From Clostridiales bacterium (GTDB lineage Bacteria > Bacillota > Clostridia > Peptostreptococcales > Anaerovoracaceae), in contig SVCU01000003.1 in NCBI GenBank assembly GCA_015058215.1, positions 105,896 through 169,895 on the forward strand: 64,000 bases of DNA, read 5' to 3'. The translations under genes and the position numbers were made by a program. The first letter of the stretch is position 1; every line of letters starts with the position of its first letter. Under the pieces are notes generated by a model. It saw nothing but the letters and a program-made list of their open reading frames with translations. It made no database searches and had not been told where the DNA came from. Positions 1 through 64,000 of this stretch are shown here, in pieces.

Positions 1-27
1 GTATTAAGTTTTTAACTATATTAGCAC

Positions 28-72
28 AAAATCGGGAAAAGAACAACCTTTCGGCCCTCTTTTCCCGATTTT
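28..72 (-). terminator. Intrinsic terminator of the hom/SEC-C operon
   Basis: A 15-bp perfect inverted repeat (28-42 and 58-72) encloses a 15-nt loop. Read on the minus strand it lies just past the SEC-C gene stop and ends in a short T-run. The T-flanks on both strands would let it work in either direction. Confidence 0.8.
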
Positions 73-77
73 AATTT

Positions 78-574
<497 letters not shown>

Positions 575-578
<4 letters not shown>

Positions 579-1594
579 TCTCTTTTACCTCCTGCTACTA
601 CAAGGTCGTAGGCCGCATTCTTCTTGATGGCCTTACCGATTTCGATGACGTCGCCCATGACGGCACTGCCGGTGGGCAGGGGGCCTGCGCCGCGGCCGTA
701 GAACATCAGCTCGCCGGCTTCGCTGGCCTGTACATATACTGCATTCAGTTCATTGCTGACGGATGCCAGAGGATGGCTGAAGGGCAGCTTGGTGGGCTTG
801 ACGCTGTATTCCAGCTTGCCGTCCACCATCTGTGCGGATGCCACCAGTTTGATCTTGTAGCCGCTCTTGGCTGCTTCCAGGATGTCTTCCTTGGTGACCT
901 TGGTGATGCCCTTGGTGGGGATGCCTGCGGGACGGACCCGTTCGCCGAAGCACAGGGAGATCAGGATGGACAGCTTGTTGGCTGCATCGTGGCCTTCCAC
1001 GTCTGCGGTGGGGTCGGGTTCTGCAAAGCCCTTATCCTTGGCCAGCTGCAGAGCTTCTTCGTAGGACATATCGAAGTCGGTCATCTGGGTCAGGATGTAG
1101 TTGGTGGTACCGTTCAGAATGCCGTAGACGCCTTCGAACCGGTTGGCCTGCAGAGCGTTGGTCAGGGCGGTCAGTACGGGGATCGCACCACCGACACTGG
1201 CTTCGTAACGGAACATGACATTGTTCTTTTCTGCGGTTTCGCGCAGCAGTTCATAGCTGTGTGCAACAGCAGCTTTATTAGCGGTGACAACGTGCTTACC
1301 GTGCTCCATGGCTCTCAGCATGAAGTCGGTGGCGGGGTGAAGACCGCCCAGCAGTTCGATCACTACATCGATTTCAGGATCGTTGAAAATTTCGTCGGGA
1401 TCCTGGGTGAATTTGTTCAGAGGAACATTGACGGGGCGAACGCGGTCAACGTATTTTTCCAGTACCTTGACGATCTCGAAGTCCACGCCGGTATTCTTTT
1501 TGATGGTCTCCCGTTCTTTTTCCAGAACCAGGTAGGTGCCCACGCCGATGTTGCCCAGGCCCATCAAACCGATTTTTACTACGTTCTTGTTCAT
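575..1594 (-). CDS. hom: Homoserine dehydrogenase
   Basis: The enzyme reduces aspartate semialdehyde to homoserine, the branch point to threonine and methionine. The N-terminal Rossmann motif ([11 protein letters not shown], residues about 9-19), the VTANKA segment and the [11 protein letters not shown] catalytic-domain signature are all present. I start at 1594 (MNKNVVKIG) because an AAAGG ribosome site precedes it; an in-frame upstream extension to 1666 has no family similarity. At 339 residues it ends with the catalytic domain and lacks the C-terminal ACT domain found in many Firmicute forms of about 430 residues, so threonine feedback through that domain is not expected. First gene of a two-gene operon with the SEC-C gene. 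Confidence 0.93.
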
Positions 1595-1674
1595 TTTTGT
1601 TGCCTTTCTTGTTGTACCGTATAGGTTTCCGCATACTATATTGCCATACTTTGCAGGAATTTGCAAAACTATCT

Positions 1675-1702
1675 TTGCAAAAAAGCAAAAAAAGAGTAGA
1701 AT
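1675..1702 (+). promoter_or_regulatory. Probable promoter of trmL
   Basis: TTGCAA (1675-1680), a 16-bp spacer and TAGAAT (1697-1702) lie 75 nt before trmL in the 182-nt divergent hom/trmL spacer. The spacer is A-rich with repeated TTTGCAA units. No riboswitch or T-box was recognised here. Confidence 0.45.
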
Positions 1703-1776
1703 ATTTTTGATTTATCCTGTGACGGGCCCCGGTTCTTCCGCCTCGCCCCGCCGCAGCACCCCAAAAGGAGATTCCC

Positions 1777-2274
1777 ATGCAGGACGAACCCATGAAAATT
1801 GCCCCTCTGCTCCACGTGGTCCTGGTGGAGCCGGAGATCCCGCCCAACACCGGAAACATTGCCAGAAGCTGCGCCATTACCGGTGCCAAGCTCCATCTGG
1901 TGAAGCCTCTGGGCTTTTCCATCGACGATGCCCAGGTGAAGCGGGCCGGCCTGGATTACTGGCCCTATGTGGATCTGGAAGTCCACGAAAACCTGGACGC
2001 ATTCATGCAGAAATACGGTGACTGTCCCCTGTTCCTTGCCACCACCAAGGGCAGCCGGCTCTACACCGAAGTCACCTACCCCGACGGTGCCATGATCCTG
2101 TTCGGCCGGGAGACCGCAGGCCTCCCCCGGGATTTCATCGCCGCCCATCAGGAAAAGACCATCCGCATTCCCATGAGCCAGAACACCAAACTGCGCTCGT
2201 TGAACCTTTCCAACTCCGCTGCCATCGTGCTCTTTGAAGCCCTGCGGCAGAAGGGGTTCCCGGAAATGGAATAG
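1777..2274 (+). CDS. trmL: tRNA (cytidine(34)-2'-O)-methyltransferase (SPOUT family)
   Basis: This SPOUT-class methyltransferase 2'-O-methylates the wobble base of tRNA-Leu isoacceptors using SAM. Diagnostic segments are EPEIPPNTGNIAR (residues about 18-30), the knot motifs FGRETAGLP (about 109-117) and IPMSQNTKLRSLNLSNSAAI near the C-terminus. The length of 165 aa is typical (about 155-160). An AAAAGGAG ribosome site sits 7 nt before the ATG. It heads a rightward run of genes (MaoC, nth, ridA) ending at the terminator near 3950. Confidence 0.93.
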   Translation: MQDEPMKIAPLLHVVLVEPEIPPNTGNIARSCAITGAKLHLVKPLGFSIDDAQVKRAGLDYWPYVDLEVHENLDAFMQKYGDCPLFLATTKGSRLYTEVTYPDGAMILFGRETAGLPRDFIAAHQEKTIRIPMSQNTKLRSLNLSNSAAIVLFEALRQKGFPEME

Positions 2275-2344
2275 CCGCCCCAAGGCGCGGCAGAAAACGG
2301 GCGGCCGCCACATCCACAGGCCGCCCTTCTGAAAGGAGAACACC

Positions 2345-2797
2345 ATGTATTTCGAAGATCTGGAATCCCGTGTCAACGTAGGCTTCCGTCTGGACCCCGT
2401 CACCATCGAACGCGACAAGATGCTGGCCTTCGCCAAAGAATATGACGACCATCCCCTGCACACCGACGACGCCTATGCGGAGACCACCACTTACGAAAAG
2501 ATCATCGCCCCCGGCATCATGAGCTTCATGTCCGTCTGGAACCAGTACCTGAAGAAGGATCCCATCGGCGAGGAACTGATCGCCGGAAAGTCCAACAACG
2601 TGGACTGGTATAAACCCGTCTATGCGGGTGACACCCTCACCGGTATGGCCGCCATCACCAGAACCCTGGCCAAGAACCCTTACAACGGCATCGTGGAGAT
2701 CACCATCGAAGCCTACAACCAGAAGGGCGACATGGTTCTGCGGGGCATCACCGAAGTTGTGGTGAAGCGCCGCGGCTGGGACAGCCCCAGCCTGTAA
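2345..2797 (+). CDS. MaoC-like hotdog dehydratase
   Basis: The 150-residue protein is a single hotdog fold of the MaoC/hydratase-2 type. The hydratase signature region is at about residues 31-60 (D-x4-H-x-D, then APGIMSF). Members hydrate or dehydrate enoyl-CoA or related thioesters; the substrate cannot be told from sequence. GAAAGGAG precedes the ATG. The gene lies between trmL and nth with 60-70 nt gaps, so co-transcription is likely but gives no functional hint. Distinct from FabZ at 42 kb. Confidence 0.82.
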   Translation: MYFEDLESRVNVGFRLDPVTIERDKMLAFAKEYDDHPLHTDDAYAETTTYEKIIAPGIMSFMSVWNQYLKKDPIGEELIAGKSNNVDWYKPVYAGDTLTGMAAITRTLAKNPYNGIVEITIEAYNQKGDMVLRGITEVVVKRRGWDSPSL

Positions 2798-2858
2798 CGC
2801 CGCAGCTGCAGAGCGGCAGCTCTGCACCATGCAGTATCGCTGATAAAAGGTATCCATT

Positions 2859-3503
2859 ATGGCTAAACTGACAAAGAAACAGGTGGCGGAGCTGGTGCCC
2901 GCTCTGGAAGCCCTCTATCCCGATGCAGGCTGCGCCCTGCACTTCGATTCCGTCTTCCATCTGCTGGTGGCCGTCATGCTTTCCGCCCAGACCACCGATA
3001 AAAGCGTAAACCAGGTGACCCCCACCCTCTTCGCCAAATACCCCGAAGCCGCCGACATCGCCGCCGCCGACCGGGCCGACCTGGAAAACATCCTGCGTCA
3101 CATCGGCATGTACCGCACCAAGGCCAAAAACCTGCAGGCCCTCTGTCAGGTGCTGGCCGACGAATACGGCGGTGAAGTGCCCCAGGATTACGACAAGCTG
3201 ACCGCCCTTCCCGGCGTTGGCCGCAAGACCGCAAACGTGGTGCTTTCCGTGGGCTTCGGCGAGCAGCGCATCGCCGTGGACACCCATGTGTTCCGGCTGG
3301 CAAACCGCATCGGCCTCACCGCAGAGCCCGATGTGCTGAAGACGGAGCTTTCCCTGATGAAGGCTCTCCCCTACGACCACTGGAGCACCATGCACCACGC
3401 CCTGATCTGGCACGGCCGCCAGGTCTGCAACGCCCGCAATCCCAAATGCGAGGACTGCGGCATCCGGGCCCTCTGCAAAAAGAACGGCCTCACCAAAAAG
3501 TAA
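2859..3503 (+). CDS. nth: Endonuclease III (DNA glycosylase/AP lyase)
   Basis: A base-excision repair enzyme removing oxidised pyrimidines. The helix-hairpin-helix LPGVGRKTANVVL (about residues 113-125) carries the catalytic Lys, with the catalytic Asp in VDTHVFRLANR. The C-terminal [4Fe-4S] loop has the expected C-x6-C-x2-C-x5-C spacing (CNARNPKCEDCGIRALC). The length of 214 aa matches the family. The start follows a modest AAAAGG site. Confidence 0.96.
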   Translation: MAKLTKKQVAELVPALEALYPDAGCALHFDSVFHLLVAVMLSAQTTDKSVNQVTPTLFAKYPEAADIAAADRADLENILRHIGMYRTKAKNLQALCQVLADEYGGEVPQDYDKLTALPGVGRKTANVVLSVGFGEQRIAVDTHVFRLANRIGLTAEPDVLKTELSLMKALPYDHWSTMHHALIWHGRQVCNARNPKCEDCGIRALCKKNGLTKK

Positions 3504-3530
3504 CCAATTTTCCTAAAGGAGGAATTCAAA

Positions 3531-3917
3531 ATGAAACACGTACTGAGCACTGAAAAGGCACCCGCAGCCATCGGCCCCTATTCTCAGGGCATCTCCGCTG
3601 CCGGTCTCACCTTCGTTTCCGGTCAGCTGCCCGTTGACCCCGCCACCGGCGCAATGCCCGAAGATGCAGCCAGCCAGGCAAAGCAGTCCCTGACCAACGT
3701 CAGCGCCATTCTGGAAAGCAACGGCTGCAGCATGGACGATATCGTCAAGACCACCGTTTTCCTGGTAGACATGGGCGACTTTGCCGCCGTGAACGAAGTG
3801 TACAAGACCTTCTTCGGCGAAAGCTTCCCTGCACGCTCCTGCGTAGCTGTAAAGGAACTGCCCAAGGGCGCCAAGGTGGAGATCGAAGCCATCGCCGTCG
3901 GCGGCTTCAGCCTGTAA
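3531..3917 (+). CDS. ridA: RidA-family enamine/imine deaminase
   Basis: A 128-residue YjgF/YER057c/UK114 protein that hydrolyses reactive enamine/imine intermediates released by PLP enzymes. The family landmarks GPYSQGI (about residues 16-22), FVSGQLPVDP and the C-terminal ARSCVAVKELPKGAKVEIEA with its substrate-binding Arg are intact. A strong AAAGGAGG site precedes the start. It is followed by a bidirectional terminator shared with the convergent acyl-CoA ligase gene. Confidence 0.95.
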   Translation: MKHVLSTEKAPAAIGPYSQGISAAGLTFVSGQLPVDPATGAMPEDAASQAKQSLTNVSAILESNGCSMDDIVKTTVFLVDMGDFAAVNEVYKTFFGESFPARSCVAVKELPKGAKVEIEAIAVGGFSL

Positions 3918-3944
3918 GCGTATTCTACTTTGAAAGTATAAGAG

Positions 3945-3970
3945 AAAGCCCCTGCGGATGCAGGGGCTTT
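3945..3970. terminator. Bidirectional terminator between ridA and the acyl-CoA ligase
   Basis: An 11-bp stem (AAAGCCCCTGC, 3945-3955; GCAGGGGCTTT, 3960-3970) closes a GGAT tetraloop and is flanked by A-runs and T-runs. It can end both convergent units. Confidence 0.85.
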
Positions 3971-4025
3971 TTCTTTTCTTTGTTGCTTTTCTTTCAGGCA
4001 AACGATTGCTTCGCCTTTTCGCAGG

Positions 4026-5780
4026 TTATGCGTTGGCAGACTGCTTGGCTGCTTCTTCCTCTTCCAGGACGCGGTAGGCCACCTTGCCCACCAGGGTCTT
4101 GGGCAGGGTCTCCCGGAACTCGATGTCGTAAGGCATTGCGTACTTTGCAATATTCTTGCGGCAGTAAGCCAGGATGTTCTGCTTGGTCTCCTCGGTTGCG
4201 GGCACGCCTTCCTTCAGCATGACGAAGGCCTTCACCTTCTGCATCTTGTAGGGATCGGGCACGCCGATGATGCAGCTCATGTGGACCATTTCGTGGGCAT
4301 CCAGAATGTTTTCCAGCTGGCCGGGATAGATGTTGTAGCCGGAGGAAACGATCATGCGCTTCATGCGGCCCTTGAAGTAGATGAAGCCTTCGTTATCCAT
4401 GGAACCCAGGTCGCCGGTATAGACCCAGGCGAGGCCGTCTGCATGGGTACGCAGGGTCTGTGCGGTCTCCTCGGGATGGCCGATGTATTCCTTCATAACG
4501 GTGGGACCTGCCAGCAGGATCTCCCCTTCCTCGCCGTAGGGCAGTTCGTTCTCGGTGCCGGGTTCCACGATCTTATAGTAGGTATCGGGGAAGGGTACGC
4601 CGATGCTGCCTTCCTTGTACATATGGGGAGGCGTCAGGCAGGAGGCGGTAACGCATTCGGTGGTGCCGAAGCCTTCGCGCACCTGAACCTTAGCGTTGTG
4701 ATCGATGAGGAACTGATCCAGTTTCTTCTTCAGTTCGATGGAGAGGGAATCGCCGCCGCTGAAAACGCCCTTCAGGTTGCCCAGATCCGCCTTTTCCATG
4801 GAAGGCAGGCGCAGCAGGGCTTCGTACAGGGTGGGAACACCAGCCATGAAGTTGATGCTCTGCTTGGTGATGATCTTGCCCAGGCTCTTGGGAGTGAAAC
4901 GGGGAACCAGCACGCAGCGGCCGCCGTTGGCCAGCATGGAATGGATGCTGACACCCAGACCGAAGCCGTGGAAAATGGGCATGGCCGCCAGCATTTTATC
5001 GCCGGGCTTGAACATGGGGTTGGCTGCCACCACCTGTGCGGCCAACGCGTTGAAGTTCAGGTTGCTGAGCATGATGCCCTTGGTGGTGCCGGTGGTGCCG
5101 CCGCTGTAGAGGATAACGGCCCCTTCTTCACAGTCCTGCTCCACGCGGTAATTCCAGAAGCAGTGCTTGCCCATCTGCATGAATTCGTTCCAGCGGATGA
5201 CGGGGGCATCTGCGGGGATCTTCTGGATCTTACGGCCTTCGGTCAGCATATAGCCCGCCTTGATGGGCTGGGCCAGTTCGTCGCGAATGCTGGCGATGAC
5301 GATGTTCACCACGCTGGTGTTCTTGCGAATGGCTTCAAACTTATTATAGAACTGGTCCAAAGTGATGGCGGTAACGCTCTTGGACTCGTTCAGATAGAAT
5401 TCGATCTCCTTCTCTGCGGAGAGAGGATGGATCATGTTGGCGATGCCGCCCACCATGTTCACCGCGTAGAAAACGAACAGCGCCTGGGGGCAGTTGGGCA
5501 TAGCGATGGTGACCCGGTCGCCCTTGCGGATGCCGATGGTTTTCAGCGCCTTGGCGCAGTTGTGGATCTCTTCGGCCAGCCGCTTGTAGGTGGTGGGCTT
5601 GCCCATGAAATCGAATGCGATATTGTTGGGATATTTGGCGGCAGCCTCCAGAACAGCGTCGCAGAGAGTCCCCTGAGAGTATTCCAGATGCTCGGGAACA
5701 CCGCCCATATGACCGTACCAAGGGGTCTTGGCGGTATTGTTCCCTTTCATGAAAGCATACTGCTTCTTGTTGTCGTCCAT
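4026..5780 (-). CDS. AMP-binding acyl-CoA ligase (fatty-acyl-CoA synthetase-like)
   Basis: A 584-residue member of the adenylate-forming ANL superfamily that activates a carboxylate as acyl-AMP and then transfers it to CoA. Motifs are the P-loop-like YSGGTTGTTKG (about residues 228-238), GFGTTE (about 373-378), YTGDLG and the hinge KGRMKRMIVSSGYNIYP, plus the catalytic Lys in KTLVGKVAYR. An AAGGAG site lies 8 nt before the start at 5780. The substrate is not evident; long- or medium-chain fatty acid is the best guess. It is divergent from a GntR-family regulator gene, a likely regulatory partner. Confidence 0.87.
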   Translation of the reverse strand: MDDNKKQYAFMKGNNTAKTPWYGHMGGVPEHLEYSQGTLCDAVLEAAAKYPNNIAFDFMGKPTTYKRLAEEIHNCAKALKTIGIRKGDRVTIAMPNCPQALFVFYAVNMVGGIANMIHPLSAEKEIEFYLNESKSVTAITLDQFYNKFEAIRKNTSVVNIVIASIRDELAQPIKAGYMLTEGRKIQKIPADAPVIRWNEFMQMGKHCFWNYRVEQDCEEGAVILYSGGTTGTTKGIMLSNLNFNALAAQVVAANPMFKPGDKMLAAMPIFHGFGLGVSIHSMLANGGRCVLVPRFTPKSLGKIITKQSINFMAGVPTLYEALLRLPSMEKADLGNLKGVFSGGDSLSIELKKKLDQFLIDHNAKVQVREGFGTTECVTASCLTPPHMYKEGSIGVPFPDTYYKIVEPGTENELPYGEEGEILLAGPTVMKEYIGHPEETAQTLRTHADGLAWVYTGDLGSMDNEGFIYFKGRMKRMIVSSGYNIYPGQLENILDAHEMVHMSCIIGVPDPYKMQKVKAFVMLKEGVPATEETKQNILAYCRKNIAKYAMPYDIEFRETLPKTLVGKVAYRVLEEEEAAKQSANA

Positions 5781-5891
5781 TATAGTTGCTCCTTGTGTCC
5801 TTATTCCTCTTTCGGTGTGCCTTCGGATCCGGGTCTGCGCCCTCAGCAGCGCCGGTGACTTCTACAAAAAGTCGGATGCACACATCAATTC

Positions 5892-5919
5892 ATTATAGCA
5901 TTTCTTCCAAAAAATACAA
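5892..5919 (-). promoter_or_regulatory. Probable promoter of the acyl-CoA ligase gene
   Basis: On the minus strand TTGTAT (5919-5914), a 16-bp spacer and an extended TGC-TATAAT (5897-5892) precede a leader of about 105 nt. No structured leader was recognised. The 304-nt ligase/gntR spacer holds this promoter plus the gntR promoter and operators. Confidence 0.55.
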
Positions 5920-5941
5920 TGAAAAATGGCGGAAACAAACC

Positions 5942-5970
5942 TTGACCCTGCTGCATTCAAAAGTTATAAT
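5942..5970 (+). promoter_or_regulatory. Promoter of the GntR/FCD regulator gene
   Basis: TTGACC (5942-5947), a 17-bp spacer and a perfect TATAAT (5965-5970) place the transcription start near 5977. That is just upstream of the palindromic GTATAC sites, as expected for autorepression. Confidence 0.7.
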
Positions 5971-5981
5971 GTTTGTACACA

Positions 5982-6019
5982 TTGTATACGAAAAGGAGCG
6001 TTTCCCATTTCGTATACCA
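5982..6019 (+). promoter_or_regulatory. Tandem candidate operators for the GntR/FCD regulator
   Basis: Two palindromic sites, TTGTATACGA (5982-5991) and TCGTATACCA (6010-6019), both fit the T-N-G-T-A-T-A-C-N-A pattern known for FadR-subfamily GntR operators. Together they make a perfect 10-bp inverted repeat (GTATACGAAA / TTTCGTATAC). A weaker half-match (TTGTACACAT) sits at 5973-5982. They follow the predicted start of transcription, so binding would block gntR. Confidence 0.65.
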
Positions 6020-6084
6020 AATTCAATTTTGTTCTTCGGATCAAACGGATCCGGCAGCGCCTTGCGCCAACCTCAGGAGGCACC

Positions 6085-6744
6085 ATGTATTCTTCCGACA
6101 CCAAAGACCTGAAAATGAGCAGCCAGCCTCTTTCCGGCAGCCTGTACCACGAACTGCGCAGAGATATTCTGCAGGGCCGTTTCCAGCGGGGCGAAAAACT
6201 CACCGAGCAGGCCCTCTGCGAAACCTACCAGATGAGCCGCACTCCCGTCCGCGAAGCGTTCCGTCAGCTGGAACTGGAAGGACTCATCGAAACCATCCCC
6301 AACCGGGGTGCCTTTGTGGTCGGACTCACCCGTCAGGATATCCAGGACCTTTACGAAATGCGTAAGGAATACGAGATCCTCGCCGTCCGCTGGGCCATCC
6401 AGCGCATCACCCCGGAAAATCTGGCCAAGCTGGAAGAAGCCTACGAGTTCATGGAATTCTACACCATGAAGCAGGAAGCGGAAAAAATGCTGAACATTAA
6501 CATGAAGTTCCACGAGCTGATCTACGAATCCGCCGGAAACCGGATCCTGTATAACGCCCTTTCCACCTACCAGGCCTACATCAAACAGACCAAAACCAAC
6601 AGCACCTACGTGGACGGCTACCTGGAACAGGTGCTCTCCGAGCACAAATCCATCTTTGAAGCCTTCAAGGCACGGGATCCGGAAGCCGGTGCAGCAGCCG
6701 CTGCGATCCACATGGAAAACGCCAAGAAGCGAGCAAATTTTTAA
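6085..6744 (+). CDS. GntR-family transcriptional regulator (FCD/FadR subfamily)
   Basis: The start at 6085 is set by AGGAGG at 6075-6080; the longer open frame to 5926 crosses the promoter and operators and is rejected. The 219-residue protein has an N-terminal winged helix (about residues 14-80: LYHELRRDILQG, then MSRTPVREAFRQLELEGLI and IPNRGAFV) and an all-helical FCD effector domain with candidate metal/ligand residues around NMKFHELIYESAGN. FCD regulators sense small organic acids. The divergent acyl-CoA ligase is the most likely target; its effector could be an acyl-CoA or carboxylate, which is inference. Confidence 0.9.
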   Translation: MYSSDTKDLKMSSQPLSGSLYHELRRDILQGRFQRGEKLTEQALCETYQMSRTPVREAFRQLELEGLIETIPNRGAFVVGLTRQDIQDLYEMRKEYEILAVRWAIQRITPENLAKLEEAYEFMEFYTMKQEAEKMLNINMKFHELIYESAGNRILYNALSTYQAYIKQTKTNSTYVDGYLEQVLSEHKSIFEAFKARDPEAGAAAAAIHMENAKKRANF

Positions 6745-6787
6745 GAAACACATCCGTTTTTTATTTATTTAATACGATCGCAATGAA

Positions 6788-6819
6788 AAGCGCGTCCCAA
6801 ACTTCGGTGGGACGCGCTT
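6788..6819. terminator. Terminator between gntR and the LUD gene
   Basis: A 12-bp stem (AAGCGCGTCCCA, 6788-6799; TGGGACGCGCTT, 6808-6819) is followed by TCTTTT on the plus strand and preceded by an A-run. The convergent layout suggests it serves both genes. Confidence 0.85.
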
Positions 6820-6848
6820 CTTTTACGGTTTTGTTTTACAATAACACT

Positions 6849-7463
6849 TTACTTGCCAAGCTTTTCATTGATCAAATAAACGGTGATGGGCATGCCGGTG
6901 ATCTGGCGTTCCAGGATCAGAGTGGCATTGCACATCCGTGCGGGGGAGTCACAATTCATGCAGTGGCCCAGTTCTGCGCAGGGAGTCTTCTTGCCCAGCC
7001 GCTGTGCGTTGGGAGGGCAGGCCACGTTCTTGATGCGGATCAGACCGTCTTCATAATTGGCAACGATCTTGTTGATGCCGGTCATCAGATACAGACGCTT
7101 GTGACCGAACAGCATAGAGGACAGCCGGTTGCCGGTGCCGTCGATATTGATCATGCGGCCGTCTTCGGTGACGGCGTTATTGGAAGCGACATAGAGATCG
7201 GCCAGCATGGCTTCTCTCTGGCATTCGGGAACGGACTTTCCTTCGGGGCGGTCCCAATGCTGGTACACGGTGGTGCCGCGGGCTGCCAGGGCTTCGGGGA
7301 TTCCCATTTCACGGGCGGTGATGCTGCCGCCGATACCGACGGTATCCTTGGGATCGGTTTCTTCCAGGAAAGCCTTCAGGGCTTCTTCCTTGGTTTCAAA
7401 GCACTTAACGGTGAAGCCATTGCGTTCCAGAGCAGCGGCGGTCTTGAGAATTTTTTCCTGCAT
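6849..7463 (-). CDS. LUD-domain protein (DUF162, lactate-utilisation-like)
   Basis: The 204-residue protein carries the LUD fold seen in LutB/LutC. Signatures are VGIGGSITAREMGIPEAL (about residues 41-58), DLYVASNNAVTEDGRMINID (about 89-108) and a C-terminal Cys cluster GHCMNCDSPARMC (about 167-179). Stand-alone LUD proteins in Clostridia are mostly uncharacterised; a role in organic-acid redox metabolism is inferred from family name only. AGGAGG precedes the start. It is monocistronic between two terminator-like hairpins. Confidence 0.85.
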   Translation of the reverse strand: MQEKILKTAAALERNGFTVKCFETKEEALKAFLEETDPKDTVGIGGSITAREMGIPEALAARGTTVYQHWDRPEGKSVPECQREAMLADLYVASNNAVTEDGRMINIDGTGNRLSSMLFGHKRLYLMTGINKIVANYEDGLIRIKNVACPPNAQRLGKKTPCAELGHCMNCDSPARMCNATLILERQITGMPITVYLINEKLGK

Positions 7464-7528
7464 GGGTGCAGCCTCCTTTATTTCTTTGCGCGGGTGCGCT
7501 TTGGTACAGGGGATCCATTAACAGTTTT

Positions 7529-7565
7529 ATTATAGCGAAAGAGCCCTGCTTACGCAAGGCTCTTT
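7529..7565 (-). promoter_or_regulatory. Promoter of the LUD gene overlapping a terminator-like hairpin
   Basis: TTGCGT (7557-7552), a 17-bp spacer and TATAAT (7534-7529) form a good minus-strand promoter. The hairpin AAAGAGCC / GGCTCTTT (7538-7545 and 7558-7565) brackets the same DNA, so the end of the preceding operon and this promoter share sequence. Confidence 0.6.
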
Positions 7566-7602
7566 GTAAATTCAGAGGGCTGCGGCGGCGGCAAACAGGA
7601 AG

Positions 7603-7620
7603 GCCGCCGCTTCCGGCGGC
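7603..7620 (-). terminator. Terminator after the HydE-like operon
   Basis: GCCGCCG / CGGCGGC (7603-7609 and 7614-7620) with a 4-nt loop lies 32 nt past the radical SAM stop codon. The T tract on the minus strand is interrupted (CTTCCTGTTT), so efficiency may be moderate. Confidence 0.5.
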
Positions 7621-7651
7621 GCCAAGTTCAAAATCCGGCGCCGCCCCGTCC

Positions 7652-8629
7652 CTAAAACTGCAGCTTGCTGCCGCTCTGCTCGGCCATGGCGCGGATGTGC
7701 TCCATCCCCAGCAGAATGCGGTTATCCACCACCCGGAACACGTCGCTGAGATCGTTGGGCAGCAGATCTGTATACATCATATCGGCACCGGCCCGCAGGG
7801 CTGCCAGATTGCCGGAGGGCGATGCAAACCCTTCCTTCAGGTTCTCGCCGGGCTGCCCTGCAGTGATGTAAACCTCAGGCAGCAGCACCCGGAGAAGGGA
7901 GATCTCCCGCAGATTCTTTTCGATGCTTCCCCTGCCCCCTTCTGCGGCCAGAGGAGTGCCCATGGCGGGCATATAGGGAACGATGGGAGCCCAGTCGATT
8001 TCCAGCTGCTTCATCCGCAGGATATCCTCCGCCAGTTCTTCTTCCGTCTGTCCGGGCCAGTCCACGATGTTGCCGCTGGCCAGTTCCAGACCCGCTTCTT
8101 TGATCCAGTGGATGCATTCCATGCGGTGCTTGAAATTGGTGGAGGGGTTCAGCCGGTTGAAGCTGGCTTCGTTCGACATTTCGAACTTGGCCACATAGCG
8201 GTCAGCCCCCGCTTCCTTCAGGATGCGGAACTGCTCTTTGGAAAATTCCCCGCAGGCCAGGCTCACATGGAGACCGGCTTCCTTGCAGGCCGCTACGATC
8301 TTCACCAGATTTTCGAAGCCGTACTTGGGGTCTTCCCCGGAGATCAGGAAAATCTTTTTGAACCCGTTGGCGGCTGCCTGCTGTGCGGCTGCGATCACCG
8401 TTTCCGGCTCCATGCGATACCGCTTCAAATTGGCATTGCCCGCCCGCATGCCGCAGTACAGGCACTGATTTTTACACACGTTGGTGAATCCCATCATGGA
8501 AACGGCCACCAACCGGTTATCGGTCACTTCGGCCCGGATGCGCCGGGCTTCTGCACCGATGGTATCATCGAATTCCTGCCAGGGAAGGCGCAGGGCCTCC
8601 AGGATCTCTTGCTTGCTGTTCAGATTCAT
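7652..8629 (-). CDS. HydE/BioB/PylB-like radical SAM protein
   Basis: The 325-residue protein has the radical SAM [4Fe-4S] motif CKNQCLYCG (C-x3-C-x2-C, about residues 52-60) followed by MRAGNANLKRYRM, the pattern of the HydE/PylB branch. Further family-like segments are FLISGEDP, EMSNEASFNRLNP, DWPGQTEEELAEDIL and PYMPAMGTPLA near the barrel end, and a BATS-type C-terminus. HydE acts in assembly of the [FeFe]-hydrogenase H-cluster; BioB and PylB make biotin and methylornithine. It is the last of five co-directional genes including an NMT1-type ABC transporter and a TM1266 regulator. The actual substrate is unknown. AGGAGA precedes the ATG. Confidence 0.8.
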   Translation of the reverse strand: MNLNSKQEILEALRLPWQEFDDTIGAEARRIRAEVTDNRLVAVSMMGFTNVCKNQCLYCGMRAGNANLKRYRMEPETVIAAAQQAAANGFKKIFLISGEDPKYGFENLVKIVAACKEAGLHVSLACGEFSKEQFRILKEAGADRYVAKFEMSNEASFNRLNPSTNFKHRMECIHWIKEAGLELASGNIVDWPGQTEEELAEDILRMKQLEIDWAPIVPYMPAMGTPLAAEGGRGSIEKNLREISLLRVLLPEVYITAGQPGENLKEGFASPSGNLAALRAGADMMYTDLLPNDLSDVFRVVDNRILLGMEHIRAMAEQSGSKLQF

Positions 8630-8638
8630 TTTGTTCTC

Positions 8639-9238
8639 CTAAGATTCCACGGCTGCCGCCTCGATGGGTTCCAGGCGGATCAGCTGTTCGGCCAGCGCAG
8701 AGGCTTCTTCGTCGTCGTGGGTGACGAAGATCACCGTCTTGCCGGCCACCGCTTCCTTTACGTATTCCAGAATGGTTTTCTTGGTTTCTTCATCCAGCCC
8801 CTTGAACGGCTCGTCCAGAAACAGCACCTTGCTTTCGGCCAGCATGGCCCGCACCAGCGCCACACGGCGGCGCATGCCGCCGGAAAGTTCCCTGGCACGC
8901 ACATTTCGACTGTCTCCCAGACCCACCCGGGAAAGATGTTCACCGGCTTCTGCAGCGGTCACCGTCTTTGCCGCCGTTGCCATTACATTGGTCAGGGCAC
9001 TGAACTCCTCAAAAAGGCGGTCCTCCTGGAACACGGCGCTCTTTTCCGCAGGCATTGCCTCCACAGAGCCGCTGTCCGCTTCCAGAAAACCCATCAGGAT
9101 GTTCAGCAGAGTGGTTTTTCCGCAGCCGGAAGGCCCCATGATGCAGGAGACCTTGCCTTCGGGGAAGGTCAGAGACAGATGATCCAGCACTTTTTTATCG
9201 CCAAAGCTTTTGCAAAGGTCATTTACACGGATATCCAC
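8639..9238 (-). CDS. ABC transporter ATPase, SsuB/TauB/NrtD type
   Basis: A compact 199-residue nucleotide-binding subunit: Walker A GPSGCGKTT (about residues 35-43), signature LSGGM (about 119-123), Walker B VLFLDEP (about 138-144) and the H-loop THDDEE. At 199 aa it is shorter than the usual 240-260 and ends soon after the H-loop. It begins with GTG one nt past the permease stop, with its GGGAGGGG ribosome site inside the permease end, so the two are coupled. Powers import with the two genes upstream. Confidence 0.9.
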   Translation of the reverse strand: MDIRVNDLCKSFGDKKVLDHLSLTFPEGKVSCIMGPSGCGKTTLLNILMGFLEADSGSVEAMPAEKSAVFQEDRLFEEFSALTNVMATAAKTVTAAEAGEHLSRVGLGDSRNVRARELSGGMRRRVALVRAMLAESKVLFLDEPFKGLDEETKKTILEYVKEAVAGKTVIFVTHDDEEASALAEQLIRLEPIEAAAVES

Positions 9239-9239
9239 G

Positions 9240-10034
9240 CTACTTCCCCTCCCTTCTCTGCAGCAGACGGGCCAGCAGCTTCACAAAGCCCTTTTCGAAC
9301 AGGATGCTGACCACCACGATCACCACGGTCCATGCGAAAAGGTCGCCGGACTCAAAGTGAACTTTTGCCATATAGAGTTTTTCGCCGATGGTGCCTTCGG
9401 GGATGCCGATGACTTCCGCGGCGATACCCGCCTTCCAGCCCAGACCGATGGAAACGCGGCAGGCGGAAAGGATATAGGGTTCCATCTGGGGCAGATAGAT
9501 GTAGCGCACCCTTTTGGTCCAGTTCATGCGGAACAGACTTGCCATCTCCAGAAGCTTGCTGTCGGTGCTCTTGATGCCCTGCAGCAGGTTGGTATAGATG
9601 ATGGGCAGTACCATCAGGAAGGAGATGAACACGGAAAGCTGCCGGGAATCCAGCCAGATCAGGCAGAGGATGATAAAGGATGCCACCGGCACCGCTTTTA
9701 CCGCCGCCATATAGGGCCAGACCAGCACTTCCGCCAGGCGGAAGCGGGCAGCCAGTACCGCCAGGACGGCACCTGTGACCACGCCCAGAAGGAACCCTTC
9801 CGCGATGCGCAGGAAGGAATAGGCCGCGGTGAGCCAGAAATCTCCGGTGAGCACCAGAGCGAAAAGACGCTCCACCACCACCACAGGGGAGACCAGCAGC
9901 AGTTTGTTCCCCACAGCCCATGCGGCGATCTGCCACAGGAGCAGTGCAGCCAGAACAGCCAGGATTCGTTCCCAAAGGGCGGCTTTTTCAGTTGTTTTAC
10001 CGGCCAGGACCGGCCGTTCTGTGCGATTGTGCAT
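9240..10034 (-). CDS. ABC transporter permease, SsuC/TauC type
   Basis: The 264-residue protein has about six hydrophobic segments and the binding-protein-dependent transport EAA-like loop (SLFRMNWTKRVRYIYLPQ, about residues 162-179). It belongs with transporters for sulfonates, nitrate, bicarbonate and thiamine precursors, so substrate cannot be fixed by similarity. GGAAAGGAAG precedes the ATG. Placed between the binding protein and ATPase genes in one operon. Confidence 0.9.
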   Translation of the reverse strand: MHNRTERPVLAGKTTEKAALWERILAVLAALLLWQIAAWAVGNKLLLVSPVVVVERLFALVLTGDFWLTAAYSFLRIAEGFLLGVVTGAVLAVLAARFRLAEVLVWPYMAAVKAVPVASFIILCLIWLDSRQLSVFISFLMVLPIIYTNLLQGIKSTDSKLLEMASLFRMNWTKRVRYIYLPQMEPYILSACRVSIGLGWKAGIAAEVIGIPEGTIGEKLYMAKVHFESGDLFAWTVVIVVVSILFEKGFVKLLARLLQRREGK

Positions 10035-10107
10035 GGTGCTTCCTTTCCCGTCCTCGCGATGGTGTGCAGCAAACCTTTACACCATGCGCGATTCGGAGAC
10101 ATTCGAT

Positions 10108-11109
10108 TTATTTGCTGATGAAGTAGAAGTCATCGCCGGGCAGCTTGCCGCCCACAGCTTTGGGGTTCTGATCGTACAGGGTCTGCAGGTAACCCGCAGC
10201 AGAGCCCTTCATTTCTTCGCCGTGCAGGCAGACGATGTTGCAGTAGGGAATGGCCTTTTCGGCAACAGCCGCGGCTACGATGCCGTTGGCTTCTACCAGC
10301 TTTGCACCGTCAGCGGGGTTGGCGTTGATCCATTCGGTGGAAGCTTCGTATTCTTCCAGGAACTTGGCCAGATGAGCAGGGTTTTCTTCCGCGAAGGCCT
10401 TGCGGACCACCAGCACGCCGGTGAGGAACTGGCTGCCGTTATCCAGAGCATCCCATTCAGCGGTCAGGTCCAGAGCTACGCGGAGCCCCTGCACCTTGCC
10501 CTGTGCTACGGTAACGAAGGGCTGGGGCAGCATGGCCACGCCGGTGTCGCTCTGGGAGAGCACTGCCACAACTTCGGTGGGTTCGGATTTCCATTCCATC
10601 TTGACGTCCTTATCGGGGTCCAGACCGGCCTGAGACAGCAGGTAGCGCAGTGCGTATTCGGGAGTGGAGCCCTTGCCGGTGGCGTAGATGGTCTTGCCCT
10701 TCAGATCCTTCAGATCCTGTACGGTTTCGCCGCCTTTTTCCACCACGTAGATGACGCCCAGAGTGTTTACAGCCAGGATCTGGACAGCGCCGTCGGTGTT
10801 GTTATACAGAACGGATGCCAGGTTGGCGGGAACTGCGGCGATATCCAGCTCGCCCTTGATCAGCTTGGGAGTGATCTCGTCGGCGGCTGCGCCCATGGTG
10901 AATTCGTAGGTATTGAACGTCTTGCCCTGTGCTGCATCATCCAGCAGCTTTACCATACCCATGGTGGTGGGGCCCTTCAGACCGGCCAGACGGATGGTCA
11001 TGCCTTCTTCGGGTTCCTTGGATGCGGGCTGGCAGCCGGTGAAGGCCAGAGCGGCCAGAACCAGCACCATGGCCAGAGCGACGATTTGAGTCAGTTTTTT
11101 GCTTTTCAT
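10108..11109 (-). CDS. NMT1/SsuA-like substrate-binding lipoprotein
   Basis: The 333-residue protein starts with a lipoprotein signal peptide (hydrophobic stretch then LAFTGC, lipidated Cys at about residue 26). The mature part is a periplasmic-binding-fold of the NMT1/THI5 type, with KGELDIAAVPANLASVL and LKGKTIYATGKGSTPEYALRY typical of that group. The C-terminal VGGKLPGDDFYF is a recognisable lineage feature. Ligand unknown; linkage to a HydE-like radical SAM enzyme suggests a cofactor precursor, but this is inference. Confidence 0.87.
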   Translation of the reverse strand: MKSKKLTQIVALAMVLVLAALAFTGCQPASKEPEEGMTIRLAGLKGPTTMGMVKLLDDAAQGKTFNTYEFTMGAAADEITPKLIKGELDIAAVPANLASVLYNNTDGAVQILAVNTLGVIYVVEKGGETVQDLKDLKGKTIYATGKGSTPEYALRYLLSQAGLDPDKDVKMEWKSEPTEVVAVLSQSDTGVAMLPQPFVTVAQGKVQGLRVALDLTAEWDALDNGSQFLTGVLVVRKAFAEENPAHLAKFLEEYEASTEWINANPADGAKLVEANGIVAAAVAEKAIPYCNIVCLHGEEMKGSAAGYLQTLYDQNPKAVGGKLPGDDFYFISK

Positions 11110-11187
11110 TCTAGTACCTCTTTCTTTTTTCCTCGGCTCAGGTTCCTGTCTGCGGGCGCAGCCGTTCTGCCGCTCCGCAGCCTCCCC

Positions 11188-11439
11188 TTATGCCCCGGTT
11201 TTGGATGTCACGGTCTTGGTGGTGACTCCTTTTATCATGCCCAGTTTCCCGGAAAGGGAGCTTGTGATATCCGCAGGTGCATCCAGAACCACGCAGATGA
11301 TGGCGATGCCTCTCTCTTTATAGGGCAGGCCCATGCGGCCGATGATATAGCCGCCGAAGAGATGCAGAAGCGCATTGACCTGCTCTGCCGCATTGGGATC
11401 TTCCACGATGATGCTGATGATGGATACTCTGTTTTCCAT
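11188..11439 (-). CDS. TM1266-family putative iron-only hydrogenase system regulator
   Basis: The 83-residue ACT-like/NikR-C-like protein resembles the TM1266 family (MENRVSIISIIVED..., then GGYIIGRMGLPYKERGIAII), genes commonly found beside the hydE/F/G maturation set. I start at 11439 behind AAGGAGAG; the longer frame to 11556 runs through the attenuator hairpin and is rejected. The predicted fold has two beta-alpha-beta units and no DNA-binding domain. It leads the ABC/radical SAM operon. The regulatory mechanism of the family is not established as far as I know. Confidence 0.82.
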   Translation of the reverse strand: MENRVSIISIIVEDPNAAEQVNALLHLFGGYIIGRMGLPYKERGIAIICVVLDAPADITSSLSGKLGMIKGVTTKTVTSKTGA

Positions 11440-11474
11440 AACGTTCTCTCCTTCCCCGGAGGGTCCGGGACTGC

Positions 11475-11580
11475 AAAAAATCCGCGCCGGGAAGCGCGGA
11501 TCGAAGTTACGGCAGTTCACTTGTTTCCGCCTTCCCTGCCGGGACGAACCCAGCACGTCAGGACGTTGCAGTTATTTGAT
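11475..11580 (-). promoter_or_regulatory. Structured 5' leader with intrinsic attenuator (candidate riboswitch)
   Basis: From the predicted start near 11580 the leader contains a small ACGT/ACGT hairpin (11555-11566), a 7-bp hairpin TGCTGGG/CCCGGCA (11555-11549 with 11543-11537), a 5-bp stem GGCGG/CTGCC (11531-11527 with 11515-11511), and a strong terminator ATCCGCGC/GCGCGGAT (11501-11494 with 11487-11480) followed by six T. GCGGA at 11530-11526 can pair with TCCGC at 11500-11496, giving an antiterminator that would break the terminator. It matches no riboswitch consensus I know (TPP, B12, SAM, FMN, THF, ZTP and others compared from memory). Confidence 0.65.
11480..11501 (-). terminator. Attenuator terminator upstream of the TM1266 gene
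   Basis: An 8-bp perfect GC-rich stem with a TTCCCG loop and six T on the minus strand lies about 40 nt before the start codon and inside the leader. A terminator in this place, before the first gene of an operon, implies conditional readthrough. Confidence 0.8.
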
Positions 11581-11586
11581 ACAAAC

Positions 11587-11616
11587 AGTATATACCACAA
11601 AGGCGGCCTCTGTAAA
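11587..11616 (-). promoter_or_regulatory. Probable promoter of the TM1266/ABC/HydE-like operon
   Basis: TTTACA (11616-11611), an 18-bp spacer and TATACT (11592-11587) lie on the minus strand. The -35 box falls in the loop of the hairpin that ends the upstream AEC gene. Confidence 0.55.
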
Positions 11617-11626
11617 CAGGGCCGCC
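11602..11626 (-). terminator. Hairpin after the AEC transporter gene
   Basis: GGCGGCC...GGCCGCC (11602-11608 and 11620-11626) with an inner CTGT/ACAG stem and a single-base bulge. The longer T-run follows on the plus strand; on the minus strand only TTT follows, so its strength for the AEC gene is uncertain. Confidence 0.5.
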
Positions 11627-11700
11627 CTTCTTTTTGTGAAATATTTGCTTAATCCTATGCCCCGACGGCTGTGCCTTTCGCCGCTGCCGCCGGCTTTTCC

Positions 11701-12609
11701 CTACAGCAACGTGACCAGCAGCACCACCGTGATCACGATGCTGATCACAATGGCCAGGGAATTGATGGAACAGCTGAGCCCCACATCCCCGTCCAGTTCG
11801 GCGGTGAAGCCGGGTACGGCGGAACCGATGGGAGAAAACAGCAGGATCACCAGGGTGGCCCGCACCGTTTCGTCGAAAGGAAGCAGATGCCAACAGGCCA
11901 GAGCCAGAACGACAGCCAGCGCGTAGCGGCACAGCAGCATCTTGCAGATCATGCCCAGTTTCTCTTTTTCCAGGGTCAGTTTGAAGCCCACACCGATCAT
12001 CAGCATGGCCAGAAACGCATTGGCATTGCCGATGATGTCCGCGCAGGAAACAATTGCTCCGGGCATGGGCACCTTCAGCAGATTCAGGCTCACCACAAGA
12101 ATGTGCACCAGGAAGGGTACGGACCGGCTCAGCGCCTTCACCACCCGCTTCCAGTCGAAGCCGTTCCCCGCCTTTATGGCCTGGGCCACACCATGAGCGC
12201 CGCCCAGACAGACGAAGGCGTTGCCCACATCAAAAAGGCAGCTGATCAGCACGCCGGTGGGTCCCAGAAAGCTCTGGGTAAAGGGCAGCGCAAAGTTTCC
12301 CACGTTGTAGCCGGGCAGGTTCAGCAGGCAGAAGGCCTTTTGCTCCTTGCCGCCCTTTCTGCCCAGAAAATAGCCGATGAGCATATAGAGCACACCGCCG
12401 CCAAAACCGATGGCAGCGATGGAAAGCAGATCGGGGGCGATCTCGCGGCCTGCGGCACTGGAAATAATAGCCGCCGGCAGGGTGATCTTCACCACGATCT
12501 TGGAAAGCACTTTAAAATCTTCTTCTTTGAAAAACCCTGCGGCCCGCAGAGCGATGCCCAGGAGGATGATGGCGATGTAACAACCCGCCTTCGTTAGAAT
12601 TTCAAGCAT
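11701..12609 (-). CDS. AEC-family transporter (auxin efflux carrier-like)
   Basis: A 302-residue membrane protein with two sets of about five hydrophobic segments, as in the AEC/BART superfamily of organic-anion transporters (malate, malonate and similar). The segments KITLPAAIISS (about residues 41-51) and the N-terminal half GYNVGNFALPF (about 98-108) resemble the conserved crossover regions. Substrate not determinable. GAGGACC precedes the ATG. It lies 31 nt after the downstream end of the BlaI operon, in the same direction, and may be read from it. Confidence 0.85.
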   Translation of the reverse strand: MLEILTKAGCYIAIILLGIALRAAGFFKEEDFKVLSKIVVKITLPAAIISSAAGREIAPDLLSIAAIGFGGGVLYMLIGYFLGRKGGKEQKAFCLLNLPGYNVGNFALPFTQSFLGPTGVLISCLFDVGNAFVCLGGAHGVAQAIKAGNGFDWKRVVKALSRSVPFLVHILVVSLNLLKVPMPGAIVSCADIIGNANAFLAMLMIGVGFKLTLEKEKLGMICKMLLCRYALAVVLALACWHLLPFDETVRATLVILLFSPIGSAVPGFTAELDGDVGLSCSINSLAIVISIVITVVLLVTLL

Positions 12610-12640
12610 TGAGGGGTCCTCTTTTTCGTAACAGTCCCCT

Positions 12641-13372
12641 CTATTCTACCGAATCTTCCTCTTCTTTGCAAGGGGATTCCTCCGGCCAGTGCACGGTTCC
12701 GCCTTCCGGCCAGTAGGTGGTACCGGGGCGGCTTTCGCTTTCCGCAGCCTCCTCGGCCGGGCCGTTCTCGATCTCCAGCAGGGAGTTTTTCAGCGAGAAC
12801 AGCACGGAGCAGATCCAGATGGTGATGATCAGCTGTACTGCCAGGACCAAAAACACGAAGACTTCGTATTCCAGCCAGGGAAGAGGCAGCGCAAAGAGAG
12901 TCATCAACACCGTGCGCACCGTACGCAGGGTCAGAAGCCGCCCTTTCTGCGGACAGCCCTGCTGCTCCGCAAGGACCGAAAGATCCGTCAGCAACTGAAA
13001 GTGGAAGTACAGGCTCACCACCGTGGCCAGAAGGCCGAGAGCTGTATAAAAGTAGACGGCACTGCCGGTGGCTTCTCCCATGCCCAGGGCGGTCCGCACC
13101 CACTGGATGCCTTCCCAGATGCCCAGTACTATGCCCAAGGGCCGCAGCAGTTTGATGGAAGGGACTTCCTCTCCGATGCTGTCCAGCGATTGATTGATGT
13201 TGAGATAGCAGATCCAGTTGGGCAGGATGTTCAGCGTCCCCAGATTGATGTTGAGATGCAGGAAGATATAACCCCAGGCGATCTTTTTCACCGCCGCGGA
13301 CAGGGCCATGGGAGCCTGCGGCTCCTGCGCGTTGGAATTCTGCGGTTCCCGGTTCATGTTCTGTTCCGTCAT
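12641..13372 (-). CDS. Membrane protein of unknown function in the BlaI/M56 operon
   Basis: The 243-residue protein has a polar N-terminus, about five hydrophobic segments between residues 28 and 195, and an acidic, Trp/Pro-containing C-terminal tail (repeated WPE). I do not recognise the family. It overlaps the end of the M56 gene by 4 nt (ATGA), so it is translationally coupled to the sensor protease and could be its output or accessory protein. Confidence 0.75.
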   Translation of the reverse strand: MTEQNMNREPQNSNAQEPQAPMALSAAVKKIAWGYIFLHLNINLGTLNILPNWICYLNINQSLDSIGEEVPSIKLLRPLGIVLGIWEGIQWVRTALGMGEATGSAVYFYTALGLLATVVSLYFHFQLLTDLSVLAEQQGCPQKGRLLTLRTVRTVLMTLFALPLPWLEYEVFVFLVLAVQLIITIWICSVLFSLKNSLLEIENGPAEEAAESESRPGTTYWPEGGTVHWPEESPCKEEEDSVE

Positions 13373-15447
13373 CTTGCGTCCTCCTCACTGAGCACCAGGG
13401 TTTCCACCGCGCTGCCATCCCAGAAGACCTGCACCGCAAAGGCTTCCGGAAGATCGTAGATCAGTTTGTCCGGTTCATACCAGGTGCTGCCGCTGCCGCT
13501 CATGATTTCGCCGTCCAGCACATTGAACTTGCCGTGAGCCAGAGTGCTGTTCACATATTTATAACCGTCGAGTTCACCGCCGCTGTGGCTGCCGCTGATG
13601 TCACCGTACATAACGTCATCCTCCGGGAAGCTGAACTTCTGATCCGCCGTCTTGAGGGGGATCATCTTATACCCGGCGGACACCTTGGGTTCTCCGGGCA
13701 GGGTTTCCCCGGCGATGCTGTAAGCTGTCTGATAGCTGTAATGGATGCGCTCAAACTTAGCATTGGGCTGAGGTGTCGTATTGAAGGAGCTGGAAGAGCC
13801 GAACCAGACCACCGCATTGTTGGTGGAGCTGTAGTTCTCCACGGTATAAGTGGTTCTCACGCTGACGGATACGGTGCCGGAAGCTCCGGTCTTGGTCAGC
13901 TGCCGGCGGTAAGGCACATCGCTTCCCTGAAATTCCGCCTGATTATACCATTTTTCGGACAGAATGCGGTCTCCGGTTTCCTCCACCACCCAGCTGCCAT
14001 CCCGGTCACGGAAGGCTTTCACGGGGATGATAACACAGCAGTCGAACAGTTCGTTTCCATTTTCGTCTCTCACACGGGCAAATCCGTCTTCATCCACGAA
14101 GCCCTGGGTTGCCACAACGATCCAGGCCTCATAGCCGCCGTCCGCAGTCTCCACAAGGTCGAAGAGCTGGTAGCCCTTCCAGGAAACCACGAAATCCAGA
14201 CCTTCGCCGCTCTCCAGATGGTAAGGAATGGTGTTCTGGTGCTGGTTCGTCCAGCGCATTTCGGCGGCCAGATCCGCATGGGTATCCAGAGGGGATGCCA
14301 CCGCCAGATAGATGCCGTTCTGCAGCACCAGCCCTTTGGCATAGGTGTCGAAGGCACCGGCCACGGTGGTGCAGCGGTTGAGACGGGCCATGGCCATGGA
14401 GCCATCCAGCTCCGTCAGATTCGCCGGGCGGAAGGTATCTTCCGCATACGGGATGGCAGACCCCAGAACCAGAGGCGTGCTCAGCAGGATGGCGATGCAG
14501 ACCGCCACCAGGGACATGCCTTTGGGATACTTCTTGAACCGCACGATGGCGGCGATGCGGCGGGAAATGTTCTTGCCGCCGTTGGAAATGGAGCTGGTAC
14601 CGGCTGCCCGGGCGTAGCGTTCGCTGGCCATGGAAAGCAGGATGGTGCCGTATTCCCGGCGTTCCTCCCCTTCCAGTCGTTCCAGCACCCGCTGGTCGCA
14701 GAGGGATTCCATATCGTTGCCAATGCGGTCGAACACCAGATGCAGCAGCGGGTTCCACCAGTGCAGGGCCCGCAGAAGGGTCCAGCAAAGGTTCTGCAGA
14801 ACATCCCTGTGCTTCAGGTGCAGCAGTTCGTGCAGCAGCACTTTTTCGTCCGGGATCTCACCGGCGGGAAGTGCCAGCACAGGCCGGACCACACCGCAGA
14901 CAAAGGCGGAAGGAAGGCCGGGTACGAACACGGTTTGGCAAGGTTCCAGATCGTATTTTTCACAGGTATCCAGAATGACTTTGGCAGCCGCTTCATCCAC
15001 CACACTGCCCTTGCGAAGCAGCAGGCGCAGCCGGATGTAACCGGCAAAATGCCATAGCAGAAACAGCAGGATGCCGGCAGCGTAAAGTACCAGCAGCCAG
15101 TCCGTAAGGCTGGCAGGTTTCCCGGTGAACCAGGGCAGAACGTGGCTCGGCCCGATGGGATCGTAAACAGAGGAATAAACGGATGCCAGCCCCTTCCCGG
15201 CAGCCGCAGCCCCTTCGATGCTCTGTTCCGCAGCGGCTTTCCAGGTCTCTACCCACAGAGGGAACGGCAGAATCACGCTTCTGGACACACCGGCAGGCAC
15301 CAGGATCCGCAGAGCCAGAACGGCCCAGATCCCGTACTGCCAGCGGGGCGATAGTTTATCTGCCAGAAGGTTTTTCACCAGAAGCAGCATGGCCGCAGCC
15401 ATGGTGACGGAAAGGCCCTGCAGCAGAACTTCCCAGATATTGGTCAC
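13369..15447 (-). CDS. BlaR1/MecR1-like M56 family sensor metallopeptidase
   Basis: The 692-residue protein has about four transmembrane segments around the zinc-peptidase motif HELLHLKHRD (about residues 206-215, HExxH) and DRIGNDMESLCDQRVL downstream (third ligand region), as in BlaR1. The last helix (about 315-335) leads into a roughly 350-residue extracytoplasmic part that is not a recognisable beta-lactam-binding transpeptidase domain, so the signal is probably not a beta-lactam. The start is GTG with GGAGGTG in the blaI 3' end. Such proteases inactivate the partner BlaI-type repressor on sensing. Confidence 0.88.
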   Translation of the reverse strand: MTNIWEVLLQGLSVTMAAAMLLLVKNLLADKLSPRWQYGIWAVLALRILVPAGVSRSVILPFPLWVETWKAAAEQSIEGAAAAGKGLASVYSSVYDPIGPSHVLPWFTGKPASLTDWLLVLYAAGILLFLLWHFAGYIRLRLLLRKGSVVDEAAAKVILDTCEKYDLEPCQTVFVPGLPSAFVCGVVRPVLALPAGEIPDEKVLLHELLHLKHRDVLQNLCWTLLRALHWWNPLLHLVFDRIGNDMESLCDQRVLERLEGEERREYGTILLSMASERYARAAGTSSISNGGKNISRRIAAIVRFKKYPKGMSLVAVCIAILLSTPLVLGSAIPYAEDTFRPANLTELDGSMAMARLNRCTTVAGAFDTYAKGLVLQNGIYLAVASPLDTHADLAAEMRWTNQHQNTIPYHLESGEGLDFVVSWKGYQLFDLVETADGGYEAWIVVATQGFVDEDGFARVRDENGNELFDCCVIIPVKAFRDRDGSWVVEETGDRILSEKWYNQAEFQGSDVPYRRQLTKTGASGTVSVSVRTTYTVENYSSTNNAVVWFGSSSSFNTTPQPNAKFERIHYSYQTAYSIAGETLPGEPKVSAGYKMIPLKTADQKFSFPEDDVMYGDISGSHSGGELDGYKYVNSTLAHGKFNVLDGEIMSGSGSTWYEPDKLIYDLPEAFAVQVFWDGSAVETLVLSEEDAR

Positions 15448-15450
15448 AGG

Positions 15451-15810
15451 CTACACCTCCATTTCATCCAGAAGCTTCCGCAGGCGGGCCGCTTCTTCGG
15501 CAGAAATGTGGGATTCCTTCAGGAAGGCGGCGATCAGATCTCCCGCGGCGCCGCCGTAGACCTTGTTCAAAAGCTCCGCCCGTTCCTTCCGGGCACAGTC
15601 TTCCCGGCGGACAGCAGCACTGTAGGGCTTGGCAGCACCCTTTTCGATGGCCACAAGGCCCTTGGCCTCCATGCGGGTCAGATAGGTGTGGACCGTGTTC
15701 TTGTTCCAGCCCTTTACAGGCAGCAAGGCATCGGTCAGTTCCTTTAAAGTGAAGCGATCGCCGGACCAGAGGATCTCCAGAACGGCCCATTCGGCATCGG
15801 ATAATTTCAT
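15451..15810 (-). CDS. BlaI/MecI/CopY-family repressor
   Basis: A 119-residue winged-helix repressor (LSDAEWAVLEILW, WNKNTVHTYLTRMEAKGLV, then the PYSAAV strand) with a C-terminal dimerisation helix region rich in EEAARLRKLL. It would bind the TACA-NN-TGTA palindromes in its own promoter and be cleaved or released through the M56 protease encoded next. No beta-lactamase gene is nearby. Confidence 0.93.
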   Translation of the reverse strand: MKLSDAEWAVLEILWSGDRFTLKELTDALLPVKGWNKNTVHTYLTRMEAKGLVAIEKGAAKPYSAAVRREDCARKERAELLNKVYGGAAGDLIAAFLKESHISAEEAARLRKLLDEMEV

Positions 15811-15875
15811 ATGTCAGTACCCCTTTCGTATTGAACACTGATTTGTGCGAAGCTGTCCGCCTGCGCGGCAGCGTA

Positions 15876-15930
15876 CTACACTTGTAGTCTTTCTTGTTTT
15901 TATCCTACACTTGTAGTCTACACATGTCAA
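15876..15930 (-). promoter_or_regulatory. blaI operon promoter with BlaI operators
   Basis: TTGACA (15930-15925), a 17-bp spacer and TAGGAT (15907-15902) form the promoter. Two perfect CTACACTTGTAG palindromes (15876-15887 and 15905-15916; core TACA-NN-TGTA) and a degenerate third (TACACATGTC, 15919-15928) overlap the -35/-10 region and the start. This is the classic BlaI/MecI operator, 29 bp centre to centre, implying autorepression. Confidence 0.85.
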
Positions 15931-15950
15931 GCAGTTTTTCAGAAATAGAA

Positions 15951-15974
15951 AAGAACCGCCGGCCGGCGGTTCTT
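15951..15974. terminator. Second terminator after the barstar gene
   Basis: An 11-bp stem AAGAACCGCCG/CGGCGGTTCTT (15951-15961, 15964-15974) with T-runs on both strands. It insulates the barnase/barstar unit from the blaI promoter. Confidence 0.75.
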
Positions 15975-16016
15975 TTTGCATGAAGCATTGCGGCTGCAGA
16001 TAATTTGCATGAAAAA

Positions 16017-16049
16017 GGGCGGCCGCGAACTTCAAATCTGCGGCCGCCC
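16017..16049 (-). terminator. Terminator of the barnase/barstar operon
   Basis: GGGCGGCCGC/GCGGCCGCCC (16017-16026, 16040-16049), a 13-nt loop and five T on the minus strand, 5 nt past the barstar gene end. Confidence 0.8.
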
Positions 16050-16053
16050 TCTC

Positions 16054-16323
16054 CTATTCTTCTTTCTCTAAAATCAGGTCTTCCCGTTCCCGGGCTGCAT
16101 CCTGAAACACATCCAGAACGTGCTCCCCGTAGGGGCCCAGTTCTTCCAGTGCCCCGATATGTTCCAGCACCACGGTACACTCCGGAAGGTCCATGAGGCA
16201 GTCATAGAGGGCATCCAGATTGCGTCCGTAGTATTCGGGCAGCTGCAGTGCCCGGGCCAGTTCGTCGTGGGCAGAGGCCCGGTCCTGCATTTTGCTGCAG
16301 TCCACAGTATAAACAGGTCTCAT
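16054..16323 (-). CDS. Barstar-family ribonuclease inhibitor
   Basis: The 89-residue cytoplasmic protein matches barstar: a short beta strand (VYTVDCSKM), the helix with LQLPEYYGRNLDALYDCL (the segment carrying the barnase-contacting acidic face) and the second strand TVVLEHI. It overlaps the upstream barnase-like gene by 4 nt (ATGA), as expected for an RNase and its immunity protein. Confidence 0.93.
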   Translation of the reverse strand: MRPVYTVDCSKMQDRASAHDELARALQLPEYYGRNLDALYDCLMDLPECTVVLEHIGALEELGPYGEHVLDVFQDAAREREDLILEKEE

Positions 16324-16829
16324 TTGACCACCTTCCCTTCTTCCACATACACCTGAGTAAAGCTTTCATAATGGTCTCTTGTGTGGAAATACAGACCATC
16401 GTTCGAAAACACCAGACGCTCCGCGCCTCGTTTTTCCTTCCCCAGGGTGCTCAGATCGCACTCCGTATAGGTTCGCCCTTTTGCCTTGGGCAGCAGCCCT
16501 TCCCGGTTGCCGAAGGTATCGCCGCCAATGGCTGCCCCTTCCTTGAAGGGCTCCACAGAGTCGCCCTCCCAGCCCAGCTTCCGGGCCTCGCTTTTCGTAA
16601 TATAATTGGGTGGAAGTTCACCGTAAAAATCCAGGTAAAGAACCACGTTTTCCAGGTCGTAGTAATAGTTCCCCTTTTGAGGGATTTCCTCGCCCTGGTC
16701 GCCGTTTTGCCCCGTTTGCGGGCCTTCATAGCCGCCCTGCGGTCCATCCGGTCCCATGCCGCAGCCTGCAAGGCTCAGCGTCAGGACCAGAACCAGCAGC
16801 AGCGCCATGCTCCGCATCCACTTTTTCAT
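16320..16829 (-). CDS. Barnase-like secreted guanyl-specific ribonuclease (lipoprotein)
   Basis: The protein begins with a lipoprotein signal (LSLAGC, lipidated Cys near residue 23) and a Gly/Pro/Gln-rich linker, then a complete barnase/N1-RNase domain: LPPNYITKSEARKLGW, IGGDTFGNREGLLP, the catalytic Glu in YTECDL, Arg in KEKRGAERLVFS and catalytic His in RDHYESF. The start is placed at 16829, 7 nt after GGAGA; an ATG at 16835 touches the ribosome site. Export as a lipoprotein could make it an anchored toxin or nutrient RNase. Its inhibitor follows directly. Confidence 0.92.
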   Translation of the reverse strand: MKKWMRSMALLLVLVLTLSLAGCGMGPDGPQGGYEGPQTGQNGDQGEEIPQKGNYYYDLENVVLYLDFYGELPPNYITKSEARKLGWEGDSVEPFKEGAAIGGDTFGNREGLLPKAKGRTYTECDLSTLGKEKRGAERLVFSNDGLYFHTRDHYESFTQVYVEEGKVVK

Positions 16830-16880
16830 AAGCATTCTCCTTTCCCCTTTCTTGCATTATAGGAAAAAGGGGATGCTCTG

Positions 16881-18446
16881 TCAATTACCGCTGACCTCCG
16901 TGATGCCGGTGAAGAAGTTGGCTCCTTCTTTCACTGCGAAGATGGTACTGCTTTCACCGGGCTGGCCGCCGAAACCACCCATCTGGCCGCCGGGGCCCCT
17001 GCCGCCTTCCGGTCTCTGTCCCATCGGACCATCCGGAGGCGTCATCCCCTCACCCGTCTGGCCGTCCGGTCTCTCACCCATCTGACCATCCGGTCTCTCA
17101 CCCATCTGGCCGCCGTCCGGTACAAATCCGTCGGGAAGTTCGGGACGTGTGCCGTCGGGACGCTGGCCTCCGAAGCCACCGCCCATGCCCATGCCCATGC
17201 TGCCGGTGCCCTGCAGCTGCACCGCGCCCCGATGCAGGGTATAGTTTCCGGTTTCCAGTTCCTCCGAAGAGAACAGGAAGTAACTGAAAGCATTCTCAGG
17301 AGCGATCTCTGCCACCACCTTGCCCTTTTCATTCTTCAGGGTGTAGGCTTCGCCGCCCTTCCGAGCCTGGGCAAAGGAGAACACTGCGTAGTTCTGAGTG
17401 CCCTCTACCCGGTCGTACATATTGCCGCTGGCGATGACGGTGCCGCCATTGATGTATACACCGTTATCCGCATCGATGCCCGCATCGCCGCTGGTGCTGC
17501 AGGCCTGGCTGGTCACGATGCCGCCGTTGATCACCAGCCAGCCGTTGGAATCGATGCCGTCCCCTTCGCCGGTGGTACCGCTGACCCGAATGTGCACTTC
17601 GCCGCCGTTGATGGTGGTGACGGAAACATAGTCTTCGTTGGTATTGATGCCGTCATTCCCGGAAACGATACGGATGATCCCATCGTTGATGGTCAGGTGC
17701 AGTTCGGAGTCCAGTCCTTCGTTCTCCGCATTGATGTTCAGAACACCTTTTCCGGAAACGTTCATGGACATTTTGGAATAGACCGCCGCATCGTACTTGT
17801 GCAGCTTCTTGCTGTCCACCACTTCCGTCCCCGCATCGTTGAGGGTAACGGATTTGTAAATGCGGGCCACGTAGGAACCGTTCATGGTATTTTCCGTGCC
17901 GTCGGCGATGACCAGATTGGCCCCGGCGGCGGAAGTATCCACATCCATCACCGCAGTTTCTTCGTCCGCAGAGCTGCACTCGTAAACGTTATAGAAAATG
18001 ATGGCAGGAGCCACTGTGCAGGTGATGTCCGCCCCGTTCAGGATCAGCGTCACCACGGCCTCCGGATCCTCCTCCGCATCTTCTCCCAGGTCTACAGCGA
18101 TCTGCCCGGCGCTGAGAGTGCCGCTGACCGCATAGGTACCGGGCTTGGTGATGTGCACCACGGTGTGTTCCTTTGCTTCTTCTTCGCTGTGGGCATCGGC
18201 CTCCGTGCCCTCACCGTAGGTAAAATCCTGACCGTCCTCATAGTAAACGATGTCCTGCCCCAGGTACACCGCCTGTGCAGGGTCTGCGGATGCAGCCTGG
18301 CCATCCACCGTGATCTTCTCGTCGGAAAGCAGGATCTCCACCGTGCCCTCCGGAAGCGCAAACGGCTCCTCTGCAGGGCTGCAGCCCCCCAGAAGGAAAA
18401 CCAATACAAAACTCAAAAGTAAGGAAATCGTTTTTTTCGTGTCCAT
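16881..18446 (-). CDS. Cthe_2159-like carbohydrate-binding lipoprotein (DUF4353)
   Basis: The 521-residue protein has a lipoprotein signal (VFLLGGC, Cys near residue 22) and a right-handed parallel beta-helix region of the Cthe_2159 type (repeated INGGxV turns, for example GGEVHIRVSGTTGEGDGIDS and INGGTVIASG, about residues 250-340). The last 130 residues are low-complexity with Gly/Pro and tandem DGQMGERP units. Relatives bind polysaccharide and are often near CotH-type genes. Surface attachment or polysaccharide binding is the likely role; enzymatic activity is uncertain. Confidence 0.82.
   Translation of the reverse strand: MDTKKTISLLLSFVLVFLLGGCSPAEEPFALPEGTVEILLSDEKITVDGQAASADPAQAVYLGQDIVYYEDGQDFTYGEGTEADAHSEEEAKEHTVVHITKPGTYAVSGTLSAGQIAVDLGEDAEEDPEAVVTLILNGADITCTVAPAIIFYNVYECSSADEETAVMDVDTSAAGANLVIADGTENTMNGSYVARIYKSVTLNDAGTEVVDSKKLHKYDAAVYSKMSMNVSGKGVLNINAENEGLDSELHLTINDGIIRIVSGNDGINTNEDYVSVTTINGGEVHIRVSGTTGEGDGIDSNGWLVINGGIVTSQACSTSGDAGIDADNGVYINGGTVIASGNMYDRVEGTQNYAVFSFAQARKGGEAYTLKNEKGKVVAEIAPENAFSYFLFSSEELETGNYTLHRGAVQLQGTGSMGMGMGGGFGGQRPDGTRPELPDGFVPDGGQMGERPDGQMGERPDGQTGEGMTPPDGPMGQRPEGGRGPGGQMGGFGGQPGESSTIFAVKEGANFFTGITEVSGN
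17075..17114 (-). repeat. Short tandem repeats encoding GERPDGQ units
   Basis: The Cthe_2159-like gene contains repeated segments of the form GGTGAGAGACCGGATGG coding for the octad-like GERPDGQM/T. It is a low-complexity, length-variable-looking C-terminal region. Confidence 0.6.
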
Positions 18447-18565
18447 ACGTCAGCCTCCTCTTTTCGATGCAATTATTATAGCCGATGTTTTTGAAGAATT
18501 TCTAAAGAATCCGTAGGTTCTTCCTAAAAAATCCCCCCTTTCACCGCCTTTCCGCGCCAATTTCC

Positions 18566-18594
18566 TTGCAAGAGAAGCAAAAAAACAATATACT
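18566..18594 (+). promoter_or_regulatory. Promoter of the HD-domain gene
   Basis: TTGCAA (18566-18571), a 17-bp A-rich spacer and TATACT (18589-18594); transcription would start near 18602, and AAGGAG precedes the ATG at 18625. Confidence 0.65.
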
Positions 18595-18624
18595 GTACTT
18601 AGAAATCCCTGCAAGGAGAAGTCC

Positions 18625-19281
18625 ATGCTTACGTTTGAAACCATTAAAAAAGATGCGGCCATCCGCACCTATATCACCCAGGCCGATGCCGCTCTGGGCG
18701 CGCTGGGCTACACCGAACACAGCTTCGCCCATGTGACCCGCTGCGCCGAAGTCGCCGGCGATCTTCTGGAAAACCTGGGCTACCCCTCCCGCACTGCGGA
18801 GCTTGCCCGCATGGCCGGCTACCTGCATGACATCGGTAACCTGGTGAACCGGGCCGACCACAGCCAGAGTGGTGCCGTCATGGCCTTCCAGCTGCTGCAC
18901 GGCCTTGGCATGGCCCCGGAAGAGATCGCTCCCATCGTCACCGCCATCGGCAACCACGACGAAGGCACCGGCGTTCCCGTCAGCCCCATGGCTGCCGCCC
19001 TCATCCTGGCGGATAAATCCGACGTGCGCAGAAGCCGGGTCCGCTGCAAAGCAGAAGAATTCGATATCCACGACCGGGTCAACTACTCCGTCACCGGCTC
19101 CGGCCTGGTGCTCAGCGAAGACCACAAGACCCTGACCCTGCAGCTCACCATCGACACGGGCTGCGGTTCCGTGATGGAATACTTCGAGATCTTTTTGGAA
19201 CGCATGCTGCTCTGCCGCAAGGCTGCCGATTTCCTCGGCCTGCAGTTCAAGCTTACCATCAATGATATCCCACAATTATAA
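18625..19281 (+). CDS. HD-domain phosphohydrolase
   Basis: The 218-residue protein has the HD metal sites: HSFAHV (about residues 32-37), LHDIGN (about 72-77), the HSQSG and NHDEGTG segments and a later ADKSD. This H-HD-H-H-D set indicates a divalent-metal phosphohydrolase on nucleotides or a cyclic nucleotide. The substrate is unknown; no partner domain is present. It is followed after 13 nt by a 33-codon membrane peptide gene with a perfect AGGAGG. Confidence 0.85.
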   Translation: MLTFETIKKDAAIRTYITQADAALGALGYTEHSFAHVTRCAEVAGDLLENLGYPSRTAELARMAGYLHDIGNLVNRADHSQSGAVMAFQLLHGLGMAPEEIAPIVTAIGNHDEGTGVPVSPMAAALILADKSDVRRSRVRCKAEEFDIHDRVNYSVTGSGLVLSEDHKTLTLQLTIDTGCGSVMEYFEIFLERMLLCRKAADFLGLQFKLTINDIPQL

Positions 19282-19294
19282 GGAGGACACAAAA

Positions 19295-19396
19295 ATGAAA
19301 GTTACCCGTCTCATCGTCAGTGCCGTTTCTCTGGGCGTTTCCGCCGCTCTGCTCACCCTGAGCATCATCGAACTGGTTCGTGGCGACGAAGCCTAA
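19295..19396 (+). CDS. 33-residue single-pass membrane peptide
   Basis: A short frame (MKVTRLIVSAVSLGVSA..., ending RGDEA) with a strong AGGAGG (19281-19286, 8 nt before ATG), a basic N-terminus, about 20 hydrophobic residues and an acidic tail. It follows the HD gene by 13 nt and precedes a terminator at 19431. The ribosome site, the coding-like G/C-ending third positions and the position argue that it is real. Function unknown. Confidence 0.65.
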   Translation: MKVTRLIVSAVSLGVSAALLTLSIIELVRGDEA

Positions 19397-19430
19397 GCCT
19401 CGACTGCTCGATAACCATTACCAAAACACT

Positions 19431-19462
19431 AAAAAGACCGATCCCGAAGGATCGGTCTTTTT
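19431..19462. terminator. Terminator, left copy of a duplicated element
   Basis: A 14-bp stem AAAAAGACCGATCC/GGATCGGTCTTTTT with loop CGAA. A near-identical hairpin (loop CGGA) occurs at 20296-20327, flanking the gene between them. Confidence 0.88.
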
Positions 19463-19466
19463 CTTT

Positions 19467-20225
19467 TTAGCGTCCTCTGTAAGACTGAAATTCCAAAAAA
19501 GCAAGATGCGCGAGTTTTTCCACAGACATCAGAGCGCCTTCCGATTGGTCCATCGTTTTCGAAGAAATATTGATTACGGCTTTTGTCTCCGAATCGCTGA
19601 CTTCTGCGTCGTAATAGAACACCGCGGTATCGCTGGCGAATTGACGTCCTGTGTAGATCGGTTCTGCATAGCGTCTCACTTCCACCCGGCAGCTCCAGGC
19701 TCCGTCTTCATCGAACCGGGGCACCATCCCACGTAAGCCCTCTTTCTCATAGCGTTCTGCCGTATAGGTATATTGCTCGTAGACAACGATCGTACTACCT
19801 TCGATCACGACAGTTTCAACGGGTTCTGAGGGGATCCCCTCTGCCCCGTGAAGCCGCACCAGTTCCATCCGCAGGGATTCCGGCATATGCTCATCGTAAT
19901 TCATGCTGCCGTTTACCGGGAGAAAAATAGCCAGTAGCAGCAGTATGGCCCCCAGCGTCCAATAGGAGGCCCACCTCTGATCCTCATGCCGCTTCCGCTT
20001 CTGAATGTCTCGGGATAAGTCATTATCCCAGCCCTCCGATTCTGCCTGATTTGCTTCTTTGCGAACATCTTCATATTGAGGCATCCTCCAAACAAGCGCA
20101 CGAAGAATCAATCCGTTCAATATCAGCCAAAAGCGCACACTCACTACTGTTGGATGAAACAGGGTCCAAAGCAAGCAGATCCATTCCGCAATATAGATTA
20201 TGATTAATGTTCTTTTTCTTGGCAT
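19467..20225 (-). CDS. Orphan membrane-anchored protein of unknown function
   Basis: The 252-residue protein has two hydrophobic segments at the N-terminus (about residues 8-45), a charged cytoplasmic stretch, a third segment (about 87-103) and an extracytoplasmic C-terminal domain of about 145 residues. I do not recognise the family. Its DNA is visibly AT-richer with more A/T-ending codons than its neighbours, and it sits between two near-identical terminators. These are signs of acquisition. The ATG follows AGGAGGAGAAGC. Confidence 0.65.
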   Translation of the reverse strand: MPRKRTLIIIYIAEWICLLWTLFHPTVVSVRFWLILNGLILRALVWRMPQYEDVRKEANQAESEGWDNDLSRDIQKRKRHEDQRWASYWTLGAILLLLAIFLPVNGSMNYDEHMPESLRMELVRLHGAEGIPSEPVETVVIEGSTIVVYEQYTYTAERYEKEGLRGMVPRFDEDGAWSCRVEVRRYAEPIYTGRQFASDTAVFYYDAEVSDSETKAVINISSKTMDQSEGALMSVEKLAHLAFLEFQSYRGR

Positions 20226-20295
20226 CCTGCTTCTCCTCCTTCCTGCTGATGTTCTTCTAAGAAAAGCATATCATAAGATTGCGTATAAAGAAAGA

Positions 20296-20327
20296 AAAAA
20301 GACCGATCCCGGAGGATCGGTCTTTTT
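20296..20327. terminator. Terminator of gdhA, right copy of the duplicated element
   Basis: The stem AAAAAGACCGATCC/GGATCGGTCTTTTT (20296-20309, 20314-20327) with loop CGGA is identical in stem to that at 19431-19462. On the minus strand it follows the gdhA stop by 25 nt. Confidence 0.88.
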
Positions 20328-20351
20328 GATGTACGTTTTGGAAGCGGTAGC

Positions 20352-21704
20352 TTAGAAGATACCCTGAGCCATCATAGCTTCTGCAACCTTTTCGAAGCCA
20401 GCGATGTTAGCACCGGCAACCAGGTCGTAACCCAGGCCGTAGCGTTCTGCTGCAGCAACGGAAGCGTTGTAGATGTTGGTCATGATGGAGTGCATCTTTT
20501 CGTCAACTTCTTCTGCGGACCAGTACAGTCTTTCAGCGTTCTGGGACATTTCCAGAGCGGATACGGAAACACCGCAAGCGTTAACTGCCTTGGAGGGAGC
20601 AACGGTGATGTGCTTCTGTTCCTTCAGGAATTCCAGAGCGTCGTTGGTGGTGGGCATGTTTGCAACTTCGATGTAGTACTTTACGCCGGATTCTGCAATC
20701 TTCTTTGCCCATTCCAGGTTAACGTCATTCTGAGTAGCAGCGGGCATGTAGATGTCTACATCCTTTGCGCCCCAGAACTTGGTGCCGGGAACGAATTCGC
20801 AGCCGAACTTGTCAGCATAGGGCTTGCAGTGCATGGAGTCCTTTGCTCTCATTTCCAGGATGAAGTTCAGCTTTTCTTCGGTGGTGATGCCTTCGGGGTC
20901 GTGAATGTAGCCGTCGGGACCTGCCAGGTAGGTTACCTTAGCGCCCAGGTCAGCTGCCTTCTTCATGATGCCCCAGCCTACGTTGCCGTAACCGGAGATA
21001 CCGATGGTCTTGCCCTTGATGTCTTCGCCGTCGTGCTTCAGAACTTCTACCAGGTAGTAAACAGCACCGAAACCGGTTGCTTCGGGTCTCAGGATGGAAC
21101 CGCCGGTGGAAACTGCCTTACCGGACATAGCGCCCATTTCGGCGTTGCCCATCAGGCGACGATACTGACCATACAGGTAGCCAACTTCACGGCCGCCTAC
21201 ACCAACGTCGCCGGCGGGGCAGTCGATGTCCTGACCGATGTGACGATACAGTTCGGTCATGAAGGCCTGGCAGAAGCGCATAACTTCAGCATCGCTCTTG
21301 CCGTTGGGGTCGAAGTCGGAACCGCCCTTTGCACCGCCGATGGGCAGGCAGGTCAGAGCATCCTTATAAACCTGTTCGAAGCCCAGGAACTTCATGATGG
21401 ACAGGTTTACAGAGGGGTGGAAGCGCAGACCGCCCTTGAAGGGGCCCAGTGCTGCGTTGTACTGTACACGGTAACCGCGGTTTACGTGCCATTCGCCGGC
21501 ATCGTCCATCCAGGTTACACGGAATTCGATGGTTCTTTCGGGTTCGATCATTCTTTCCAGAATAGCTGCTTTTTCGTATTCAGGATGAGCGTTGATCAGG
21601 GGTTCTACAGAAGTCAGAACTTCTTCGACGGTCTGCAGGAATTCGGGCTCGTTTGCATTCTTTGCTTTGGTTTCGGCCAGAACTCTTTCGATGTAAGCAT
21701 TCAT
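20352..21704 (-). CDS. gdhA: NADP-type glutamate dehydrogenase
   Basis: The 450-residue enzyme interconverts glutamate with 2-oxoglutarate and ammonia. Landmarks are GPFKGGLRFHP (about residues 87-97), the catalytic LPIGGAKGGSDFDPNGKSD, DVGVGGREVGYLYGQYRRL and the nucleotide-binding GYGNVGWG. The extended N-terminus and the TGG-like specificity region are of the hexameric class I (GdhA) type. The start at 21704 follows GAGGAGG; a longer frame to 21746 runs into a leader hairpin. It has a strong promoter and structured leader. Confidence 0.96.
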   Translation of the reverse strand: MNAYIERVLAETKAKNANEPEFLQTVEEVLTSVEPLINAHPEYEKAAILERMIEPERTIEFRVTWMDDAGEWHVNRGYRVQYNAALGPFKGGLRFHPSVNLSIMKFLGFEQVYKDALTCLPIGGAKGGSDFDPNGKSDAEVMRFCQAFMTELYRHIGQDIDCPAGDVGVGGREVGYLYGQYRRLMGNAEMGAMSGKAVSTGGSILRPEATGFGAVYYLVEVLKHDGEDIKGKTIGISGYGNVGWGIMKKAADLGAKVTYLAGPDGYIHDPEGITTEEKLNFILEMRAKDSMHCKPYADKFGCEFVPGTKFWGAKDVDIYMPAATQNDVNLEWAKKIAESGVKYYIEVANMPTTNDALEFLKEQKHITVAPSKAVNACGVSVSALEMSQNAERLYWSAEEVDEKMHSIMTNIYNASVAAAERYGLGYDLVAGANIAGFEKVAEAMMAQGIF

Positions 21705-21728
21705 AATAATACTCCTCCTCTTATTGGT

Positions 21729-21775
21729 ACACACGTTATGCCCCAAATGGGCATACTTACTCCATTGACGTGTGT
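21729..21775 (-). other. Structured leader hairpin of gdhA
   Basis: Outer stem ACACACG/CGTGTGT (21729-21735, 21769-21775) and inner stem ATGCCC/GGGCAT (21738-21743, 21749-21754) lie between the predicted start of transcription and the ribosome site. There is no T-run, so it is not a terminator; it may stabilise the mRNA or be a binding site. Confidence 0.5.
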
Positions 21776-21790
21776 CACATCCACGGCTTC

Positions 21791-21819
21791 ATTCTACCCC
21801 ACCCCCCACAGATTGTCAA
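21791..21819 (-). promoter_or_regulatory. Promoter of gdhA
   Basis: A perfect TTGACA (21819-21814), a 17-bp G-rich spacer and TAGAAT (21796-21791). The start would be near 21784, with a leader of about 80 nt. Confidence 0.8.
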
Positions 21820-21838
21820 CCTGAATTCCCAAGAATAT

Positions 21839-21848
21839 TTGTATACAA
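21839..21848 (-). promoter_or_regulatory. GTATAC palindrome upstream of gdhA
   Basis: TTGTATACAA, a perfect 10-bp palindrome fitting T-N-G-T-A-T-A-C-N-A, lies 20 bp upstream of the gdhA -35 box. It matches the operators in front of the GntR gene at 6 kb, but one such core per about 4 kb is expected by chance. Confidence 0.35.
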
Positions 21849-21872
21849 TTGCGCGTGTAATTGCCGCAATTT

Positions 21873-21906
21873 AAAGGCGCCGCCCTTTTGCAAGAGCGGC
21901 GCCTTT
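21873..21906 (-). terminator. Terminator of nifJ
   Basis: AAAGGCGCCGC/GCGGCGCCTTT (21873-21883, 21896-21906), 30 nt past the nifJ stop, followed by TTTAAATT on the minus strand. Confidence 0.78.
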
Positions 21907-21936
21907 TATACGCTTTATAAGGTGATTCGGTTCAGC

Positions 21937-25579
<3,643 letters not shown>

Positions 25580-25624
25580 GGCTGAAACCGTCCTTTTTCT
25601 ACACCTTTTTCTTCCTTTGTCTCA

Positions 25625-25653
25625 TTGCAAAATGTTCTGAAAACTGCTATGCT
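25625..25653 (+). promoter_or_regulatory. Promoter of the first MATE gene
   Basis: TTGCAA (25625-25630), 17 bp, TATGCT (25648-25653) on the plus strand. It lies inside the longest open frame and supports the downstream start at 25706. Confidence 0.55.
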
Positions 25654-25705
25654 TATGCTGAGGCGGAAGGCCGTTTTTCTCCGCCGAAAAGGAGCGTTTT
25701 TACCC

Positions 25706-27094
25706 ATGCGTTTATCACTGAAACCAAAGACCCTCAATATGACCGAGGGCAATATTTTCAAACTCATCGTTTCCTTCGCCATCCCTCTTCTGATCGGCAG
25801 CCTGTTTCAGCTTTTATATAATGTGGTGGACAGTCTGGTCATCGGCAACTTCGAGGGTTCCGCGGCTCTGGCGGCCGTCGGTATCGGCCACTATCCCCAG
25901 AACATCGTCGTCAATTTCTTCCTGGGCCTGGGTACCGGTGTCACGGTACTGGTCTCCCAGTTCTTCGGTGCTGCCGACGAACGGTCCGTAAAAAAGGTGA
26001 TCGACACCGCCAATACACTGATCCTGGCCGCTTCCCCCATCCTGATGGTGGGCGGATATTTTCTGACCGCTCCCATCCTGCGGGGCATGAACACCCCCGA
26101 TGACAGCTTCGCGGAAGCCTACGCCTATCTGGTCGTGCTCTTCCTGGGCATCGCCGGTACCCTGGGTTATAACCTGAACGCCGGCATCCTGCGGGGCATG
26201 GGGGACAGCATCTCCCCCCTGATCTTCTTGATCATCGCCTGCGGCATCAACATCGTGCTGGACCTTCTGTTCATCGGCTGGTTCGGCTGGTCCTGCCTCG
26301 GCGCGGGCCTTGCCACCATCATCGCCCAGTGGTGTTCCTGGATCTTCAGCATCCTGTTCATCAATAAAAAATACCCGCAGTACAAGATCCGCATCTGGCC
26401 TCTGGCCTTCCATAAAGATGTGTTCGGCCGCATGATGAAGATCGGTCTGCCTCTGGCCTTCAACTCCGGCCTCTTCGCCCTGGGCCACACCATGCTGTCC
26501 TCTCTGGTCAACAGCCACGGCACCGCTTTCGCCGCCGGCTACAACGTCTGCTCCAAGCTGGATTCCATCACCTGGCTGGGGCTCAGCAGCTTCGCCTCCG
26601 CCGTCACCACCTTCGCCGGCCAGAACGTGGGCGCCGGCAAGAACGACCGCCTCATGGAGGGTCTCAAAAAAGGCATGCTTCTGGCTCTTCTGACCACGGT
26701 GGTCACCTCCCTGGCCCTGGTGCTTCCCGCCCCCTGGCTGTTCTCCCTGTTCGATAACAACCCGGCGGTGATCGCAGCCGGTACCGCTGCCATGTACCGG
26801 TTTGAACCCCTCTACGTGATCTACGCCTTCTTCTACGTGCTGACCTGCTTCCTCAACGGGGTGGGTGACGTAAAGATCCCCTTCATCGCCAATCTGGTGC
26901 TGTTCTGGGCCATCCGTCTTCCCGCCGCTTATGCTCTCAGCTACTTCTTCCGTCCGGAAGACCTGTTCTTCTGCTACCCCATCAGCTGGGTCGGCGGCCT
27001 GGCCATCGTGCTGCCCTACTTCCTCAGCGGCAAGTGGAAGCGGTTCCTGGTCCTCCCCAAGGAGAAGGAAACCATCCCCGCCGACGGCGAGTGA
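25706..27094 (+). CDS. MATE-family multidrug/toxin efflux transporter
   Basis: The 462-residue protein has the twelve-helix pattern of MATE carriers with the paired N- and C-lobe motifs (IPLLIGSLFQLLYNVVDSLV near residue 25; the IGLPLAFNSGLFALG region near 245). It uses a cation gradient to export drugs or metabolites. The start is at 25706 behind AAAAGGAG; the frame upstream crosses the promoter. Monocistronic, ending at the terminator near 27130. Confidence 0.92.
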   Translation: MRLSLKPKTLNMTEGNIFKLIVSFAIPLLIGSLFQLLYNVVDSLVIGNFEGSAALAAVGIGHYPQNIVVNFFLGLGTGVTVLVSQFFGAADERSVKKVIDTANTLILAASPILMVGGYFLTAPILRGMNTPDDSFAEAYAYLVVLFLGIAGTLGYNLNAGILRGMGDSISPLIFLIIACGINIVLDLLFIGWFGWSCLGAGLATIIAQWCSWIFSILFINKKYPQYKIRIWPLAFHKDVFGRMMKIGLPLAFNSGLFALGHTMLSSLVNSHGTAFAAGYNVCSKLDSITWLGLSSFASAVTTFAGQNVGAGKNDRLMEGLKKGMLLALLTTVVTSLALVLPAPWLFSLFDNNPAVIAAGTAAMYRFEPLYVIYAFFYVLTCFLNGVGDVKIPFIANLVLFWAIRLPAAYALSYFFRPEDLFFCYPISWVGGLAIVLPYFLSGKWKRFLVLPKEKETIPADGE

Positions 27095-27115
27095 TCGTTT
27101 GAACTCCAAAACATG

Positions 27116-27146
27116 AAAAAAGCACCCTGCCATGCAGGGTGTTTTT
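27116..27146. terminator. Terminator between the MATE and YdbC-like genes
   Basis: GCACCCTGC/GCAGGGTG stem (27122-27130, 27134-27141) flanked by six A and six T; suitable for both convergent genes. Confidence 0.85.
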
Positions 27147-27172
27147 TATTTTGGGTTGCTAAAAGACCACGC

Positions 27173-27685
27173 TTAGCTCATAGAACCGGCCGCATCGTGC
27201 TCTGCACCGTAAAGGCCATCCAGGATGCGGTAGAGATTTTCCACTTCTTCGGTACGCAGAGTGATCCCCCTTGTCTTTTTCTGGTGCAGATGATCCCAGC
27301 TGCGGATATCGAATTTATCCATACCGCCGTTCCAGGAGACCAGATTCAGTTCTTTGCACCAGCCGTTGGCATCGTGGGAAAGCACGCCGTAATGTTCCTT
27401 CAGCGTGCAGGTGATGCGGTCGGGAGATGCTGCCGGCGCGCCCGCCGATTTTGTCTGGGCGGGCGCTTTTACCATGGCGTCCGGCACCCGGGCGATCCCT
27501 TGGCTGCCGGGCGCCGCAAGTTCTGCCGCTGCCGGCTCCGCCGGGTCTTCCGTCACGCTCTGGTATTCCGGGCCGTCTTCATGGAGATCGTCGCCGGATT
27601 CCCACAGAAATTCCTCATAGCTCAGTTCTTCCGCTTCTTCGCAGAAGGGCAGCGCCTTGCCTTCCAGTTCCCTTTTGTTTGTCAT
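27173..27685 (-). CDS. YdbC/PC4-like single-strand nucleic-acid-binding protein with disordered N-terminus
   Basis: The C-terminal 70 residues (ITCTLKEHYGVLSHDANGW, then CKELNLVSWNGGMDKFDIR and GITLRTEEVENLYRIL) match the YdbC/PC4 domain that binds ssDNA. The first 95 residues are acidic, Ala/Pro-rich and probably disordered, an extension not present in the roughly 75-residue YdbC. The start at 27685 follows AAAGGGG; the longer frame to 27811 overlaps the pgeF terminator. The role may be DNA repair or transcription, which is inference. Confidence 0.8.
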   Translation of the reverse strand: MTNKRELEGKALPFCEEAEELSYEEFLWESGDDLHEDGPEYQSVTEDPAEPAAAELAAPGSQGIARVPDAMVKAPAQTKSAGAPAASPDRITCTLKEHYGVLSHDANGWCKELNLVSWNGGMDKFDIRSWDHLHQKKTRGITLRTEEVENLYRILDGLYGAEHDAAGSMS

Positions 27686-27792
27686 ATTCAAATACCCCTT
27701 TCGACGGAAGCCGCGAAAAGGCACACCGGCCATGGCACAAACTCCGCTGGGCCTTTTCTCAACTTCCATTTTCTTCCATTTCATAATAAAGG

Positions 27793-27819
27793 AAAACCCG
27801 TTGTTTGTCAACGGGTTTT
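27793..27819 (-). terminator. Terminator of pgeF
   Basis: AAAACCCGTTG/CAACGGGTTTT (27793-27803, 27809-27819) with a 5-nt loop, 20 nt past the pgeF stop on the minus strand. Confidence 0.85.
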
Positions 27820-27839
27820 TACTAAAATTTGTAAATTCT

Positions 27840-28622
27840 TTATTTCAGCAAAAGGATGCCGGCACCCTGGCGCATTTTCATGCCGCCCTCCCTGCGGTAC
27901 GAGCAAAACAGTTCCGGTTCGCAGAAGGTGCAGTGGGGGCTGACCTCGATGCTCTTTACCCCAAGGTCTGCAAGCTGGCGCTTGTTCAGCCCCTTCAGGT
28001 CCAGACGGCATTTCCCTTCTTCCGGATCTTCTGCCCGGTATTCCTCCGCATAGGGCCAGGCAGCGGCAAACTGTTCGTAGACCTCCATGCCCACCTGGAA
28101 GCAGCAGAGCGAGATTCCGGGGCCGATGGCGGTTTTCAGGTCTTCCGGCCGGGTTCCGTAGGCTTCTTCCATGGCCTTTACCGTCTTCGCCGCAATACCT
28201 GCCAGCGTGCCCTTCCAGCCCGCATGAGAGACGGCGACCGCCCGGTGCACGGGGTCATAGAACCAGACGGGGATGCAGTCTGCGTGAACGGTGGTGAGAA
28301 GCACCCCCGGCATATCGGTCATCACGCCGTCCGTTTCCGGGAACGTGACGGCGGGCACCCCTTCCCGGGGAGAACCGGGGATGGTGCCCCAGTAATCGAC
28401 GGGAGCGGCCGCAGAGTTCCGGCTCGCGGCCGCCTGTTCCTTCGTCACCTGTGCGATCCGGCTGCCGTGGACCTGCTGCAGCCACACCAGAACAGGGTCC
28501 TCAAGACCCAGTTCCTGCAGTGTTTTCTTGTTATAAAAAGGGCTTTCCGGCGATGCCCCCTTCTTCGTGGAGAAGAAGGCCCGGATCCCCTGTTCCTGTT
28601 CCAAAACGGGAATGGCGCGCAT
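27840..28622 (-). CDS. pgeF: PgeF/YfiH-family multicopper-like purine nucleoside phosphorylase/peptidoglycan editing factor
   Basis: A 260-residue laccase-domain protein. Motifs are VWLQQVHGSRIA (about residues 46-57), DGVMTDMPGVLLTTVHADCIPV (Cys/His metal ligands) and VAVSHAGWKGTLAGI, with HCTFCEPELFCSYRREG near the end. Family members phosphorolyse purine nucleosides and were linked to peptidoglycan editing. I use the second ATG (28622): AGGAGG directly abuts the first ATG (28631) but is 9 nt from the second. Confidence 0.92.
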   Translation of the reverse strand: MRAIPVLEQEQGIRAFFSTKKGASPESPFYNKKTLQELGLEDPVLVWLQQVHGSRIAQVTKEQAAASRNSAAAPVDYWGTIPGSPREGVPAVTFPETDGVMTDMPGVLLTTVHADCIPVWFYDPVHRAVAVSHAGWKGTLAGIAAKTVKAMEEAYGTRPEDLKTAIGPGISLCCFQVGMEVYEQFAAAWPYAEEYRAEDPEEGKCRLDLKGLNKRQLADLGVKSIEVSPHCTFCEPELFCSYRREGGMKMRQGAGILLLK

Positions 28623-28671
28623 ACTTTGCATCCTCCTTATTCTTTTAAATTGTACCACAAAGAGCCCTGCC

Positions 28672-28697
28672 CTGTATACAGTTTCCAAAAAGTATAC
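28672..28697. promoter_or_regulatory. Paired GTATAC motifs in the pgeF/citrate synthase spacer
   Basis: CTGTATACAG (28672-28681), a perfect palindrome, and AGTATACT (about 28690-28697) lie between divergent pgeF and the citrate synthase gene. Either could be operators for the GntR-family regulator at 6 kb or parts of -10 boxes. The 168-nt spacer otherwise holds only A/T-rich promoter-like sequence. Confidence 0.3.
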
Positions 28698-28790
28698 TCC
28701 CCTGAAGCCGCCTAAAAAAACTTGTATTCTTGTATAAAATGTAGTATTGTAGAGAAATCCGAAGAAAGAAAAAGAAGGAGGGGAATTCTT

Positions 28791-30194
28791 ATGAACTTCG
28801 AAAAATACGAGATCACCCAGCTCCCCCTGGATGAAGAAAACAACGCAACCGAAGACAGCTTTGTCAGAGAGATGGCCGATCATCTGAAAACCAAATGCCA
28901 GATCGACCCCGCTCTCTATCCCAAATACAATGTAAAGCGCGGCCTGCGCAACGCCAACGGCACCGGTGTCGTAGTCGGCCTGACCCAGATCGGTGATGCC
29001 GAAGGGTACTACGTCAACGATAAGAACGAAAAGTGCCCCAAGCCCGGTAAGCTCTACTATCGCGGCATCGATGTGGAAGATATCGTTGCCAACATCGAAA
29101 AGGGCGACCGTTTCGGCTACGAAGAAACCAGCTACCTGCTGCTCTTCGGCCACCTTCCCAACCAGAAGGAGCTGGCCATCTACAAGGCCATGCTGGGCGC
29201 TCACCGGAACCTGCCCCAGGGCTTTACCCACGATATGATCCTGTCCGTTCCCAGCTCCAACATCATGAACAAGCTGGCCCGCAGCGTTCTGGCCCTCTAT
29301 TCCTACGATGCCAAAGCCGACGATATTTCCATCGAGAATGTACTGCACCAGTCCATCATTCTGATTGCTTCCTTCCCTGCTCTCATCGCCTACGCCTACC
29401 AGGCCAAGCACTCCTACTACTTCAACGAGAGCATGTACCTGCACAACCCCGACCCCAAGCTCAGCAGTGCGGAAAACATTCTGCGCATGATCCGTCCCGA
29501 TGGCAAGTACACCGAGTTGGAAGCCAAAATGCTGGATCTCTCCATGATCCTCCATGCCGATCACGGCGGCGGCAACAACTCCGCCTTCACCACCCACGTG
29601 GTTTCTTCCACCGGTACCGATACCTACTCCGCCATCGCTTCCGCCGTCTGCTCCCTGAAGGGGCCCAAGCACGGCGGTGCCAACGTGGAAGTTCTGGGCA
29701 TGATCGCCGACCTGAAGAAGAACGTCAGCGACATCACCAACTTCGACGAGGTAGAAGAATACCTGAAGAAGCTGCTGCACAAGGAAGCCTTTGACCGCCA
29801 GGGCCTGATCTACGGCCTGGGCCACGCGGTCTACACCCTGTCCGACCCCCGTGCCACCGTTCTGAAGAAGATGGCACGCACCCTTGCCGAAGAAAAGGGC
29901 CTCCTGGACGATTTCGCCCTTTACGATTTCATCGAGCGCCGCGGCCCCCAGCTCTTCTGCGAATACAAGGGGCTGAACAAGCCCGTCTGCGCCAACGTGG
30001 ACCTGTACTCCGGCTTCGTCTACAACGCCCTGAACATTCCCGAAGACATGGCGGCCCCCCTCTTCGCCGCATCCCGAATCTCCGGCTGGTGTGCTCACCG
30101 TATCGAAGAACTGGTTTCCGGCAAGATCATCCGCCCCGCTTACCTGAACATTCAGGAGCCCCGCGGTTACACTCCCATGGAAGAACGCGAATAG
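28791..30194 (+). CDS. gltA: Citrate synthase
   Basis: The 467-residue enzyme condenses acetyl-CoA with oxaloacetate. Catalytic segments are HADHGGGNNSAFTTHVV (about residues 257-273), KGPKHGGANVEVLGM (about 291-305) and LIYGLGHAVYTLSDPRA (about 340-356). It has the N-terminal extension and length of the Si-type found in Clostridia. AAGGAGGGG precedes the ATG at 28791. With gdhA and the carboxyltransferase it would supply 2-oxoglutarate and glutamate; aconitase and IDH are not in the window. Confidence 0.95.
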   Translation: MNFEKYEITQLPLDEENNATEDSFVREMADHLKTKCQIDPALYPKYNVKRGLRNANGTGVVVGLTQIGDAEGYYVNDKNEKCPKPGKLYYRGIDVEDIVANIEKGDRFGYEETSYLLLFGHLPNQKELAIYKAMLGAHRNLPQGFTHDMILSVPSSNIMNKLARSVLALYSYDAKADDISIENVLHQSIILIASFPALIAYAYQAKHSYYFNESMYLHNPDPKLSSAENILRMIRPDGKYTELEAKMLDLSMILHADHGGGNNSAFTTHVVSSTGTDTYSAIASAVCSLKGPKHGGANVEVLGMIADLKKNVSDITNFDEVEEYLKKLLHKEAFDRQGLIYGLGHAVYTLSDPRATVLKKMARTLAEEKGLLDDFALYDFIERRGPQLFCEYKGLNKPVCANVDLYSGFVYNALNIPEDMAAPLFAASRISGWCAHRIEELVSGKIIRPAYLNIQEPRGYTPMEERE

Positions 30195-30247
30195 TTCCGG
30201 CTTCTTCGCCGCTTAACACGCTGCACAAACTTTTGCAAAAAACAAAG

Positions 30248-30275
30248 CAGCCCCTGCAGGCAGGGGCTGTTTTTC
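30248..30275. terminator. Terminator after citrate synthase
   Basis: CAGCCCCTGC/GCAGGGGCTG (30248-30257, 30260-30269) and TTTTTCTTTTT; overlaps the end of the convergent surface cluster. Confidence 0.85.
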
Positions 30276-30278
30276 TTT

Positions 30279-31418
30279 TTAGTTGGTGATCAGATCCGCC
30301 ACTTTCCAGACGCCCTTATCCAGTACATAGTACAGGGTCAGGTCCGTCTTGTAACGAGTTTCCTGGCTGCCGCGGTACACGCAAAGTTCGTAGTACACGT
30401 TGATGCGCAGACAGTCGTCGCTGTACTGGAAGAACTCATAGGTCTTCTTGTTTTCCGTGTGCAGGCTGTCATGGAGCGTATACCAGTTAACTTCCAGTGT
30501 ACGCAGCTGCTCGTACTTAGGAGTACCCTTCAGCAAATACTTGTTGAAACCGCTCCAGGGTAGGTTATCGGTCATCCACAGGGAGTACTGCTCGGTGATC
30601 TCATCGGTGCGTTTTGCGATGGCCGCTTCCAGTTCGGTGTCGAAACCGGGGCCCAAAGTGACCGCACCGGTCTTGTCATCCCGAAGTACCACGGCCCCGT
30701 TACCTTCGCTGTCCACACCGGCAATTTCAGGCATCTGCAGCATAGCACTGATGGTGTACACATCGTAGGTGGGATTGCTGTACAGTTCGTCGGGAATGCT
30801 TTCCAGTTCCTTCACAGCGGTGCCGGTCTCAGTGCGCCATTTTTCATTCAGAGGCTGCCCGGCCACGGTGGGGGTAATGCCGCCCAGCACCTGGATCTTC
30901 AGTTCGTGGTCTGCGGAAAGAGCGGTCACATCCCAGCGGGTGAAGCCGAATTCGCTTTCCTCGTTGGCCTGGGTCATGGAAACCTTGGCAAATTCTTCAC
31001 CGTCCGCCTTCAGAGCGTACACAGGTGCCTTGGAAAGGTATTCGCCCCGCTTGGGTTCAAAGGTGATCTCCTTGCCCGCGAAATTCTTGTTCAAATAGGC
31101 AGCATTTCCGTCCGCCGTTTCCCATTCCACGGTCTCGATGGTATCCCATTCTTTGTAGATCTTTTCGGCAGTACCGGCTTCGATGTTTTCCGCGATGCGG
31201 GTCATGATGTTGGTGGGAACACCGGATTCATAATCTGCCAGCACGTTCCAGAGCACCACCAGTGCGATGGCCACCACAGCCACCAGCACAGCCAGGTAGA
31301 TGAAATAGGTGCGGTTGAAAAACTTCTTCTTGTTCTGGTTCTTTTTATTTTTGGTCCGTGCAGCTCTTCCGCCTTCGGCAGTCCGCAGGGTCTCTTCGTT
31401 ATATGCTACTTCAGTCAT
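30279..31418 (-). CDS. Single-pass membrane-anchored protein of unknown function
   Basis: The 379-residue protein has a basic, Lys/Asn-rich cytoplasmic N-terminus (about residues 20-35), one transmembrane segment (about 37-60) and a roughly 315-residue extracytoplasmic domain with no recognised family. It is the last gene of the 30.3-34.9 kb cluster with a phosphodiester glycosidase, a GT2-GtrA glycosyltransferase and a PIG-L deacetylase. A role in cell-surface glycan handling is inferred from that context. Confidence 0.72.
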   Translation of the reverse strand: MTEVAYNEETLRTAEGGRAARTKNKKNQNKKKFFNRTYFIYLAVLVAVVAIALVVLWNVLADYESGVPTNIMTRIAENIEAGTAEKIYKEWDTIETVEWETADGNAAYLNKNFAGKEITFEPKRGEYLSKAPVYALKADGEEFAKVSMTQANEESEFGFTRWDVTALSADHELKIQVLGGITPTVAGQPLNEKWRTETGTAVKELESIPDELYSNPTYDVYTISAMLQMPEIAGVDSEGNGAVVLRDDKTGAVTLGPGFDTELEAAIAKRTDEITEQYSLWMTDNLPWSGFNKYLLKGTPKYEQLRTLEVNWYTLHDSLHTENKKTYEFFQYSDDCLRINVYYELCVYRGSQETRYKTDLTLYYVLDKGVWKVADLITN

Positions 31419-31434
31419 TGGGTCTCAGAGCCTC

Positions 31435-32442
31435 CTATTTGACGACGATGGCGGTGGGCAGGTCGCGGGGACCGTACAGGGAACAGCAGTTGGTGATCAC
31501 TTCGTTGTTGTAAACCATGTTGGAGGAAGTGCCGCCGTCCAGGTTGCCGCAGTTGACTGCGCCGTATTCCTGCATGATTTCGATGATATCCAGGAAGCTG
31601 GCGCCCAGAGAGTTGGGCTGACGGCCGTCGATGACCAGGATCAGCACTGCGCCGTCGGCTCGCTGGCCCAGAGCGGTTCGGGGGTTCAGGCCGCCGCCGC
31701 TGCCGGTCACTTCAACAGGCTCGCCGTTGATGATCAGGGCAGGGCCGAAGGCTACGGCATCGCGCAGGCCCAGTTCCTTGGCGCGGGCACCGGTCATGTA
31801 GCCGACCACCAGTTTATCTTCCTGGTTGAAGCCCACAACGTGGTAATAGCCCTGGCCGGCATAGCCGTTGAGCCATTCTCCCTGGGAAATCACAAGCCCC
31901 AGAGGGGTTGCCCCCTTGCCGCGTCCGGCGATGTCTTCGAAGCCGCCGCCGTTGACGCCGGCTACGCCGTCATACATGGCCACGATCTCCTGTACGGTGT
32001 TGCCCCGTTCCACGGTGTAATCGGGAATGGAACCCACGAACACTCTGGAGGGGTCGTTGACCACCATCATCTTGCCTTTATAGGTGGGGCCGGTCACGTC
32101 AAAGACCTCGATCTTATCCAGATCGTAGTTTTCGTCGCCGCCGCCGATGACAACGTTATCGCCGTCGGTGATCTCATCGCTTCCGGCAACGCTGTTTTTT
32201 TCAATGATTTCCGCAATGGTGGCTTCGTCCAGGAACATGGAAGCCAGGAAACCGCCTGCGCTGGTCTGGGTCACGGTCACCACAAACAGGTCACGTACTG
32301 CGGGGGAGGGTCCCAGGTCGATCATGGCAACTGCGCCCACAAGGCCGATCAGAATGACCAGCAGAAAAGTGAAAAAGTAGAGAAGCACCTTGCCGATGAT
32401 GCGGCCAAATCCGGTCTTCTGTTTTACTGCATCCGCTCTCAC
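31435..32442 (-). CDS. Phosphodiester glycosidase family protein (NAGPA domain), membrane-anchored
   Basis: The 335-residue protein has an N-terminal transmembrane segment (about residues 17-43) and a C-terminal NAGPA domain with GVNGGGFEDIAG, LNPRTALGQRADGAVLILVIDGR and NCGNLDGGTSSNMVYN. The family includes the enzyme uncovering GlcNAc-1-phosphodiester bonds; bacterial members act on exopolysaccharide or wall phosphodiesters. It lies 2 nt from the upstream glycosyltransferase gene and 16 nt from the downstream gene. Confidence 0.88.
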   Translation of the reverse strand: MRADAVKQKTGFGRIIGKVLLYFFTFLLVILIGLVGAVAMIDLGPSPAVRDLFVVTVTQTSAGGFLASMFLDEATIAEIIEKNSVAGSDEITDGDNVVIGGGDENYDLDKIEVFDVTGPTYKGKMMVVNDPSRVFVGSIPDYTVERGNTVQEIVAMYDGVAGVNGGGFEDIAGRGKGATPLGLVISQGEWLNGYAGQGYYHVVGFNQEDKLVVGYMTGARAKELGLRDAVAFGPALIINGEPVEVTGSGGGLNPRTALGQRADGAVLILVIDGRQPNSLGASFLDIIEIMQEYGAVNCGNLDGGTSSNMVYNNEVITNCCSLYGPRDLPTAIVVK

Positions 32443-32444
32443 GA

Positions 32445-33527
32445 TTATGCCCCTTTCTTATTTTTGAATACCCATTCTCTCTGCACGTTGAAGGAGATCA
32501 GTGCCAGGAACAGGTCTACCGTCAGTTTGAACACGCTCTGCAGCAGGCTTTCCGCCAGATGGGCGGGCAGCAGGCTTACAAGGCCGGTGGTCAGCAGCCA
32601 GGAGGCCGTCATCTGCACGGCGCAGAGGATATAATACCGAACCACCGTCGCGCTCATGGAATCAGAGCTCTTGAACACGGCGCCCCGGTTGAAATTGTAG
32701 TTGACGAAGGAAGAAACCAGTCTTGCGATCACGGTGGAGACCAGGATCCGCAGGCTGTCTTCCATGGAGGCGAACACCCAGGTGTTCATCACGGTGAAGA
32801 TCAGGATATCGATCAGGGCAGAACCCAGACCGCCGGCCGCAAATTTCAGGATGGGCTTATAGACCTTCCAGGAATCGCGGATGGGATGGAAGTGGGTAGA
32901 ATAGTTTTCCTTGTCTTCGTAAATGGTCTGGATCTTCACTTCGGTAAAGGGAATGTGCTTGGACTTCATATCCAGCAGCATATTGGTTTCGTACTCGAAC
33001 CGTTCCCCTTCCGTTTCCATGAACTGCACCATCCGCTCTCTGGGGATGGCCCGGAGGCCGGTCTGGGTGTCGGACAGGTTCATGCCCACCAGCAGTTTGA
33101 ACACAAAGCTGGTGATCCGGTTGCCCATACGGTTTCTGCGGGGCACATGGGGCTGCAGGAAATCCCGCGCGCCGATGATCACGTGATCCTTCAGGCGCAC
33201 CATCTCCCTGGCGCAATTCATGGCATCGTCGGGATGGTGCTGGCCGTCGCCGTCCACGGTAACCGCGCCCAATGCGTCGGGTCGGTTCTCCAGGATCCAG
33301 CCGAACGCGGTCTTCAGCCCTCTTCCCTTTCCTTTATTGACTTCATGATGCAGTACCGTCACCTGAGGGTAGGATGCCACTTTTTCGAAGGGTGCCATGT
33401 GGGCTTCATCGCTGCCGTCGTTGACCACAACGATCTCTTCGAAACCGGCTGCCAGCATGCCGTCCACGGTAGCGGGCATCCGTTCATCCGGGTTCAGGGA
33501 GGGAAGTACTACGATTACATTCTTCAT
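32445..33527 (-). CDS. GT2 glycosyltransferase fused to a GtrA-like membrane domain
   Basis: Residues about 1-215 form a DPM1-type GT2 domain (VVVNDGSDEAH; DGDGQHHPDD in place of the usual DxD; NRMGNRITSFVFKLLVG; SDTQTGLRAI). Residues about 230-350 form a four-helix GtrA domain (FAAGGLGSALIDILIFTVMN; RLVSSFVNYNFNRGAVF). The fusion should transfer a sugar to polyprenyl phosphate and help flip or use it for surface glycan. It is followed by the phosphodiester glycosidase gene. Confidence 0.92.
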   Translation of the reverse strand: MKNVIVVLPSLNPDERMPATVDGMLAAGFEEIVVVNDGSDEAHMAPFEKVASYPQVTVLHHEVNKGKGRGLKTAFGWILENRPDALGAVTVDGDGQHHPDDAMNCAREMVRLKDHVIIGARDFLQPHVPRRNRMGNRITSFVFKLLVGMNLSDTQTGLRAIPRERMVQFMETEGERFEYETNMLLDMKSKHIPFTEVKIQTIYEDKENYSTHFHPIRDSWKVYKPILKFAAGGLGSALIDILIFTVMNTWVFASMEDSLRILVSTVIARLVSSFVNYNFNRGAVFKSSDSMSATVVRYYILCAVQMTASWLLTTGLVSLLPAHLAESLLQSVFKLTVDLFLALISFNVQREWVFKNKKGA

Positions 33528-33536
33528 TGCTGCTTC

Positions 33537-34919
33537 TTAACCTCTTTTTCCCTTTCGTCCGCCTCGGACTTTACCTGCTGCAAGGATCAGCAGAAGGACC
33601 AAAACGGCTGCAATGGCTGCGGTGACAACCCCCGGGAAGCCGTTCTCCGGTTCCGGTTCGGCAGCGGTTCCCTGCTGGGGATCCTGCTGCGGTTCCTGTT
33701 CCGGCTCCGGTTCTTTCTTCGCATCGGAGAACACCACATGTTCCATAAAATCTTTTTGTTCGGTATCGGGGCCTACGGTGGTCCAGTAGAGCCCGAAGGA
33801 CCGGCAGTCGTGTACGCCGGTTCGTCTCACGGAGAAGTATTCCTGCTGCGAAACGTGCTTGGAATACCCTTCTTCCGCCATCTGGAAGGCCGTCTTCCCG
33901 TCAAAGGCGGAGAGCGGCTGATCCCAGTCCATGATCACATGGTTTTCTTTCCAGAGGTGCAGATAGCACTTCTGCACTTCCCAGAGACCGTATTTCTGCG
34001 CGCTTTCGGGGTAGGCTGCAGGATCGTCGGAAAGTTCCAGAGCCTTCTGCAGATAATAGGTGTTCAGTTTGTGGACGCCATGGCCGTACTCGCCGTTGAC
34101 GTCGTGACCGATCACCACTTCCGGTTTGAAGCGGCGCAGCAGTTCCACCTGGAATTCCAGAAGAGCGTCCTCGCCATAGGCGTTATCGTACAGGCCCTTG
34201 GCATGGTCCAGTTCCTTGGAATACCAGTCGTCGAATTCGCTGATGATGGGGTAGGCTTTGACCCCTACGGTCCAAAGACCGTTCAGAAGCTCGTGGACCC
34301 GGTAGGGTTCGTGCCAGGAGCCTTCCCGGAGACCCCAGTGATTGGTCAGATAAGCCACCTGCACTTTCATTCCCAGCTGCCCCGCGTAGGTGGGCATGGT
34401 GCCGCCGAAGAAAAGGTGCTCATCGTCGGCGTGGGTGGGCAGCAGCAGCATATCCGCGTCCTCGTAGGGAGGCTGCCAGACATGCACGTCCTTGGGAAGT
34501 TCACCTTCGGTGAAAGCCCGTACGTCACAGAGCACGCTGCCGCCGTCGGGAATGATCACAGTCAGGGTCTTTGCGGGCTCCTTCAGGAAGACCGCTTCGT
34601 GGAGGAAGCCGTTCTGCCCGCAGAGTTCCACCCGGTCGCCGTACCGCAGTGCCCACCGGCCGGGGATCTGATCCCAGACCATGTACAGGGTGCTGATTTC
34701 TTCCGGCGCTTCGATGGTGAGGACGGTGCCGCCCTCCAGGATCCGCTTGGTGGTGTATTTGCTGTCCGTGAGCACTTTCACAGTCTGTTCTGTGGAAAGG
34801 GTCAGCTTCAGTTCTTTGGTCACTTCTTCCGCATCGCCGGCGAACGCAGCGGTGCAGGAAAGCATCCACACCAAAAGAAAGAGCACTGCCGGGCGCAGCC
34901 ATCTTGTTCTGTTTTTCAA
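33537..34919 (-). CDS. PIG-L family deacetylase, secreted and C-terminally anchored
   Basis: A signal peptide (about residues 1-27, ending TAAFA) precedes a roughly 150-residue N-terminal beta domain and a PIG-L LmbE-like domain. Zn motifs are PTHADDEHLFFGG (a variant of HPDDE, about residues 163-175) and GHDVNGEYGHGVH (about 268-280). A C-terminal low-complexity E/Q/P linker, one transmembrane segment and a basic tail follow, a cell-surface anchor. I start at a TTG at 34919 with AGAGG; the predicted start of transcription near 34952 rules out the TTG at 34955. First gene of the surface glycan cluster. Confidence 0.87.
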   Translation of the reverse strand: MKNRTRWLRPAVLFLLVWMLSCTAAFAGDAEEVTKELKLTLSTEQTVKVLTDSKYTTKRILEGGTVLTIEAPEEISTLYMVWDQIPGRWALRYGDRVELCGQNGFLHEAVFLKEPAKTLTVIIPDGGSVLCDVRAFTEGELPKDVHVWQPPYEDADMLLLPTHADDEHLFFGGTMPTYAGQLGMKVQVAYLTNHWGLREGSWHEPYRVHELLNGLWTVGVKAYPIISEFDDWYSKELDHAKGLYDNAYGEDALLEFQVELLRRFKPEVVIGHDVNGEYGHGVHKLNTYYLQKALELSDDPAAYPESAQKYGLWEVQKCYLHLWKENHVIMDWDQPLSAFDGKTAFQMAEEGYSKHVSQQEYFSVRRTGVHDCRSFGLYWTTVGPDTEQKDFMEHVVFSDAKKEPEPEQEPQQDPQQGTAAEPEPENGFPGVVTAAIAAVLVLLLILAAGKVRGGRKGKRG

Positions 34920-34958
34920 AGCAAAAGTCCTCTCTTTCTTCCAGTGTCGCAACAAAAA

Positions 34959-34987
34959 AGTATAACAGAAAAACCGTTTTTTCGCAA
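34959..34987 (-). promoter_or_regulatory. Promoter of the surface glycan cluster
   Basis: TTGCGA (34987-34982), 17 bp, TATACT (34964-34959) on the minus strand, upstream of the PIG-L gene. Confidence 0.65.
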
Positions 34988-35042
34988 GAGATGCGTTGGG
35001 AGAAACAGCGGAAATCTCGCAGTTTCTCCCGTTTTCGTCCTT

Positions 35043-35930
35043 TTATTCGATGTTCTGCACCTGTTCGCGGATCTTTTCGATCTCGCTCTTCAGGAAGAGC
35101 ACGGCGTTGGTGATCTCCAGATCGTTGGCCTTGGAGCCGATGGTGTTGGCTTCCCGGTTCATTTCCTGCACCAGGAAATCCAGCTTCTTGCCGTCGGGCT
35201 GGCTGCTCTGGGAGATGATGCTGTTCAGCTGAAGGATGTGGCTGTCCAGGCGCACCAGTTCTTCGGTGATGTTGCTCTTATCCGCAAAGACGGCGGCTTC
35301 CAGCAGGATCCGTTCTTCGCTGATACCCGCTGCGGCATCGCCCAGCAGATCCTTGATGCGGCTTCTCAGCTTTTCGGTATAGACCTGCGCCACCATGGGT
35401 GCACGGTTCTCGATCTCCTGCACCTTGCTGCGGATCAGATCCCCGCGCATGAGGATGTCTTCGGCCAGTTTCCGGCCTTCCACAGCCCGCATTTCGTTCA
35501 GTTTGTCCACGGCTCCCTGCACGGCGGCAGCCAGGGCCTTGTAAAGTTCTTCTTCGTCTTCCACATCGGGGACGGATTTCATCACATCGGGCATGGACGC
35601 CAGCATCCGCAGATTGATCTCGTCCTTCAGGCCGAATTCGTCCTTCAGCAGTTTCAGATTATCGTAATACTGACGGGCAGCCATCAGGTTCAGCTGCACC
35701 ACGTTGTCGCTTTCGGTGAGGTTTTCCACGTTGATGGACAGTTCCATTTTCCCGCGCTGGGCGGAAGCTTTCACAAGAGCCTTCAGCTTTTCTTCCGCAA
35801 AGGAGTATCTGCGGGGCATCTTCACGGTGATGTCGCAGTAACGATGGTTGACGGAACGGATCTCCGCAGTCACATTGCGCTTTCCGTCGCTGTATTCGCT
35901 TCGGCCGAAGCCGGTCATGCTTTTGATCAT
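35043..35930 (-). CDS. yicC: YicC-family endoribonuclease
   Basis: The 295-residue protein starts with the family hallmark MIKSMTGFGRSE and EIRSVNHRYCDITVKMPRR. The C-terminal half carries RVQEIENRAP-like and DKSNITEELVRLDSHI segments followed by QEMNREANTIGSKANDLEI and a final EKIREQVQNIE. YicC proteins are metal-dependent ribonucleases affecting sRNA and sporulation-linked traits. A 9-bp hairpin (34998-35030) lies past its stop but has no T-run on this strand. Divergent from rqcH. Confidence 0.94.
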   Translation of the reverse strand: MIKSMTGFGRSEYSDGKRNVTAEIRSVNHRYCDITVKMPRRYSFAEEKLKALVKASAQRGKMELSINVENLTESDNVVQLNLMAARQYYDNLKLLKDEFGLKDEINLRMLASMPDVMKSVPDVEDEEELYKALAAAVQGAVDKLNEMRAVEGRKLAEDILMRGDLIRSKVQEIENRAPMVAQVYTEKLRSRIKDLLGDAAAGISEERILLEAAVFADKSNITEELVRLDSHILQLNSIISQSSQPDGKKLDFLVQEMNREANTIGSKANDLEITNAVLFLKSEIEKIREQVQNIE

Positions 35931-36018
35931 GGTTTTCTCCTTTTTGATTCCATTTTCGCCATAGTCATGGTATTATATAGTATACCCCCAGCGCGGGGAA
36001 AAGGCAAGGAGTGTAACT

Positions 36019-37782
36019 ATGGCATTTGACGGAATTGTAATGGCAGCCATGGCCGGAGAACTGGCCGATCGCCTTACAGGAGGACGCATCGATAAAATCT
36101 ATCAGCCGGAAGAAGACGAGCTTCTGTTCCACATTCAGCGCGGCCGCGAGAAATACCGCCTGTTTTTCTCGTCCTCGGGAAATAACCCCCGTCTCCATCT
36201 GACAAACGAAAGCTATTCCAACCCCCTGTCTCCCATGCCCTTCTGCATGCTGCTGCGCAAGCATTTCCAGAGCGGCCGCATCGCGGAGATCCGCCAGGTG
36301 GAAAACGAACGCATCCTTGAAATTTACGTGGACACCATCAATGAGCTGGGCTACTCCGTCAACCGGAAGCTGGTGGTGGAAATCATGGGCAAGCACAGCA
36401 ACATCATCGCCGTGGACCTTTCCACCGGCAAGATCCTGGACAGCATCAAGCGGGTCACCCCCGACATGAGCCGCAGCCGCCAGGTGCTGCCCGGCCTGCT
36501 CTATACCCTGCCTCCCGGTCAGGGCAAGGCTCCCCTTTCCTCCGTCACCGAAGCCGCCCTGGAAGAAGCTTTCCCGGACTACGGTTCCGCCGAAGCCCTT
36601 CTTTCCGCCAGGGTGCAGGGCTTCAGCAAAGGCTTTGCCGCAGAGCTGGGAAGCCGCGCGGAAGCGCTGGTACGGAACGCCAGTGATGCCGCCGCCTTTG
36701 AAACTGTCCCCGCTGCTCTGTTCGCCCTGCTGCAGGACCTTTCTCACAAGCTCATCACCCGTAATTTCCAGCCCGTGGTTTACCTGAAGGAAGACGGCAC
36801 TCCCGCCGATTTCCATGCCTTCCCCCTGGAATACCTGGCTTCCCGCTGCAGGGCCCTCACCTTCGGTTCCGTCAGCGAAGCCGCCGAATATTACTTTTCC
36901 CATAAGGCCGCTTCCAACCGCATGAAGCAGAAATCCACCGATCTTCTGCGCACCGCCGAAGCCATCCTCAGCAAATACCAGCTGAAAAAGCAGAAGCTTT
37001 CCGAAGAACTGCTGCAGGCGCAGGATTCCGACAAGTACCGCCTCTACGGCGAGCTTCTCACCGCCTCCCTGCACACCGTCACCCCCGGCGCTCCCAGCGC
37101 CCAGGTGCTGAATTATTATGACAACACCACCATTTCCATTCCTCTGGATCCCCGGTTCAGCCCGTCCAAAAACGCCCAGCGCTATTTCAAGAAATACGCC
37201 AAGGCCCGGACGGCCATCAAGGAAAAGACCCAGCAGCTTCTGGAAACGGACGAAAACATCGAATATCTTGAATCGATCCTGGCCTATGTGGAAAGTGCCG
37301 GGACTCCTGAAGAGATAGAGGAACTCCGTCAAGAGCTGGTGGAGGGCGGCTACCTGCGGAAGCGGAAGGACCATTTCAAGCCTTCCAAATCCAAGCTCCA
37401 ACCCTACGCCTACACCACCAGCGACGGATTCCGCCTTTCCGCCGGCCGCAACAACAAGGAGAACGATCATCTCACCTTCAAAGTGGCCGATAAGAAAGAC
37501 ATCTGGTTCCACACCAAGGACATTCCCGGCTCTCATGTGATCCTGTTCACCGAAGGCCGCCCCGTAACGGAGACCGCCCTCTTCGAAGCCGCAGCCGTGG
37601 CCGCCTGGCACAGCAAGGGGCAGAGTTCCGAAAACGTACCGGTAGACTACGTCTCCGTGCGCCACGTGAAGAAGCCAAACGGCGCCAAACCCGGCATGGT
37701 GATCTTCACCGATAACCGCACCCTGTACGTGAACCCCGCCCTGCCTGCCGGCAGCGCGGGCAAGGATTCCAACGCCAAATAA
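36019..37782 (+). CDS. rqcH: NFACT family ribosome quality control factor RqcH
   Basis: The 587-residue protein (formerly fibronectin-binding protein A) has the NFACT-N domain (MAFDGIVMAAMAGEL; NNPRLHLTN; SNPLSPMPFCMLLRKH, with the D/R region DSIKRVTPDMSR), a helix-hairpin-helix, a coiled-coil around residues 300-460, and the NFACT-R domain (KKDIWFHTKDIPGSHVIL). RqcH adds alanine tails to nascent chains on split 50S subunits. ATG behind AAGGAG. Monocistronic, ending at the terminator near 37805. Confidence 0.93.
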   Translation: MAFDGIVMAAMAGELADRLTGGRIDKIYQPEEDELLFHIQRGREKYRLFFSSSGNNPRLHLTNESYSNPLSPMPFCMLLRKHFQSGRIAEIRQVENERILEIYVDTINELGYSVNRKLVVEIMGKHSNIIAVDLSTGKILDSIKRVTPDMSRSRQVLPGLLYTLPPGQGKAPLSSVTEAALEEAFPDYGSAEALLSARVQGFSKGFAAELGSRAEALVRNASDAAAFETVPAALFALLQDLSHKLITRNFQPVVYLKEDGTPADFHAFPLEYLASRCRALTFGSVSEAAEYYFSHKAASNRMKQKSTDLLRTAEAILSKYQLKKQKLSEELLQAQDSDKYRLYGELLTASLHTVTPGAPSAQVLNYYDNTTISIPLDPRFSPSKNAQRYFKKYAKARTAIKEKTQQLLETDENIEYLESILAYVESAGTPEEIEELRQELVEGGYLRKRKDHFKPSKSKLQPYAYTTSDGFRLSAGRNNKENDHLTFKVADKKDIWFHTKDIPGSHVILFTEGRPVTETALFEAAAVAAWHSKGQSSENVPVDYVSVRHVKKPNGAKPGMVIFTDNRTLYVNPALPAGSAGKDSNAK

Positions 37783-37790
37783 AATAACAA

Positions 37791-37819
37791 AAAGGACCTC
37801 TGATGATCAGAGGTCCTTT
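37791..37819. terminator. Terminator between rqcH and the AP-superfamily gene
   Basis: AAAGGACCTCTGA/TCAGAGGTCCTTT (37791-37803, 37807-37819) with a 3-nt loop and T-run; convergent genes share it. Confidence 0.88.
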
Positions 37820-37865
37820 TCTTTTACAATTAATTTGTTTACACCTGACATTCAGGGGCTTTGGC

Positions 37866-38678
37866 TTACTTGTTGGATGCGGGGATGGTACCGAAGAAAT
37901 GGAAGATGTTCAGGTCTCTTGCGATATCGGTGCCGTGCCAGCCGTAACCTTCGTTGGCCAGATGTACGCCGTGGTCGGTTGCCCAGACGATCAGGGTATT
38001 GTGATCCTTCCAGTGTTCCTTTACGGCTTCTGCCAGACGGACGAAGCTTGCCACATGGTTGCGGTAAGCCTGGATGGAATCGGGATGTTCGGGGCCCTTG
38101 GCGTGCATATTGTCATCGTATTCCTGGTTGTATACGGCCAGGAAATCATACTTGTCTTCTTTGATCAGTTCGATGGCGGAATCCACAACTTCGCCGTCAT
38201 AGGGACGGAAGCAGTAGTCAATGGGGCGATCGATGAAGATCTTGGACATGCTGCAGCCTTCCACAGCGGCCAAACAGGTCTTCTTGCCGGCGCGCAGCAG
38301 AGCGTCGAAGAGGCAGTCGGTCTTGATGATGGGCTTGGAGTAGGACTGGATGCCGTGCACCACGGGCAGAACGCCGGTATACATGGTGCCGAAGCATACG
38401 GGAGTGAAGGAAGGCATTACGGTCTGCATGGGGATGGTGTACTTCATGTACTTCATCATGGGAGCGTAATCTTCCGTGTATTTCTGGATCAGCCACTGTG
38501 CCTGTGCGTCGGGATTGTAGATCAGAACGCGGTCAAACTTGCCGCCCACGTCTGCCTTCAGCGCGTCTACCAGCCATTCGAGAGGGGTATCGGCTTCCTT
38601 GGGAGGTTCGATATCGAAGCACTTTGCAATAGTACCGGCCCAATGGGTCAGGGAAATGGAATTGTAGATTTTATCCAT
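37866..38678 (-). CDS. Alkaline-phosphatase-superfamily (nucleotide pyrophosphatase-like) protein
   Basis: The 270-residue protein has the AP-superfamily core: nucleophile region VMPSFTPVCFGTMYTG (about residues 86-101, Thr) and metal-site WATDHGVH plus WHGTD near the C-terminus. It lacks a signal peptide, so it is probably cytoplasmic. It likely hydrolyses a phosphate mono- or diester or sulfate; the substrate is unknown. GGTGA fits the second ATG (38678) better than the first (38687). Confidence 0.8.
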   Translation of the reverse strand: MDKIYNSISLTHWAGTIAKCFDIEPPKEADTPLEWLVDALKADVGGKFDRVLIYNPDAQAQWLIQKYTEDYAPMMKYMKYTIPMQTVMPSFTPVCFGTMYTGVLPVVHGIQSYSKPIIKTDCLFDALLRAGKKTCLAAVEGCSMSKIFIDRPIDYCFRPYDGEVVDSAIELIKEDKYDFLAVYNQEYDDNMHAKGPEHPDSIQAYRNHVASFVRLAEAVKEHWKDHNTLIVWATDHGVHLANEGYGWHGTDIARDLNIFHFFGTIPASNK

Positions 38679-38706
38679 AACATTCACCTCTGTTGATATT
38701 CATACA

Positions 38707-38726
38707 GTACGGCCTCGCCGCCGTAC
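38707..38726 (-). other. Inverted repeat in the AP-superfamily gene leader
   Basis: GTACGGC/GCCGTAC (38707-38713, 38720-38726) lies between a TATACT-like -10 box (about 38731-38736) and the ribosome site. It could be an operator or mRNA hairpin. The rest of the 189-nt region up to the Fic gene has GC-rich palindromic pieces with no clear function. Confidence 0.4.
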
Positions 38727-38867
38727 GAAGTCAGTATAGCACAATCTTTGCGGATTTACCATAGGAGTTTTGCGGCGGCGCAGAGTTTTTGATGCCGCCG
38801 CGCAGGCGGCCGCGGAGCGGCCGCAGTTAAGGGGCCGGCTTCCCGCTTTGCCGCCGGCCCTTCCCCC

Positions 38868-39689
38868 CTATTCTTCTTCCGTCAGATTCAGGGCTACATC
38901 CATGCAGCGCATCACCGTGGTTTCCAGCACCCGGTACAGGGGGCGAAGTTCGCTCTTTTTCAGGTAGGCCCGCACGCTTTCGTAGTAGGTGCGTTCATCC
39001 AGCGGCCAGGAGATCAGAGGCAGACCGCCGGCCATAAGACAGGCTTCCGCCATCAGCCTTGCCAGGGTTTCATTGTGTTCCCGGAAGGGATAGATCTCTA
39101 ACAGCCGGTGATGGGCTTCCGCCGCCAAGGCAATGGGGTTTCCTGCCAGCAGGCTGTCCTCGGAAAGGGGACTTTCCGGAATGGCCGCCGTCAGTTCGGA
39201 TCCTTCAAAGGCTTCTTTCCGTAGCCAGCCGAAAAACAGGTCCATCTGGGCCGGGATCTCCCGAAAGTAAGGAGGCACATAGTCCAGAGCCGGTACCACA
39301 GGGTTTTCATGACGCAGGAACGTCTTTTCTTCCCAGACCTTCCGCACCTTGGCTTCTCCCTGAATGCCTTCCAGCATGCACCAGAGGCGGCAGAGATCTG
39401 CCATACCGGGCAGCTTTCCTTCCGCGGTAAGGGCGGCAATGTATTCCGCCGCATCCAGAAGCCCGTTCAGGTAGGTATAGTCCCCCAGGCTGGCCGCAGG
39501 CAGCACATCGCCCCGCAGCATGGCCTCCAGCTGCAGACGGCTGAACCGCTTCCCTTCCAGTTCAAAAAAGGAGTGGAGCAGTTCGATCGATCCCCACTTC
39601 TGCAGATTGTCCAAAGCGGGTTCGGGCCAGGGCTTCCGCCGGTCCAATATGATCTTTTTCTTTTTGATCTCCCGGTATTGTTCCATCAT
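38868..39689 (-). CDS. Degenerate Fic-domain protein
   Basis: The 273-residue protein has the overall layout of a class II/III Fic protein (an N-terminal region with FSRLQLEAMLRGDVLP, then helices up to the active site). The segment AAEAHHRLLEI-YPFREHNETLAR corresponds to the Fic core HPFxxGNGRxxR, but the catalytic His is Tyr, both Gly are His/Glu and the central Arg is Thr. Such a protein should not AMPylate in the usual way. Start set by GGAAAGGA near 39689 (39686 is possible). Flanked by terminators, monocistronic. Confidence 0.72.
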   Translation of the reverse strand: MMEQYREIKKKKIILDRRKPWPEPALDNLQKWGSIELLHSFFELEGKRFSRLQLEAMLRGDVLPAASLGDYTYLNGLLDAAEYIAALTAEGKLPGMADLCRLWCMLEGIQGEAKVRKVWEEKTFLRHENPVVPALDYVPPYFREIPAQMDLFFGWLRKEAFEGSELTAAIPESPLSEDSLLAGNPIALAAEAHHRLLEIYPFREHNETLARLMAEACLMAGGLPLISWPLDERTYYESVRAYLKKSELRPLYRVLETTVMRCMDVALNLTEEE

Positions 39690-39776
39690 GGTTCCTTTCC
39701 GCAGCGTACAGGCCTGCAGGTCCTGCAGCCTGCCCAATGCGATGGTTCGTTATCCAAAGAGTACCACAAAATTGAA

Positions 39777-39809
39777 AAAAAGCAAAGCCCCGCACGGACT
39801 TTGCTTTTT
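39777..39809. terminator. Terminator at the end of the fab operon
   Basis: AAAAAGCAAAG/CTTTGCTTTTT (39777-39787, 39799-39809), an 11-bp stem with an 11-nt loop, 15 nt past the TetR stop. Confidence 0.8.
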
Positions 39810-39823
39810 CCTCTGCTCAGATT

Positions 39824-40402
39824 TTAAAGCAAATCGAATTCCCGGTCGATGTTGAACCGGACGTAATCCAGATTTGTTTCGTTGTATTCCAGCTCGCCGT
39901 TGTCCATCATGAGGGCGGCCCCGTAGATCAGCGCCCTCACCACATACAGTTTCCGCGCCTTCACGTCGGCGGGCATCCCCACCTCGTCGCAATACTTCTC
40001 CACCAGGCTGCGGGAGGTGAAGCTGAGCTGCCCCCGCATGTTGTGGGATACCGTATCCAGGCTGTCATCCTTCAGCATGAGGATGGATCGGAAATGGGGG
40101 TTCTCCACCAGAAATTTCACGTAGTTGACGCTGATCTCCACCAGCTGCTGCCGGGTATTCCCCTGGCAGTTTGCCACGATTTCTTTCTGGGCATCGAACC
40201 AGGTCTGGTTGACATACTCCACGATGGCGGTGATGAAGCCGTTCTTGTTGCCGAAATGCTTATAGGGTGCACCGCAGGATACACCGCAGTCATCTGCCAC
40301 CCGTCGGATGGAAAACCCCGCGATCCCGTAGCGGTTCAGTTCTTCGATGCCTTTCTGGATCAATAAATTGCGTTTGCTGTTTTTTCTCGGCTGCCCGGCC
40401 AT
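39824..40402 (-). CDS. TetR-family transcriptional regulator at the end of the fab operon
   Basis: The 192-residue protein has a TetR helix-turn-helix (IAGFSIRRVADDCGVSCGAPYKHFGNKNGFI, about residues 27-57, given here as one region) and a divergent ligand domain. It is 41 nt downstream of the acyl-CoA synthetase gene with no terminator between, so it is probably co-transcribed with FAS II. A lipid ligand such as an acyl-CoA and a role at the palindrome 46642-46664 are inferred from position. Confidence 0.87.
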   Translation of the reverse strand: MAGQPRKNSKRNLLIQKGIEELNRYGIAGFSIRRVADDCGVSCGAPYKHFGNKNGFITAIVEYVNQTWFDAQKEIVANCQGNTRQQLVEISVNYVKFLVENPHFRSILMLKDDSLDTVSHNMRGQLSFTSRSLVEKYCDEVGMPADVKARKLYVVRALIYGAALMMDNGELEYNETNLDYVRFNIDREFDLL

Positions 40403-40443
40403 AACTGTTTCTCCGTTTCCTGTTTGATCAGGCAGCCAAACCG

Positions 40444-42075
40444 CTACTGTCGCTGCTCCACCTTGCGGATCTTTCCGCTGATGGTCTTAGGCATCTCGCT
40501 GACAAATTCCAGAAGGCGGATCCACTTGTAATCTGCCAGCTTGCTGTTGCAGAAGTCTCGGATCTCCTTCTCCAGTTTGCGGGATGCCTCGTACCCGGGA
40601 GCCGGTACGACAAAGGCTTTGATCGCCTGTCCGCGAAGTTCGTCGGGCACGCCCACTACGCTGCATTCCAGCACAGCCGGGTGCTCCATCAGAACGTTTT
40701 CGATTTCGAACGGCCCCACGCGGAAGCCGCCGGTTTTAATGATGTCATCGAACCGTCCATGGAACCAGTAATAGCCCTTCTCATCCTTCCAGGCGGCATC
40801 TCCGGTGTGGTAGACGCCTCCCCTCCAGGCGTGTTCGTAGAACTCGTCGCCGTTGAGGTAGGAAGTGAACAGGCCAAGCTGGCGGCTGCCGTCCCGGGGA
40901 GGAAGCAGCACCACTTCACCGATCTCGCCTTCGGCTGCAGGGGTTCCGTCTCTCCGCTGCAGTTCGATGCGGTAGAGAGGCGAGGGTTTCCCCATGGAGC
41001 CGGATACAGGCCGGTCCCCCTTGAAATTGGCCAGCAGCAGAGTGGTTTCCGTCTGGCCGTACCCTTCCATCAGGGGAAGGCCGGTCAGTTCCATAAATCT
41101 CTCTGCCACCGCCGGGTTCAGAAGCTCACCGGCTGTGGAAGCGTGGCGCAGCGTGGGCATGGGGATCACGCCCTTCCGCACCAGATAACGGTAAACCGTG
41201 GGCGGTGCACAGAAGGATGTGACACCGTAGCGGTTGATGACAGTCATTAATTGTTTGGGGTCGAAGTTGTCAAAATCGAAGACCATAACGGCGCTTTCCG
41301 TCAACCACTGGCCGTAGAGCTTCCCCCAGGAAGCCTTGGCCCAGCCGGTCTCCGCCACGGTGAAGTGGAGGCCGCCGTCTTCCGCCTGCTGCCAGTATTT
41401 GGCGGTCACTACATGAGCCAGCGGATAGGAATGGTCGTGGGTCACAGCCTTGGGGTACCCGGTGGTACCGCTGGTGAAATACATCACCAGCGGGTCCGTT
41501 GCCAGAGTTTCCCGGCGTTCCAGCTGCGAAGATGCCGTTTCCATTTCCGCGGTCAGATTGCGGAAGCCGGGAACGTCCTTCTGGACGGTCCAAAGCAGGC
41601 AGTCAAGACCTACCTTTTTGATGGAATTCAGCATCTTCTGCGGAAACTGGTCCATACCGGTACAGACCACGGCTTTCACTTTGGCCGTTGCCAGACGGTA
41701 GCAGATATCGTCTTCGGTCAGCATATGGGTCACGGGGATCAGCACCGCGCCCAGCTTATGGAGAGCGACGGCGGTGAGCCAGTATTCGTAATGGCGTTTC
41801 AGCGCCACCATTACCCGGTCACCTTTACCGATGCCCGCACTGCTGAACACATTGGCGACCCGATTGCTGCAGTCACGGATCTCTCCGAAGGAAAAAATCC
41901 GTTCTTCGTTTTCGGTATTGCACCAGACCAGAGCTTTTTTATCGGGGGTCGCTGCGGCGATCCGATCCACCACATCGTAGCCGAAATTGAAGTTTTCGGG
42001 GTAGTGGAACCGAATTTCCTGCAGACCGCCCTGCGCGTTCAGGGTCTCGGTGCAGTAATTCTGATATACGCTCAT
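40444..42075 (-). CDS. Acyl-CoA synthetase (ACSM/medium-chain-like)
   Basis: The 543-residue ANL-family enzyme has YFTSGTTGYPKAVTH (about residues 194-208), GYGQTETT, YHTGDAAWKDEKGYYWFHGRFDD and the hinge/catalytic Lys KTISGKIRK near the C-terminus. The DDIIKTGGFRVGP-type segment and the ETGWAKASWG motif resemble acetyl-/medium-chain acyl-CoA synthetases. The ATG (42075) follows the fabZ stop by 1 nt. Placed inside the FAS II operon, it could activate exogenous fatty acids for phospholipid use. Confidence 0.9.
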   Translation of the reverse strand: MSVYQNYCTETLNAQGGLQEIRFHYPENFNFGYDVVDRIAAATPDKKALVWCNTENEERIFSFGEIRDCSNRVANVFSSAGIGKGDRVMVALKRHYEYWLTAVALHKLGAVLIPVTHMLTEDDICYRLATAKVKAVVCTGMDQFPQKMLNSIKKVGLDCLLWTVQKDVPGFRNLTAEMETASSQLERRETLATDPLVMYFTSGTTGYPKAVTHDHSYPLAHVVTAKYWQQAEDGGLHFTVAETGWAKASWGKLYGQWLTESAVMVFDFDNFDPKQLMTVINRYGVTSFCAPPTVYRYLVRKGVIPMPTLRHASTAGELLNPAVAERFMELTGLPLMEGYGQTETTLLLANFKGDRPVSGSMGKPSPLYRIELQRRDGTPAAEGEIGEVVLLPPRDGSRQLGLFTSYLNGDEFYEHAWRGGVYHTGDAAWKDEKGYYWFHGRFDDIIKTGGFRVGPFEIENVLMEHPAVLECSVVGVPDELRGQAIKAFVVPAPGYEASRKLEKEIRDFCNSKLADYKWIRLLEFVSEMPKTISGKIRKVEQRQ

Positions 42076-42076
42076 A

Positions 42077-42496
42077 CTATTTTTGCGGCACGATGGCGAA
42101 GGAGAACTCTGCCTGCAGGCAGACCCTGTCGCCGACGGTGCCGGTCCCTTCTGCAAAATAAAACGGAGGCATGGCCCGCTTGATGCGGCACCGGGTCTCA
42201 AAGAGATCGCCGGGGCGTACGGGAGACTTGAACTTCACGTTGTTCAGGCCGGTGTACATGGGCAGAGTGCCGTCCTGCAGCGCATCCTGCAGCAGGATGC
42301 AGGCGGACTGGGCCATGATCTCGCAGAGGATCACGCCGGGAGTGACCGGTGCATCGGGGAAATGGCCCTTCAGGAACCACTCATCCCCTTTCACTAGGTA
42401 CTTTCCGCAGGCGAATTCCCCTTCCCGGTTCACCTCATCCAAAAGGAGCATGGGATCCCGATGAGGAAGGATCTTCTTGATTTCTTCCCGGTTCAC
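42077..42496 (-). CDS. fabZ: 3-hydroxyacyl-ACP dehydratase FabZ
   Basis: A 139-residue hotdog enzyme dehydrating 3-hydroxyacyl-ACP to trans-2-enoyl-ACP. The motif ILPHRDPMLLLDEV starts the protein and the catalytic His/Glu pair sits in GHFPDAPVTPGVILCEIMAQ (about residues 43-62). The ATG lies 2 nt past the fabF stop in the chain acpP-fabK-fabD-fabG-fabF-fabZ. Confidence 0.95.
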   Translation of the reverse strand: MNREEIKKILPHRDPMLLLDEVNREGEFACGKYLVKGDEWFLKGHFPDAPVTPGVILCEIMAQSACILLQDALQDGTLPMYTGLNNVKFKSPVRPGDLFETRCRIKRAMPPFYFAEGTGTVGDRVCLQAEFSFAIVPQK

Positions 42497-42498
42497 GG

Positions 42499-43746
42499 CT
42501 ACAGCACGACCTTTCGGAAGGCCAGGCAGGCATTGTGGCCGCCGAAGCCCAGGGAATTGGACAGAGCCAGGGTGATATCTGCTTTTACGGGCGTATTGGG
42601 CACGTAGTTCAGATCACAGGCGGGGTCCGGCTCCTTCAGGTTAAGGGTGGGAGGAATGATGCCTTCCTGCAGAGCTTTCAGGCAGGCCACCGCTTCGATG
42701 GCGCCTGCGGCGCCCAGCATATGACCCACCATGGACTTAGTAGAGCTGATATAGGCTTCCCGGGCTTTTTCTTCGCCCAGGGCCTTCTTGATGGCGATGG
42801 TTTCGGCAGCGTCATTCAGAGGAGTGCCGGTGCCGTGAGCATTGATATAAACCACGTCCTCTGCGATGTAGCCCGCTTCTTCCATGGCCTGCTTCATTGC
42901 CCGTGCGCCGCCGTCCGCATCGGGACGGGGTGCGGTGATGTGGTACGCATCGCAGGTGGAGCCGTAACCTACCACTTCGCCGTAGATCTTGGCGCCTCTT
43001 GCCACTGCGTGTTCGTATTCTTCCAGAACCAGAGCGGCTGCCCCTTCACCGATGACGAAGCCGCCTCTGCGCTTGTCAAAGGGCAGAGACGCCGCATCGG
43101 GGTCCTCTGCGGTGGACAGGGCCTGCATATTCACAAAGCCCGCCACGCCGGTGGGGTCGATGGCCGCTTCCCCGCCGCCGGTGATGGCTGCATCGGCGTA
43201 GCCGTGACGGATGGCCCGCAGGGCTTCCCCGATGGCATTGGAGCCGGAAGCGCAGGCGGTCACAGCGGGGATAGCTGCATTCTGGCAGTTGAAGCGGATG
43301 GCGATGGTGCCGGCCGCCATGTTGGGGATCATCATGGGAACAAAGTAGGGAGAGACCCTTCTGGGGCCCTTCTCCACCAGCTTGGTGTGTTCTTCACTGA
43401 AGGTCTTGATGCCGCCGATGCCGCTGCCGAAATAAACGGCCATGCGTTCCGGTGCGATGGTCCCTTCAATACCGCTGTCCTCCATGGCCTGGCAGGCGGC
43501 TGCAAGGCCCAGCTGGGCGTTGCGGTCGCTGCGGACCATTTCGGATTTATCCATGTAATCTCTGGGGTTAAAATTCTTTACTTCGGCCGCCAGCTTCGCC
43601 CGATACTCGGAAGTATCGAACTGGGTGATGGGGCCGATGCCGCAGACACCTGCCAGGAAATTGTTCCAGGTTTCGTCCACGGAGTGTCCGATGGGGGTGA
43701 TGGCACCGAGACCGGTGACCACCACGCGACGAATCGTACTATTCAT
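42499..43746 (-). CDS. fabF: 3-oxoacyl-ACP synthase II FabF
   Basis: The 415-residue condensing enzyme elongates acyl-ACP with malonyl-ACP. The Cys-His-His triad is in TACASGSNAIGEAL (Cys about 165), NAHGTGTPLND (His about 305) and MVGHMLGAAGAIE (His about 342). The C-terminal SNSLGFGGHN loop is typical of KAS II. It lies 19 nt from fabG. Confidence 0.97.
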   Translation of the reverse strand: MNSTIRRVVVTGLGAITPIGHSVDETWNNFLAGVCGIGPITQFDTSEYRAKLAAEVKNFNPRDYMDKSEMVRSDRNAQLGLAAACQAMEDSGIEGTIAPERMAVYFGSGIGGIKTFSEEHTKLVEKGPRRVSPYFVPMMIPNMAAGTIAIRFNCQNAAIPAVTACASGSNAIGEALRAIRHGYADAAITGGGEAAIDPTGVAGFVNMQALSTAEDPDAASLPFDKRRGGFVIGEGAAALVLEEYEHAVARGAKIYGEVVGYGSTCDAYHITAPRPDADGGARAMKQAMEEAGYIAEDVVYINAHGTGTPLNDAAETIAIKKALGEEKAREAYISSTKSMVGHMLGAAGAIEAVACLKALQEGIIPPTLNLKEPDPACDLNYVPNTPVKADITLALSNSLGFGGHNACLAFRKVVL

Positions 43747-43765
43747 AGTGCCTTTTCCTCTTTCT

Positions 43766-44497
43766 TTACATTGCGATGCCGCCGTCTACCCGGATCACCT
43801 CACCGGTGATGTAGGCGGAAGCTGCCAGAAAGGCCACAGCCTCGGCAACTTCCTCCGCCTGCCCCATGCGTCCTAAGGGGATGGCGGAAAGCAGCTTGTT
43901 GTCCGCTGCGGAAAGCTCACCGGTCATATCGGTCCGGATAAAACCGGGTGCCACCGCATTGCAGGTGATGCCCCTGGGGGCCAGCTCCTTGGCCACGGAT
44001 TTGGTCATGCCAATGAGCCCCGCTTTGGAAGCGGAGTAATTCACCTGTCCGGGATTCCCTATCATCCCGGACACGGAACTGATGTTGATGATTCTGCCGA
44101 ACCGGTTCCGCAGAAAGATGCCGCTGCAATGGCGGATCATGTTGAATGCGCCCTTCAGGTTTACATCCAGCACGCCATCGAAATCCTCTTCTTTCATGCT
44201 GAGTACCAGTCCGTCGCGGGTAATGCCCGCATTGTTCACTAAAATGTGAATGGTGCCGAACTCTTCCTTGACCTTTGCAACGGTTCCCTTTACCGCTTCA
44301 AAGTCTGCCACATCGCAGCGATAGGCTGCGGCGCGAACGCCGAGTGTCCGACAGCGTTCGCAGACCGCTTCTGCCTTTTCTTCATTACCGGAATAGATCA
44401 CGGCCACCTCTGCACCCAGGGATGCCAGCTTCTCCGCAACTGCGGCGCCGATGCCCCGGGAGCCGCCCGTAACCAGGGCGACCTTACCCTTTAGCAA
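43766..44497 (-). CDS. fabG: 3-oxoacyl-ACP reductase FabG
   Basis: A 243-residue short-chain dehydrogenase with the NADPH motif TGGSRGIGAAVA (about residues 10-21), NNAG (about 87-90) and the Ser-Tyr-Lys triad (INISSVSGMIG, VNYSASKAG). It overlaps the fabD stop by 7 nt. Reduces 3-oxoacyl-ACP in each elongation cycle. Confidence 0.96.
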   Translation of the reverse strand: MLKGKVALVTGGSRGIGAAVAEKLASLGAEVAVIYSGNEEKAEAVCERCRTLGVRAAAYRCDVADFEAVKGTVAKVKEEFGTIHILVNNAGITRDGLVLSMKEEDFDGVLDVNLKGAFNMIRHCSGIFLRNRFGRIINISSVSGMIGNPGQVNYSASKAGLIGMTKSVAKELAPRGITCNAVAPGFIRTDMTGELSAADNKLLSAIPLGRMGQAEEVAEAVAFLAASAYITGEVIRVDGGIAM

Positions 44498-45411
44498 GCA
44501 GCAAGCTCCTTGCAGACTTTTTCAAAGTCTTCTTTGTTGGAAACGGGGTAGGTCTTCACAGAGGGATCGGTCTCATTGATGAGGCCGCAAAGAACGTTTC
44601 CGGGACCGATCTCTACAAAGGTGTCGACGCCCTGAGCGATCATGTCTCTGACGATCATTTCCCAGCGAACGGGGGAAGCGATCTGTTCTGCCAGAAGTTC
44701 CTGACGGTTTTCGCCGTAGAAGGTGGCAGTCTTGTTGGAATAGAGAGGAATTGCGGGGTCAGCAAAGTTGTACTTTGCGGTTTCTGCCCGGAATTTCTCG
44801 GAGGCGCTGGCCATGTAGGGAGAGTGGAAGGCTGCCTTCACCTTCAGGGTGATGGGCAGACCGCCTGCTTCCTTGACAGCGGCAGACAGGTCTGCCAGCT
44901 TGTCGGCTGCGCCGGCCACTACGATCTGAGTGGGATGGTTGTAATTGACGGGATAGACGTTGGGGATGCCCTTGCACAGTTCTTCCACCTGTTCGGGGGA
45001 GAGCTTCAGGACGGCCACCATACCGGTTTCATCGGAGGCTTCTGCAGCTTCCTGCATCAGTTCCGCTCTGCGGCAGACCAGATTGAAACCGGCTTCGAAA
45101 TCCAGCATCTTTGCATAAGTAAGGGCTACCACTTCGCCCAGGGAGAAACCGGCGGCAACGTCTGCCTGGATGCCCTTTTCTTCCAGTGCGGCTGCAGTTG
45201 CTGCTTCCACAGCGAACATGCAGGGCTGGGTGTTGATGGTTTCCTTCAGTTCGGCTTCGGTGCCGCTGAAGCACTGCTTGGAGGTGCCGGGACGGAGGGC
45301 GTCTGCGGCTTCAAAAACCTTCTTGGCAGCTGCGGAAACTTCTGCGATGTCAGCCCCCATACCGGAGTACTGTGCGCCCTGACCTGCAAATACGAATGCT
45401 ACTTTACCCAT
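44491..45411 (-). CDS. fabD: Malonyl-CoA:ACP transacylase FabD
   Basis: A 306-residue transferase. FAGQGAQYSGMG starts the protein; the nucleophile Ser is in AAGFSLGEVVAL (about residues 88-99; most homologues have GHSLGE, here Phe replaces His); the catalytic His is in KVKAAFHSPYM (about 197). The start at 45411 follows a GGAG site; a longer frame to 45522 is in the fabK gene. Overlaps fabK by 13 nt. Confidence 0.95.
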   Translation of the reverse strand: MGKVAFVFAGQGAQYSGMGADIAEVSAAAKKVFEAADALRPGTSKQCFSGTEAELKETINTQPCMFAVEAATAAALEEKGIQADVAAGFSLGEVVALTYAKMLDFEAGFNLVCRRAELMQEAAEASDETGMVAVLKLSPEQVEELCKGIPNVYPVNYNHPTQIVVAGAADKLADLSAAVKEAGGLPITLKVKAAFHSPYMASASEKFRAETAKYNFADPAIPLYSNKTATFYGENRQELLAEQIASPVRWEMIVRDMIAQGVDTFVEIGPGNVLCGLINETDPSVKTYPVSNKEDFEKVCKELAAC

Positions 45412-46343
45412 TTTGTTGCTCCTTTCAGGATGGGCTCTGCTTCTTCCATCACCGCGCGGACGATGGCTGCGGCAGGCTCCACTTGCTTCACGAGAGCGGC
45501 GACCTGACCGGAGAGGAAGCATCCGTTTTCCGTGTCACCGTCCACCACTGCGGCCCGCAGGGAGCCGGTGGCCAGTGCATCCAGTGCTTCATCGCTGGCG
45601 CCGCCATACTCTTCTTTGAAGTAATTTCTCGCAAAACTGGTGCGCAGGCTGCGTACCGGGTGTCCCAAACGCTTACCGGTGACCATGGTGCAAAGATCCT
45701 TTGCTTTCACGATCTTTTCCTTGTAGACCGGGTGGATGCTGCATTCTTCTGCGGACAGGAACCGGGTGCCCATCTGCACGCCGCAGGCGCCCAGCATCAT
45801 GGCTGCCGCTACGCCGCGGCCGTCAGCGATGCCACCCGCCGCAATGACGGGCAGATGCGTGGCATCACAGATCAGGGGAACCAGGACCATGGTGGTCAGT
45901 TCACCGATGTGGCCGCCGCTTTCGCCGCCTTCCGCGATGACCGCTGCTGCCCCCAGACGGGTGACCAGCTTGGCCATGGCAACGGAGGGGACCACGGGGA
46001 TCACCTTGATACCGGCCTCCAGCCACAATTTCATGTATTTGGAGGGGTTTCCGGCACCGGTGGTGACCACGGCCACCTGTTCTTCGGCTGCCACCTTTGC
46101 CACTTCGTCCGCGAAGGGAGAAAGCAGCATGATGTTGACACCGAAGGGCTTGTCGGTCAGGGTCTTGGCCTTGCGGACCTGCTCACGGACGTACTCTCCG
46201 GGAGCGTTGCCTGCCGCGATGATGCCCAGGCCGCCGCCGTTGGAAACGGCTGCGGCAAGCTCTGCATCGGCGATCCAGGCCATACCGCCCTGGATTACCG
46301 GGTATTCGATACCCAGCAGTTCACATAATTCGGTTCGGATCAT
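45399..46343 (-). CDS. fabK: Enoyl-ACP reductase II FabK
   Basis: A 314-residue flavoprotein of the FabK/2-nitropropane dioxygenase fold. Landmarks are VIQGGMAWIADAELAAAVSN, IAEGGESGGHIG, PVIAAGGIADGRG and MGTRFLSAEEC. FabK replaces FabI in many Firmicutes and is resistant to triclosan. It lies 3 nt after acpP and is the only enoyl reductase in the window. Confidence 0.96.
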   Translation of the reverse strand: MIRTELCELLGIEYPVIQGGMAWIADAELAAAVSNGGGLGIIAAGNAPGEYVREQVRKAKTLTDKPFGVNIMLLSPFADEVAKVAAEEQVAVVTTGAGNPSKYMKLWLEAGIKVIPVVPSVAMAKLVTRLGAAAVIAEGGESGGHIGELTTMVLVPLICDATHLPVIAAGGIADGRGVAAAMMLGACGVQMGTRFLSAEECSIHPVYKEKIVKAKDLCTMVTGKRLGHPVRSLRTSFARNYFKEEYGGASDEALDALATGSLRAAVVDGDTENGCFLSGQVAALVKQVEPAAAIVRAVMEEAEPILKGATKWVK

Positions 46344-46346
46344 GGC

Positions 46347-46571
46347 TTACTTGTTCATCTTGCTTTCTACGAAAGCCACCAGCTCGCCAACGGTTTCCAC
46401 CTTTTCGTCCAGTTCGATCTGCACGCCGATCTTGTCTTCCAGATTCATCAGCAGTTCCACGGTGTCCAGGGAATCGATGCCCAGGTCGTGAATGTTGCTT
46501 TCGGGGGTGATTTCACTTACTTCACACTCGATGCGATCTGCGATCAGTTCTGCAATTGCTTCATATACCAT
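46347..46571 (-). CDS. acpP: Acyl carrier protein
   Basis: A 74-residue acidic four-helix protein with the phosphopantetheine site DLGIDSLDTVEL (Ser about 37). It carries the growing acyl chain on a 4'-phosphopantetheine arm. First gene of the FAS II operon, with AAGGAG 8 nt before ATG. Confidence 0.96.
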   Translation of the reverse strand: MVYEAIAELIADRIECEVSEITPESNIHDLGIDSLDTVELLMNLEDKIGVQIELDEKVETVGELVAFVESKMNK

Positions 46572-46641
46572 TTTGATAGTCTCCTTTTCTTGTTTGACCC
46601 GCTTCCCTAAAACGGGTCTGTGTCCGTTAACTGATTGCCGA

Positions 46642-46664
46642 AAAAGTAATCACCGATTACTTTT
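46642..46664 (-). promoter_or_regulatory. Palindromic operator in the fab operon leader
   Basis: AAAAGTAATC-N3-GATTACTTTT, a perfect 10-bp inverted repeat with a 3-bp centre, lies just downstream of the predicted start of transcription (about 46670). Its size and position fit a repressor site. It does not match FapR (TTAGTACCTGGTACTAA) or the FabT consensus as I recall them. The TetR-family protein encoded at the end of the same operon is the prime candidate binder. Confidence 0.65.
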
Positions 46665-46675
46665 CAACAAGGCTC

Positions 46676-46704
46676 AGTATACCCTGCCGGGTTCGGTTTG
46701 TCAA
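46676..46704 (-). promoter_or_regulatory. Promoter of the fab operon
   Basis: TTGACA (46704-46699), an exact 17-bp spacer and TATACT (46681-46676) on the minus strand; start near 46670 and a leader of about 100 nt before acpP. Confidence 0.85.
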
Positions 46705-46775
46705 CTGTTTCCTGCAGATGCAGGCTCCCGGCGGCTGTCCGAAAAGGAAAAGACAGATGGGACGGACCGGTTTTA

Positions 46776-46815
46776 CCGGGCCGGATGCTCCGGCCCGGAG
46801 GGGCTGAAAGGCCCC
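46776..46815. repeat. Two strong GC-rich hairpins between oadA and the fab promoter
   Basis: CCGGGCCGGA-TGC-TCCGGCCCGG (46776-46798) and GGGGC/GCCCC (46800-46804, 46811-46815). Neither is followed by a T-run. With the terminator at 46825-46859 they fill the 308-nt gap upstream of acpP, which also holds the fab promoter and operator. Confidence 0.6.
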
Positions 46816-46824
46816 GAAATAGAA

Positions 46825-46859
46825 CGGAAGGCGGCTCCCGACAGGGAAGCCGCCTTCCG
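46825..46859 (-). terminator. Hairpin/terminator after oadA
   Basis: CGGAAGGCGGCT/AGCCGCCTTCCG (46825-46836, 46848-46859), 20 nt past the oadA stop. The T tract on the minus strand is weak (TTCTATTT). Confidence 0.55.
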
Positions 46860-46879
46860 ACATTTCCAGCAATAAGGAC

Positions 46880-48277
46880 TTAAACGGGATAGACCATGTT
46901 TTCCTGGTCAACCAGGTTCAGATCGATGCCGCATTCCTTTTCCCGACGGCTCTTGAAGAAGTCCACTGCCTGCTTGGGGAACATGGCAGCGGTAAGGACA
47001 TCTTCATCCTGCTGCACCCATTCGGCGTAATCCTTCTTGATGTTTTCCAGTTCGGGGTCGATCAGGTCTGCAGGTCTGCAGGTGACGGGTTCGCCTGCGC
47101 CTACGACCTTCTTGTAAATTTCTTCGCTGATGGGCACTGCGGTTCTGCCGTACATACCCTTGACCAGTTGCTTCAGTTCGCTGGTGCACATCTTGTAGCG
47201 TTCACCCAGCACCACGTTCAGCACCGCCTGGGTACCGACGATCTGGCTGGAAGGAGTGACCAGAGGCGGGAAGCCCATGTCTTCGCGGACGCGGGGAACT
47301 TCCTTCAGCACTTCTTCGAACTTGTCCAGTGCGTTCTGCTGCTTCAGCTGAGAGACCAGGTTGGACAACATGCCGCCGGGCACCTGGTACTTCAGAGTGT
47401 TGATATCGACACCCATGACCTTGGTGGAGAGCAGGCCGCTTTCGATGCACTTTTCGCGCAGGGGGCGGAAGTGATCGGCGATCTCGTTCAGCTTGTCCAT
47501 ATCCAGCTTGGGATCCCACTTGGTACCCTTCAGGGCGAAGGCCAGAGGCTCGGTGGCGGGCTGGGAAGTGCCTTCCGCGAAGGGAGAAATGGCGGTGTCA
47601 ACGATATCGGCACCGGCTTCGATGGCCTTCAGCAGGGTCATGGCACCCAGACCGGAGGTGGCGTGGGTGTGGATTTCGATGGGAACGCGGACCGCTTCCT
47701 TCAGTGCCTTCACCAGCAGGAAGGTACCGTAGGGGTTCAGCAGACCGGACATATCCTTGATGCAGATGGAGTCGGCACCCATCTGGACCATTTCCTTAGC
47801 CAGCTTCACAAAGGTCTCGTCGGTGTGCACGGGGCTGACGGTGTAGGAAATGGCAGCCTGTGCATGTGCGCCGTACTTCTTGATGGCCTTGAAAGAGGCT
47901 TCCAGGTTTCTGGGGTCGTTGAGAGCATCGAAGGTACGGATGATGTCGATCCCGTTGCCCACAGCTTTATTTACAAATTCGTCCACCACATCGTCTGCGT
48001 AGTGCTTGTAGCCCAGCAGGTTCTGGCCGCGGAGCAGCATCTGCAGCTTGGTGTTCTTTACGTGCTTACGGATGGTGCGCAGACGTTCCCAGGGATCTTC
48101 GTCCAGGAAACGCAGGCAGGAGTCGAAGGTGGCACCGCCCCACATTTCGATGGCATGGTAGCCGGCCTGGTCCATGGTCTCAAGGATGGGGATCATATCC
48201 TGGGTGCTCATGCGAGTGGCGATCAGGGACTGCTGACCGTCGCGCAGTACGGTTTCGGTGATTTTTACCTTAGCCAA
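46880..48277 (-). CDS. oadA: Stand-alone carboxyltransferase: oxaloacetate decarboxylase alpha / pyruvate carboxylase subunit B
   Basis: The 465-residue protein is a TIM-barrel carboxyltransferase: ETVLRDGQQSL (Asp metal ligand, residues 8-18), the carbamylated Lys in ICIKDMSGLLNPYG and the metal His pair in IEIHTHATSG. The PycB/OadA conserved helical domain follows, but the protein ends without a biotinyl (BCCP, MKM) domain. Biotin must come from a separate subunit. The start codon is TTG with AAAGGA. It interconverts oxaloacetate and pyruvate via carboxybiotin; partner subunits are not in the window. Confidence 0.9.
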   Translation of the reverse strand: MAKVKITETVLRDGQQSLIATRMSTQDMIPILETMDQAGYHAIEMWGGATFDSCLRFLDEDPWERLRTIRKHVKNTKLQMLLRGQNLLGYKHYADDVVDEFVNKAVGNGIDIIRTFDALNDPRNLEASFKAIKKYGAHAQAAISYTVSPVHTDETFVKLAKEMVQMGADSICIKDMSGLLNPYGTFLLVKALKEAVRVPIEIHTHATSGLGAMTLLKAIEAGADIVDTAISPFAEGTSQPATEPLAFALKGTKWDPKLDMDKLNEIADHFRPLREKCIESGLLSTKVMGVDINTLKYQVPGGMLSNLVSQLKQQNALDKFEEVLKEVPRVREDMGFPPLVTPSSQIVGTQAVLNVVLGERYKMCTSELKQLVKGMYGRTAVPISEEIYKKVVGAGEPVTCRPADLIDPELENIKKDYAEWVQQDEDVLTAAMFPKQAVDFFKSRREKECGIDLNLVDQENMVYPV

Positions 48278-48344
48278 TTTTATCTTCCTTTCTCTGCACC
48301 GGCCCTCCGCCGGAGCAGTTTACAATGCGAATATACATCTATAG

Positions 48345-48373
48345 ATTATACAGCATCCGCTCTTTTTAAGCAA
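48345..48373 (-). promoter_or_regulatory. Promoter of oadA
   Basis: TTGCTT (48373-48368), 17 bp, TATAAT (48350-48345) on the minus strand. Confidence 0.7.
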
Positions 48374-48377
48374 GGAA

Positions 48378-48409
48378 AAAGGGCAGCGTTTCGAAAAACG
48401 CTGCCCTTT
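48378..48409 (-). terminator. Terminator of the OB-fold lipoprotein gene
   Basis: AAAGGGCAGCGTTT/AAACGCTGCCCTTT (48378-48391, 48396-48409), loop CGAA, 20 nt past the stop. Confidence 0.85.
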
Positions 48410-48429
48410 CGGTGTCGTTCTGTTTCAGC

Positions 48430-49119
48430 TTATTTTACGCTGGTGATGTGAGTGTTCACACCTTCGTACCAGTACAGGAAGCCTTCGATATCGACCACGT
48501 CGCCCTTCTTCAGTTCGCCGACCTTCTTATAGACGTCGGTTTCGGGATCGGTCAGGTATCTTTCTACGCAGAAGTCGTAGGACTTGCCGTTCTTGGAAAC
48601 GGTTACGTAGATGTCATCGCCGGGTTCGCCGTTCTTGTATTCGATGGCTTCGATGGTCATGTCCTTGAAGGATGCGAACTGGTTCTGGTAGGTGATCAGG
48701 TTGCTCTTGTGCAGAACATCGGTCAGATCAACGGGCTTTGCAGTCCACTTGCCTGCGCCTTCAACGAAGGTGAAAGTAGCATCCATGATTTCCACTTCGC
48801 CGGCCCATTCGCCCTTGTAACCGGTAACACAGATCTTGGTGCCCTTTACCAGCTTGGCAGCATCTTCTTCGGAGCAAGCCATTTCGTAGAGGAAGTAAGC
48901 ACCTTCGCCGTCCTGCAGATAAACGGTGATCTTGTTGTCCCACCAGGACTGAGTAGCCTGAACGTAGCCTTCTACGACAACTTCAGCGTCGAGATCGGCA
49001 GCAACGTATTCGGCGTAGGTCATAACGCCTTCGGACTTTGCGTTGGGGTCTTCGGAAGCGCAGCCGGTGATTGCGAAAGCCATCAGCAGGACCAGCAGTG
49101 CAACGAGCAGTTTCTTCAT
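48430..49119 (-). CDS. OB-fold-like secreted lipoprotein
   Basis: The 229-residue protein has a lipoprotein signal (LMAFAITGC, Cys near residue 20) and a mature part with two beta-rich repeats, each resembling an OB-type fold (VVVEGYVQATQSWWDNKITVYLQDGEG and VGELKKGDVVDIEGFLYWYE). I recognise no specific family. AGGAGA precedes the ATG at 49119. Monocistronic; probably a surface-associated protein of unknown ligand. Two regions of the sequence are repeated only in fold, not in residues. Confidence 0.7.
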   Translation of the reverse strand: MKKLLVALLVLLMAFAITGCASEDPNAKSEGVMTYAEYVAADLDAEVVVEGYVQATQSWWDNKITVYLQDGEGAYFLYEMACSEEDAAKLVKGTKICVTGYKGEWAGEVEIMDATFTFVEGAGKWTAKPVDLTDVLHKSNLITYQNQFASFKDMTIEAIEYKNGEPGDDIYVTVSKNGKSYDFCVERYLTDPETDVYKKVGELKKGDVVDIEGFLYWYEGVNTHITSVK

Positions 49120-49272
49120 TTTCTTTTTCTCCTGTTTTTCCTCTGCCGGCAACCTTGCGGGCGGAGGAGATTTCTGTTTTCATCCGGCGGAGATGCCGCG
49201 ATGGCCTCTTTCGCACACCAATGCGGAAACAGGCACTATAATTATACATCGGCCGCCAAAAAAATCAATATT

Positions 49273-50895
49273 TTACTGTTTCTTTTCCAGGCTTTTCTTT
49301 TTCAGAACGCCCCGGAGCACATAGATGCCCATGAGGAACCAGACACCTGCCAGGGTCAGCAGCAGCGCCTTGGACGTTGCAGGCAGAGGCCCCAGGTCCT
49401 TGCGGCCCACAGCATCGCTTTCCTGGGAAGCGCCGTCCAGATTCAGGCGGTACAGGGAAATCACATTTTTGTACAGCTTCTCCATGTAGGAATCATCTAC
49501 GGTCTCCCCGCGGCGGACGGATTTGGTCACGTTTTCGATCAGCTGGCCCGCAGCATCGCGCAGAGACGCAGAGCCGTTGAACACGGGGGTAACGAAGGTG
49601 TTTTCGATGTTGTTCAGCAGCAGCTCGGTGGCCTGCATCTTCACAATGTAATGATGCTCGCCGTCCTCCCCTGCCCGTGCCAGGTAGTCCTGATATTCGG
49701 CGCTTTCCTGAGCCTTGGTGGTGACGGGAACGTAGCCTTCGGTGCCCGCATAGGCGATCTGCACATCGTTGGTGAGCAGGAACTGGGCGAAGAGCCAGGA
49801 AGCCAGAACCTCCTGATCGTCTGCCTTATTGAATACGCAGATGGAGGGGCCCTGGGAGATCATCAGCGGCTGCTCCGTATCGTACTGTGGGATGGTACGG
49901 ACCGCGGTCTCGAACTTAACCAGGGTCTCTTCCGCAATATCGATAAGGGGTGCATCGCTTCCCATCCAGGTGGCCCCGGCGGTGGAGTCGATGGCAAAAA
50001 TGCATTCCCCCGCATTCAGCATATTAGCGGGGTAACTGGAGATCTTGAAGGTGGAGAAGGCACCGGTACCGGCATGCTCTGCCACGGTGTAGAGAATTTC
50101 TTCCGTGGTATCGTTGAAAATGCCGATCTTGCCGGCGGCATCGGAGTACTCGGCCCCCTTCTGCTTCAGCATGGAGATCATCATGTTGTCCGTGGACTTA
50201 TAGACGATGGGGATCAGCACTTCCTTGCCGTTCACTTTGAACTTGCCGGAAGCATCCTTTTCCATAGCGGCTTCCGCCACTTCCCAGATGAAATCCCAGG
50301 TGAGAACGTCGGGCACTTCGTAGCCCAGCTTTTCCACGTAGGTCTTGTTGATGTAGCAGGCTTCCGTGGAGCGCATGTACGGAATGGCGTAGTAGTGGCC
50401 GTCAAAGGAACATTCCTCCAGGAATTTGCCTACGATCTCACTTTGGGCGGGGCCGTCGAATTTCAGTTCGCTGCCCCCGAGGCCGTACCTGGAATCGGTG
50501 AAGAGATCGTCCAGAGGCACCACCGTATTGACACCGGTCAGGTAGGTGGCCACGTGGTCCGGATAGGTGATGCACACGTTGGGCGTAGTGTTGGTGGCGA
50601 TGTTGGTGATCACATCGTTATAGATGCGGCCGTAGTCAGTGTAGAGGCGCAGGTTCACCTTGATGTTGGGATACAGTTCCTCAAAATCCGCAATGGCCTT
50701 GTGGTAGATATCCACCTGGGTGCGGTTGGTATCGTTCTTTGCCCAGAAGGTGATCTCGTAGGTACGGTCCGCGTCGAATTCCCCGGGCATCCGGAAGGGC
50801 TCCAGCCCCCGGGCACCGTGGCAGCCGGTGAGACCGGTCAGAGCCAGCAGCACGAAAGCCAGGCACAGGGCCAGTTTTTTCTGCAGTTTCATCAT
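49273..50895 (-). CDS. CUT1-type ABC sugar-binding lipoprotein with C-terminal transmembrane anchor
   Basis: The 540-residue solute-binding protein starts with a lipoprotein signal (LTGLTGC, Cys near residue 25) and has the bacterial extracellular type 1 fold (ITFWAKNDTNRTQVDIY; NKTYVEKLGYEVPDVLTWDF). Unusually it also ends with a transmembrane segment and basic tail (about residues 510-535). The ATG (50895) overlaps the permease stop by 4 nt, with AGGAGG 9 nt upstream. Ligand unknown; possibly a sugar or glycerol-phosphate type. Confidence 0.88.
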   Translation of the reverse strand: MMKLQKKLALCLAFVLLALTGLTGCHGARGLEPFRMPGEFDADRTYEITFWAKNDTNRTQVDIYHKAIADFEELYPNIKVNLRLYTDYGRIYNDVITNIATNTTPNVCITYPDHVATYLTGVNTVVPLDDLFTDSRYGLGGSELKFDGPAQSEIVGKFLEECSFDGHYYAIPYMRSTEACYINKTYVEKLGYEVPDVLTWDFIWEVAEAAMEKDASGKFKVNGKEVLIPIVYKSTDNMMISMLKQKGAEYSDAAGKIGIFNDTTEEILYTVAEHAGTGAFSTFKISSYPANMLNAGECIFAIDSTAGATWMGSDAPLIDIAEETLVKFETAVRTIPQYDTEQPLMISQGPSICVFNKADDQEVLASWLFAQFLLTNDVQIAYAGTEGYVPVTTKAQESAEYQDYLARAGEDGEHHYIVKMQATELLLNNIENTFVTPVFNGSASLRDAAGQLIENVTKSVRRGETVDDSYMEKLYKNVISLYRLNLDGASQESDAVGRKDLGPLPATSKALLLTLAGVWFLMGIYVLRGVLKKKSLEKKQ

Positions 50896-51776
50896 CCCTT
50901 GGTACCTCCTCTGGAAACACCTTCCATGATCTTTTTGTGGAAGATCAGGAAGAGAATGATCAGGGGCACGGAGATGACCACAACGGCGGCCATCATAGCG
51001 GGAATGTTTTCCCGGCCAAAGCCGTTTTCGCGGATCTCCTGGATCCCGTTGGACACCAGGAAATAGGCCTGATCGTCGGTGATCAATCTGGGCCAGACGT
51101 AGGAATTCCAGCATTCGATCACCTTCAGGATGGTGACGGTGACGATGGTGGGCTTGCAGATGGGCACCATGACCTTCAGCAGATACTTCAGGTCGGAGCA
51201 GCCGTCCACCTTGGCTGCGTAGTACAGCTCATCGGGGATCTGGGCGAAGTTTTCCTTCAGCAGATAGATGTAAAAGACGGAGGTCACCGAGGGCAGGATC
51301 AAACCGGTAAAGGTGTTTCGCAGATCCAGATCGGTGATGGTGACGAAATTGGTGATGATGACCAGTTCGTTGGGAATCATCATCAGGGCCAGGAACAGGG
51401 TGAACACCAGATCCTTTCCCTTGAAATTCAGGCGGGAGAAGGCGAAGGCAGCCAGGATGGTGACGATCAGCATAACGGCGGTGGTCACCAAAGTGAAGAT
51501 CACCGTATTGCCGAAATACTGGGCCAGGGGCACAGCCGTAAAGGCCTCCGCATAGTTCTCAAAGGTGGGGTGCAGGGTGAACAGCGCGGGGATCCGCTCT
51601 GCGTTGTAGGAGCCGTAATCCTTCACGGAGGTGAGCACCATCCAGTAGAAGGGGAACAGCACCATCACCGCCCAGAAGGTGAGCAGAATGTAAACGATGG
51701 TGTTCCGCACCGTATTCCGAGTCTTGGCGGACCGTTCGATCCGTTCGTAATCAACTTGCTTTGCCAAAAGACTCAC
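50892..51776 (-). CDS. CUT1 ABC permease, UgpE/MalG type
   Basis: The 294-residue protein has about six membrane segments and the EAA loop (ELYYAAKVDGCSDLKYLLKVMVPICKP region, residues about 195-221, described as one loop). It pairs with the UgpA/MalF-type permease 4 nt upstream. Confidence 0.93.
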   Translation of the reverse strand: MSLLAKQVDYERIERSAKTRNTVRNTIVYILLTFWAVMVLFPFYWMVLTSVKDYGSYNAERIPALFTLHPTFENYAEAFTAVPLAQYFGNTVIFTLVTTAVMLIVTILAAFAFSRLNFKGKDLVFTLFLALMMIPNELVIITNFVTITDLDLRNTFTGLILPSVTSVFYIYLLKENFAQIPDELYYAAKVDGCSDLKYLLKVMVPICKPTIVTVTILKVIECWNSYVWPRLITDDQAYFLVSNGIQEIRENGFGRENIPAMMAAVVVISVPLIILFLIFHKKIMEGVSRGGTKG

Positions 51777-51779
51777 CTC

Positions 51780-52670
51780 CTAGTAATGCACGTGCTTCTT
51801 GCTGATCAGCAGATTGATGCAGGTGATGGTCAGCACGATGGCAAACAGGATGATGGCCGCTGCGGAAGCGTAGGACGGATAGCCGCCGCTGTTTCCGTAG
51901 AGCATATCGTAGACGTAGCCCACGATGGTGTTCATTTCCGCCGTGTTCAGGTTGGTTCCGAACAGAGCAACGGCATCGTTGTAGGCCTTGAAGGCCCCGA
52001 TGAAGCCGGTGATGATCAGATAGAACAGGGTCGGAGAGATCATGGGCAGGGTGATTTTGGTGAAGATGGTCCAGCGGGAAGCGCCGTCCACCTTGGCTGC
52101 GTTGTAATAATCCTGCTTCACAGAGGCCAGAGCGCTGGTCAGGATCAGGATCTTGAAGGGCAGCACCACCCAGACGGTGTAGAAGCAGAGCACGAACATC
52201 TTGGCCCAGTAGGGTCCGTCGATGAAATCCACAGGCCCTGCCCCGAACCAGGACAGCATCAGGTTCACGAGCCCATCCGTGTAGGGAGTGGTTTTGAACA
52301 GGATCATGAACACCAGACCTACGGCCAGGGTGTTGGTGACGTAGGGCAGGAAATACACGGTCTGGAACAGTTCCTTCAGTTTTTTGATGGAGTTCAGACC
52401 CACGGAGATCAGCAGAGCCAGCCCCGTGGAAAGAGGGACGGTGATGACCACCAGAATGAAGGTGTTCTTCACCGCCTGCAGGAAATAGGGATCCCGCAGC
52501 ACGTATTGATAGTTGTACAGGCCCACGCCGGTAAAGGTCTGGGACGCGGAGTTATAGGCTTCCTCGAAGGAGTAGATGAATACGTCGATGAGAGGATAGA
52601 CCATGAAGGCGCCCAGGAACAGGATGGCCGGCAGTAAGTAGAGCCATGCTTTCCAATTGTTTTTTTCCAT
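51780..52670 (-). CDS. CUT1 ABC permease, UgpA/MalF type
   Basis: The 296-residue protein has six membrane segments and the EAA motif YYNAAKVDGASRWTIF-T-ITLPMISP (about residues 189-212). Starts 13 nt after the ATPase gene stop. Forms the channel with the second permease. Confidence 0.93.
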   Translation of the reverse strand: MEKNNWKAWLYLLPAILFLGAFMVYPLIDVFIYSFEEAYNSASQTFTGVGLYNYQYVLRDPYFLQAVKNTFILVVITVPLSTGLALLISVGLNSIKKLKELFQTVYFLPYVTNTLAVGLVFMILFKTTPYTDGLVNLMLSWFGAGPVDFIDGPYWAKMFVLCFYTVWVVLPFKILILTSALASVKQDYYNAAKVDGASRWTIFTKITLPMISPTLFYLIITGFIGAFKAYNDAVALFGTNLNTAEMNTIVGYVYDMLYGNSGGYPSYASAAAIILFAIVLTITCINLLISKKHVHY

Positions 52671-52683
52671 TTGCCTTCTCCTC

Positions 52684-53787
52684 TTAGACCAGGTCGGTGT
52701 AAATGCGTTCTTCCGTATCCTTCCTGAACAGGAATACCTTGTGATTCTTTACGGAGAAATGCACCTTGCCGGTGGACAGGTCCACCTTGTTGTCGGCGCT
52801 GATGATGGAGCGGATCTCCACGTTCTGGGAATCGGGATGCTTGGACACCACGGTGATGTCGCGGCCCATGACTTCCACTTCATCCAGATCGCAGGTCAGG
52901 GGCCCCTTTTCATCCAGCACGAAGCCCTCGGGACGGATGGCCACATGGACGGGCTGGTCTTCTACACCGGACACGCTGCCGATGGCTTCGCTGCCGATAT
53001 AGACCTTGCCGCCCTCCACCTTGCCGTGGAACACGTTGATGGGCGGGGTTCCCAGGAAGGTGGCAACGAACAGGTTCACAGGGCTGTCATAGACATCCTG
53101 AGGCTTGCCGATCTGGTGGATCACGCCTTCCTTCATCACGACGATCAGGTCGGAAATGCTCATGGCTTCTTCCTGGTCGTGGGTGACGAAAATAGTGGTG
53201 ATCTGGGTTTCTCTCTGGATGCGGCGGATCTCCTCGCGGGTCTGCAGGCGCAGGCGGGCATCCAGGTTGGAGAGAGGCTCGTCCAGAAGCAGAACGCGGG
53301 GCATCTTCACCAGTGCGCGGGCGATGGCCACACGCTGCTGCTGGCCGCCGGAAAGTTCGCTGGGCTTACGGCTCATGAGGCCGTCGATCTGCACCAGTTT
53401 GGCGGCTTCCAGAGCCTTTTCTTCCATCTGGGCTTTGGTGAGCTTGGCCTCCCCTTTCAGGTTCTGCAGGGGGAACATGATGTTCTGCTGCACCGTCAGA
53501 TGGGGGTACAGTGCATAGTTCTGGAACACCAGACCCACACCCCGGTTTTCTGCGGGCAGGTTGGTCACATCGTCGTCACCGAAGAAGATTTTGCCGCTGG
53601 TGGGAGTCTGCAGGCCGCTGAGCAGGTTCAGAGTGGTGCTCTTGCCGCAGCCGGAGGGGCCCAGCAGGCCGATCAGTTTGCCATCGGGGATCTCGAAGGT
53701 GAAATCGCTGACGGCTACCACATCCCGGCGATCCTTTTTGTCGCGGCTGGGGAATTTTTTGGTTAAGTTTTGCAATACAACTTTCAT
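52684..53787 (-). CDS. CUT1 ABC ATPase, UgpC/MsmK type
   Basis: A 367-residue nucleotide-binding subunit: Walker A GPSGCGKSTT (about residues 39-48), Q-loop, signature ELSGGQQQR (about 137-145), Walker B VLLLDEPLSNLD (about 161-172), switch His in FVTHDQEEAM, and a C-terminal TOBE/MalK-like regulatory domain of about 130 residues. Such ATPases often serve several sugar transporters. First gene of the operon. Confidence 0.95.
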   Translation of the reverse strand: MKVVLQNLTKKFPSRDKKDRRDVVAVSDFTFEIPDGKLIGLLGPSGCGKSTTLNLLSGLQTPTSGKIFFGDDDVTNLPAENRGVGLVFQNYALYPHLTVQQNIMFPLQNLKGEAKLTKAQMEEKALEAAKLVQIDGLMSRKPSELSGGQQQRVAIARALVKMPRVLLLDEPLSNLDARLRLQTREEIRRIQRETQITTIFVTHDQEEAMSISDLIVVMKEGVIHQIGKPQDVYDSPVNLFVATFLGTPPINVFHGKVEGGKVYIGSEAIGSVSGVEDQPVHVAIRPEGFVLDEKGPLTCDLDEVEVMGRDITVVSKHPDSQNVEIRSIISADNKVDLSTGKVHFSVKNHKVFLFRKDTEERIYTDLV

Positions 53788-53848
53788 GCTGTTTTCCTCG
53801 CTAAAAAAACAGTTTGAGTACCATGATTCTTACAAACGCTGCCGGTGC

Positions 53849-53866
53849 CGGAACCTTCCGGCAGCA
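53849..53866 (-). other. Palindrome in the sugar ABC operon leader
   Basis: TGCCGGAACCTTCCGGCA (53849-53866) is a self-complementary 18-mer within the leader upstream of the ATPase gene. It could be an operator or an mRNA hairpin; there is no T-run. Confidence 0.5.
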
Positions 53867-53884
53867 ACGTGTGCATATATAGTA

Positions 53885-53913
53885 ATTTTATTCCAACCAT
53901 TGAAACAAGTCAA
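53885..53913 (-). promoter_or_regulatory. Promoter of the sugar ABC operon
   Basis: TTGACT (53913-53908), 17 bp, TAAAAT (53890-53885) on the minus strand, giving a leader of about 90 nt that contains the palindrome at 53849-53866. Confidence 0.7.
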
Positions 53914-53958
53914 CGGCACTGCTCAAAATAACCGAGCTTTCTTCGTACTGGCTTGAAC

Positions 53959-53987
53959 TTGATTCTTCTGCAGTACTCCAGTATAAT
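53959..53987 (+). promoter_or_regulatory. Promoter of the gene at 54018
   Basis: TTGATT (53959-53964), 17 bp, TATAAT (53982-53987); start near 53994, and AGGAGG precedes the ATG. The leader is therefore very short. Confidence 0.7.
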
Positions 53988-54017
53988 AAATGCAAGAAAA
54001 TACAGGAGGTCTCTTCC

Positions 54018-54827
54018 ATGAATACCAAATCCACTTCCGCCGCCGTTTATACCGTAATCGGTGCCCTGTGCATCGCTTTTGGTCTCTATCTGGCCTTCGC
54101 ACAGGAACGGACGTTACTGGGCGTTTTGATCCTGGTTGCCGGTATGGGCTTCCTAGGCAGCGCCAAAACAAAAGATTCCCAGCAGTTCATCAACGCCCAG
54201 ACCCAGGCTTATTTAAGCAGCAATCCTACCGCCAAGCAGCTGCCTGACGAAGTGATCGCCTGTGCCAAAATCGAAGGCATCATCGACAATAAGCAGTTTG
54301 CAGACCGCGGTGTCAAAGTGGTTTCCATCGACCCGAAAGACACCGTCAATCTGGTTCTGACCAATGACTGTCTGTATGACGGTGTATTCAAAGGCTACCG
54401 CAGACCTGATGCCGCTTCCGCAGACATCGCCTTTGTAAAAGGCACCGAATTTCAAGCCAGCACGCGGGTACAGATGGACGAAGACCGCATGGCCGCTGCC
54501 GGCATGATGGCCGGTGGTCTGGGTGTTGCCGCTATGAATGCTGCTTCCGCCCGGGAAGCCAACGCCCAGGGCGGTGCTGTTGTGGGCTACCGTTCCGGCA
54601 ACTTCCGCTTCATGCTGTCCGTTCGGAAAGATCAGGGACACGTCTGGGTGATGATAATTCGCAAAGACCTGATCAAAAAACTGGGCAATCCCTTCCCTGA
54701 AAAGTGCAATGTGCGCGAAGGCAAATACTACAACGCCTACTTCTGCCAGTTGCTGCCCGGCGGTCTGTGCGTTCAGTCAGCGACCCAGATGACCGCATTC
54801 TTAAAGAAGGCAGTCTCCGAAAAATAA
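54018..54827 (+). CDS. Two-helix membrane protein of unknown function
   Basis: The 269-residue protein has two hydrophobic segments (about residues 9-30 and 32-48) and a soluble domain of about 210 residues with an Ala/Met/Gly-rich stretch (MAAAGMMAGGLGVAAMNAA, about 159-177) that could be a flexible or membrane-active segment. I do not recognise the family. It is preceded by a strong promoter and followed by a terminator, so it is monocistronic. Confidence 0.7.
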   Translation: MNTKSTSAAVYTVIGALCIAFGLYLAFAQERTLLGVLILVAGMGFLGSAKTKDSQQFINAQTQAYLSSNPTAKQLPDEVIACAKIEGIIDNKQFADRGVKVVSIDPKDTVNLVLTNDCLYDGVFKGYRRPDAASADIAFVKGTEFQASTRVQMDEDRMAAAGMMAGGLGVAAMNAASAREANAQGGAVVGYRSGNFRFMLSVRKDQGHVWVMIIRKDLIKKLGNPFPEKCNVREGKYYNAYFCQLLPGGLCVQSATQMTAFLKKAVSEK

Positions 54828-54840
54828 TTCCTGCAGCAAT

Positions 54841-54874
54841 AAAAATCCCCCTTTCCGCAGAGAGGGGGATTTTT
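54841..54874. terminator. Terminator between the 54018 gene and copA
   Basis: AAAAATCCCCCT/AGGGGGATTTTT (54841-54852, 54863-54874), a 12-bp stem. The GGATTTTTCTTATGCC at its end is directly repeated at 54885-54900, into the copA stop region. Confidence 0.85.
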
Positions 54875-54893
54875 CTTATGCCAAGGATTTTTC

Positions 54894-55100
54894 TTATGCC
54901 AGAGTGGGTTCGTAGCCGGCTTCCTTCACGGCGTCCAGCAGAGCGGCATCGGCAACGCCTTCGGCGGCGGTGACGGCCACCTTCTTGGTTTCCAGGTCTA
55001 CCTTCACTTCGCTGACGCCTTCCACAGCGTTCAGAGCCTTTTCCACGCGGGCTGCGCAGTGCATGCACATCATACCTTCTACAACGAGAGTCTTGTTCAT
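54894..55100 (-). CDS. copZ: Internal start for a free CopZ-like copper chaperone
   Basis: Inside copA, in the same frame, AAGGAGG (55115-55109) lies 8 nt before an ATG at 55100, which would yield a 68-residue protein ([22 protein letters not shown]..., start only quoted in part) that is a complete CopZ-type HMA chaperone. In related organisms copZ is often a separate gene after copA. The ribosome site quality suggests a free chaperone is made as well as the fused form. Confidence 0.6.
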
Positions 55101-57599
55101 AATGGTTTCCTCCTTATTTGCGGACGGCGTTTCGGCCGCTTTGTTACTATCCTGAGAACCGGAAGTTTCCGGTGCAGAAACGGTTTTGGGGCCTGCCAGG
55201 AATTCCGGCAGCGCGATCTGGGTGTGCCGTTCGTGACGGCGGGGCTGATAGGGCTTGAACCAGTTCAGGCGCAGAGCGTTGGTCACCACGCAGAAGCTGG
55301 AAAGGCTCATGGCGGCGGCACCGAACATGGGGGAAAGCTGCAGGCCAAAGGCGGGGATCAGAGCACCGGCGGCGAGAGGGATGCCGATGCAGTTATAGAA
55401 GAAGGCCCAGAACAGGTTTTCCCGGATGTTCTTCAGCACCTGGCGGCTCATGCGGATGGCAGCTGCCACATCCCGCAGGCTGGATTTCATCAGCACCACG
55501 TCGGCGGCGTCGATGGCAACATCTGCCCCGGCACCGATGGCGATGCCCACATCCGCTCTTGTGAGGGCGGGGCCGTCGTTGATGCCGTCGCCCACCATAG
55601 CCACCTTGCCGTATTCGGAAAGCCGCTTCACCAGGCCTTCCTTATCGCCGGGAAGCACGTCGGAAACCACGGTTTCCAGGCCCACTTCCTGACCGATGGC
55701 CCTGGCGGTACGGGCGTTGTCGCCGGTGAGCATCACCACCTGGATGCCCATTTTCTTCAGTTCGGCGATGGCCTGGGCGCTGTCTTCCTTGACCACGTCG
55801 GCCACGGCGATGATGCCCAGCAGCTTGCCTTCGGAAGCGAAGAAGAGGGGTGTCTTGCCCTTCTCTGCCAGTTCCTCACCCTTGCGGGCGAAGTCTGCGG
55901 TGAGCAGGCCCTGCTCCTTCATGAGGGCGGCGTTGCCGCCGATGGTCTTCTTGCCGGCGATCACAGCGGTGAGGCCATGGCCGGGCAGAGCCTTGAAATC
56001 AGCCACTTCAGGAAGAAGGCTGCAGATGCCGGAGGCGCAGGCGGCCGAATTTTCAGCCTGGCCGCCTGCCGGGGCGGCCGCGTCAGAATTTGCGGCGGCC
56101 GCGTCAGAATTTGCGGCGGCCGCTTGCTCCGCATAATTCAGAACGGCGCGGGCCAGCGGATGCTCGCTCTTTCCTTCCAGAGCGGCCGCGGTCTGCAGCA
56201 GTTCTTCTGCGGAAATCCCTTCTGCCGGGCAAATGTCGGTCACTTCGGGCTTGCCTTCGGTGACGGTACCGGTCTTATCCAGCACCACGAAATCGGTCTT
56301 TCCGGCTGCTTCCAGAGAAGCGGCGGTCTTGAACAGAATGCCGTTCTTCGCACCGAGACCGCTCCCCACCATGATGGCCACGGGAGTGGCGAGACCCAGA
56401 GCGCAGGGGCAGCTGATCACAAGCACGCTGATGGCCCGGGCCAGCACGAAGCCCACCGGCTTTCCGGCAAGGGCCCAGATGATGGCAACCACCACAGCGA
56501 TGCCGATAACTGTCGGCACGAAAATGCCGGACACCTTGTCGGCGATCTTGGCGATGGGGGCTTTTGTGGCCGCCGCATCTTCCACCATGCGGATGATCTG
56601 GCTCAGCGTGGTATCGGTACCCACCCGGGTAGCAACGCAGGTCAGGGCACCGTTCTGGTTGATGGTGGCGGCGCTGACCCGGCTTCCGGGAGCTTTATCC
56701 ACGGGGATGCTTTCGCCGGTGAGGGCGCTTTCGTCCACGGCGCTCTCCCCTTCTTCCACGATGCCGTCCACGGGAATGCTTTCCCCGGGGCGCACCAGGA
56801 ACCGGTCGCCGATGACCACCTGCTCCGCCGGGATCACTTCCTCCTTACCGTCCCGCAGAACGCAGGCGGTTTTGGGAGCCAGCTTCAAAAGGCTCTGGAT
56901 GGCATCGGTGGTCTTGCCCTTGCTGCGGGCTTCCAGCATCTTGCCCACGGTGATCAGGGTCAGGATCATGGCCGCAGATTCAAAATAGAATTCATGCAGA
57001 TAATGATGCGGTTCCGCCGCCCCGATCATGGCAAAGAGCATGACGGTGCTGTACAGGAAGGCTGCGGCACTGCCCATGGCCACCAGGGTGTCCATGTTGG
57101 GCGCACCGTGCAGGGCTCCCTTGAACCCGCTGATGAAAAACTTCTGGTTGATGACCATGACCGCAGCGGATAGAATCAGCTGCAGAAGCCCGATGGCCAC
57201 CGGGTTCGTCAGGGCTTCCGGAAGCGGCCAGCCCCACATGGTGTGGCCCATGGAAACGTACATCAGAGGCAGCAAAATCACCAGAGAACTGATGAGCCGC
57301 TTCTTCAGCACCGGGGTTTCATGATCTTCCAGAGAACTTGCGGAAACGCCGCCGGCGGCTCCCGCCCCTGTGCCCGCACCGTTTGCACCGCCGGCTTCCG
57401 CCAAGCTGGCACCGTAACCGGCCTTATCTACAGCCGCACAAATTTTTTCCACGGTGGCTTCGCCGCCGAATTCGACGGTCATGGAATTGGTCAGCAAACT
57501 GACCGCTACTTCTGTGACACCGGGAACGGACCGTACCGCCTTCTCCACGTGGGCACTGCAGGCAGCACAGGTCATCCCTGTTACATTAAATCGTTTCAT
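54894..57599 (-). CDS. copA: Copper-exporting P1B-type ATPase CopA with C-terminal chaperone-like domain
   Basis: The 901-residue pump has an N-terminal HMA domain (GMTCAAC, about residues 8-14), a membrane-spanning ATPase with the TGES actuator loop, the copper-path [11 protein letters not shown], phosphorylation site [13 protein letters not shown] and [11 protein letters not shown] roughly 55-residue polar linker then joins a second HMA domain (GMMCMHC, about residues 842-848) at the very C-terminus. The ATG overlaps the csoR stop (ATGA). Exports Cu(I) under CsoR control. Confidence 0.95.
55109..55115 (-). promoter_or_regulatory. Internal ribosome-binding site in copA
   Basis: AAGGAGG, 8 nt before the internal ATG at 55100. 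It is as strong as the site before the operon's own genes and lies in the linker coding region. Confidence 0.6.
56074..56122 (-). repeat. Tandem 21-bp repeat inside copA
   Basis: Two full copies (56074-56094, 56095-56115) and a third partial copy (56116-56122) of a 21-bp unit code for AAANSDA repeats in the nucleotide-binding domain, next to an inserted Cys-containing segment (ACASGIC). The repeats are in phase and could vary in number. Confidence 0.85.
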
Positions 57600-57895
57600 T
57601 TCAGTTTCTTCACAAGCTCGATGGCTTCCTCCAAGACTTCCGCGTCGCCCCGGCGAATACCGTCCGCAACGCAGGTTTCCATATGATCCTGCAGCACCAG
57701 ATACCCGAAGCTCTGCAGGGCTTTTTCCGCAGCCGCCACCTGGATCAGGATATCGCCGCAGTAACGGTTCTCCTCCACCATGGTCTGGATGCCCTTCAGC
57801 TGGCCCATAATGCGGTTCAGCCTGTTCTGCAGGCTCTTCTGCAGCGCTGCATCCCGAGCCGTTTCCTTGAAACGGCAGCAATCTTTTTCAGTCAT
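57596..57895 (-). CDS. csoR: CsoR-family copper-sensing repressor
   Basis: The 99-residue four-helix DUF156 protein has [26 protein letters not shown] with the Cys-His-Cys ligand set ([14 protein letters not shown]), the Cu(I) binding signature of CsoR. On Cu(I) binding it leaves its operator. The ATPase gene follows with a 4-nt overlap. The palindrome at 57932-57948 is its probable operator. Confidence 0.94.
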
Positions 57896-57928
57896 AAACT
57901 CCTCTCCTTTCGGTTCGGTCTTATGCTT

Positions 57929-57957
57929 ATTATACCCCCTCGGGGTATTTTAAAACA
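57929..57957 (-). promoter_or_regulatory. Copper-inducible csoR-copA promoter and operator
   Basis: ATACCCC-CTC-GGGGTAT (57932-57948) is a typical CsoR-type G/C-tract palindrome. It overlaps a perfect -10 box TATAAT (57934-57929); the -35 box is weak (TGTTTT, about 57957-57952), as expected for a regulated promoter. Confidence 0.8.
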
Positions 57958-57980
57958 GGTTTCGTCCATTTCTCCTTTTA

Positions 57981-58009
57981 TTGACGAAGAAACATTGCTT
58001 TGCTACAAT
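57981..58009 (+). promoter_or_regulatory. Promoter of the EF-hand-like orphan gene
   Basis: TTGACG (57981-57986), 17 bp, TACAAT (58004-58009). A leader of about 80 nt follows, with AGGAGG at 58084-58089 before the ATG. Confidence 0.65.
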
Positions 58010-58096
58010 AGACCCAAGAATGTATAAAAAATTCCCCATAAAGATTCGCGGCGTTTACAAGTTCTGCTATAAACCCAGATTTTCAGGAGGCCCCTT

Positions 58097-59095
58097 ATGG
58101 ACAAAAAGATGAACCGAGATATGTTGATTTCAAAAGCCAAGAGCGCAGCGAAAACTCTTCTTAACAACGCGATTGACGCTGTCGATCAGAACGATGACGG
58201 AAAATTTGACCGTGCTGATATGGCTGTTATCGCAGGCGCAGTCGGTGATGCTGCCAAAAAAGGTAAAAAGGCCATCATGGACTCCGCTGCAGAAAAAACG
58301 CGCCAGATGGAATTGAAGGTTCTGCAGCCCATTTTCACCGACCTTTTGGATGATGCCGAATTCCTGATGCCCAAATTCATACGCGTTGCCGACCGTGATA
58401 AGCGACATGCCGAAAGCCCTGTCTGCCAGGGTTCCATCGGTTACGGTTCCGATCAAAAGGGAATGCATCTTGTCAATGTGTTCCGCGACTCCCTGGACTC
58501 TTTCGGTGTTACATTCTATCCCGATTCCGATGCCGAGTTTTACTATATGGATCCCAGTGAACGCAACCGCTACATCGAACTGGACGAGTATTTCAGCTAT
58601 CTGAAAATCGCGCGCATCAACGAACTTCAGAAAATCGCCCAGGATCTTGGTGCTAAATACTTCAAAGTCACCTACAAAGAAGAGAAAGCTTCTTTCTCCG
58701 AAAAGCGCGTTAAAGTGAACGCCAATATCGGTGTTGGGAAAAAGGACGGCGGCAAAGTTGATGTGGATCATCATGCTTCTGAGAAGAAATTCTCTACTGT
58801 CGAAATCGCCGCAGAGATGACCTTCCCCGGCCATGCACCTGTAAAACCTCAGCTGAAATACATGCAGAGAGATCCCAGCATTCAGAACCTGATTGCTATG
58901 CGTATGGATGAAAGCGCACCTTTGATCCATCAAAAATACATGCTGCAAATGAGCAATTCTTCCGGTATGAAAGAAAGCGACGCAGTTAAAATCGATGCTG
59001 TGCTGAAAGATTTCAAAGTTGCCGGCAATACCACCGTTGCCAGCGAAGCAAGAAACGAAGCCAGACGATACCTCGAATACGAAATCGAATTCTAA
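58097..59095 (+). CDS. Orphan protein with an EF-hand-like calcium loop
   Basis: The 332-residue soluble protein lacks a signal peptide. Residues about 31-42 (DQNDDGKFDRAD) match a calcium-binding EF-hand loop of D-x-N-x-D-G type, next to helices rich in Ala/Lys. The remaining 280 residues, including EVTYKEEKASFSEKRVKVN-like basic stretches, are not recognised. The DNA is AT-richer than its neighbours with many A/T-ending codons. Monocistronic between its own promoter and a strong terminator. Function unknown. Confidence 0.7.
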   Translation: MDKKMNRDMLISKAKSAAKTLLNNAIDAVDQNDDGKFDRADMAVIAGAVGDAAKKGKKAIMDSAAEKTRQMELKVLQPIFTDLLDDAEFLMPKFIRVADRDKRHAESPVCQGSIGYGSDQKGMHLVNVFRDSLDSFGVTFYPDSDAEFYYMDPSERNRYIELDEYFSYLKIARINELQKIAQDLGAKYFKVTYKEEKASFSEKRVKVNANIGVGKKDGGKVDVDHHASEKKFSTVEIAAEMTFPGHAPVKPQLKYMQRDPSIQNLIAMRMDESAPLIHQKYMLQMSNSSGMKESDAVKIDAVLKDFKVAGNTTVASEARNEARRYLEYEIEF

Positions 59096-59099
59096 ATGA

Positions 59100-59135
59100 A
59101 AAACACCCCGACGCTGCTCAGCATCGGGGTGTTTT
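59100..59135. terminator. Terminator shared by the orphan gene and the GH3 lipoprotein
   Basis: AAAACACCCCGA/TCGGGGTGTTTT (59100-59111, 59124-59135), a 12-bp stem with a 12-nt loop. Confidence 0.85.
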
Positions 59136-59145
59136 ATTTCGTAAT

Positions 59146-60462
59146 TTAGTTCAGCTCTAAAATCCCATAATCCCGTTTGGATTTCAGGATGCGCAGCACG
59201 GCGGCATCCAGCTGTTCTTCGCTGATGCGGCCCGTTTCCACCGCGTTCAGCACGGCATCGAAAGCCACGAAGTAATTGGCAGGGTCCAGGATGATGTTGC
59301 AGCCCAGTTCCAGAGTCTTGACGGCGGCTTCCTCCGTGCTGTACAGCTTGGTGATGGCCTGCATCACCAGAGAGTCGGGCATGATCAGCCCTTCAAAACC
59401 CAGGTGCTTCCGCAGAATATCGTTGATGATCTGCGAAGACATGGTGGCGGGCGTCATGTCGCCGGTAACGTTGGGCAGGGCGATGTGGCCCACCATCACG
59501 TAATCGGCAGCGGTCATTTTGCGGAAGGGCAGCCATTCGGCAGCGTCCAGTTCCGCAAAGGTCTTGTAGCTGACGGCCACGCTGGCATGGCTGTCCTCAG
59601 CGGTATCCCCATGGCCGGGGAAGTGCTTGTACACGGGAATGACCCCTTCCTGCCGAAGCCCCTTGGCGAAGGCGGCCGCCATTTCCGCAGCCACCGCAGG
59701 GTCCGAAGAGAAGGCCCGGTTCCCGATGATGGGATTGTAGGGGTTGGTGTTCACGTCCGCCACCGGCGCGAAGTTCATGTTGAAGCCGTACTCCTTCATG
59801 TAACTGCCGATGGTGCTTCCCATTTCCTGCACGCCGAGGATGCCGCCGGTACGGGCCACATATTCGGGGCTGGGGTACTTGGGAACGCTGAACTCTTTAT
59901 CGCAGGCGATGCGGGTGATGATGCCGCCCTCTTCGTCCACGGCGATGTATAGGGGGATCCTGCTGGCAGTCTGCAAACCGGCGTTCAATTCCTTGATCTG
60001 CTGCGGGTCCACGATGTTGCGGCTGTAGAGCGCCACACCGCCGGCGGGGTACCGCTGCAGCACGTCCGCGATGGTATCGTTCATGTACTTGACGGAAGCG
60101 CCGCCGCCCAGGATGGTGCCGTTTTCATCCACCACCAGATTCAGCCACTCCGGCCGCACGATGAACAGCTGTCCCACCTTCTCCCGCAGAGTCATGGAGG
60201 CCAGCAGTTCTTTCACACCCCGGTCGAAGTCCGTTCGCACTGCCGCCGAACCCGCCCGCTGTGCGGCAGAGGGGTCTTCCAAGAGCTCGTTCTGTCCTGT
60301 TCCGGTTTCGACAGCGGGGCCGGTGCAGCCCGTCAGCAGAAGGCCAAGGCCCAGCAGCAGGCTCAGACAGAGCAGAACCGCCCGCCGCAATACAGGAAGC
60401 GCGCGCGTTTCCTTTGCTCCATTCCCGATTCTTTTTCTATTTTCTCCAAAAGTCTTGTGCAT
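59146..60462 (-). CDS. Glycoside hydrolase family 3 lipoprotein (NagZ-like)
   Basis: The 438-residue protein has a lipoprotein signal (LLLTGC, Cys near residue 46) and a GH3 barrel with VAVDEEGGIITRI and KHFPGHGDTAEDSHASV, the His-Asp dyad loop characteristic of beta-N-acetylglucosaminidases such as NagZ. No C-terminal GH3 domain is present. It probably cuts GlcNAc from muropeptides or chitooligosaccharides at the cell surface. AGGA site before the ATG. Confidence 0.9.
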   Translation of the reverse strand: MHKTFGENRKRIGNGAKETRALPVLRRAVLLCLSLLLGLGLLLTGCTGPAVETGTGQNELLEDPSAAQRAGSAAVRTDFDRGVKELLASMTLREKVGQLFIVRPEWLNLVVDENGTILGGGASVKYMNDTIADVLQRYPAGGVALYSRNIVDPQQIKELNAGLQTASRIPLYIAVDEEGGIITRIACDKEFSVPKYPSPEYVARTGGILGVQEMGSTIGSYMKEYGFNMNFAPVADVNTNPYNPIIGNRAFSSDPAVAAEMAAAFAKGLRQEGVIPVYKHFPGHGDTAEDSHASVAVSYKTFAELDAAEWLPFRKMTAADYVMVGHIALPNVTGDMTPATMSSQIINDILRKHLGFEGLIMPDSLVMQAITKLYSTEEAAVKTLELGCNIILDPANYFVAFDAVLNAVETGRISEEQLDAAVLRILKSKRDYGILELN

Positions 60463-60503
60463 GGAAATCCTGTTCTTTCGTTTACTCAGTCTTTGTACAT
60501 TGT

Positions 60504-60536
60504 AAAGTGCCCCTACCGAATTAGCAAGGGCACTTT
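60504..60536 (-). terminator. Terminator of the cotJ operon
   Basis: AAAGTGCCC/GGGCACTTT (60504-60512, 60528-60536), 19 nt past the cotJC stop, with a 15-nt loop and a short T-run. Confidence 0.6.
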
Positions 60537-60554
60537 TGCATTTTTTGTCGCTTT

Positions 60555-61166
60555 TTAGCGGCGGGGTTCCGGGCGGTCGTAAGCGGGGTTCACCGCGTAA
60601 AAGTTTTTGAAGTTCAGGTCGTCCTGGATCTTCCCCATGGCTTCGCCAAACCGCTGGAAATGGACGATTTCCCGTTCCCGCAGGAACTTGATGGGGTCCG
60701 CCACTTCCGGGTTGTCGATCATACGCAGGATGTTGTCGTAGGTGGTGCGGGCTTTCTGTTCGGCCCCCATATCTTCCGCCAGGTCGGTGATGGGATCCCC
60801 CTTGGACTGGAAAGCCAGGGCACTGAAGGGTTCGCCGCTGCCGGTCTGAGGATAGAGCCCTACAGTGTGCTCCACAAAGTAGGGAGCGAAGCCCATTTCC
60901 CAGATCTGCTCCGGAGTCAGTTTGTCGGTGAGCTGCCGCACGATGCTGCAGATCATCTCGACGTGGGCCATTTCTTCCGTGCCGATGTCTGTGAGCAGAC
61001 CAGCCACCTGCCGGTTGGGCATGGAGTAGCGCTGGGCCAGATAGCGCTGGGATGCCCCCAGCTCACCGTCGGGGCCGCCAAACTGATCCAGGATGATCTG
61101 TGCGGTTTTGGGATCCGGCTTGGTGATGTGCACCGGATACTGCAGACGTTTTTCATAGATCCACAT
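60555..61166 (-). CDS. cotJC: Spore coat protein CotJC (manganese catalase fold)
   Basis: The 203-residue protein belongs to the dimanganese catalase ferritin-like fold: the Glu/His ligands lie in TDIGTEEMAHVEMICSIV (about residues 59-76) and REREIVHFQRFGEAM (about 163-177). In Bacillus it is part of the CotJ inner coat and may detoxify peroxide in spores. Last gene of cotJABC. Confidence 0.95.
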   Translation of the reverse strand: MWIYEKRLQYPVHITKPDPKTAQIILDQFGGPDGELGASQRYLAQRYSMPNRQVAGLLTDIGTEEMAHVEMICSIVRQLTDKLTPEQIWEMGFAPYFVEHTVGLYPQTGSGEPFSALAFQSKGDPITDLAEDMGAEQKARTTYDNILRMIDNPEVADPIKFLREREIVHFQRFGEAMGKIQDDLNFKNFYAVNPAYDRPEPRR

Positions 61167-61169
61167 AAC

Positions 61170-61424
61170 TTACCACCCGTTCCTTTCCCAGGGCCAGGGA
61201 GTTTCCACCCAGGTCCAGTTCCCGCCGTTTCGTACACCGTTCACGGTCAGAGGGCCGTAGGTGCGTTCGTATTCCGCAACGGTCTGATCCCGCAGCTCGC
61301 GGAACTTGCGGTAATAGGCAAGGCCGTTCGGGCAATCGGGATGGGTATCCAGGTACAGGTTGATATCCTGCAGTACGAAGTTTTCTGCCTGCAGTTTCAG
61401 AAGAAGGTTCTGATAGTCGTTCAT
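61170..61424 (-). CDS. cotJB: Spore coat protein CotJB
   Basis: The 84-residue protein matches CotJB: FVLQDINLYLDTHPDCPNGL and the C-terminal W-rich WVETPWPWERN. Overlaps cotJA by 4 nt (ATGA) and cotJC begins 3 nt after its stop. Structural component of the spore coat. Confidence 0.94.
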   Translation of the reverse strand: MNDYQNLLLKLQAENFVLQDINLYLDTHPDCPNGLAYYRKFRELRDQTVAEYERTYGPLTVNGVRNGGNWTWVETPWPWERNGW

Positions 61425-61684
61425 TTCCAGCCTCTCCTCCTTCCCTCAAAGGGCAGATCCAGTTCCGGGAACAGGGTGCCGTGCTGCAGTGCCTCTTCGG
61501 CAGAATAGGTGGTGCCCCACCGCTGGGCAGGCACATAGGCCATGGCCAGAGGCAGCATTTCCAGCAGGGCATCCCGGGCCGGACCGGTGGTGACGGTCTC
61601 GAAAGCCGCTGCATTCTGCGCGCGAACCCCGCCGTTCACAGTCTTTCCGCACCCTGCCGCCGCAGGGGTGTAAAAGCGATTCAT
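61421..61684 (-). CDS. cotJA: Spore coat associated protein CotJA
   Basis: An 87-residue protein with the CotJA signature LAMAYVPAQRWG and EEALQHGTLFPELDLPF. Start at 61684 behind AAAGGAGT. First gene of the operon, expressed in the mother cell during sporulation by SigE in known species. Confidence 0.93.
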   Translation of the reverse strand: MNRFYTPAAAGCGKTVNGGVRAQNAAAFETVTTGPARDALLEMLPLAMAYVPAQRWGTTYSAEEALQHGTLFPELDLPFEGRRRGWK

Positions 61685-61704
61685 AGGGTTACTCCTTTCC
61701 GGAA

Positions 61705-61722
61705 GGCGGCCCGCAGGCCGCC
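61705..61722 (-). other. Hairpin just upstream of the cotJA ribosome site
   Basis: GGCGGCC-CGCA-GGCCGCC (61705-61722) precedes the cotJA ribosome site. Read on the plus strand it is followed by CTCTTTTT, so it could also end transcription entering spoIIID. Its role in either direction is uncertain. Confidence 0.55.
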
Positions 61723-61732
61723 CTCTTTTTCT

Positions 61733-61760
61733 GCATACTATGCAGGTTCCCGCATATAGT
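61733..61760 (+). promoter_or_regulatory. Candidate SigE-dependent promoter of spoIIID
   Basis: GCATA (61733-61737), a 15-bp spacer and CATATAGT (61753-61760; 7 of 8 to CATACANT) fit the SigE consensus known from Bacillus. spoIIID is a SigE-regulated gene there. Position 23 nt before the start codon is compatible with a short leader. Confidence 0.5.
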
Positions 61761-61782
61761 GTGACAAAGCGAGGAGGGTGCC

Positions 61783-62034
61783 ATGAAAGATTATATCGAA
61801 GAGCGCGTGCTGGAACTGGCGGAATACATTCTGGAAACCAAGGCAACGGTCCGGGCGGCGGCCCAGAAGTTCCGGGTCAGCAAGTCCACAGTCCACAAGG
61901 ATATCACAGAGCGGCTGGTGGAGATCGATCCGGAGCTGAGCCGTCAGGTGAAAGGCATTCTGGAAGCCAATAAAGCGGAACGACACATCCGCGGCGGTCT
62001 GGCCACCCGGCAGAAATACAAAGGAGCCTGCTGA
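61783..62034 (+). CDS. spoIIID: Sporulation transcriptional regulator SpoIIID
   Basis: The 83-residue protein matches SpoIIID: MKDYIEERVLELAEYIL, the helix-turn-helix AAQKFRVSKSTVHKDITERL (about residues 26-45) and a C-terminal basic helix (KAERHIRGGLATRQKYK). It switches mother-cell gene expression between the SigE and SigK stages. Divergent from cotJABC, one of its likely SigE-linked partners. GAGGAGGG precedes the ATG. Confidence 0.96.
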   Translation: MKDYIEERVLELAEYILETKATVRAAAQKFRVSKSTVHKDITERLVEIDPELSRQVKGILEANKAERHIRGGLATRQKYKGAC

Positions 62035-62050
62035 ACCGGCCGGCTCCTTT
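62020..62050 (+). terminator. Terminator overlapping the end of spoIIID
   Basis: AAAGGAGCC/GGCTCCTTT (62020-62028, 62042-62050), then TTGC; its left arm lies in the last codons of spoIIID. Confidence 0.7.
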
Positions 62051-62148
62051 TTGCATGGACAAGTCTTCTGTATTTCGATATAATAATATATTGTGCTGCT
62101 TTTCCGGCCGTCGCCGGCGGCACAAGCCAAAGACACAGGAGGTTTTCC

Positions 62149-63462
62149 ATGTCTCTCCGCAGACAGTTTTTTAAATTTACCATACCATCCATCGTTTCCA
62201 TGTGGATCTACTCCCTCTACACCATCGTGGACGGCATCTTCGTTTCCAACGGGGTGGGCGAAGATGCCCTGGCCGCCGTCAATCTGGTGCAGCCCTATGT
62301 GAACGTGATGTTTGCCATCGGCATCTTCTTCGCCACGGGAACCTCCACGGTGATTTCCCTGGAGCTGGGGAAAGGCGACCGAAACCGGGCCTGCCGCTTC
62401 TTCAACCAGAATCTGGTGGTAGTGGCCGTTTTCTGCCTTACGTTTTCGGCCCTGACCCTACTGTTCACCGATCCCCTGGCTCGTTTTCTGGGCGGCAGCG
62501 AAGCCACCCTGGATTACGTGAAGCAATACATCACCGCCATCGCTCCCTTCGCCGTTTTCTTTGCTATCTCCTACAATCTGGAGATCCAGGTGAAGGCGGA
62601 CGGTTCCCCCCAAGTGAGTACCATCGGCGTTCTGAGCTGCGGCCTTGCCAACGTGATCCTGGACTATCTGTTCGTCATTGTTTTGGAATGGGGCGTATGG
62701 GGTGCAGCCCTTGCCACCGGCCTGGCCCAGAGCACCAGCACCGTGGTCTTCACCTGCTACTTCTTCTTCCGCAAAAAGCGGCTGCAGTTCGGCCGCTTCG
62801 GCCGGGAGCTCTCCGTTTATAAGCGGATCATCCCCCTGGGCCTTTCCGAAGGGCTCAGCGAATTCTTCAACGGTCTGGTCATTCTGGCCTTCAACCTGGC
62901 CATCATCCGGGTTCTGGGGGCCGATAAAGTAGCCAGCTACACCATCGTGGGCTACGTACATATGATGGTGCTCATGACCATGAGCGGAGCTTCCCAGGGC
63001 ATGCAGCCCCTGGTGAGCTACAATCTGGGAGCCGGAGACCGAAAGACCTGCCACAAGCTGCTGCGCTACGGGCTCGCCCTCTGCGGCGGCGCTTCCCTGG
63101 TTCTCTTCGCGGTTGCGGAGCTGTTTGCCCCTGCCATCGTTTCCTGGTTCCTGGAGGAAAGCTCCGACCTCTACGGTTACACCATTTATGCCCTGCGGCT
63201 CTTCGCCCCCGCCTTCCTGATCGCCGGCATCAACGTGGTCATGGCCGCCTTCTTCACCGCCGTGGAAAAGCCCCGCTACGCCTTCCCCATCGCCGTGGGA
63301 CGCGGCTGCGTGCTCATGTTCCTATCTCTAGGCATCACCGCCTTTGTGCTTGGCGGAGACGCCATCTGGCTGACTGCAGCCCTGTCCGAAGTTCTGTGTC
63401 TGGTGCTGACCGCCGTGTTCTCGGTGAAATACTTCAAAGCCTTGAAAAAGAAGGCATTGTAG
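62149..63462 (+). CDS. MATE-family efflux transporter (second copy, MepA-like)
   Basis: The 437-residue protein has about twelve membrane segments and MATE motifs (IPSIVSMWIYSLYTIVDGIF in the first helix; GASQGMQPLVSYNLGAGD in the C-lobe). It is not closely similar in sequence to the MATE protein at 25.7 kb. AGGAGG lies 8 nt before the ATG. Exported substrate unknown. Confidence 0.92.
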   Translation: MSLRRQFFKFTIPSIVSMWIYSLYTIVDGIFVSNGVGEDALAAVNLVQPYVNVMFAIGIFFATGTSTVISLELGKGDRNRACRFFNQNLVVVAVFCLTFSALTLLFTDPLARFLGGSEATLDYVKQYITAIAPFAVFFAISYNLEIQVKADGSPQVSTIGVLSCGLANVILDYLFVIVLEWGVWGAALATGLAQSTSTVVFTCYFFFRKKRLQFGRFGRELSVYKRIIPLGLSEGLSEFFNGLVILAFNLAIIRVLGADKVASYTIVGYVHMMVLMTMSGASQGMQPLVSYNLGAGDRKTCHKLLRYGLALCGGASLVLFAVAELFAPAIVSWFLEESSDLYGYTIYALRLFAPAFLIAGINVVMAAFFTAVEKPRYAFPIAVGRGCVLMFLSLGITAFVLGGDAIWLTAALSEVLCLVLTAVFSVKYFKALKKKAL

Positions 63463-63474
63463 CAGTGACGCAAA

Positions 63475-63503
63475 ACAGCCCAGACCTCGATGGTCTGGGC
63501 TGT
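63475..63503 (-). terminator. Terminator of the SLH gene
   Basis: ACAGCCCAGACC/GGTCTGGGCTGT (63475-63486, 63492-63503), loop TCGAT; TTTT follows on the minus strand. It faces the convergent MATE gene as well. Confidence 0.7.
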
Positions 63504-63517
63504 AGTTGCCTCGCAGA

Positions 63518-63569
63518 GCGCACATACGGGGTTCACCCCGTATAGAAGTGCGCCATTAGTTCCTAATGG
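63518..63569 (-). repeat. Two further hairpins in the SLH 3' region
   Basis: GCGCAC/GTGCGC and ATACGGGG/CCCCGTAT nest in one stem (63518-63553), then CCATTAG/CTAATGG (63553-63559, 63563-63569). With the terminator at 63475-63503 this makes three consecutive hairpins between the SLH stop and the MATE gene. Confidence 0.75.
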
Positions 63570-63572
63570 TAT

Positions 63573-64000
63573 TTAGTCGCCTTTCGCCACGTTCTCAACA
63601 TACCGCTGCAGGATAGCCGCAGCCTGTGCGCGAGTAGCGTTGCCCTGCGGTACGAGGTTCATGGTGCTGCCGTCTGCAATACCTTGAATCATGCCGGAAC
63701 CGCAGGCCAACTGCATAGCGGGGATTGCCCACTCAGCAACATCAAAAACGTCACCGTAAGAGAAGATGTTAGTGTTCTCACCAACGGAAACATCATAACC
63801 TTTGTACTGTGCATAGCGGTACATGATGGTCACCATCTGCTCACGGGTAATGGCATCGTTTGTGCCGAACTTGCCGTTGCCGTAGCCTTCCACGATCTTT
63901 TCACTGGCTGCCCAACGTACGGCTTCGGTGTACCACTGTTCTGCATCAACATCCTCGAAATCCATCGCGTAGTTCACGATGGGACTACCTTCCAGACGCC
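63573..64000 (-). CDS. S-layer homology domain protein, C-terminal part (cut by window edge)
   Basis: The open frame continues off the window; at least 141 residues are visible. They form two SLH modules (FEDVDAEQWYTEAVRWAASE, then IVEGYGNGKFGTNDAITREQ, and a second unit DVAEWAIPAMQLACGSGMIQG with ATRAQAAAILQRY). SLH modules anchor surface proteins to secondary wall polymer. The N-terminal part, and hence the function of the whole protein, is out of view. Confidence 0.88.
   Translation of the reverse strand, partial: RLEGSPIVNYAMDFEDVDAEQWYTEAVRWAASEKIVEGYGNGKFGTNDAITREQMVTIMYRYAQYKGYDVSVGENTNIFSYGDVFDVAEWAIPAMQLACGSGMIQGIADGSTMNLVPQGNATRAQAAAILQRYVENVAKGD

Follow-up and report, generated by a model that had tools for sequence, protein, structure and literature searches.

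A conserved operon joining an ABC importer to a HydE-like radical SAM enzyme: a candidate H-cluster maturation module of bacteria without detectable HydG

Introduction

The closest described counterpart of the locus studied here is the HydEFG pathway, by which the H-cluster of [FeFe]-hydrogenases is matured (excerpt of PMC12752695), and within it HydE, represented by the family model TIGR03956 and the T. maritima structures 3iiz and 7o1o. Further points of comparison are the SsuABC/TauABC/Thi5-type ABC importers and the transcription-attenuating riboswitches of Rfam. According to the excerpt of PMC3226654, [FeFe]-hydrogenase genes occur in a few species that lack all three maturases. Among the literature matches listed, the excerpts offer no mechanism for such hydrogenases, and the titles and abstract openings hold no description of the present operon or of a hyd riboswitch. 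Here, we describe an operon from a 64,000-nucleotide stretch of DNA (the window). Some anaerobes have [FeFe]-hydrogenases, have no recognisable form of two of the three standard maturases, and carry this operon instead.

Results

The five open reading frames of the operon all lie on the minus strand between positions 7652 and 11439. They encode a TM1266-family protein of 83 aa (11188-11439), which reaches 107.8 bits against TIGR03959 (cut-off 60.8) and matches PF21699; a lipoprotein substrate-binding protein (SBP) of the NMT1/SsuA-like kind (10108-11109; NMT1_2, PF13379); an ABC permease (9240-10034; BPD_transp_1, PF00528); a short ABC ATPase of 199 aa with a GTG start (8639-9238; ABC_tran, PF00005); and a HydE-like radical SAM enzyme of 325 aa (rSAM; 7652-8629; Radical_SAM). 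The intergenic gaps are 78, 73, 1 and 9 nt in this order. The gene set and coordinates agree with the original prediction of a co-directional TM1266 protein, NMT1-like importer and HydE-like enzyme, and the C-x3-C-x2-C motif that it described is present as CKNQCLYC. A terminator-like hairpin at 7603-7620 (minus strand), given by a scan in a region without excess over shuffles, would close the operon downstream of the rSAM gene.

Against family models, rSAM scores below the cut-off for HydE (TIGR03956, an equivalog; 190.4 bits versus 254.6), for PylB (TIGR03910; 125.6 versus 348.2) and for BioB (TIGR00433; 101.4 versus 225). In a tree built from every second row of its clade, with L030, L037, L054 and L127 left out and no row obtained from L053, rSAM belongs to a monophyletic clade of its own apart from canonical HydE (support 99/96, recovered in 98% of bootstrap trees); support at the fork containing the HydE rows is itself weak (79/79). 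One of the two outcomes that the original prediction had named as contrary to it, a position inside canonical HydE, did not occur. Cysteines C52, C56 and C59 are invariant across the aligned clade. When invariance is judged on 47 HydE rows treated as canonical (Tm numbering), the invariant residues R54, E58, Q107, R159, T268, T269, Y303, Y306 and K309 are altered in both the window protein and its clade, while R155, also invariant in canonical HydE, is changed in 95% of the clade and kept by the window protein. Because the clade alters these residues, rSAM may not handle HydE's own substrate. The AF2 model of rSAM (pLDDT 91) has HydE 3iiz as its nearest PDB entry (TM 0.90, 33% identity), and the top ten matches of the structure search are all HydE, before PylB, BioB, ThiH and HydG. 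Plain HydE identity is ruled out by the cut-off, the tree and the residues, and PylB or BioB identity by the scores.

The order SBP-permease-ATPase-rSAM is complete in 30/58 clade loci, which rules out chance adjacency of the operon genes, and TM1266 stands at the head in 8 of these. The other contrary outcome of the original prediction, ABC genes adjacent only in this strain, did not occur either. HydF lies directly downstream of rSAM in 16/58 clade loci, with all three of those checked scoring over the HydF cut-off. In three loci (L096, L104 and L109), an ECF S component (PF12822) is found directly upstream of rSAM, and the order in L109 is ECF-S, rSAM, TM1266, HydF. The ECF S component is an importer part unrelated to the ABC importer. 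Six more loci (L260-L265) contain TM1266-SBP-permease-ATPase without rSAM.

The SBP is 58-66% identical to 25 of 28 further SBPs in the alignment. Its AF2 model (pLDDT 93) is nearest to 3hn0, whose function is unnamed, followed by TauA, PqqT and SsuA; this search returned a fold class and indicated no ligand. The NCBIfam sulfonate-binding cut-offs lie above its scores for SsuA_fam (74.6 versus 163.5) and the TauA-type model (27.9 versus 304.25). The SBP is found in 47/49 clade genomes and in 14/16 genomes with a lone rSAM (1.4e-7 versus background); in one of these 14, the SBP gene is broken by a contig end. Of 393 class genomes, 92 have a member of the wider SBP family, and a hand count puts HydG in 46 of these; among the neighbourhoods listed, the family occupies many unrelated settings. 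An importer exclusive to rSAM is ruled out, since this wider family occurs without rSAM. Within genus g65, HydG is present in 2/7 SBP-positive versus 4/4 SBP-negative genomes (p 0.06), a difference on which we do not rely.

Genome searches took in 49 of the 58 clade loci (leaving out L065, L072, L083, L097, L098, L105 and L116-L118), with L115 as an outgroup, and the majority of the genomes compared are MAGs. An [FeFe]-hydrogenase domain (E<=1e-20) is found in 48/49 clade genomes, the exception being G108, with no hydrogenase at this threshold; G061 has a single weak match only. The main hydrogenase region was fetched for 19 HydG-less clade genomes and has all three H-cluster motifs in 17 and two in 2; a twentieth region in the fetched set (G061 C1, 1 kb) is filler rather than a hydrogenase place. 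HydG scores over its cut-off in 5/49 clade genomes, versus 240/388 genomes of the same class without the clade rSAM (Fisher 1.7e-12), and canonical HydE does so in exactly the five clade genomes that have HydG. These five hold HydG together with the clade rSAM, and two of them (G080 and G100) have no SBP. HydF is over its cut-off in 24/49 clade genomes and none is over it in the other 25/49; Neobittarella massiliensis (G087) and Evtepia gabavorous (G105) have HydF, with HydG not detected over cut-off.

The original prediction had asked whether hydF and hydG occur elsewhere in the genome that contains the window. Neither is found over cut-off in this assembly (G000, 95.4% complete), where we interpret the best HydG-model match (E 4.5e-50) as a ThiH-type gene within a thi operon; [FeFe]-hydrogenases are present, and the HydA has all three H-cluster motifs. 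For this MAG-sized assembly, a gap is a possible cause of the missing HydG and HydF. As a general cause, a gap was rejected, HydG being also absent in 44/49 other genomes, including those of N. massiliensis and E. gabavorous.

Upstream of TM1266, we observe a conserved RNA leader at 11520-11570 (minus strand), a candidate aptamer with the pattern CCT-GA-C-hairpin-G-AA-AGG, which scores 50.0 bits with covariance model R1 as a member of that model's training set. Just upstream of it is a promoter-like site, TTTACA-18-TATACT (11587-11616, minus strand), from a consensus scan only (10/12 matches); the region has 3 such sites versus 2.8 in shuffles, which is no excess. An intrinsic terminator at 11475-11501 (minus strand; ATCCGCGCTTCCCGGCGCGGAT plus a T-run) competes with an alternative pairing of the 3' side of the leader, at about 11527-11536. 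The terminator hairpin has -14.5 kcal/mol and the competing duplex -20.9, with 0/300 tail shuffles as low. This terminator is absent from the sites given by the consensus scan. In a test for an expression platform, the competing duplex was matched by at most 18/300 tail shuffles in 14/16 leaders, and leaders with their own tails give -15.1 versus -12.7 kcal/mol for tails exchanged between leaders.

The RNA hairpin of about 52 nt heads all 9 TM1266-first clade operons (window counted), with a terminator next in most, and the leader is conserved in 15 transporter-operon leaders. It stands at the head of only 9/59 clade loci (window counted); the R1 scan did not find it before the other clade operons or in the fetched hydrogenase regions of the window's own genome. 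The leader also precedes the canonical hydE-hydG operon of a relative outside the training set (G022; E about 1e-5 to 2e-5), in which HydE scores 576 bits and HydG 931 bits. This is 1 of 20 canonical hyd regions, a set in which several offer little DNA upstream; the scan finds no leader at the other 19. In the leader alignment, 94.7% of cells are paired and the covariation score is reached by 0/500 shuffles; its 3 two-sided pairs are equalled by three of six slid structures, with pair types not above shuffles, and the 2 two-sided pairs of an unfitted alignment are reached by 143/500 shuffles. The covariation evidence is thus mixed. At gathering scores, Rfam gave no leader match in the window, nor in eight other loci, from which only an unrelated T-box was returned; we regard weak E-value matches in the window and in L262 as chance. 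This comparison left out the leaders of L061-L063, L068, L080, L261 and L300. Control of the operon by a structured RNA leader is likely. The leader and terminator upstream of TM1266, like the HydF genes beside rSAM in relatives, lie beyond the view of the original prediction.

Discussion

We propose, with a probability of about 0.6, that the operon serves H-cluster maturation in HydG-less bacteria by bringing in a precursor, whose identity is inferred. The SBP would capture a small precursor, which the ABC importer would carry inward. With its HydE fold and SAM/cluster motif, but with many conserved residues altered, rSAM may then perform a HydE-type radical step on the imported precursor, replacing the route that starts from HydG's tyrosine-derived Fe(CO)2(CN) unit, and HydF, where encoded (24/49 genomes), would take the product. 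The leader would halt transcription when its ligand is plentiful, with TM1266 perhaps as a second control. The proposed substrate is a ready-made CO/CN-bearing iron unit or a close derivative, shed by HydG-positive neighbours. The idea that the importer feeds the HydE-like enzyme is strengthened by the conserved block and the separate rSAM clade, and what it feeds is a matter of inference only. The earlier doubt about a link to hydrogenase is for the most part removed by HydF downstream in 16/58 loci, hydrogenase domains in 48/49 genomes and the leader before one hydE-hydG operon. A bolder form of the proposal, which we hold only tentatively, is organometallic salvage, in which bacteria that lost HydG import a CO/CN-ligated iron unit or a near-finished diiron precursor and the riboswitch senses an H-cluster intermediate. 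The precursor would be released by community members and taken up like a vitamin via a dedicated ABC or ECF importer; a re-tooled HydE would finish it, and a new riboswitch class would control salvage and, in relatives, the hydE-hydG route.

In one alternative, the importer would bring in an amino-acid- or vitamin-like compound as an organic donor of CO and CN-, which rSAM would cleave, replacing HydG rather than HydE as the CO/CN- source. HydG and canonical HydE are absent together, so that a single enzyme might stand in for both. The altered HydE residues and an SBP fold like that of small-anion and vitamin binders (TauA, SsuA, Thi5, PqqT) are consistent with such a donor, but the ten best structural matches of rSAM are HydE throughout, ahead of PylB, BioB, ThiH and HydG, and its 325 aa fall short of the 470 positions of the HydG model; we consider this reading unlikely. 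The altered residues would also suit an enzyme that makes or salvages another cofactor and is tied to hydrogenase genes indirectly, as would the absence of HydF from half of the clade genomes, the many unrelated settings of the wider SBP family among the neighbourhoods listed, and the naming of the HydE relative PylB as methylornithine synthase. Set against the downstream HydF in 16/58 loci, the link to TM1266 and a leader found at hydE-hydG as well, this explanation appears improbable.

We give even less credence to an auxiliary scavenging route in cells whose ligands still come from a HydG too diverged to be recognised. The two systems do occur together in five genomes, and the excerpt of PMC9431212 reports hydG undetected in 5/8 acetogens, for which its authors weigh motif divergence. 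However, 241/393 class genomes contain a match over the cut-off of the HydG model. In none of the 44 HydG-less clade genomes does the best match to this model reach 180 bits, and in most it falls at the clade rSAM itself.

Import-based maturation through this operon offers a concrete and testable answer, in cultured bacteria, to the existence of hydrogenases without maturases. If it is true, an iron-carbonyl-cyanide cofactor or precursor would be a shared good of anaerobic communities, with a bearing on the hydrogen economy of gut and rumen. The leader would then allow an H-cluster intermediate to be sensed genetically, and the rSAM clade would serve as a natural variant for dissecting HydE chemistry.

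When compared to known systems, the leader resembles transcription-attenuating riboswitches of Rfam in its small conserved hairpin followed by a terminator with competing pairing, and differs in having no Rfam match in the tested loci; from its sequence, it is a candidate only. The importer has the gene set and SBP fold of SsuABC/TauABC/Thi5-type systems, whereas here the SBP reaches no NCBIfam cut-off, the permease and ATPase reach none for the models shown, and the importer is linked to TM1266 and a radical SAM enzyme; the ECF parts at clade loci share PF12822 with ECF S components. With HydE, rSAM has in common the fold, the C-x3-C-x2-C motif and its surround, a GEDP motif and, in relatives, HydF and TM1266 as neighbours, whereas it differs by its sub-cut-off score, its own clade, an inserted PG, changes at Q107, R159, T268/T269, Y303 and others, and its occurrence without HydG in 44/49 genomes. 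Finally, like the HydEFG pathway as excerpted in PMC12752695, the clade is found in hosts that bear hydrogenase, with HydF kept in 24/49; unlike that pathway, 44/49 clade genomes are without HydG over cut-off, and the rSAM gene adjoins an ABC importer in 30/58 loci and an ECF part in 3.

Genomic context and phylogeny of the HydE-like enzyme

The five-gene block of the original prediction was recovered at its coordinates, all on the minus strand: TM1266 (11188-11439), an NMT1/SsuA-like lipoprotein binding protein (SBP; 10108-11109), a permease (9240-10034), an ATPase (8639-9238) and a HydE-like radical SAM enzyme (rSAM; 7652-8629), with intergenic gaps of 78, 73, 1 and 9 nt. TM1266 scores over its NCBI equivalog cut-off, the three transporter components match NMT1, BPD_transp_1 and ABC_tran, respectively, and the best family match of rSAM is HydE at 190.4 bits, below the cut-off of 254.6. 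A promoter-like site 5′ of the block (11587-11616, minus strand) and a terminator-like hairpin 3′ of rSAM (7603-7620, minus strand) were identified by consensus matching alone, and such sites are no commoner here than in shuffled sequences. Downstream, across a 188-nt gap containing this hairpin, lies a LUD-domain gene (6849-7463, minus strand); none was reported beside rSAM in the 80 relative loci described below.

With a protein search, 650 rSAM relatives were found at E ≤ 1e-30 (top 120 listed); a scan of named genomes yielded at least 550, from which the best 80 were retained. Among these 80, 58 loci (L060-L118 without L115), mostly from Clostridia and including three spirochaete MAGs, form a close clade at 47-62% identity. 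The Latescibacterota sequence L115 follows at 42% identity, and the remaining 21 relatives are at 33-40%. Those of the 21 that were included in the tree all group with HydE, and the five that were tested against the HydE cut-off all pass it. In a maximum-likelihood tree of 87 rows, the clade has support of 99/96 with L115 as its sister (99/95), while the fork holding the HydE rows (79/79) and the relation to PylB are weakly supported. The L115 genome (G110, Candidatus Latescibacterota, 6.1 Mb) has four [FeFe]-hydrogenase-domain matches; HydF, HydG and canonical HydE all fail to reach cut-off in it, and SBP has no match.

The PDB entry nearest to the rSAM model (pLDDT 91) is HydE 3iiz (TM 0.90). 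When compared to 47 HydE rows taken as canonical (T. maritima numbering), the clade retains the cysteines of the SAM cluster and is changed at R54, E58, Q107 and S136, with the further substitutions T134S, R159K, M224W, Y303F and K309R. R155 becomes E in the clade and is retained in the window rSAM, and T268/T269 become mostly QQ (GQ in the window rSAM), with an inserted PG. Some of the changed positions line the cavity of HydE. The changes suggest a substrate that differs from that of HydE.

The order SBP-permease-ATPase-rSAM is complete in 30 of the 58 clade loci and cut by a contig end in two more; six have SBP-rSAM only, 17 have rSAM alone, and in three rSAM is partial or broken. TM1266 heads eight of the 58. 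In 15/58 loci the HydF start lies no more than 64 bp downstream of rSAM; in L109 the distance is 333 bp, with TM1266 in between, and in L107 the start is visible before the contig end; the three downstream genes run against NCBIfam all pass the HydF cut-off (516-567 bits). In L096, L104 and L109, rSAM is preceded by the S component of an ECF transporter (PF12822, over cut-off). That importers of two unrelated kinds occur next to one and the same enzyme points to an imported substrate.

SBP operons also occur away from rSAM. A gene with a cyclic-nucleotide-binding domain often heads or flanks such SBP-permease-ATPase operons (L236, L241, L246 and others; three checked). Neobittarella massiliensis also encodes a more distantly related second paralogue of SBP (L249, G087:C10), with no recognised permease or ATPase beside it.

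Co-occurrence with hydrogenase maturation genes

We examined genomes for 49 of the 58 clade loci, together with the outgroup G110. HydG exceeds its cut-off in 5/49 clade genomes, and canonical HydE does so in exactly the same five. HydF is found in 24/49, these five among them, and an [FeFe]-hydrogenase domain (E ≤ 1e-20) in 48/49, with none in G108 and a single weak match in G061. SBP is present in 47/49, being absent from G080 and G100, and in 14 of the 16 genomes in which rSAM stands alone. In one of these, G082, SBP appears to be divided over two contigs, with one part at the end of the contig that carries rSAM. The other genomes have it at a separate place, among those inspected mostly within an SBP-permease-ATPase set and often behind a gene with a cyclic-nucleotide-binding domain.

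The background consisted of 393 genomes of the window's own class; the clade genomes span more than this class, and two are in both sets. Clade rSAM occurs in five of the 393, the wider SBP family in 92 and HydG over cut-off in 241. Relative to this background, clade genomes are depleted in HydG (Fisher, 1.7e-12) and enriched in SBP, both overall (7e-25 for 47/49, loci with adjacent SBP included) and where rSAM is alone (1.4e-7 for 14/16). SBP is not exclusive: 46 of the 92 class genomes with the wider family have HydG by hand count. G047, with two HydE matches over cut-off, an SBP-family member and no HydG over cut-off (best E 8e-18), is another HydG-less pattern.

The window's own assembly (1.73 Mb, 95.4% complete; the window is contig C8) has six [FeFe]-hydrogenase-domain matches, including a 584-aa HydA that carries TSCSPGW, MPCTAKKFE and EIMACPGGCVYG. 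Neither HydF nor canonical HydE is over cut-off in this 95.4% complete assembly, the best HydE match being the window rSAM at 191 bits. Two proteins match the HydG model, and the better one (E 4.5e-50) is taken to be the ThiH-type member of a thi operon located on C9. Further hydrogenase-domain proteins are encoded on C11 and C20 (L018, L020); the 556-aa protein on C11, followed by a SpoIIE-type phosphatase-domain protein, is possibly a sensory hydrogenase.

A conserved RNA leader

A conserved RNA element (11520-11570, minus strand, in the window) precedes TM1266 in 15 loci (window, L060-L064, L068, L079, L080 and L260-L265), with the consensus CCTGAC-N-CATTTGGG-TACGT-CCCGGATG-GAAAGG. L260-L265 are leader and TM1266-SBP-permease-ATPase operons with no rSAM at the end, and their genomes vary in HydG, which is present in G394 and without a match in G451, G321, G255, G428 and G121. 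The covariance model recovers 15/15 leaders, which are its training set. Outside this set it finds a single place in G022 (L025/L300; 26.9 bits, E about 1e-5 to 2e-5), where the element (L300:1788-1840, plus strand) and a terminator lie directly 5′ of canonical hydE and, after it, hydG (576 and 931 bits, respectively). Because TM1266 does not intervene there, association with TM1266 is not obligatory for the RNA. Searches for the leader were negative in other clade loci, in the searched SBP operons without TM1266 and in 19/20 canonical hyd regions, and Rfam gave no match in the window and the eight further loci scanned.

In an alignment of the 16 leaders fitted to the model, pairing holds in 94.7% of cells (at most 61.6% for slid structures) and the covariation score is reached by 0/500 shuffles. 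Further pair types are no higher than in shuffles of this fitted alignment, and only three pairs have two-sided changes, a count matched by 9/500 shuffles and three of six slid structures; in an unfitted alignment, two pairs do, as reached by 143/500 shuffles. The 3′ side of the leader is predicted to pair with the 5′ arm of the downstream terminator. This competing duplex is equalled by at most 18/300 tail shuffles in 14/16 leaders and is weak in L068 (54/300) and L079 (211/300), with mean energies of -15.1 kcal/mol for own pairs, -12.7 for tails swapped between leaders and -9.6 for shuffled tails. Our script found no clean terminator for L079 and L080, and the hairpin chosen for L261 spans the T-run. 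From this architecture, the leader may attenuate transcription on responding to a ligand.

Proposed pathway and comparison with H-cluster maturation

In the original prediction, the transporter may import a precursor, or salvage a fragment, for conversion by the radical SAM enzyme. Gene neighbourhood and co-occurrence strengthen this proposal and set it within hydrogenase maturation; as the reading of a maturation module of HydG-less bacteria is based on these two, its odds are unaffected by the mixed covariation result. Given the gene order, the co-occurrence and the ECF alternative, SBP would capture a precursor that the importer takes in. From its fold and context, rSAM would then perform a HydE-type radical step on it, and the adjacency of HydF suggests that the product would pass to HydF where present. 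HydF-less genomes, including the window's own, would need an imported precursor nearer the finished diiron unit or some other carrier. Among the titles and abstract openings listed, none showed a HydG-less maturation module combined with two alternative importers and a shared RNA leader.

In the known pathway (PMC12752695), HydG derives CO and CN⁻ from tyrosine and assembles a mononuclear Fe(CO)2(CN)(Cys) unit, which HydE reduces and is held to convert to a diiron product, completed by HydF and the glycine cleavage system. PMC3226654 describes a few species with [FeFe]-hydrogenase genes and none of the three maturases, and PMC9431212 reports hydG as not detected in 5/8 acetogens, recounting also that HydE and HydF without HydG give about 1% activation from trace diatomics.
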